This document shows, in pieces, positions 1-32,253 of a DNA stretch of 32,253 bases (position 1 is its first letter; the number at the start of each line of letters is the position of its first letter). The translations under genes were made by a program, and so were the position numbers. This stretch comes from Rhodocyclaceae bacterium (GTDB lineage Bacteria; Pseudomonadota; Gammaproteobacteria; Burkholderiales; Rhodocyclaceae), in the NCBI GenBank assembly GCA_016880655.1, contig JAEHDA010000141.1, positions 1 to 32,253 on the forward strand. Direction: 5' to 3'. A model generated the notes under the pieces. It was given only the letters and a program-made list of their open reading frames with translations. It did no database searches and was not told where the DNA came from.

Positions 1-510
1 CGGACCACCGAGACCTACGTGACGTCAAGCCCGTCGATGGATATCTCCAAGGCGTCGAACTTCGAGCGCTTCGTATTCGACCTGGTCGGCCGCGACGCGG
101 CCGTGGTGAGCGAACTGTGGACCAGGGTCGACGCAGGCGGCAGTTTCGATCTGAACGGCACACCATTCATGGCGCGCCTGCCGGAGTTCGGCTTCGTCTC
201 GGGGCGCAGTACGCATGCCGACCGGCTGGCGACCATCCGCGACGTCTGGGAGCGCCACGATACGATGATCGACACCCACACCGCCGACGCCGTCAAGGTG
301 GCGCGCGAGCACCGCGAAGCGGGCGTGCCGATGGTGGTGCTGGAGACCGCACAGCCGGTGAAGTTCTCGGAAACGATCCGGGAAGCGCTCGGCCGCGACC
401 CGCTGCGGCCCGCCGACTTCGTCGGCATCGAGGATCTGCCCCAGCGCGTCGAAGTGATGGACGCCGACACCGAGGCGGTGAAGTCCTACATTGTCAAATT
501 TTGTGGCTGA
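1..510 (+). CDS. thrC: Threonine synthase, C-terminal part (5' truncated by window edge)
   Basis: Frame is open from base 1 (RTTETYVTSSPSMDISKASNFERFVFDLVGRD...); SPSMDISKASNFERF is typical of threonine synthase. Confidence 0.88.
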   Translation, partial: RTTETYVTSSPSMDISKASNFERFVFDLVGRDAAVVSELWTRVDAGGSFDLNGTPFMARLPEFGFVSGRSTHADRLATIRDVWERHDTMIDTHTADAVKVAREHREAGVPMVVLETAQPVKFSETIREALGRDPLRPADFVGIEDLPQRVEVMDADTEAVKSYIVKFCG

Positions 511-565
511 AGAAGCATTGGGGCGCAAAAAGCCGCGAGGCTCTTGCTAGCCCCCTTGCCGACGG

Positions 566-703
566 TCAGAGGTAGATGACCGCGGGGAAGACCGTTACGG
601 CCAGCGCCAGCACCAGCCATTCCAGGTTGTGCCTGGCAAGGAAGCCGGTGAAGTGCAAGACGAGAACGGTGATGGCGACGATGTAGTAGAGGATGAACAG
701 CAT
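566..703 (-). CDS. Putative 45-aa membrane protein (MLFILYYIVAITVLVLHFTGFLARHNLEWLVLALAVTVFPAVIYL)
   Basis: ATG-to-TGA frame read by hand, below the ORF-track cutoff; two hydrophobic segments separated by a polar turn; fills the gap between thrC and tRNA-Ser. Confidence 0.45.
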   Translation of the reverse strand: MLFILYYIVAITVLVLHFTGFLARHNLEWLVLALAVTVFPAVIYL

Positions 704-745
704 GTCGTCATTCTCGCTTTCTGTGCGGTCCTGTCAATCGGTGGC

Positions 746-836
746 TGGCGGAGAGGGCGGGATTCGAACCCGCGTTAGGCTATAAACCTAAACACGCTTT
801 CCAGGCGTGCGACTTAAACCGCTCATCCACCTCTCC
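746..836 (-). tRNA. tRNA-Ser (anticodon GGA)
   Basis: Reverse complement GGAGAGGTGGATGAGC...CGCACGCCTGGAAAGCGTG...TTAGGTTTATAGCCTAA (long variable arm)...GGGTTCGAATCCC..CCTCTCCGCCA; CCA encoded. Confidence 0.95.
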
Positions 837-870
837 GCGTGAGGCGCGGATTGTACCGCGATTGTCATGA

Positions 871-1719
871 CTATTGTTCGGTATGGCGCAGCGACAGGTC
901 GATGGCGCGCACGTTCTTGGTCAGGCCGCCGATGGATATCCGATTGACTCCGGTTTCGGCGATCGCGCGCACCGTTTCGAGGCGCACGCCGCCCGAAGCT
1001 TCGAGTTCCGCGCGTGCGGCGTTGATGGCGACGGCCTCGCGCATCTGATCCAGGTCCATGTTGTCGAGCAGGATCATGGTGGCGCCGCAATCGAGCGCCT
1101 CGGCGAGTTGCGCCAGCGTTTCCACCTCGACCTGGATGAAGACATCGCCGCTGGCCAGGCGCCGGGCCTGTTCGAGTGCCTGCGGAATGCCGTCCGCAGC
1201 GATGATGTGGTTCTCCTTGATCAGGATGCCGTCGTAGAGCCCGAGGCGATGGTTGGTGCCGCCGCCGCAGCGCACTGCGTATTTCTGCGCCAATCGCAGT
1301 CCGGGCAGCGTCTTCCGGGTATCGACGATACGGGCGCCGGTACCGACGATGGCGTCGACGTAACGACGGGTGGTCGTGGCAGTACCCGACAGAAGCTGGA
1401 GGAAGTTGAGGGCGGCGCGCTCGGCGGTGAGCAGCGCGCGGGTGTCGGCGCGAATTTCGCAGAGCGTCTGGCCAGGGGCGATGCGCTCGCCGTCGCTGGC
1501 CACCCATTCGATTTCCGCGGCAGGGTCGAGTTGCTGGAAGCAGGCATCGAACCAGGCCTGCCCGGCCAGGGTCGCTTCCTCGCGGCTGATCACGGTACCG
1601 GTCGATTGGTGTCCGGCCGGGGTCAGGAGTGCGGTCAGGTCGCCGCCGCCGATGTCCTCGACCAGTGCCGTAGAAACGTTGCGGTCGATTTCCGCCGCCA
1701 GATGCAATGCGAAGTCCAT
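871..1719 (-). CDS. nadC: Nicotinate-nucleotide pyrophosphorylase (carboxylating)
   Basis: 282 aa; ALVEDIGGGDLTALL, ERAALNFLQLLSGTATTTRRYVDAI, DTRKTLPGLRLAQKYAVRCGGGTNHRLGLYDGILIKENHI. Confidence 0.96.
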   Translation of the reverse strand: MDFALHLAAEIDRNVSTALVEDIGGGDLTALLTPAGHQSTGTVISREEATLAGQAWFDACFQQLDPAAEIEWVASDGERIAPGQTLCEIRADTRALLTAERAALNFLQLLSGTATTTRRYVDAIVGTGARIVDTRKTLPGLRLAQKYAVRCGGGTNHRLGLYDGILIKENHIIAADGIPQALEQARRLASGDVFIQVEVETLAQLAEALDCGATMILLDNMDLDQMREAVAINAARAELEASGGVRLETVRAIAETGVNRISIGGLTKNVRAIDLSLRHTEQ

Positions 1720-1721
1720 GA

Positions 1722-2612
1722 CTAACCCCTTTCGGTGTCGATTCTACCGGCGGCGGATCGTTCGACCAGCGCCACGGCGATGCCGCCCGCGACGATGGTG
1801 ATCATGCCGGCGATCGAGAGCGCGTCCGGCCATTGGTCGTAGAACAGCCAGCCGAGCAGTGACGCCCAGACCAACTGGACATAGAGAAACGGTGCCAACA
1901 CCGACGCTGGCGCGTGGCGGAAGGCGTGCGTGAGCAGGAAGTGGCCGGTGCCGCCGTAGATGGCCAGCGAGCAGATCATCAGCGCGTCGAGCGGACCCGG
2001 CGTCGGGCCGGCCCAGATCCAGGGCAACGCCAGCGACATGGCGACGGTACCGACCAGGGCGGTGTAGAACACCATGGTGAGCGGTTTTTCGGTCGCGGTC
2101 ATCTTGCGCGTCTGGATCTGGTAGAAGGCGTAGCAGACCGCCGCGATCATGGTGTACGCGATGCCCGCCGGGGCGAGCGTGCTGCCCGGACGGGCAATCA
2201 GCACCATGCCGGCGAAGCCGACCAGCGCCGCGATCCAGCGCGGCATGCCGACCTTCTCGCCGAGCATCGGCCCGGCCAGCAGCGCGACGATCAACGGCGT
2301 GACGAAGATCAGCGCGGTCGTCTCGGCGAGCGGCATGACCTGGAAGGCGGCCATGGCGAAGCCGGTGACGGCGACCAGCAGCAGCGCGCGGACGGTCTGC
2401 GCCAGCGGTCGCGTCGTGCGCACAAGTCCGAGACCGTGCTTCGGGCCGAGGAGGGCGACCATGAGCAGGCAATGCACGGTATAGCGCGCCCAGACCAGCA
2501 AAGGCACGTTGAAGGTTTGCGACAGGTGCTTGGAAGTGGCGTCGAGCAGCGCAAAGCAGAGCATGGCTGCCAGCATCAGGGTCACCGCCCGCAGCGGGTG
2601 GTGACTATGCAT
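1722..2612 (-). CDS. DMT-superfamily (EamA) permease
   Basis: Multiple hydrophobic helices with two EamA-like repeats; ATG at 2612 (alternative TTG at 2618 overlaps the upstream gene). Confidence 0.85.
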   Translation of the reverse strand: MHSHHPLRAVTLMLAAMLCFALLDATSKHLSQTFNVPLLVWARYTVHCLLMVALLGPKHGLGLVRTTRPLAQTVRALLLVAVTGFAMAAFQVMPLAETTALIFVTPLIVALLAGPMLGEKVGMPRWIAALVGFAGMVLIARPGSTLAPAGIAYTMIAAVCYAFYQIQTRKMTATEKPLTMVFYTALVGTVAMSLALPWIWAGPTPGPLDALMICSLAIYGGTGHFLLTHAFRHAPASVLAPFLYVQLVWASLLGWLFYDQWPDALSIAGMITIVAGGIAVALVERSAAGRIDTERG

Positions 2613-4008
2613 CGACAAGCCAGCGATTCAGCAGCGATCGGGTAGCGTCGATGAGTTCGCCGGCGGTTAGGCCGACCGGGCCTGTTCCGGCCGCGACCAG
2701 CGCGTCTGCGGCGGCGCCGTGGAGGTGCACCGCAGCCAGCACGGCTTTCGATGCCGGCCAATGCTGGGCGATGAGCGCGGCGACCATGCCCGTAAGCACG
2801 TCGCCGCTGCCGGCCGAGGCAAGGCCGGCATTGCCGGTCGCATTGATGAACCATGTGCCGTCGGGTGCGGCGACGACGCTGCCGCAGCCCTTGAGGACCA
2901 CGATGGCGCAATGGCGGCGCGCGAGTTCGAGCGCAGCGGCGAGCCGGTCGGCCTGCACGGCTTCCGTGGTCGTGCCGAGCAGGCGCGCGGCCTCGGCGGG
3001 GTGCGGCGTGAGAATCGTCGGCGTACTCGGCGTGTCGCGACGGCTGACTTTTGCCAGCAGCACCGGGTGCGCGGCCAGCAGGTTGAGCGCGTCGGCGTCG
3101 AGCACCAGCGGCAGCGGTGTATCGACGGCGCGACGCAGCAGATCGAGCGCTTCGTCCGACTGGCCGAGGCCGGGGCCTGCGGCCAGGACGGTGGCGAGGC
3201 CGACAGTCTCGGTGGCGGCGCGCAGCATCAGTTCCGGCTGTTGGGGATCGACGGGAAGGCGTTCCAGCATGCCGACGTAGACGCGACCGGCGCCGAGCTT
3301 CAGCGCCGCTCGGCCGGCCAGCAGCGCGGCGCCGGCCATGCCGGGCGCGCCACCGATGATGCCGACGCTGCCGAAGTCGCCCTTGTGCGAGTTGCACCCG
3401 CGCGGTTGCAGGCAGGCGCGGAAAAGTTCCGGCGAAACCAGCCGACCTTCCGGCGTGCCGATGTCGACGCCGAGCGTGTCGACGGAGACGTCACCGCAAT
3501 GGTCGGGGCCGTCCAGCGTGTAGAGGCCCGGCTTGCCGGCGATGAAACTGATCGTCCGCGTTGCGCGTACCGCGGTACCCAGCACGCGCCCGGTATCGCC
3601 GCACAGGCCGCTCGGGATGTCGATGGCGAGCACGGGGCAGGGTAGCGCGTTGATGTGCTCAACGACGGCGGCGAATGGACCTTCGACCGGGCGCGCCAGG
3701 CCGATGCCGAATACGGCGTCGATGGCCAGCCGCCAGTCGCGTGCCGGAATGTCTTCGGCAGCGGCGCGAACGACGACGGTGTCGAGTCCCTGCTCCATGA
3801 GAATGCGCGCTGCGACGAGGCCGTCGCCGCCGTTGTTGCCGGGGCCGGCGACGATCAGGATCGGTCCGGTATTGCCACCCAGCATTTCCTGCGTGGCGGC
3901 GGCGATCGCTGCGCCGGCGCGTTCCATCAGCGGCGGCACGGCATCGGCAAAGCACGCTTCGATGGCGCGAATGCCGGCAGTGCGGAGGAGTGCGGTGGAG
4001 CGGCTCAT
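2605..4008 (-). CDS. nnr: Bifunctional NAD(P)H-hydrate epimerase / ADP-dependent NAD(P)HX dehydratase (YjeF family)
   Basis: 467 aa; N-domain VAGPGNNGGDGLVAARIL; C-domain SHKGDFGSVGIIGGAPGMAGAALLAGRAAL, AGPGLGQ, VLDADALNLLA, ILTPHPAEAARLL, GSGDVLTGMVAALIAQ. Confidence 0.95.
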   Translation of the reverse strand: MSRSTALLRTAGIRAIEACFADAVPPLMERAGAAIAAATQEMLGGNTGPILIVAGPGNNGGDGLVAARILMEQGLDTVVVRAAAEDIPARDWRLAIDAVFGIGLARPVEGPFAAVVEHINALPCPVLAIDIPSGLCGDTGRVLGTAVRATRTISFIAGKPGLYTLDGPDHCGDVSVDTLGVDIGTPEGRLVSPELFRACLQPRGCNSHKGDFGSVGIIGGAPGMAGAALLAGRAALKLGAGRVYVGMLERLPVDPQQPELMLRAATETVGLATVLAAGPGLGQSDEALDLLRRAVDTPLPLVLDADALNLLAAHPVLLAKVSRRDTPSTPTILTPHPAEAARLLGTTTEAVQADRLAAALELARRHCAIVVLKGCGSVVAAPDGTWFINATGNAGLASAGSGDVLTGMVAALIAQHWPASKAVLAAVHLHGAAADALVAAGTGPVGLTAGELIDATRSLLNRWLVDA

Positions 4009-4032
4009 GGCGGCATTGTAGCCGCCCGCCGA

Positions 4033-4707
4033 TCAGGACTGCGTTTGCGTATGCCGGACGAGCTGCGCCTTGGCACGTTCGTTGGCTCGCGCGTCGAGCC
4101 AATTGCGGCCCGCGATCATCAGGCCGAGGACGAAGAAGGCGCCCGGCGGCAGCATGGCGAGCAGGAAGCCCGGGTAGTCGTCGGGCAAGACCTGGATGCC
4201 ATGGCTGCCGGGAATGACCATTTCGATGCCCGACAGAATCGTGCCCTGGCCGACGAACTCGCGAATGGCGCCGAGCAGGCCGATGACCCAGACGAAGCCG
4301 ATTCCCATCCATAGGCCGTCCAGCACCGAGACCCCGACCGGATTCTTGGCGGCAAACGCCTCCACTCGCGCCAGCACGATGCAATTGACGACAATCAGTG
4401 GAATGAAGATTCCCAGGACCAGGTAGAGATCATGCAGCCAGGCGTTGAACGAGAGGTCGACTACGGTGACCAGCGCCGCGATGATCAGGATGAAGACGGG
4501 GATGCGTATTTCGTAGGGAATGAAGCTGCGCAGGGACGAGATGATCAAGTTGGACATGCCCATCACCATGATGGTGGCAATGCCCAGGCTGACCGCGTTG
4601 ACCGTGCTGGTGCTGATTGCCAGCAAGGAACAGAGGCCGAGCATCTGGCCGAGGACCGGATTCTGGTTCCAGAGTCCGTTCTTGACGATCTCGCCGTGAA
4701 AGCTCAT
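4033..4707 (-). CDS. rnfE: Electron transport complex subunit RnfE
   Basis: NGLWNQNPVLGQMLGLCSLLAISTSTVNAVSLGIAT; integral membrane protein. Confidence 0.95.
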   Translation of the reverse strand: MSFHGEIVKNGLWNQNPVLGQMLGLCSLLAISTSTVNAVSLGIATIMVMGMSNLIISSLRSFIPYEIRIPVFILIIAALVTVVDLSFNAWLHDLYLVLGIFIPLIVVNCIVLARVEAFAAKNPVGVSVLDGLWMGIGFVWVIGLLGAIREFVGQGTILSGIEMVIPGSHGIQVLPDDYPGFLLAMLPPGAFFVLGLMIAGRNWLDARANERAKAQLVRHTQTQS

Positions 4708-5372
4708 TTTTCAACCTCCTCCAACGATGCGCCTGCGGGCAGGGCGAAGAGCTTCGCACGATTCTCGGCCGCCCAGATGACGGCCTTGCCCGAGGCGTTG
4801 GCGACTGCCCGTGCCGAAATGGTGGCGCCCGTGCGGTAGGCGAATTCGCCGCCATCCTTCGTCACCTTCCAGCGTCCGCCCAGTGCCAGATCGTAGCCCT
4901 GGCCGTTGAACTGCGCAATCCAGGGGCTGGCCTTGTTCTTGTCCTTCTTCGGATCGATGTAGTCGCCCAGTCCGGGCGTTTCCTTGTGGCCGGTGACGCG
5001 TACGGCCGTCACGCGGCCATCGGCGGTCATCGCCAGCACCAGTCCGATGCGCCCGGCGTAGCCGTCCGGCGCGGCGGCTTCCAGGACCAGCGCTACGGGC
5101 TCGCCGGCCTTGCGCGCGCGGTAGAGTTTCGTTGCTCCCGTCGCGCCGAGTTCCTTGAGCAGCGGCAGCTCGACGGCATCGGCCAGCAGGTCGTTGTCGT
5201 AAGACGCGGGCGGCAGGATCTCGTTGATGAGCTTGAGCTTCTCTGCCTGGGCGCTGGCGTCGAGCAGGGGTTTGGTGGCCTGGTAGGTCGCCGCCATGAG
5301 GCCGGTGAATACAAGCGTGAACAGCACCAATACCACGGCCGAACTGAAGGAGATGCGCACCGATTCCTTCAC
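4704..5372 (-). CDS. rnfG: Electron transport complex subunit RnfG
   Basis: GTG start in a GTGA overlap with the rnfD stop; N-terminal TM; FAYRTGATISARAV matches the flavinylation motif TGAT. Confidence 0.92.
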   Translation of the reverse strand: MKESVRISFSSAVVLVLFTLVFTGLMAATYQATKPLLDASAQAEKLKLINEILPPASYDNDLLADAVELPLLKELGATGATKLYRARKAGEPVALVLEAAAPDGYAGRIGLVLAMTADGRVTAVRVTGHKETPGLGDYIDPKKDKNKASPWIAQFNGQGYDLALGGRWKVTKDGGEFAYRTGATISARAVANASGKAVIWAAENRAKLFALPAGASLEEVEK

Positions 5373-6397
5373 CGCTGAGGTTCCTTGCCGGCCTTGCCCT
5401 TGTGGCCGAACACTGCCGGCTGGGTATGCATGTCGATCAGCGGCACGCAGATGTTCATCAGCAACGTAGCGAATGCGATGCCGTCCGGATAGGCGCCGAA
5501 CACGCGGATGATCCAGGTCAGCAGCGCCAGTCCGGCGGCGAAGATCAGCTTGCCGCGCGGCGTCGTCGAGCCCGATACCGGGTCGGTGGCGATGAAGAAG
5601 GCGCCGAGCATGGCGCCGCCGGTCAGCATGTGGAATACCGGGCCTGCGTATTGATCCGGGTTGGCGAGGTTCGCCAGCAACGACGCGAGGCACAGCGTAC
5701 CGAGGAAGGCCGCCGGGACGTGCCAGGTGATGACGCGCTGCTGGATGAGCCAGAGGCCGCCGATCAGGTAGCCAAGCGCGATCCACTCCCAGCCCTTGCC
5801 GCCGATATTGCCGAAGGTGGCGTGGCTGCCGAGCACGCCCGAGACGGTGGCGCGGGCCTCCGGAGTGTGCAAGGCGGTGCGCAAAGCGTCGAGCGGCGTT
5901 GCCATGACGATGGCGTCCAGGTGGCGCTGACCGAAGATGGCCTGTATCTGCGCGGCGAAATCGGTAAAGCCGACCGCTGGCCACTGGGACATCAGTTGCG
6001 GATAGGCGACGATCATGGAGCAGAAAGCGACCATGGCCGGATTGAACGGATTCTGGCCGAGGCCGCCGTAGAGATGCTTGGCGATCACGATGGCGATCAG
6101 CACCGCGAGCATGGTCAGCCACCACGGCGCGATCGGCGGCACCGTCAGGGCGACCAGCCAGGCCGTGACCAGCGCACTGCCGTCGGCAAGGAACGGCCTG
6201 ACCGGCTTCTTGCGGATCGTCAGCATGAGCGCTTCCGCAAGCAGCGCGGTGACCGAGGCGATGGCGATCTGCACGACGACCGCCCAGCCGAAGAAATTGA
6301 TGTATATGGCGATGCCCGGCAGCAGCGCGGCCAGTACCTTCAGCATTACGAGCTGGACGCTGGCCGGTTGGCGCAGGAACGGCGAGCTACTCGGCAC
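5369..6397 (-). CDS. rnfD: Electron transport complex subunit RnfD
   Basis: GQNPFNPAMVAF, ATDPVSGSTTPRGKLIFA; hydrophobic; operon position. Confidence 0.95.
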   Translation of the reverse strand: MPSSSPFLRQPASVQLVMLKVLAALLPGIAIYINFFGWAVVVQIAIASVTALLAEALMLTIRKKPVRPFLADGSALVTAWLVALTVPPIAPWWLTMLAVLIAIVIAKHLYGGLGQNPFNPAMVAFCSMIVAYPQLMSQWPAVGFTDFAAQIQAIFGQRHLDAIVMATPLDALRTALHTPEARATVSGVLGSHATFGNIGGKGWEWIALGYLIGGLWLIQQRVITWHVPAAFLGTLCLASLLANLANPDQYAGPVFHMLTGGAMLGAFFIATDPVSGSTTPRGKLIFAAGLALLTWIIRVFGAYPDGIAFATLLMNICVPLIDMHTQPAVFGHKGKAGKEPQR

Positions 6398-7934
6398 TCG
6401 GTTTCTCCTCGGCCTTGGGTTCTTGCGTACGGGCCATGGCGGCGGCGATCAGGGCCTTCTTTTCATCGGCGTCGCCAGCCGCGGCCAGCTTGGCCTTGGT
6501 TTCGGCGGCCTTGGCCGCCAGCTTGGCGGCCTTTTCCTGCTTCTCGCGTTCTTCGCGCTCGAGCCGGAATTCGTAGCGCAGGCGGGCGGCATCGGCCGCT
6601 TCGTTTTCCTTTTCCCTGGCGCGGATCTCGCTCTTGGCGAAGCGGAAGTAATCCACCAGCGGAATGCGGGACGGGCAGACGTAGGTGCAGCAGCCGCACT
6701 CGATGCAGTCGAACAGGTGGTATTCCTGCGCCTTGCCGAGGATCTTGGCGCGCGAGAACCAGAACATCTCGAAGGGCTGGAGATCCATCGGGCAGGCGCG
6801 CGCGCAACTGCCGCAGCGGATGCAGGGCATCTCCGGGCCGGGCGGCGGGAACATTGCCTTCGATCCGGCCAGGATGCAATTGGTGGCCTTGACCAGCGGC
6901 GCATCGAGCGTGGGCAGTGCAAAGCCCATCATCGGGCCGCCCATCAGCGTGCGGTCGGTATCGGCCTTCGGTTCGGCCAGCTTCAGCAGGTCGGAAATCG
7001 GGGTACCGATGCGGACCTCGAAGTTGCCGGGCCGCTCGACATTGCCGGTGACCGTGACCAGGCGCGAGATCATCGGTTCGCCGCTCAGCAGGGCGCGCGC
7101 CGTGGCGCAGGCCGTGCCGACGTTGAAGCACTGCACCCCGTAGTCGGGCCCGAGCTTGCCGAACGGAATTTCGATGCCGGTCAGCACGCGGATCAACTGC
7201 TTTTCACCGCCGGCGGGATAGCGCGTCGGCACGGCGATGACCTCGATGGGGAGGCCGGAGCGTTTCGCTGCGGCCGTGCTCATGGCTGACACCGCTTCCG
7301 GCTTGTTGTCCTCGATGCCGACGACGATGCGCTTCGCTCCCGCGATGTGGGCGAGGATGGCGGCCCCGTCGAGAATCTCGTCGGGTTTGGTGCGCATCAA
7401 CAGGTCGTCGCAGGTGATGAAAGGCTCGCATTCGGCGCCGTTGAGAATCAGCGTCTCGATATCCTGTGTCGGGCTGTGCTGCGTCTTGACGAAGCTCGGG
7501 AACGCGGCGCCGCCCAGGCCGACCACGCCGGCATCGCGCAGCCGCATGCGCAGTTCGTCGACCGGCAGGGAGTATGGGTCCACTGCGGAATGCTCGATCC
7601 AGCGGTCCTCGCCGTCGGCCTCGATGACCACGCAGGGAGAGAGCAAACCGGACGGATGGGGAATGGGGTGGGTTTCGATGCCGCGCACCGTACCCGACGT
7701 CGGCGCGTGAATCGCGACGGAAATCGAGCCGCCCGGGCCGGCAATGATTTGGCCCTTCAGGACCTTGTCGCCGGCCTGGACCAGCGGACGCGACGCAAGG
7801 CCGGCATTCTGCCGCAGCGGCACGGTCAGGACCGGCGACAGCGGGGCGACGGCAATGGCGGCCTGGTTGGATTCGGCCTTGTGGCTGGCGGGCTTGACAC
7901 CGCCAGTGAACTTGAATAGTTCGCGAACGTTCAT
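6387..7934 (-). CDS. rnfC: Electron transport complex subunit RnfC
   Basis: GGVKPASHKAES, GLGGAAFPSFVKTQ, two 4Fe-4S motifs CIRCGSCARACP and CIECGCCTYVCP, Ala/Lys/Glu-rich C-terminal tail. Confidence 0.96.
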   Translation of the reverse strand: MNVRELFKFTGGVKPASHKAESNQAAIAVAPLSPVLTVPLRQNAGLASRPLVQAGDKVLKGQIIAGPGGSISVAIHAPTSGTVRGIETHPIPHPSGLLSPCVVIEADGEDRWIEHSAVDPYSLPVDELRMRLRDAGVVGLGGAAFPSFVKTQHSPTQDIETLILNGAECEPFITCDDLLMRTKPDEILDGAAILAHIAGAKRIVVGIEDNKPEAVSAMSTAAAKRSGLPIEVIAVPTRYPAGGEKQLIRVLTGIEIPFGKLGPDYGVQCFNVGTACATARALLSGEPMISRLVTVTGNVERPGNFEVRIGTPISDLLKLAEPKADTDRTLMGGPMMGFALPTLDAPLVKATNCILAGSKAMFPPPGPEMPCIRCGSCARACPMDLQPFEMFWFSRAKILGKAQEYHLFDCIECGCCTYVCPSRIPLVDYFRFAKSEIRAREKENEAADAARLRYEFRLEREEREKQEKAAKLAAKAAETKAKLAAAGDADEKKALIAAAMARTQEPKAEEKPSAE

Positions 7935-7935
7935 G

Positions 7936-8487
7936 TCAAGCGGCCTTCCTTACCGCGAAGACCGGATACTTCCACTTCCAGTTATCGATGGTTTCGGGGA
8001 TCGGCACCATGGCGATGCAGTTGACCGGGCAGGGCGCGAGGCAGAGCTCGCAGCCCGTGCATTGGCTGGCGATGACGGTGTGCATCTGCTTGGCGGCGCC
8101 GACGATGGCATCGACCGGGCAGGCCTGGATGCACAGCGTACAGCCGATGCAAACGTTCTCGTCGATGACGGCAGTGCTCTTCGGCTTTTCGATGCCATGT
8201 TCGCCCGAGAGCGGCTTGAATTCGCGGCCGAGCAGGTCGGCCAGTTTGCGGATGCCTTCCTCGCCGCCGGGCGGGCAGCAGTTGATGTCGGCCTCGCCCT
8301 TGGCGATTGCTTCGGCGTAGGGCTTGCAGCCCGGGAAGCCGCATTGGCCGCACTGCGTCTGCGGCAGTATGGCATCGATCTTTTCCACCAGGGGATCGCC
8401 TTCGACCCGGAATTTCACCGAGGCGTAGCCGAGTGCTCCGCCGAGGAGGACGGAGCCGATGGCCATGACGAGAAGGGCCTCAAGCAT
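7936..8487 (-). CDS. rnfB: Electron transport complex subunit RnfB
   Basis: [30 protein letters not shown] plus ferredoxin motifs [16 protein letters not shown] and [16 protein letters not shown]. Confidence 0.97.
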
Positions 8488-8490
8488 CGC

Positions 8491-9075
8491 TTACTTGTAT
8501 TTGTCCAGGCCGGCGAAGCCCATGAACGCAAGCCCCATCAAGCCGGCGGTGATCATGGCGATGGCCGTGCCGCGGAAGTGGACCGGCACGTCGGCGCCCT
8601 CCAGCCGTTCGCGAATGCCCGCGAACAGCACCAGCGCCAAGGTGAAGCCGACGGCGGAACCAAGGCCGAACATCATGGATTCGACCAGGTTGTGCTTCAT
8701 GCCGACGTTGAGCAACGGTACGCCGAGGACGGCGCAGTTGGTGGTAATCAACGGCAGGTAGATGCCGAGCACCTGATGCAACAATGGGCTGGTCTTCTCG
8801 ATCACCAATTCCGTCAACTGGACGATGGCGGCGATGGTGACGATGAAGGAAAGCGTGCGCAGGTATTCGAGGTGGTTCGGGACCAGCAGCCAACTATCGA
8901 TGACGTAGCTGGTGCCCGAGGCGAGCGTCAATACGAAGGTGGTGGCAGCACCCATGCCCAAGGCCGTCTCAAGCTTCTTCGAGACGCCCATGAACGGGCA
9001 CAGCCCGAGGATGCGGACAAAGACGACGTTATTGACGAGAACGGCGCCGAGGACGATGAACAGGTAGCTGGCCAT
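8491..9075 (-). CDS. rnfA: Electron transport complex subunit RnfA
   Basis: [30 protein letters not shown]; hydrophobic; first gene of rnfABCDGE. Confidence 0.96.
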
Positions 9076-9143
9076 GATTTGGTTGTTTCCGCCGACGTCG
9101 GCCGGCGAGAGGAAACCCGCGAATTATGGGCATTTGCGGAGTA

Positions 9144-10175
9144 TTAGACAACCCTGAAATTGGCGCAGGCTTGTGCGCACTCGCCCACCAGATCGGGTCC
9201 GCGATAGATCAGCCCCGAATACACCTGAACGAGCGCGGCGCCGGCTTCGAGCTTGGCCAGCGCCCTGGTGCCGTCGGTGATGCCACCTGCGGCGATGACG
9301 GGAAGTTCGCCAGCCAGCGCCAAAGTCAGCCGTCGCAGCACGCCGGTCGATTTCTCGAACAGCGGTGCGCCCGAGAGGCCGCCGGCCTCGTTGCCGTGCG
9401 GCAGGTTTTCGACGCCCGCGCGCGACAGGGTGGTGTTGGTGGCAATGACTGCGTCGATGCGGTGCCGGCGCAAAGCATCTGCAATGCCGGTGATCTGGGC
9501 GTCGTCGAGGTCGGGGGCGATTTTCAGGGCCAGCGGCACATAGCGGGCGTGCAGGTCTGCGAGTTTCGTCTGGCGCGCCTTGAGCGCACCGAGCAGGGCG
9601 TCGAGTTCCGACTCACCCTGCAACTGGCGCAGGTTCCTGGTGTTGGGGCTGGAGATGTTGACCGCGACATAGCTGGCGTGGGCGTACACCTTGTCCAGGC
9701 AGGCGAGATAGTCGTCGGCAGCCTTTTCGATCGGTGTATCGAAGTTCTTGCCGATGTTGATGCCGAGGATGCCGCGGTAGCGCGCAGCCTTGACGTTCCG
9801 GAGCAGCGCCTCGACGCCGTGGTTGTTGAACCCCATGCGGTTGATGATGCCCTGCGCCTCGGGCAGGCGGAACAGGCGCGGCTTGGGGTTGCCCGGTTGC
9901 GGCCGTGGCGTCACGGTGCCGATTTCGACGAAGCCGAAACCCCAGCCCGCCAGGGCGTCGATCGCTTCGCCGTTCTTGTCCAGGCCAGCCGCCAGGCCGA
10001 TCCGATTGGGGAACTCCAGGCCCATGACGGTCACCGGCGCGACGCGCGGCGGGTGGTAGGCCGGTGCGAGGCCGGCTTTCTGTAGGGCGGCGAGCCCGCC
10101 GATGGTCAGGTCGTGCGCGGTTTCCGGATCCAGTGCGAAGACGAACGGTTTGACGAGGCAGTAGGGGAGCATCAT
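9144..10175 (-). CDS. pyrD: Dihydroorotate dehydrogenase (quinone), class 2
   Basis: [99 protein letters not shown] overlap with the upstream stop supports the 10175 start. Confidence 0.96.
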
Positions 10176-10750
10176 GTGCAGTCCTTGTCGTGGGTCCGCC
10201 GTGCGGCGCGCTGGCGCCAGGCATGAACGAGATGAAGGCGCCAGGCGAAACGCGTGGCGAAGTAACCGATGACTGCGAGCAGTGTTGCCAACAGCACGAG
10301 GCCGATGGCCAGGGGCTTGCCGAGTTGAGTGATCCATTCGATCAGCAACGCGATCCAGGCCAGCAGTCCTCCATCGCCATAGTCCGGTGGCGCGACGAAG
10401 TGCCCCCCGGAGTCGGCACCCAGCAAGTTGAGCGAGAACTTGCCGAGCTCGAAAGCGATTACATAGAGCGGCACGATGGTCAGCGGATTGGTGTAGAGCG
10501 TGGTCACCAGCGCGAGCGGCAGATTGACCTTGAAGGCGACGGCACTGACGGCTGCGCCCAGCATCTGGAACGGGCCCGGAATGAGCCCACAAAAGAGCCC
10601 CGTGGCAACCGCACCCGCGGCAGAGTGACGGTTCAGGTGCCAGAGGCGGGGGTGCAGCAGCGTCGATTGGAAGGGCGCCAGCCACCGGTTGGTACGAATT
10701 GCCTCATGGTCGGGCAGGATTTTCCGCAGGCGCTTGCGCATCAACGACAT
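10172..10750 (-). CDS. DUF2062-domain membrane protein
   Basis: [58 protein letters not shown]; start uncertain (ORF extends to 10786). Confidence 0.85.
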
Positions 10751-10803
10751 TCTAGCGGAAGGCCGTTTGCGGAGAATCCGGGGCATAATGCCACCCTATT
10801 ACT

Positions 10804-12684
10804 ATGGTTATGGCGATGCTGAAGTCCAATAATCGGGCGCGGACCACGCTGGTGTTCGCCGGCTTGGTGTTCATCCTGCTGGCGGCCATCGTTGCCACTG
10901 CGCTCTATTCCTTCCGTGAATTCTCGTTGCTCGGCGCCAAGGAGCGGGCACGGATGGCGGCGGAAATCGTTCGCGTCAGCCTCACCGAGGCCATGGCCAA
11001 CGGTACCATCGACAAGCGTGCCCAGCTGCTCGGCCGTGTCGCCCATGGCGCGGGACTGCGCGAAGTACGCGTCGTGCGGGGCCGCGGGGTGGTCCGCCAG
11101 TTCGGCGAGGGCATGGAGGGGGAAGGCGGCCGCGACGAAATCGACCAGGCAGTCCTCGCCCGCGGCTTGCCGGAGTACGTGATCGCCGACGACCGCGAAG
11201 GCCCGATGCTGCGGGCGACCATTCCCTACGTTGCCGAACGCGGCAGCCAGCCGGCCTGCCTACAGTGCCACCAGGTCGCCGAGGGCGAGGTGCTCGGCGC
11301 CGTTACCATCAGGATCTCGCTAGCCGAGACGCGGGATCTGGCGCTCAAATGGGTGTTCGTCCTGGTGGGCATCGCGGGTTTCTTTGCGATCGCCGCGCTC
11401 TACTTCATGCGTCGCCAGTACCAGCCGATGGCCGAGGTTGCGCTGAACGTGGAGACCGCCGTGATCCGCGCCACCGGCGGTGATTTCGGGATGCGCCTGC
11501 CGGTGCCGAGCGACGGGGCTGCCCGCGACATTGCCGCGGGCGTCAACCGGCTGATGGAGACGCTCGGCATGGGCATCAACGTCATCAACGCCAAGGTCGA
11601 ACAGTTGATGGCCTACGATCTGCCGCGCAGCAGCAACATGTTGCTATCGACGCTGGAGATGGTCGAGGGGCTGGTGGATGCCAGCCGCTTCAAGCAGGCG
11701 ATCGAAGAGGACGAAACCAAGCAGCAGATCTACGAGCGCCTGGCGCGTGTCATTCGCGATGTCTTCGACATTAATCAGTTCTCGATCTATGAGGTGGCCA
11801 ACAGCAAGAACCACATGCGCGCCGTCGCGGTGGACGGGGTAACCGACGCCGAACCGCACTGGTGCGACCAGGAAATCCTGGTGCGCGCCAATGCCTGTCG
11901 GGCCCGCCGCACGGGCCATACGGTCGACGGCATCCTCGAACCGCTCGTCTGCTCCATGTTCAAGGGCGATGCGGACGACTCAGGGATCCGGCACGTCTGC
12001 CTGCCGATGCTGCAATCCGGCAATGCCGGGTGTGTCGTGCAACTGGTTGCCACTCCCGATACGGCCCAACTGGTGCGGGCGCTGGTGCCTTTCCTGCGCG
12101 TCTATCTGCGCGAGACCGCGCCGGTGCTGGAAGCCAAGCGCCTGATGGACAGCCTGCGCGAATCCAGCTTGCAGGATGCCATGACCGGACTCTACAACCG
12201 GCGCTTCATCGAAGCCTACGTCGAAACGCTTCAGGCTTCGGTGATTCGCAAGGGAACGCACCTGGCCGTGCTGATGTTCGACGTCGATCACTTCAAGGCG
12301 GTCAATGACACTTACGGCCACGATGCCGGCGACAAGGTGCTGGTGGCCGTGGCGGGCGTGCTCAAGGAGACGCTGCGCAAGTCCGACATTCTGGTCCGCT
12401 ACGGCGGCGAGGAATTCCTCGCCTTCCTCGTCGATTCGACGGTCGATGGCGGCATGATCGCCGCGGAGAAGGTGCGGGCGGCCGTCGAGGCGCGCAAGAT
12501 CGCCTTGCCGGGCGGGACGTTGCAGAAGACCATTTCGATCGGCGTCGCCGATTTCCCCGGCGACAGCGGCGACTTCTGGGAGGCGGTCAAGTTCGCCGAC
12601 ACGGCGCTCTATACGGCCAAGGAACGCGGCCGTAACCGCGTGGTGCGGTTTACCCCGGACCTCTGGCAGGCCAACGGCAAGTAA
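10804..12684 (+). CDS. Membrane-anchored diguanylate cyclase with periplasmic CxxCH sensor domain, HAMP-like linker, GAF-like region and GGDEF domain
   Basis: TM at the N-terminus, PACLQCHQVAEGEVLGAVTI, second TM, MTGLYNRRF...FDVDHFKAVNDTYGHDAGDKVL...VRYGGEEFLAFLV. Confidence 0.92.
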   Translation: MVMAMLKSNNRARTTLVFAGLVFILLAAIVATALYSFREFSLLGAKERARMAAEIVRVSLTEAMANGTIDKRAQLLGRVAHGAGLREVRVVRGRGVVRQFGEGMEGEGGRDEIDQAVLARGLPEYVIADDREGPMLRATIPYVAERGSQPACLQCHQVAEGEVLGAVTIRISLAETRDLALKWVFVLVGIAGFFAIAALYFMRRQYQPMAEVALNVETAVIRATGGDFGMRLPVPSDGAARDIAAGVNRLMETLGMGINVINAKVEQLMAYDLPRSSNMLLSTLEMVEGLVDASRFKQAIEEDETKQQIYERLARVIRDVFDINQFSIYEVANSKNHMRAVAVDGVTDAEPHWCDQEILVRANACRARRTGHTVDGILEPLVCSMFKGDADDSGIRHVCLPMLQSGNAGCVVQLVATPDTAQLVRALVPFLRVYLRETAPVLEAKRLMDSLRESSLQDAMTGLYNRRFIEAYVETLQASVIRKGTHLAVLMFDVDHFKAVNDTYGHDAGDKVLVAVAGVLKETLRKSDILVRYGGEEFLAFLVDSTVDGGMIAAEKVRAAVEARKIALPGGTLQKTISIGVADFPGDSGDFWEAVKFADTALYTAKERGRNRVVRFTPDLWQANGK

Positions 12685-12694
12685 TCCGGGCGGC

Positions 12695-12711
12695 TCCTGC
12701 ATAATGCAGGA
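12695..12711. repeat. Palindrome TCCTGCAT-A-ATGCAGGA in front of comEC
   Basis: Perfect 8-bp arms around one A; contains -10-like CATAAT; 3 bp from the comEC ATG. Confidence 0.6.
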
Positions 12712-12714
12712 AGC

Positions 12715-15054
12715 ATGAAGCCCGCCATCCTGTCGTTCGCCGCCGGCCTCGCCTGGCTCCAGTTGCAATCCGCGCTGCCCGCTGGCGGGACGCTGGCGAT
12801 GCTGGCTGTCGCCGGATTGTGCCTGTTGGCGGCAAGTCGATGGCTGGGAATTGCAGCCCCGATTGCGGTGGTCGCGGCCGCCTTTGTGCTCGGCGTGAGC
12901 TGGGGTGGCTGGCGGGCGCAGCACCGCCTTGCCGACGCGCTCCCGGAAGCCAGCGAGGGACGCGATATCGAGGTCGTCGGCATCGTGGCTCGCCTGCCGC
13001 AGGCCTTCGAGCGCGGCTTGCGCTTCGAGTTCGATGTCGAGCATGCCGCGCTCGCGGTGCCCTCGCGAATATCGCTGGCCTGGTACCGGGGCTGGCGTGT
13101 TCAGGATGACGACGATTTTCACGCCGCCCCTGTCGTGGCGGCGGGCGAACGATGGCGCCTGACGGTACGGTTGAAACGTCCGCACGGTAATTCCAACCCG
13201 CACGGTTTCGACTATGAGGCGTGGCTGTTCGAGCGCGACATCCGAGCCACGGGCTACGTACGCAAAGCCGAGCGCAACGCGCGTCTCGATGAACTGGTCG
13301 CGGCACCCGGCTATCTGGTTGAGCGCTTGCGCCAACGGATTCGCGACCGATTCCAGGACGCGCTGGCCGACGCCCCGCACGCCGGGATACTTGTCGCGCT
13401 GGCCATCGGCGATCAACAGGCGATCGATCCGTCCTACTGGCGGACCTTTGCGCGCACGGGCGTGACGCACCTGCTCAGCGTTTCGGGCCTTCATGTGACC
13501 ATGGTGGCCGGCCTGGCCGCCTGGCTGGCCGGCTGGGTCTGGCGGCGCTTGCCGTGGCTGGTGCTGCGCCTGCCGGTGCAGAAGGCGGGCGCAGCAGCCG
13601 GTTTCATCGCGGCATTTACCTACGCCCTGCTGGCCGGCTTCGAGGTGCCGGCCCAGCGTACGCTCTACATGCTGACAATTGTCGCCCTGGCCCTGTGGAC
13701 CGGCCGCAGCACCGCGGTCGGTCGCGTGCTGGCGCTGGCGCTTCTGTTCGTTCTGCTGCTCGATCCGTGGGCGGTCCTTGCGGCGGGCTTCTGGCTTTCG
13801 TTCGGCGCGGTCGGCCTGCTGTTCTACATCGGCGCCGGACGTTTGCGGGAAGGCCATTGGCTGGCCGCGTGGGGGAGGGCGCAATGGGCCGTCACCATCG
13901 GCATGATCCCGGCGCTGCTGGCCTTGTTCCAACAGTTCTCGCTGGTGTCGCCGTTGGCGAACGCAATCGCCATCCCGTTGGTCAGCCTGGTGGTGACGCC
14001 GTTGGCGCTGGTCGGCACCCTGCCGTTCACCGAGCCGTTGCTGTGGCTGGCCCACTGGCTGGCCACGGTGCTGATGCGCCTGCTCGAATGGCTTGCCGCA
14101 TCCGATTGGGCCGTCTGGCAGCAGCAGGCGCCGCCCGGGTGGGCGGTATTGCTGGGCACGCTCGGTGTCGGCTGGCTGCTGCTGCCGCGGGGCTTCCCGG
14201 CGCGCTGGCTGGGCGCGATCGCCATGCTGCCACTGGCGCTGGTGCCGATTCCGCGCCCGCCCGCAGGCGAGGTGATGGTGAGGATGCTCGACGTCGGCCA
14301 GGGGCTGGCGGTGCACGTACAGACGGCCAATCACGACCTGCTCTACGATGCCGGACCGGCCTATTCGGCCGATGCCAATGCCGGCGATCGCGTCATCGTG
14401 CCGTATTTGCGCGCGGTCGGCGTGAGACGGCTCGACACGGTGATGATCAGTCATCAGGACAAGGATCACGAGGGCGGTGCCTCGGTAGTGCTGGCATCGA
14501 TTCCGACGTCATTGCTGACGAGTTCGCTGCCGGAAACGCATCCGCTGCGGGCGCTGCCCGTGTCGTATCGGCGTTGTCAGGACGGGCAGGAATGGGAATG
14601 GGATGGGGTGCGCTTCGAGATCCTGCATCCGGCCGAAGCGGACTACCAACGCGTTGCGAAGAGCAACAATCTTTCCTGCGTGCTCAGGATATCGAGCGCG
14701 TCCGGTTCGACGTTGCTGACGGGCGACATCGAGGCGAAGACCGAAGCGGAACTGCTGACGCGGCACGGCGCCGACCTTGCGGCGGATGTGCTGACTCCGC
14801 CGCATCACGGCAGCCGCAGCTCTTCAACGGCCGACTTCATATTCGGCGTGTCGCCACGGCTGACTTTGGTGTCGGCCGGCTACCGCAATCGTTTCGGCCA
14901 TCCTGCGGCCGAGGTGGTGGACCGTTACGCGGCGGTGGGCATCGAAATGCGCCGCACCGATCGCGAAGGTGCGCTGACGCTGCGGATCGGGCCCAGCGGC
15001 ATCGCGGCGGAGTCCGAGCGCGAGTTGCGCCGTCGCTACTGGCATGGTGCCTGA
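12715..15054 (+). CDS. comEC: DNA internalization-related competence protein ComEC/Rec2
   Basis: 779 aa; THLLSVSGLHVTMVAGLAAWLAGW, MLDVGQGLAVHVQTANHDLLYDAGP, ISHQDKDHEGG, LTPPHHGSRSSS (metallo-beta-lactamase-like domain). Confidence 0.95.
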   Translation: MKPAILSFAAGLAWLQLQSALPAGGTLAMLAVAGLCLLAASRWLGIAAPIAVVAAAFVLGVSWGGWRAQHRLADALPEASEGRDIEVVGIVARLPQAFERGLRFEFDVEHAALAVPSRISLAWYRGWRVQDDDDFHAAPVVAAGERWRLTVRLKRPHGNSNPHGFDYEAWLFERDIRATGYVRKAERNARLDELVAAPGYLVERLRQRIRDRFQDALADAPHAGILVALAIGDQQAIDPSYWRTFARTGVTHLLSVSGLHVTMVAGLAAWLAGWVWRRLPWLVLRLPVQKAGAAAGFIAAFTYALLAGFEVPAQRTLYMLTIVALALWTGRSTAVGRVLALALLFVLLLDPWAVLAAGFWLSFGAVGLLFYIGAGRLREGHWLAAWGRAQWAVTIGMIPALLALFQQFSLVSPLANAIAIPLVSLVVTPLALVGTLPFTEPLLWLAHWLATVLMRLLEWLAASDWAVWQQQAPPGWAVLLGTLGVGWLLLPRGFPARWLGAIAMLPLALVPIPRPPAGEVMVRMLDVGQGLAVHVQTANHDLLYDAGPAYSADANAGDRVIVPYLRAVGVRRLDTVMISHQDKDHEGGASVVLASIPTSLLTSSLPETHPLRALPVSYRRCQDGQEWEWDGVRFEILHPAEADYQRVAKSNNLSCVLRISSASGSTLLTGDIEAKTEAELLTRHGADLAADVLTPPHHGSRSSSTADFIFGVSPRLTLVSAGYRNRFGHPAAEVVDRYAAVGIEMRRTDREGALTLRIGPSGIAAESERELRRRYWHGA

Positions 15055-15066
15055 TAGACTGGCCCC

Positions 15067-15924
15067 ATGATCGAAATGCGCCAGCGTACCGTTCAATGCC
15101 TCAGCCCGTCGGGCCTCCACGATATGGCCTATGTCGAGTGGGGCGATGAAGACAACCCGCGCGTGCTGGTCTGCGCACATGGCCTTACGCGCTGCGGGCG
15201 CGACTTCGATTTCCTCGCTCATGTGATGGCTGACCACTACCGCGTGGTTTGTCCGGACGTGGTCGGTCGCGGCCGCAGTGCCTGGCTGCGCGACAAGCAC
15301 CATTACACGGTCCCGCAGTACTGCGCCGACATGGTGACGCTGCTGGCGCGGCTGGACGCGAAGACCGTGCATTGGATCGGTACTTCGATGGGCGGCCTGA
15401 TCGGCATGGCGCTGGCGGCGCAGGAAGGTACGCCGATCTCGCGACTGGTCCTGAACGACGTCGGTCCGGTTGTCACCGCTGCCTCCATCGTCCGCATCAG
15501 CGAGTACCTCGGCAAGGCGCCGCGCTTCGCTTCGATGGAGCAGGCGGAGGCATTCGTCCGGGTCGTCTCGGCGCCGTTCGGCGCGCTGACCGACGCAGAG
15601 TGGCGGCACCTGACGGTCCACACGCTGCGGCCCATGGCGGACGGCAGTTTTGCCATGGCCTACGATCCGGGCATCGCCGAGCCCTTCCGGCAGGCCATGG
15701 GTGAGGGCAAGAATGTCGAGCTCTGGCCGGTCTACGACGCCGTGAAATGCCCGACCCTGTTGCTGCGCGGTGCCCAGTCCGATCTGCTGACCGCCGCTAC
15801 CGCCCGGCAAATGACCGAGCGGGGGCCGCGCGCGCGACTGGTCGAGATTCCGAACGTCGGCCACGCGCCGATGTTGATGGCAGCCGACCAGATCGCGATC
15901 GTGCGCGACCACCTTCTGGGTTAG
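15067..15924 (+). CDS. Alpha/beta hydrolase
   Basis: VCAHGLTRCGRDFD, WIGTSMGGLIGMALA nucleophile elbow, C-terminal His in VGHAPML. Confidence 0.9.
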   Translation: MIEMRQRTVQCLSPSGLHDMAYVEWGDEDNPRVLVCAHGLTRCGRDFDFLAHVMADHYRVVCPDVVGRGRSAWLRDKHHYTVPQYCADMVTLLARLDAKTVHWIGTSMGGLIGMALAAQEGTPISRLVLNDVGPVVTAASIVRISEYLGKAPRFASMEQAEAFVRVVSAPFGALTDAEWRHLTVHTLRPMADGSFAMAYDPGIAEPFRQAMGEGKNVELWPVYDAVKCPTLLLRGAQSDLLTAATARQMTERGPRARLVEIPNVGHAPMLMAADQIAIVRDHLLG

Positions 15925-15927
15925 AAT
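15922..15927 (+). promoter_or_regulatory. Candidate -10 element (TAGAAT) for the SRP RNA
   Basis: TAGAAT ends about 6 nt before the predicted 4.5S RNA 5' end; overlaps the TAG stop of the hydrolase; no good -35 seen. Confidence 0.55.
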
Positions 15928-15932
15928 GCGCC

Positions 15933-16034
15933 GTGGCGGGTCTCCCCGCATTGTGGCGCGGTGAACCTGGTCAGGTCCGGAAGGAAGCAGCCACAGCCGA
16001 TGTCCGCAAGTGCCGGGGGTCAGGCTCGCCACCC
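15933..16034 (+). ncRNA. ffs: Signal recognition particle RNA, small bacterial type (4.5S)
   Basis: GGTGAACCTGGTCAGGTCCGGAAGGAAGCAGCCACAGCCG...GTGCCGGGGGTCAGG; terminal pairing GTGGCGGG / CTCGCCAC. Confidence 0.93.
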
Positions 16035-16146
16035 CACTCTCCTCCTGTAGCAATATCCCCTTACAAATCGGGGTATGCCGGACACAAGCCGGTTACGCGT
16101 TGGCGCTGAAATGACGCTGCCAACTTGGCATCAACAGGAGAGAAAG

Positions 16147-16686
16147 ATGAAATCCAGCACCAAGCTTTTCGCCGCCATCGCCGCCGCCGGCATCATGGGC
16201 GCGGGCGCGCTGGCAGTTGCCCAGCCTGGCGCCGTTGGTCCGGGCAACTGCGATGGCCGGATGGGCATGCGGCAGGCGAATTTCGATCCCGCTGCGCGTG
16301 TCGATCAACATCTGGCGCAACTCAAGGCCGATCTGAAGGTCACCGCAGCGCAGGAACCGCTCTGGCAAGCCTTCGCCGACAAAGCCAGGGCGGAAGCCGG
16401 CAAAGGCGTACGGGGCATGCGTGACAATGCACAGGATCTCAGCCTGAGCGCGCCCGAGCGCATGTCGCGCACGACCGACCTGATGAAACAGCGCGTGGCG
16501 GCGATGGAATCGGTGAACGGTTCCTTCACGCAACTCTATGACTCGCTGTCGGTCGACCAGAAGCGGGTTGCCGACATCCACGCTGCCCGCATGGGCCAGC
16601 GCGGGCCGATGGGTCGCAGGGGGCACATGGGACGTGGCGATCCGCAAGGGCCCGCAGCCGCCCCAGCGGCAGCGACCAAGGGCTGA
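16147..16686 (+). CDS. Spy/CpxP (LTXXQ) family periplasmic protein
   Basis: AGGAGAG RBS then ATG; signal peptide MKSSTKLFAAIAAAGIMGAGALAVAQ; helical body with LSVDQKRVADI; Met/Gly/Arg-rich tail. Confidence 0.82.
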   Translation: MKSSTKLFAAIAAAGIMGAGALAVAQPGAVGPGNCDGRMGMRQANFDPAARVDQHLAQLKADLKVTAAQEPLWQAFADKARAEAGKGVRGMRDNAQDLSLSAPERMSRTTDLMKQRVAAMESVNGSFTQLYDSLSVDQKRVADIHAARMGQRGPMGRRGHMGRGDPQGPAAAPAAATKG

Positions 16687-16707
16687 TTCTGCTGCGTCGA
16701 CCCGATG

Positions 16708-16739
16708 AACGGGGCGCTTCCTGACGGGGCGCCCCGTTT
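16708..16739 (+). terminator. Rho-independent-like terminator AACGGGGCGC..GCGCCCCGTTT
   Basis: Perfect GC-rich stem followed by a short T run, between the spy-like gene and dnaX. Confidence 0.75.
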
Positions 16740-16744
16740 GCTTT

Positions 16745-16752
16745 GCTAGAAT
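16745..16752 (+). promoter_or_regulatory. Candidate extended -10 promoter (TGCTAGAAT) for dnaX
   Basis: TG-n-TAGAAT, 6 nt upstream of the dnaX ATG, directly after the terminator. Confidence 0.5.
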
Positions 16753-16758
16753 CCGGCC

Positions 16759-18300
16759 ATGAGCTATCAGGTTCTCGCCCGCAAGTGGCGCCCGAAGTCT
16801 TTCGCCACGCTGGTGGGGCAGGAGCATGTCGTCAAAGCCTTGACGCATGCGCTGGAACAGCAGCGGCTGCATCATGCCTACCTCTTTACCGGCACGCGCG
16901 GCGTCGGCAAGACCACGCTGGCGCGCATCGTCGCCAAGGCGCTCAACTGTGAAACCGGCATCACGGCGACACCCTGCGGCACCTGTTCTTCCTGCACCGA
17001 GATCGACGGCGGCCGCTTCGTCGATTACATCGAGCTCGACGCGGCCTCCAACCGCGGCGTCGAGGACATGACCAGTCTGCTGGAAAAGGCGACCTACGCG
17101 CCGACGCGCGGCCGATTCAAGGTCTACGTGATCGACGAAGTGCACCAGCTTTCCGGCCACGCCTTCAACGCGATGCTGAAGACGCTCGAAGAGCCACCCG
17201 AGCATGTCAAGTTCATCCTCGCCACCACCGATCCGCAAAAGATTCCGGTGACGGTGCTTTCCCGCTGCCTGCAATTCAACCTCAAGCAGATGCCGCCCGG
17301 CCACATCATCGATCACCTGACCCACGTGCTCGGCGCGGAAGGCGTGCCGTTCGAGCCGGCCGCGCTGCGCCATCTGGCGAAAGCGGCGGCGGGGAGCATG
17401 CGCGATGCCCTGAGCCTGCTCGATCAGGCGATCGCCCACGGTGCCGGAAAGGTGGAGGAGGCCGACGTGCGCGACATGCTCGGCACCGTCGGCGACGATT
17501 ACCTGTACTCGATTCTGGACGGGCTGAAGACTGCCGACGTTCAGGTGATGCTGAATGTCGCCGACGCCATGGACGAGCGCAGCCTGTCCTTCGATTCTGC
17601 CTTGCAGGAATTAGCGACGCTACTCCACCGCATCGCGCTGGTGCAATTGGCGCCTCAGGCGCTGACTGACGATGCCGAGCGGGCGCGGCTGGCGCCTTAC
17701 GCGGCAGCCTTCGACGCTGAGTTCCTCCAGCTTTGTTACCAGATCGCCATCCACGGCCGCGACGAGATCGGGCTGGCGCCGGACGAATATGCCGGATTCG
17801 CGATGACCCTGCTGCGCTTGTTCGCCTTCCGGCCGGACGCGGGGGCGCCGCTCGCCGCAGCGCCTGCAAGGGCTCCGGTTTCCGCGCCGGCGCGCCCTGC
17901 GCCGGCAGCAGCTCCTGTTGTCCCCGACGACTGGCACGGTTTGGTCCTAAGCCTGCCCCTGTCGGGTTTGTCTCGACAGTTGGCTCAGCATTGCGAGCTG
18001 GTCGAGATGGGCGCGGCCCAAGTTACTTTGCGCCTGCCGCCGGTGCACAAGTCGCTGCTGAATACGAAGATTCCGCAGGACAAGCTACAGGAGGCGTTGC
18101 AGGCGCATTTGGGGCGGCCGGTGAAATTGAATATCGTGCTGGCCAAGGCTGAGAGCGAAACGCCCGCCGAGCGCACTCGGAATGAAAAGCGCGAGCGCCA
18201 GGAAAAGGCTGTTGCCGCCATCGAAGGTGACCAGTTCGTCCGCGATGTGATGGACATCTTCGATGCCAGCATCGACGAATCGACGATAAAACCAGTATGA
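16759..18300 (+). CDS. dnaX: DNA polymerase III subunit gamma/tau
   Basis: MSYQVLARKWRPKSFATLVGQEHVVKAL, LFTGTRGVGKTTLARI, CGTCSSCTEID, YVIDEVHQLSGHAFNAMLKTLEEPPEHVKFILATTDPQKIPVTVLSRCLQF. Confidence 0.97.
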   Translation: MSYQVLARKWRPKSFATLVGQEHVVKALTHALEQQRLHHAYLFTGTRGVGKTTLARIVAKALNCETGITATPCGTCSSCTEIDGGRFVDYIELDAASNRGVEDMTSLLEKATYAPTRGRFKVYVIDEVHQLSGHAFNAMLKTLEEPPEHVKFILATTDPQKIPVTVLSRCLQFNLKQMPPGHIIDHLTHVLGAEGVPFEPAALRHLAKAAAGSMRDALSLLDQAIAHGAGKVEEADVRDMLGTVGDDYLYSILDGLKTADVQVMLNVADAMDERSLSFDSALQELATLLHRIALVQLAPQALTDDAERARLAPYAAAFDAEFLQLCYQIAIHGRDEIGLAPDEYAGFAMTLLRLFAFRPDAGAPLAAAPARAPVSAPARPAPAAAPVVPDDWHGLVLSLPLSGLSRQLAQHCELVEMGAAQVTLRLPPVHKSLLNTKIPQDKLQEALQAHLGRPVKLNIVLAKAESETPAERTRNEKRERQEKAVAAIEGDQFVRDVMDIFDASIDESTIKPV

Positions 18301-18312
18301 GGAGTCACTGAA

Positions 18313-18639
18313 ATGTTCAACAAGGGCGGCATGGCCAACCTGATGAAGCAGGCCCAGCAGATGCAGCAGAACATGCTGAAGGCGCAGGAGGAACTGGCGA
18401 ACCTGGAGGTCGAGGGCCAGTCCGGCGCCGGCATGGTCAAGGTGGTGATGACGTGCAAACACGACATCAAGCGCGTTGCCATTGACCCTTCGGTAATGGA
18501 CGACAAGGAAATGCTGGAGGATCTGATCGCCGCGGCGGTCAATGACGCCAACCGGCGCGCCGAGCAGACGTCGCAGGAAAAGATGGGTGGATTCACCGCC
18601 GGCCTCAACCTGCCGCCCGGCATGAAGCTGCCTTTCTGA
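18313..18639 (+). CDS. YbaB/EbfC family nucleoid-associated protein
   Basis: 108 aa; [43 protein letters not shown]; between dnaX and recR. Confidence 0.96.
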
Positions 18640-19235
18640 TGACTCAGCCGTCCAGCCTCGACGAACTGATCGAGGCATTACGCTGTTTGCCGGGAGTAGG
18701 CCCCAAGTCAGCGCAGCGTATGGCGTATTACCTGCTTCAGCGGGATCCGCGCGGCGCGGAAAGGCTGTCGGCCGCACTCGATCACGCGCTCAAGACGTTG
18801 CGTCGCTGTAACCGCTGCAACACGTTCACCGAAGACGAGGTCTGCGACCGCTGCCGCTCGCCTCGGCGCGACTCGTCGCTGCTGTGCGTGGTGGAGATGC
18901 CCGTCGATCTCAACACCATGGAGCAGACGCATGCCTTCAATGGCCTTTACTACGTGCTGATGGGGCACCTAAGCCCGTTGGACGGTGTCGGACCGAAGGA
19001 ACTCGGGTTCGACCGGCTACTGGCGCGGGCGACCGATGGCATCGTGAGGGAAGTGGTATTGGCGACCAATTTCACCAACGAGGGCGAGGCGACGGCGCAC
19101 TACATATCAGAAATGCTGCACCCTCGCGGTCTCAAGATCAGCCGCATCGCCCGCGGCCTGCCGGTCGGGGGCGAACTGGAGTATTCCGACGCCGCAACCG
19201 TCGCGCAGGCCTTGATGGAGCGGCGCGACTACTGA
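18639..19235 (+). CDS. recR: Recombination protein RecR
   Basis: [27 protein letters not shown], zinc finger [28 protein letters not shown] region. Confidence 0.97.
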
Positions 19236-19316
19236 TTCGACGCCTGCGCACCGGTATGGTGCGTGACATCCATCAGTTTTCGCTGATTCGGGCTTTAATC
19301 GTCTTTCCAAGTTCGG

Positions 19317-19322
19317 TATAAT
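19317..19322 (+). promoter_or_regulatory. Candidate -10 element TATAAT upstream of petABC
   Basis: Consensus TATAAT 46 nt before the petA ATG; the -35 (TTTAAT, 17-bp spacer) is weak. Confidence 0.5.
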
Positions 19323-19368
19323 CCTGCGGTTTTACGGATTTGCCTTCTCCGTCTTCTGGGATAACGCC

Positions 19369-19965
19369 ATGAGTTGTGACGAAAAAGTGGATTGCGGGCG
19401 TCGTCGTCTGCTGGTTGCCACCGCAGCAGCCGGCGGAGCTGCTGGCGTCGTCGCCGTCGTGCCGTTCGTCGCCAGCATGCTTCCCTCCGAGCGGGCCAAA
19501 TCCGCAGGCGCTCCCGTTGAGGCCGATATCAGCAAGCTGGCTCCCGGCGAAATGATGACCGTCGAATGGCGCGGCAAGCCGGTCTGGATCATCCGTCGGA
19601 CCAAGGAAATGCTGGATCAGCTTGCCAAGCTCGATGAGAAGCTGGCCGATCCGGCGTCCGACAAGCAAATGCAGCCGGAGTATTGCAGGAACGGCTACCG
19701 CTCCATCAAGCCCGAGATCATGGTTGCGGTCGGTATCTGCACCCACTTGGGCTGCTCGCCGACCGAGAAATTCAGGACCGGTGCCGAATCGGGCATCGAC
19801 CCCGACTGGGCCGGTGGTTTCCTTTGTCCTTGCCATGGCTCCACATTCGATCTGGCCGGTCGTGTCTACAAGAGCAAACCTGCACCGGACAACTTGGAAG
19901 TTCCGCCGCACAGGTATCTCAGCGACGCCAGGATCGTCATTGGTGAAGACACCAAGGGAGCGTAA
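19369..19965 (+). CDS. petA: Ubiquinol-cytochrome c reductase iron-sulfur (Rieske) subunit
   Basis: RRRLLVATAAAGGAAGV membrane anchor; Rieske motifs CTHLGC and CPCHGS. Confidence 0.97.
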   Translation: MSCDEKVDCGRRRLLVATAAAGGAAGVVAVVPFVASMLPSERAKSAGAPVEADISKLAPGEMMTVEWRGKPVWIIRRTKEMLDQLAKLDEKLADPASDKQMQPEYCRNGYRSIKPEIMVAVGICTHLGCSPTEKFRTGAESGIDPDWAGGFLCPCHGSTFDLAGRVYKSKPAPDNLEVPPHRYLSDARIVIGEDTKGA

Positions 19966-19968
19966 GGC

Positions 19969-21270
19969 ATGGCGGCCAGCAACTACGAGAAGTTCAAGTC
20001 CGACGGCACGATGCTTGGCAATCTGACCGAGTGGGTTGATGCCCGTTTCCCGCTGACGTCGATGTGGAAGGCGCATCTGTCGGAGTACTACGCGCCGAAG
20101 AACTTCAATTTCTGGTACTTCTTTGGCTCCCTGGCGCTGCTGGTCCTGGTGATCCAGATCGTTACCGGCATCTTCCTGGTCATGCACTACAAGCCGGATG
20201 CCTCGCTTAATGCCTCCGGCGTGCCGGTCGCATTCGCCAGCGTCGAGTACATCATGCGCGACGTGCCGTGGGGCTGGCTGATCCGCTACATGCACTCCAC
20301 GGGCGCCTCGGCGTTCTTCATCGTCGTCTACCTGCACATGTTCCGCGGTCTGATTTACGGATCGTTCCGCAAGCCGCGCGAATTGACGTGGCTGTTCGGC
20401 GTCATGATCTTCCTGGCGCTGATGGCCGAGGCCTTTGCCGGCTACCTGTTGCCGTGGGGACAGATGTCGTACTGGGGCGCTCAGGTGATTCTGAACCTGT
20501 TCTCGGCGATCCCATTCATCGGCAACGATCTGGCAACCTGGATTCGCGGCGATTTCGTCATCGGCGATTCGACCCTGAACCGGATGTTCTCGTTCCACGT
20601 CATCGCCATTCCTCTGGTGTTGGTCGGTCTGGTTGCGGCGCACATCCTCGCGCTGCACGAAACCGGGTCGAACAACCCCGACGGTGTCGAGATCAAGAAG
20701 AGGAAGGACGAGCGCGGCATCCCGCTCGATGGCATTCCCTTCCATCCCTACTACACGGTCAAGGACTTGGTCGGTGTGGTCGTTTTCCTGATGGTGTTCT
20801 CGGTCATCCTGTTCTTCATGCCCGAGGGCGGTGGCTACTTCCTCGAGTACAACAACTTCATACCGGCCGATCCGATGGTGACGCCGCAGCACATCGCGCC
20901 GGTCTGGTATTTCACGCCTTACTACTCGTTGCTGCGTGCCGTCACTTTCCCGCTGTTCGGCATCGATGCCAAGTTCTGGGGCGTCGTTGCCATGGGTGCC
21001 GGCGTGGTCATCTTCGCATTCCTGCCGTGGCTGGACCGCAGCCCGGTCAAGTCGATCCGCTATCGCGGACCGATTTTCAAGGTGTTCCTGGCAATCTGGG
21101 TGATCTGCTTCTTCATTCTTGGCTACTTGGGTGTGCAGGCGCCGACGCCGGGTCGTACCCTGGTGTCGCAAATCTGCACCGTGATCTACTTCGCCTTCTT
21201 CCTGACCATGCCGGTTTGGTCGAAGCTCGACAAGTGCCAGCCCGAACCGGATAGGGTGACTTTCAGATGA
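19969..21270 (+). CDS. petB: Cytochrome b (bc1 complex)
   Basis: WNFWYFFGSLALLVLVIQIVTGIFLVMHYKPD-like N-terminus, GYLLPWGQMSYWGAQVI, PEWYFTPYYSLLRA-like region. Confidence 0.96.
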   Translation: MAASNYEKFKSDGTMLGNLTEWVDARFPLTSMWKAHLSEYYAPKNFNFWYFFGSLALLVLVIQIVTGIFLVMHYKPDASLNASGVPVAFASVEYIMRDVPWGWLIRYMHSTGASAFFIVVYLHMFRGLIYGSFRKPRELTWLFGVMIFLALMAEAFAGYLLPWGQMSYWGAQVILNLFSAIPFIGNDLATWIRGDFVIGDSTLNRMFSFHVIAIPLVLVGLVAAHILALHETGSNNPDGVEIKKRKDERGIPLDGIPFHPYYTVKDLVGVVVFLMVFSVILFFMPEGGGYFLEYNNFIPADPMVTPQHIAPVWYFTPYYSLLRAVTFPLFGIDAKFWGVVAMGAGVVIFAFLPWLDRSPVKSIRYRGPIFKVFLAIWVICFFILGYLGVQAPTPGRTLVSQICTVIYFAFFLTMPVWSKLDKCQPEPDRVTFR

Positions 21271-21977
21271 AGAAGCTGCTCGCCTCTGTTGTCATGGCGC
21301 CAGTGCTGGCCTTTGCCTCCGGCGCCGAGGTGCACCTGGACAGGGCACCCGATCGTTCGCGCGACACGGCGGCCCTCCAGAATGGTGCCAAGGTGTTCGT
21401 CAACTACTGCCTGAGCTGCCATTCCGCTTCCTACATGCGTTACAACCGCCTGAAGGACATCGGCCTATCCGACGACCAGGTACGGGAAAACCTGTTATTC
21501 ACCGCCGACAAGGTTGGTGAGCCGATGAAGATCTCAATGCAGCGCGCCGAGGCCAAGCAATGGTTCGGTGCCGCGCCTCCGGATTTGACCGTGATCGCCC
21601 GTGCCCGCGCTTCCGAGTTCGGTTCCGGTTCCGACTGGCTCTATACGTACCTGCGCACGTTCTATCGCGACGAAACGCGCCCGACCGGCTGGAACAACGT
21701 CGCGTTCTCCAACGTCGGCATGCCTCACGTCTTGTGGGAATTGCAGGGCGAGCAGGTGATGGGTGATGATCACCATCTCAAGCTGGTCAAGCCCGGCAAG
21801 TTGAAACCGGAGGAATACGATGCCTTGGTTGCTGATCTGGTTGGTTTCCTGAAGTATATGGGCGAGCCGGTCGGTGAATTCCGCAAGAACCTCGGTATTG
21901 CTGTCCTGATCGTCTTGTCTCTTCTCTTCGTTCTTTCCTACGCGCTCAAGCGCGAATTCTGGAAAGACATTCACTAA
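21267..21977 (+). CDS. petC: Cytochrome c1
   Basis: Signal peptide; NYCLSCHSASYMRYNRL haem motif; GAAPPDLTVIARARASEFGSGSDWLYTYLRTFYRDETRPTGWNN; C-terminal TM anchor. Confidence 0.97.
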   Translation: MKKLLASVVMAPVLAFASGAEVHLDRAPDRSRDTAALQNGAKVFVNYCLSCHSASYMRYNRLKDIGLSDDQVRENLLFTADKVGEPMKISMQRAEAKQWFGAAPPDLTVIARARASEFGSGSDWLYTYLRTFYRDETRPTGWNNVAFSNVGMPHVLWELQGEQVMGDDHHLKLVKPGKLKPEEYDALVADLVGFLKYMGEPVGEFRKNLGIAVLIVLSLLFVLSYALKREFWKDIH

Positions 21978-22078
21978 TCTTGCCAACGCCAATGTTGCAT
22001 ATGGGGCATCGAGAAATGAGCGCACCACTCGTCCGCAAAGTGGTACGAGATGCCGATTACTCCTGGGGTACGAGTGCC

Positions 22079-22675
22079 ATGATGAATCTGTACTCGGGTA
22101 CTACCTGCCCGTTCAGCCATCGCTGCCGGATCGTCCTGTACGAAAAGCAGATGGATTTCCAGGTGATCGACGTCGATTTGTTCAACAAGCCGGAAGACAT
22201 CGCCGTCATCAACCCGTACAACCGGGTGCCGGTACTTGTCGACCGTGATCTGGTGCTCTACGAGGCGAACATCATCAACGAGTACATTGATGAGCGCTTC
22301 CCGCATCCGCAATTGATGCCGCCGGATCCGCAGACGCGCGCACGGGCGCGCCAGCTCCTGTTTACGATGGAGCAAGAGTTGTTCAGCTACATCGACCCGC
22401 TGGAGAAGAATGCCAAGTCGGCCGACAAGTCGCGGGCTCATGTGCGTGATCGACTGACCGAACTCGCACCGATGTTCGGCAAGCAGAAGCACATGCTGGG
22501 CGACGAGTTTTCCATGCTCGATGTGGCCATCGCGCCGCTCCTCTGGCGTCTCGATCACTACGGCATCGAATTGCCGAAGGCTGCGGCTCCGCTGATGAAA
22601 TACGCCGAGCGCATTTTCTCGCGCCAGGGATTCATAGATGCGCTGACTCCGTCCGAGAAGGTGATGCGCCGCTAA
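22079..22675 (+). CDS. sspA: Stringent starvation protein A (GST-fold)
   Basis: MMNLYSGTTCPFSHRCRIVLYEKQMDFQVIDVDL...NPYNRVPVLVDRDLVLYEANIINEYIDERFPHPQLMP; start chosen at Met-Met rather than the ORF-track 21980. Confidence 0.94.
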   Translation: MMNLYSGTTCPFSHRCRIVLYEKQMDFQVIDVDLFNKPEDIAVINPYNRVPVLVDRDLVLYEANIINEYIDERFPHPQLMPPDPQTRARARQLLFTMEQELFSYIDPLEKNAKSADKSRAHVRDRLTELAPMFGKQKHMLGDEFSMLDVAIAPLLWRLDHYGIELPKAAAPLMKYAERIFSRQGFIDALTPSEKVMRR

Positions 22676-22701
22676 GGCGTGTCATCGCGGATAGCGGCGT
22701 C

Positions 22702-23121
22702 ATGACTTCGACCAAGCCCTACTTCGTGCGTGCCATTTTTGAATGGTGCATCGATCAAGGGCTTACCCCCTACGTCACCGTCGTCGCAGGGCCAAATACC
22801 CGTGTCCCTCGGGAGTTTGTCAAGGAAGGTCAGATCGTCCTCAATATCGGACCGGACGCGACCAACCAGCTCCTCCTCGGCAACGAGGAGATCACGTTTC
22901 AGGCGCGCTTCAACGGCGTCGCATTTCCCGTCGTTGTCCCCATCGAGTCGGTGGCGGCAATCTACGCCAAGGAAAACGGGCAGGGCATGGCCTTCGATTT
23001 CGCTGCGACGACCGGCGCGGTTGATGAGGAAGGGTCCGCTGACGACGGGGTCGTTTCAGACGCCCCTGTCGAGCCGCCGCCCGCGCCTTCCGGCCGGCCG
23101 CATCTGACACGCGTCAAGTAA
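22702..23121 (+). CDS. sspB: ClpXP protease specificity-enhancing factor SspB
   Basis: KPYFVRAIFEWCIDQGLTPYVTV, VLNIGPDATNQLLLGNEEITFQARFNGV, VAAIYAKENGQGMAF; directly follows sspA. Confidence 0.95.
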   Translation: MTSTKPYFVRAIFEWCIDQGLTPYVTVVAGPNTRVPREFVKEGQIVLNIGPDATNQLLLGNEEITFQARFNGVAFPVVVPIESVAAIYAKENGQGMAFDFAATTGAVDEEGSADDGVVSDAPVEPPPAPSGRPHLTRVK

Positions 23122-23151
23122 CCCCGCACGAAGCCGTTGTGGCAGGGCGCT

Positions 23152-23227
23152 TGGCGCCCCGGAGACGAATCGAACGTCCGACCTACCCCTTAGGAGGGGG
23201 TCGCTCTATCCACTGAGCTACCGGGGC
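23152..23227 (-). tRNA. tRNA-Arg (anticodon CCT)
   Basis: Reverse complement GCCCCGGTAGCTCAGTGGATAGAGC-GACCCCCTCCTAAGGGGTAGGTCGGACGTTCGATTCGTCTCCGGGGCGCCA; loop CTCCTAA; CCA encoded. Confidence 0.95.
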
Positions 23228-23241
23228 GATGGGGCGCCATT

Positions 23242-24096
23242 CTAGCCGTTCTTGGGCGGATTGTCGGTGGCCGGTCCCGGCGTATCAAGGCCAAGTTTCT
23301 GCATCAGGCTCGCGTGGCTGATGTGCAGCAGATCCTCGATCGCGGCATAGTCGTCAGGCAGCGCCGCGTCGTCCCAGCCATTGGCGGAGTGGCGGGCCAA
23401 GTCGACGGCCAGCGTGACGTTGCGCACCCTGGGGCTACCCGCATTCTTGCGATCCATTAGCGTCGTTAGCAACTCGGGCAGGTGCCAAGCTTGCGTGAGT
23501 TCCAGTTGTAGCGCGGGCAGGGTGATGTTGTAGACAATTTGTTGCGCAGTGATGCTGCGCAGGGTCCGATCCTTGGCTTGCATGTCTCGGACCTGCAGTG
23601 CGAGCATCGGTGCGAAACACCACATCAGAACCTCCGCAACGTCGTACAGCAGCGTTGCAACCGTGATTTCGTCGACGTCGAGGTCGTGTCGATTGATGGC
23701 CCAGTCACGTGCCCAATGCGACGCATGTCGCGCCCGCGACATGACCTTGAGCAAACCCAGCAGCGCTTTCGGATAAGGTTTGAGGCTGTCCTCGACCAGT
23801 GGCAGGTTCTGAAACTCGCGGAAGAACGGCTCGATGCCGATCATCATCAATGCCCGCTCGATCGTGGTGATGTCGGCATTCTGGCTCTTGCGTCGATGGC
23901 TTTCGATGTAGGCCAATACGCGCAGCGTCATCAGCGGATCCTGTAGGATCACCGATGAGAGTACTCGACCATTGACGAACTCGGCGTTGCCGCGCAACTT
24001 CTCGAGCTCGATTACGGTGTGCCGCAACACCGGCAATTGCGCCTGGCGGAAATAAGCCACCCAACTGTCGAGACTGGCGTAAGGAACGTCGACCAT
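23242..24096 (-). CDS. HDOD-domain protein
   Basis: LPVLRHTVIELEKLRGNAEFVNGRVLSSVILQDPLMTLRVLAYIESHRR...IERALMMIG...ATLLYDVAEVLMW; start assigned at MVDVPYASLDSW. Confidence 0.85.
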   Translation of the reverse strand: MVDVPYASLDSWVAYFRQAQLPVLRHTVIELEKLRGNAEFVNGRVLSSVILQDPLMTLRVLAYIESHRRKSQNADITTIERALMMIGIEPFFREFQNLPLVEDSLKPYPKALLGLLKVMSRARHASHWARDWAINRHDLDVDEITVATLLYDVAEVLMWCFAPMLALQVRDMQAKDRTLRSITAQQIVYNITLPALQLELTQAWHLPELLTTLMDRKNAGSPRVRNVTLAVDLARHSANGWDDAALPDDYAAIEDLLHISHASLMQKLGLDTPGPATDNPPKNG

Positions 24097-24208
24097 GGCG
24101 ATTATGTCTATCTCAGGCCAGTATTGAAGAAGTTCGATTCTCGCATTATTGGCAGTTGAGCCGGCGTATTGAATGCAGATAGGGAAGGAAAAGAAGTACT
24201 TGCCGGGC

Positions 24209-24237
24209 TTGATGTATTCGGGGTAAATCGATAAAAT
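24209..24237 (+). promoter_or_regulatory. Candidate sigma70-type promoter for rpsF (TTGATG - 17 bp - TAAAAT)
   Basis: -35 at 24209-24214, -10 at 24232-24237, spacing 17. Confidence 0.65.
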
Positions 24238-24253
24238 CGCCGGCTTTTCACAA

Positions 24254-24300
24254 CCTTGCTCCACCCGACCAGCATGCGGGGGGGCTTTAACCACAAGGAG
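24254..24300 (+). promoter_or_regulatory. Structured rpsF 5' leader, candidate S6:S18 ribosomal-protein leader
   Basis: Nested pairing CCTTG/CAAGG (includes the SD), GCTCC/GGGGC, CCCG/CGGG with a small bulge; immediately upstream of rpsF-priB-rpsR. Confidence 0.55.
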
Positions 24301-24305
24301 ATCGC

Positions 24306-24680
24306 ATGCGACATTACGAAATCGTCTTCATCGTCCACCCGGACCAGTCGGAGCAGGTTCCGGCCATGATCGAGCGCTACAAGACGCTCGTTACCAGCCA
24401 TGGTGGCGCGATTCATCGGCTGGAAGACTGGGGGCGTCGTCAGCTCGCCTATCCGATCCAGAAGATGCACAAGGCCCACTACGTTCTGATGAACATCGAA
24501 GCGGATGGCGCCACGCTTGCCGAACTCGAGAATTCGTTCAAGTTCAACGATGCCGTCCTCCGGCACCTGACGGTCAAGATGACCAAGGCAGTCTCTGCGC
24601 CCTCGCCGATGATGAAGGACGAAAAGGCGAAGTCGTTGGCATCGGTCGAGGCAAGGCCGGAGGCAGCCGCTGCCGCTTGA
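24306..24680 (+). CDS. rpsF: 30S ribosomal protein S6
   Basis: [29 protein letters not shown]...[30 protein letters not shown]. Confidence 0.97.
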
Positions 24681-25014
24681 GACTCCCGGTGCGGCGGCGA
24701 ACCGGATCGAGTTCTCCGGTGAACTGCTGTCGAGAGGCGCATTGCGCAGCACACCTGCCGGTGTCCACGTCGTCGAGTTCAGCGTCGGTCATGTATCCGA
24801 CCGGGAAGAGGCGGGGACGATGCGAAGGGTGGAGTGCGAGATGAACTGCGTGGCGATGGGCCCTGTTGCCAGTCTGATTGACTTGGCGGCGCTGGGTGCC
24901 AAATTGGCTGTCACCGGATTTGTCGCCGCCAAGAGCCTCAAGAACCGAACTCCCGTGCTGCATGTGAAGAATATCGAATTTCAGGAAGGAAACGAAAATG
25001 GCTTTCAAACCTAA
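24670..25014 (+). CDS. priB: Primosomal replication protein N (PriB)
   Basis: Frame [55 protein letters not shown]...[24 protein letters not shown] fits the PriB OB-fold; between rpsF and rpsR; CTG start at 24670 with GGAGG at 24659-24663. Confidence 0.82.
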
Positions 25015-25273
25015 GAGCAAGATGGCGGGCAAGAAGAAGGACGACAAGGGTCGCAGCCTGTTCAAGCGCCGCAAGTTCTGTCGCTTCTCCGCCGAGAAGA
25101 TCGAGGAGATCGACTACAAGGACGTCGATCTGCTGAAGGACTTCGTGAGCGAGAACGGCAAGATCATGCCGGCGCGCATCACCGGCACCAAAACCGGCTA
25201 CCAGCGCCAGTTGTCCACCGCCATCAAGCGCGCCCGCTACCTGGCGCTGATGCCCTACACTGACCTGCACTGA
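24998..25273 (+). CDS. rpsR: 30S ribosomal protein S18
   Basis: [71 protein letters not shown]. Confidence 0.98.
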
Positions 25274-25285
25274 GGAGAGTTCGCC

Positions 25286-25732
25286 ATGCAAGTGATTCTG
25301 ATGGAAAAAGTGGTGAATCTCGGCGCCCTCGGCGACATCGTCAAGGTCAAGGACGGCTATGCCCGCAACTTCCTGATCCCGCAGGGCAAGGCCAAGCGTG
25401 CTACGGAAGAGAACAAGAAAGTGTTCGAAGCGCGCCGTGCCGAACTCGAAAAGGCTCAGGGCGACAAGCTTGCCGTCGCACAAGGTGTCGCCGCCAAACT
25501 GGAAGGCCTGATCGTCCAGTTGACCCGCAAAGCGGGTGTCGATGGCCGCCTGTTCGGTTCTGTCGGCAATGCCGATATCGCCGAAGCGCTGGCTGCTCAG
25601 GGCATCGAAATCGAGAAGTCGGCAGTTCGTCTGCCGCTCGGCCCCATGAAGCAACTGGGCGAGAGCCAAGTCGAAATCGCCCTGCACTCGGATGTCGTTG
25701 CCAACATCACCGTGGTGATTGCGGCCGAGTAA
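25286..25732 (+). CDS. rplI: 50S ribosomal protein L9
   Basis: [40 protein letters not shown]. Confidence 0.98.
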
Positions 25733-25757
25733 GCGTCCGGTGTTTCCAGGACCAGTG

Positions 25758-25781
25758 AAGGGGCCGCATAGCGGCCCCTTT
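25758..25781 (+). terminator. Hairpin AAGGGGCCGC-ATA-GCGGCCCCTT, terminator/attenuator after rplI
   Basis: Perfect 10-bp stem, GC-rich, 3-nt written loop, short T run. Confidence 0.8.
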
Positions 25782-25787
25782 GCATTC

Positions 25788-26618
25788 ATGCGGGCCTTGA
25801 CGGTTGCAGGCAGCATGATGCTATGGATGGGCTTGGCCGATGCAGCAGAACCGCCTTTGCTGCTGGCGGAGCGCTATCGCGGCGGCATCGACGTCTCGCG
25901 ATACTGGGTCAGCGAGAAGCTTGATGGTGTTCGCGCCTCTTGGGATGGCCGGCAACTTCGTTTTCGGAGTGGCAATCCCGTTCCTGCGCCACAGTGGTTC
26001 GTTGCCGCGCTGCCCGGGCAAGCGCTTGATGGCGAACTCTGGCTTGGGCGTGGCACCTTCGATCAACTTTCCTCGATTGTTCGCCGCGAGCCACCCAGCG
26101 ATGCCGAATGGCGCCGAGTTCGCTATATGGTGTTCGAACTGCCCGATGCTCCCGGGACTTTCACCGAGCGGATCGAACGCATGCGACATGCCGCTGCGAT
26201 CGGCGTTCCGCCATGGCTGACTTTTGTCGAGCAGTTCCGCCTCGACGACGACAAGGCGCTACAGGAAAGGCTCGCCGATGTCGTGCGGCACGGCGGTGAG
26301 GGATTGATGTTGCATCGTGCAGATGCGCTGTACGAAACCGGACGCTCGCCTGTACTGCTGAAGTTAACGCCATGGCTGGATGCCGAGGCTCGCGTCGTGG
26401 CGCATCTGCCCGGCAAGGGCAAGTACGTCGGCATGACAGGTGCCCTGCGGGTGGAAACGCCGGACGGTCGTCGCTTTGCGCTCGGCAGCGGCCTTACGGA
26501 TCAGCAGCGCCAAGACCCACCCGCTATCGGTGCGTTGGTAACCTACCGCTATCGCGAACTTGGCCGGAACGGCATACCGCGCTTTGCAAGGTTCCTGCGG
26601 GTCAGGGAAGTATTCTGA
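25788..26618 (+). CDS. ligE: ATP-dependent DNA ligase, LigE-like, with predicted signal peptide
   Basis: Signal peptide MRALTVAGSMMLWMGLADA; nucleotidyltransferase motif EKLDGVRASWDG, LDGELWLGRG, GGEGLMLHRADALYETGRSPVLLKLTPWLDAEARV, C-terminal OB region. Confidence 0.87.
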   Translation: MRALTVAGSMMLWMGLADAAEPPLLLAERYRGGIDVSRYWVSEKLDGVRASWDGRQLRFRSGNPVPAPQWFVAALPGQALDGELWLGRGTFDQLSSIVRREPPSDAEWRRVRYMVFELPDAPGTFTERIERMRHAAAIGVPPWLTFVEQFRLDDDKALQERLADVVRHGGEGLMLHRADALYETGRSPVLLKLTPWLDAEARVVAHLPGKGKYVGMTGALRVETPDGRRFALGSGLTDQQRQDPPAIGALVTYRYRELGRNGIPRFARFLRVREVF

Positions 26619-26646
26619 CCCTGGCTTCCCAAAATACCGCCATCAT

Positions 26647-26681
26647 GGCATACTGCGTTCAACGTCTGAACGCAGTATGCC
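26647..26681. repeat. Perfect 15-bp inverted repeat GGCATACTGCGTTCA-acgtc-TGAACGCAGTATGCC
   Basis: Arms 26647-26661 and 26667-26681 are exact reverse complements with a 5-nt spacer; the ATG of the downstream regulator (26677-26679) lies in the right arm. Confidence 0.95.
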
Positions 26682-27039
26682 CGGCTTGAGTCTCTCTCCC
26701 AATCCATCCGAAGAAACCCACCTCCGTGTTCTGCGCCTGCTCGCAGGGAATCCGGAGATGAGCCAGCGCGAACTGGCCCAGGCGCTTGGTGTGAGTTTGG
26801 GGAAGACCAACTATTGCCTCAAGGCCATGTTGGAAAAGGGGCTGATCAAGGTGCGGAACTTCCGCAACAGCCAGAACAAGGCGGCCTACGCGTACTACCT
26901 GACCCCCGAAGGGATGAGGCGGAAAGCCGGCCTGACGGCTGGTTTCCTGAAGCGGAAGATTGCGGAATACCAGGCCCTGAGACGGGAAATTGAACTACTC
27001 AAGGCCGAAGCAGGGCGAATGGCTGAAACGGAAACCTGA
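26677..27039 (+). CDS. MarR-type EPS-associated transcriptional regulator
   Basis: ETHLRVLRLLAGNPEMSQRELAQALGVSLGKTNYCLKAMLEKGLIKVRNFRNSQNKAAYAYYLTPEGMRRKAGLTAGFLKRKIAEY; winged helix; next to sugar-nucleotide genes. Confidence 0.88.
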   Translation: MPGLSLSPNPSEETHLRVLRLLAGNPEMSQRELAQALGVSLGKTNYCLKAMLEKGLIKVRNFRNSQNKAAYAYYLTPEGMRRKAGLTAGFLKRKIAEYQALRREIELLKAEAGRMAETET

Positions 27040-27057
27040 TTGAGTGAGTACTAGTCC

Positions 27058-28152
27058 ATGACCGAACAACCGAAAAAGATTGCGCTCATTACAGGAGTCA
27101 CCGGCCAGGACGGCGCCTACCTGGCTGAATTCCTGCTCGACAAGGGCTATGAAGTCCACGGTCTCAAGCGCCGCACCTCGCTGTTCAACACCGACCGCAT
27201 CGACCATCTGTTCCACGACCGCCATGAACCGGGCAAGCCGTTCTACCTCCATCACGGCGACATGACCGACTCCTCCTCGCTGGTGCGCATCATCCAGCAG
27301 GTCCAGCCCGACGAGATCTACAACCTCGCCGCCCAGAGCCACGTCGCGGTCTCCTTCGAGGAACCGGAATACACCGCCAACTCCGACGCGCTTGGCGTGC
27401 TGCGGGTGCTCGAAGCCATCCGCATCCTCGGCCTGGAAAAGAAGACGCGCTTCTACCAGGCCAGCACCTCCGAGCTCTACGGCCTGGTCCAGGAAACCCC
27501 CCAGAAGGAAACCACCCCCTTCTACCCCCGCAGCCCCTACGCCGTCGCCAAGCTCTACGGCTACTGGATCGTTGTGAACTACCGCGAGGCCTACGGCATG
27601 TATGCCTGCAACGGCATCCTGTTCAACCACGAGTCCCCGGTCCGCGGCGAGACTTTCGTCACCCGCAAGATCACCCGCGCGCTCGCCCGCATCAAGCTCG
27701 GCCTGCAGGAATGCCTGTACTTGGGCAACATGAACGCCAGGCGCGACTGGGGTCACGCTCGCGACTACGTCGAAATGCAGTGGCTGATGCTCCAGCAGGA
27801 CAAACCCGAAGACTTCGTCATCGCCACCGGCGTGCAGTACAGCGTGCGCGACTTCGTCAATGCCGCCGGCGCGGAACTGGGCATGCAGTTCCGCTGGGAA
27901 GGCGAGGGAGTCAATGAAGTCGGCTTTCTGGGCAACCAGGCCGTCGTCAAGGTCGACCCGCGCTACTTCCGCCCGACCGAAGTTGAAACCTTGCTCGGCG
28001 ACCCGAGCAAGGCCAAGCAGAAGCTCGGCTGGACACCGAAGACGAAGTTCGAGGACCTGGTCGCCGAGATGGTGCGCGAAGACCTCGCCAGCGCCGAGCG
28101 CGACGAGCTGGTCAAGAAGCATGGCTACAACGCCTACGATTACCACGAGTGA
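27058..28152 (+). CDS. gmd: GDP-mannose 4,6-dehydratase
   Basis: [111 protein letters not shown]. Confidence 0.98.
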
Positions 28153-29090
28153 CAAGCATGCAAAGGCGCAGCACGGTCCTGCTGACGGGCGGCTCAGGGA
28201 TGGTAGGGCGGAACGTCCTCGAACACCCCGCTGCAACAGAATGGAATTTCTTGGCACCCTCCAGTTCCGAGCTCGATCTGACTTGCCGCGATGATGTCTG
28301 TCGTTATATGAAGGCTCGTCAGCCCGATGTGGTCGTCCACGCTGCCGGACGCGTTGGCGGAATTCAGGCAAATATGTCGGCCCCGGTCGAATTTCTGGTA
28401 ACCAATCTGGATATCAATCGGAACGTCATCATGGCGGCTGCCGATGCTGGGGTTCCTCGGTTGCTCAACCTTGGCAGTTCGTGCATGTATCCCAGAAATG
28501 CAGCAAACCCGCTGCGTGAGGAAATGATCCTGAGCGGCGAACTTGAACCGACCAACGAGGGTTATGCGTTGGCGAAGATTGTTGGCGCGCGGCTGTGCGA
28601 CTACCTGCGTGCCGAGAGGGGGCTTGCCTACAAAACGATGATCCCGTGCAATATCTACGGGCGCCACGACAAGTTCAGTCCTGAACACTCTCACCTGATT
28701 CCTGCCGTGATTCACAAGCTGCATCGGGCAAAGGTGGAAGGTGCCCGGAAAGTAGATGTCTGGGGCGACGGTACCGCCCGTCGAGAGTTCATGTACGCCG
28801 GCGATCTGGCTGATGCAATTCTTCGCGGCCTTGCCCGATTCGATACCATGCCGGATACGATGAATATTGGTCTTGGTTTCGACCATTCAATTGACGAGTA
28901 CTACCGGATCGTTGCCAAGGTGCTCGGATGGGATGGTGTCTTCGAACATGACACGAGCAGGCCGGTGGGCATGCGGCAAAAGCTGGTTAGTACCGAGAGA
29001 CAGGTCGAGTGGGGCTGGCAAGCGGGTACGTCACTTGGTGATGGTGTCAGGATCACCTACGAGTATTTTCTTTCGGACTACTTGAAATGA
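28149..29090 (+). CDS. GDP-L-colitose synthase (ColC) or GDP-L-fucose synthase-like epimerase/reductase
   Basis: [76 protein letters not shown]; followed by ColD-like gene; GTG start in a GTGA overlap or ATG at 28158. Confidence 0.85.
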
Positions 29091-30253
29091 GCGTCAAGTA
29101 TCCTCTTGCCAGCACCACGTGGGACGCGACCGAACTCGCAGCAATGCAACGGGTAATTGCATCTGGCATGTTCACCATGGGCGAGAATGTTGCCGAGTTC
29201 GAGCGCGATTTTGCCCGCTATACAGGCAGTCGCCATTGCGTCATGGTGAATTCCGGTTCGTCGGCCAACCTGCTGATGATAGCGGCCCTCCGCTATACCC
29301 GGAACCCCGAACTTCTTGTCAAACCCGGCGACGAGGTGATAGTCCCGGCCGTCTCATGGAGCACCACGTACTACCCGCTGTACCAGTACGGGCTGAAGAT
29401 CAAATTCGTAGACATCGACCTGCAAACGCTCAATTACGACCTGGATCAACTCGCGCAAGCCGTCACTGACAAGACCCGCCTGATTGTTGCGGTCAATCTT
29501 CTCGGTAACCCAAATGACTTTTCCAGGATTGGCGAGATCGTCGCCGGGCGCCCGATCATCCTGGTCGAGGACAATTGCGAGTCGATGGGGGCGGAGTTCA
29601 ACGGTCGCAAGGCCGGCACCTTCGGTGTCATGGGCACGTTCAGTTCCTTCTTCTCGCACCACATTTCGACGATGGAAGGGGGAATGATCGTCACCGATGA
29701 CGAGGAGCTGCATCAAATCCTGCTTTCGCTGCGTGCTCATGGCTGGACCCGCAATCTGCCGAAGCACAACCATGTCTGCGGCACCAAGAGCGACGATCCC
29801 TTCGACGAGTCGTTCCGCTTCGTGTTGCCGGGCTACAACGTGCGTCCCATAGAACTCGAGGGTGCGCTGGGGGTCGAGCAACTCAGAAAACTGCCCGCGA
29901 TGGTCGCCGCGCGACGCGAGAATGGGCGTCTGCTTCAGGAGGTAATGGCGGACCATCCCACGGTATTGATTCAGAGCGAAACCGGAATGAGTAGCTGGTT
30001 CGGCTTCTCGCTTGTCATCCGTCCTGGCGCTTCCCTGACACGTCGGCAGCTGATCGACCGCCTCACCAAGCTTGGCTTCGAGTGCCGGCCGATTGTTGCC
30101 GGAAATTTCGCCAAGAATGAAGTAGTGAAGTATTTTGACGCCGAGATCTTTGGCGATTTGACTGCTGCTGACCATGTAGATCGCCATGGGCTTTTCGTGG
30201 GAAATCAGCACTACCCCATTCCTGACGCAGTGATGGCTTTGAGGGAAATCTAA
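29087..30253 (+). CDS. colD: GDP-4-keto-6-deoxymannose 3-dehydratase (ColD-like), DegT/AHBA aminotransferase fold
   Basis: [99 protein letters not shown] (His replaces PLP Lys), [13 protein letters not shown]. Confidence 0.88.
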
Positions 30254-30254
30254 G

Positions 30255-31028
30255 ATGAAGGCAGTCATCCTGGCCGGAGGGCTCGGTACACGCATTTCCG
30301 AGGAAACCCATCTAAAGCCCAAGCCCATGATCGACATCGGTGGCAAGCCAATCCTTTGGCACATCATGAAGATGTACTCGGCCCACGGCGTGAATGACTT
30401 CGTGATCTGTTGCGGTTACAAGGGCTACGTCATCAAGGAGTACTTCGCCAATTACTTTCTGCACATGTCGGATGTGACCTTCGACATGCGACACAACAAG
30501 ATGGAAGTGCACCAGCAAAAAGCCGAGCCTTGGCGTGTGACGCTCGTGGATACGGGCGACGAGACACTTACTGGTGGACGCCTGAGAAGGGTTGCCGATT
30601 ACGTCAAGAACGAAGAGGCATTTTGCTTCACCTACGGCGATGGTGTTGCCGATATCGATATTTCTCGCGAAATTGCATTCCACAGGCAACACGGTAAATG
30701 GGCGACCGTCACTGCCGTACAGCCGCCCGGCCGCTACGGCGCACTACAGATGGAGGGTGCCATGGTCGCCGGCTTCACTGAAAAGCCGCGCGGTGACGGC
30801 GGTCTCATCAACGGCGGTTTCTTCGTGCTGTCGCCCTGCTGCCTTGCTCTCATAGAAGGCGATCACACCAGTTGGGAAGGCGAGCCGCTGGTTCGCCTGG
30901 CAGAGCAGGAGCAGTTGGCTGCCTTCGAGCACCAGGGTTTCTGGCAGCCGATGGATACTTTGCGCGAGAAGAATTTGCTAGAGGATCTTTGGGCTTCCGG
31001 ACGTGCGCCGTGGAAGGTCTGGCAATGA
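30255..31028 (+). CDS. rfbF: Glucose-1-phosphate cytidylyltransferase
   Basis: MKAVILAGGLGTRISEETHLKPKPMIDIGGKPILWHIMKMYSAHGVNDFVICCGYKGYVIKEYF...FCFTYGDGVADIDI. Confidence 0.97.
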   Translation: MKAVILAGGLGTRISEETHLKPKPMIDIGGKPILWHIMKMYSAHGVNDFVICCGYKGYVIKEYFANYFLHMSDVTFDMRHNKMEVHQQKAEPWRVTLVDTGDETLTGGRLRRVADYVKNEEAFCFTYGDGVADIDISREIAFHRQHGKWATVTAVQPPGRYGALQMEGAMVAGFTEKPRGDGGLINGGFFVLSPCCLALIEGDHTSWEGEPLVRLAEQEQLAAFEHQGFWQPMDTLREKNLLEDLWASGRAPWKVWQ

Positions 31029-32089
31029 ACCCGGGATTCTGGCGCCGCAAGCGTGTATTTCTGACTGGCCACACGGGCTTCAAAGGCGGCTGGTTGTCGC
31101 TGTGGCTTGCCGAGTTGGGCGCCGAGGTGCACGGCTACGCGCTAGCGCCGCCGACCGACCCTAACTTCTTTTCCGTTACCGGCCTCGACCGGCGACTGGT
31201 TTCGAGCACCATTGCCGACATTCGCGATGCCGCTGCACTTGAGCGGGCCATGGGGGCGGCACAACCAGACATCGTGGTGCACCTTGCGGCACAACCGCTA
31301 GTGCGCCATTCCTATGCCGAGCCTGTCGAGACTTATACGGTCAATGTCATCGGGACGGTCAATCTGCTCGAAGCAGTGCGCCGAACGCCCGGTGTGAAGG
31401 CAGTGGTTAACGTCACTACCGACAAATGCTACGAGAACCGCGAATGGATCTGGCCCTATCGCGAGAACGAGGCGCTTGGCGGCTACGACCCCTACTCCAG
31501 CAGCAAGGCCTGCGCGGAGCTTGCCACCAGCGCTTGGCGCAGATCCTTCCTCGATGCCGCCGGCGTACGCGTGGCCAGCGCTCGCGCTGGCAATGTCATC
31601 GGCGGCGGCGACTGGGCTGCGGACCGCCTGGTGCCGGATTTCCTGCGCGCGCTGGATGCGGGCCGAACCCTGATGGTGCGCTCGCCGCATGCGATGCGTC
31701 CGTGGCAGCACGTGCTCGAACCACTCTCGGGCTATATCAAGCTGGCCGAAAGATTGTGCTCGGCCGGCGGGGATTTCGCGGAGGCTTGGAACTTCGGCCC
31801 TGACGAAGCCGATGCTCGTCCGGTGCAATGGATCGTGGAGACCCTTTGCGGTCGCGTGACGGGGGCAACCTGGGAGCGCGATGTCGCACCGCAGCCCCAT
31901 GAAGCGCACACGCTACGGCTGGACAGTGCCAAGGCACGCGCGCGCCTCGCGTGGCGTCCGCGCTGGAACCTGCAACGGGCGCTGGAAGCGACTCTGGACT
32001 GGCACCAGGCTTGGAAAGCGGGCGCAGAAATGGCCGACTTCAGCGTGCACCAAGTCCGCGAATACTCAATGACGGAAGGTGAAGCGTGA
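31025..32089 (+). CDS. rfbG: CDP-glucose 4,6-dehydratase
   Basis: FWRRKRVFLTGHTGFKGGWLSLWLAELGAEVHGYALAPPTDPNFF, TDKCYENREWIWPYRENEALGGYDPYSSSKACAEL; ATGA overlap with rfbF places the start at 31025, not the ORF-track 30872. Confidence 0.97.
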   Translation: MNPGFWRRKRVFLTGHTGFKGGWLSLWLAELGAEVHGYALAPPTDPNFFSVTGLDRRLVSSTIADIRDAAALERAMGAAQPDIVVHLAAQPLVRHSYAEPVETYTVNVIGTVNLLEAVRRTPGVKAVVNVTTDKCYENREWIWPYRENEALGGYDPYSSSKACAELATSAWRRSFLDAAGVRVASARAGNVIGGGDWAADRLVPDFLRALDAGRTLMVRSPHAMRPWQHVLEPLSGYIKLAERLCSAGGDFAEAWNFGPDEADARPVQWIVETLCGRVTGATWERDVAPQPHEAHTLRLDSAKARARLAWRPRWNLQRALEATLDWHQAWKAGAEMADFSVHQVREYSMTEGEA

Positions 32090-32253
32090 GCGGTCGTTTT
32101 GATATTTCCATGACACCGATCGCCGGCCTGCACGTGCTACAGCGCAAACCGATCGGCGACAGCCGCGGCTACCTCGAAAGGTTGTTTTGTGCCGACGAGT
32201 TGCAGGCACTTGTCCAAAATCGGCAAATTCGCCAAGTAAACCACACACTCACC
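32086..32253 (+). CDS. dTDP-4-dehydrorhamnose 3,5-epimerase (RmlC)-like protein, truncated by window edge
   Basis: GTG start in GTGA overlap with rfbG; VSGRFDISMTPIAGLHVLQRKPIGDSRGYLERLFCADELQALVQNRQIRQVNHTLT. Confidence 0.8.
   Translation, partial: MSGRFDISMTPIAGLHVLQRKPIGDSRGYLERLFCADELQALVQNRQIRQVNHTLT

Follow-up and report, generated by a model that had tools for sequence, protein, structure and literature searches.

We consider it very likely that the perfect inverted repeat at positions 26647-26681 of the window (the whole stretch of 32,253 nucleotides that was analyzed) acts as the operator of the TIGR04176 winged-helix regulator encoded next to it, which would bind it as a repressor of its own gene. 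The repeat is also probably the on/off switch site of the polysaccharide gene cluster. Judged by sequence comparison, the conserved feature is the inner 7 to 8 bp of each arm and not the full 15-bp symmetry. The element appears to be ordinary in kind, namely a MarR-type autoregulatory operator, and the family-wide GTTCA-N5-TGAAC site appears to be undescribed.

The repeat reads GGCATACTGCGTTCA-ACGTC-TGAACGCAGTATGCC; as originally predicted, both 15-bp arms are exact and the spacer measures 5 bp. A simple calculation gives ~6e-4 as the expected number of perfect 15-bp repeats with a spacer of 0 to 20 bp in 32 kb. A genome-wide search for the arm retrieved no second copy with fewer than two mismatches in the 2.56-Mb draft genome, and the core is not part of a scattered repeat. 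Rfam provided no credible match at the repeat. That it represents a dispersed repeat, or a terminator or boundary element of the ligase gene, whose stop codon lies 29 nt upstream and whose read-through RNA would contain a strong stem, can be virtually dismissed: the genome has no other copy, the core accompanies the regulator in relatives of many families, and no T run follows 3' of the repeat on the plus strand, which the original prediction had already taken to rule out a simple terminator.

At the head of the EPS locus, where the regulator had been placed by that prediction, the TIGR04176 gene is followed by gmd, an fcl-like gene, an RfbH-like gene, rfbF, and rfbG (Table 1). The protein scored far above the curated cut-off of this NCBIfam model of EPS-associated MarR-family regulators (MarR_EPS), also in the search of its own genome (153.5 bits). 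A PDB search by sequence yielded no match to the regulator. Its AlphaFold model (mean pLDDT 86, pTM 0.69) shows a winged helix and one C-terminal helix of 42 residues, and Foldseek placed MepR and other MarR repressors on top, with the PadR-like Rv3488 and the archaeal AbfR2 also listed. With this winged helix and a palindrome that would lie over the transcription start beside its own gene, the system resembles the MarR autorepressors MepR, MexR, and HcaR. However, the protein departs from the usual MarR dimer helices: it has ~117 residues and, in the model, a single long C-terminal helix, which brings it closer to Rv3488 and to AbfR2, a biofilm regulator. The dimer geometry therefore stays a proposal, and this point was counted against the operator reading. 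No description of an operator for the TIGR04176 family was found in the open-licence literature; one member is merely listed as salt-induced in a transcriptome study (PMC10599003).

Table 1. Positions of the repeat, the putative promoter, and the surrounding genes in the window
Feature	Position	Strand	Details
DNA ligase gene	25719-26618		Upstream of the repeat
Weak -35-like element TTCCCA	26626..26631	+	17-bp spacer; sequence only
Extended -10 element TGgCATACT	26646..26654	+	TG at -11 and [TC]AnnnT at -8 from the core recur in relatives
Left arm	26647..26661	+	Outer part is the -10 element
Conserved putative operator core GTTCA-ACGTC-TGAAC	26657..26671	.	Exact N5 core in 95/124 TIGR04176 loci
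Predicted transcription start (A, last base of left arm)	26661	+	7 nt past the -10; placed from the -10 position
Right arm	26667..26681	+	Inner TGAACGCA common to the sister genome; next three bases GTA here, TGT in the sister
TIGR04176 MarR_EPS regulator, probable TTG start (alternative ATG 26677)	26686..27039	+	153.9 bits, cut-off 88
GDP-mannose 4,6-dehydratase (gmd), first structural gene of the locus	27058..28152	+	TIGR01472, 588 bits
GDP-L-fucose synthase-like epimerase	28149..29090	+	NF047922, 309 bits, under cut-off of 500
RfbH-like sugar aminotransferase/dehydratase	29087..30253	+	NF011936, 265 bits, under cut-off of 423
Glucose-1-phosphate cytidylyltransferase (rfbF)	30255..31028	+	TIGR02623
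CDP-glucose 4,6-dehydratase (rfbG)	31019..32089	+	TIGR02622

The original prediction proposed an alignment upstream of homologous regulators as a check. We ran it on 124 TIGR04176 loci from Beta- and Gammaproteobacteria and a few other groups (25 in the own genome and in relatives, 79 further named loci after removal of one duplicate, and 20 from the same family). Exact GTTCA-N5-TGAAC was present within 260 bp upstream of the gene in 95 loci and GTTCA-N4-TGAAC in a further 11, so that one or the other form accompanied 106 of the 124 genes. In an earlier count, all ten core bases were found in 78 of 105 loci, and the N5 core occurred in none of 5,250 shuffled upstream regions. The remaining 18 of the 124 loci had no exact nearby site, which was counted against the operator reading. 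Some of these exceptions have a core with one mismatch or farther upstream; near matches to the core were found in L015, L104, and L108, and an exact core farther upstream in L066, L087, L093, L102, L107, L081, and L094. In the Castellaniella-like loci L066, L087, and L093, several genes of the operon precede the regulator, and the core is found ~2.8 kb upstream, at the operon head and ahead of sugar-modifying genes; the genes in between in L066 encode a hexapeptide acyltransferase, a DegT aminotransferase, and a GFO/IDH oxidoreductase. The site is thus a feature of the polysaccharide operon's promoter and not merely of the regulator start codon.

The core was found across the whole protein tree, including its deepest branches, and in relatives from many families the conserved part of the arms has been kept with the regulator. 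The N4 and N5 forms group by protein clade, with 6 changes compared to a mean of 10.7 after shuffling, and none of 500 shuffles gave a value as low. Clustering of this kind is what joint change of protein and site would produce, though shared descent of the gene and the DNA preceding it contributes. Because a gene and the DNA upstream of it are passed on together, co-occurrence and spacer clustering alone do not prove which protein binds.

Conservation by itself names no protein, and the operator at the EPS promoter might be bound mainly by another, more general regulator. We consider this improbable, given that the core tracks the TIGR04176 gene over the entire tree and is near-unique, and located at that gene, in the genomes that carry it. 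Among 12 such genomes of the window's family, an exact core accompanied the gene in 11, and just 6 additional exact cores were found across all 12, whereas 10 family genomes without the gene contained 20 exact cores, about two each. This near-uniqueness makes the TIGR04176 regulator look like a local, nearly one-target factor. A wider regulon in the own genome was considered and rejected: of the other two exact cores, one is located at the end of a prs-like gene and one within a pssA-like gene, both unrelated genes, and these cores most likely reflect chance. A strict promoter-plus-core pattern matched 9 times in 399 family genomes, with 4 matches at the regulator; the spacing of the -10 element is too variable for this test to be suitable in this family.

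Conservation did not extend over the full arms. In the other 105 sites, pairing outside GTTCA/TGAAC was 0.41 to 0.46 over three bases and then fell to a background of 0.16 to 0.31. The 15-bp arms of the window were by far the longest among 79 sites compared, with runners-up of 11 and then 9 bp, and the outer right arm showed no family-wide conservation. The sister genome, a Rhodocyclales groundwater metagenome-assembled genome of the same genus (L008, identical to L101), is the closest relative that carries the regulator gene. Twelve of its 15 arm positions pair, and the three mismatching ones are adjacent, at the GTA/TGT difference, where all three bases are paired in the window only. The longest stretch kept between the intergenic DNA of window and sister is TCATGGCATACTGCGTTCAAC, followed by TGAACGCA. 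The best explanation for the perfect arms is a core next to a -10 element that, by coincidence, has a full mirror copy in the window. The outer right arm may be under selection, or may have become complementary through a templated mutation; template-switching correction of a quasi-palindrome was considered as an origin, with two genomes compared.

The promoter spacing agreed with the original prediction, TTCCCA being separated by 17 bp from CATACT (26649-26654), which places the -10 in the left arm. A scan detected no consensus sigma-70 promoter, and the -35 and -10 of the window match the consensus poorly. With positions counted from the first G of the core, TAnnnT peaked at -8 (32 of 95 sites) and TG at -11 (31 of 95), i.e., an extended -10 element, often TGnTAnnnT, whose end lies two bases upstream of the core. 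The spacing of the -10 was variable in the family of the window and, like the poor match to the consensus, was counted against the operator reading. Because the core abuts the -10, it would cover the start of transcription.

This geometry also bears on the second reading offered by the original prediction, an mRNA hairpin in which the start codon is sequestered, so that translation of the regulator would be under its control. The RNA of positions 26600-26720 (121 nt) was indeed 5.3 standard deviations more stable than its shuffles (z -5.3), and an in-frame ATG (26677-26679) is contained in the right arm. However, native mRNA starting at ~26661 would lack most of the left arm and could not form the strong hairpin; RNA from 26661 showed no gain in folding stability over its shuffles (z +1.0). 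Symmetry of the outer arms has not been kept, as seen in the background pairing past the third flanking base, and conservation concerns which bases make up the core rather than pairing as such. Furthermore, the ATG, although present as claimed, is doubtful as a start: in the sister genome, the sole in-frame start that follows the stop codon is a TTG, which aligns with TTG 26686 of the window. The regulator thus probably starts at this TTG, outside the stem, and ATG 26677 is a possible start to which the comparison lends no support. A clear Shine-Dalgarno sequence was found at neither codon. We therefore regard control by the hairpin as very improbable, and this part of the prediction was not supported; transcripts that read through from the ligase gene could adopt the structure nonetheless.

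The comparison, with the N5 or N4 core in its usual place next to the -10, strongly supports the other reading of the original prediction, a MarR-type autoregulatory operator. We propose that a homodimer of the regulator binds GTTCA-N5-TGAAC, the half-sites of which are 10 bp apart from centre to centre, i.e., one helical turn. Bound right behind the -10 and over the transcription start, the regulator would exclude RNA polymerase. The regulator gene and, if co-transcribed, the EPS genes would be repressed together from one promoter, until some signal releases the regulator from the operator.

A further element accompanies the putative operator in many relatives. The ops/JUMPstart core (GCGGTAGCNTG), searched as GCGGTAG[CT]NTG, was present in 43 of the 124 loci (e.g., L059, L078, L082, L087, and L111), mostly between the operator and the regulator gene or at the operon head, and often within a longer common block, CGCTTGCTGATCGTGAyACaGCA-GGCGGTAGCGTG. 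We take GCGGTAG[CT]NTG to be the ops core (GGCGGTAGCGTG) known from RfaH-controlled operons. Leaders with the ops core mostly measured 76 to 163 nt, and those without it mostly 21 to 69 nt. One ops leader aligned weakly to the Rfam JUMPstart model (16 bits versus a gathering score of 35), and none of the leaders tested reached this score. The JUMPstart element has been described previously (PMC2864571). In contrast to these relatives, in which the core mostly lies in the leader downstream of the operator, the window contains no copy of GGCGGTAGCGTG with fewer than two mismatches; two exact copies of the ops core exist in its own genome, both on other contigs. A search of this genome (G000) for a NusG-domain gene (Pfam PF02357) was negative, whereas 10 of 14 control genomes were positive; the missing gene most likely corresponds to a gap in this draft, which is 86% complete.

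The co-occurrence of ops core and operator suggests that transcription is controlled at two steps, with an RfaH-like factor acting on elongation in addition to the repressor. We tentatively put forward, as a possibility and not as the probable case, a two-lock EPS cassette of Beta- and Gammaproteobacteria, in which a repressor operator over the transcription start is often followed by an ops/JUMPstart leader that calls an RfaH-like factor. If this were true, initiation and elongation would be gated separately, and lineages such as that of the window would have the first lock only.

Unusual arrangements of the putative operator were observed in individual relatives. In L050 (5040-5886), a first copy precedes an MNT nucleotidyltransferase/HepT-like pair of the toxin-antitoxin type, and the regulator that follows has a second copy of its own. 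In L107 (744-1860), operator and ops core are followed by genes for a ParE-like toxin and a 23S rRNA intervening-sequence protein and then by the regulator. Three near-identical operator-plus-ops heads are spaced in ~2-kb steps in L073 (1776-5924), the first two each preceding the same three genes, none of which matched Pfam; this arrangement looks like a tandem duplication of the promoter cassette. A second such head is present in L056, ~2,430 bp downstream of the regulator start, and is followed by a seemingly broken second copy of the regulator. Similarly, the polysaccharide locus of L077 (Methylophaga) harbors another TIGR04176-like gene, ~4.3 kb upstream of the regulator, that has an operator core to itself.

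Taken together, these data provide the uncharacterised TIGR04176 family, which occurs in polysaccharide loci across many proteobacteria and for which no function beyond the name was found in the open-licence literature, with a concrete and testable DNA target. The core, usually present once per genome, offers a means of locating the promoters of EPS operons even where the regulator gene lies inside the operon.
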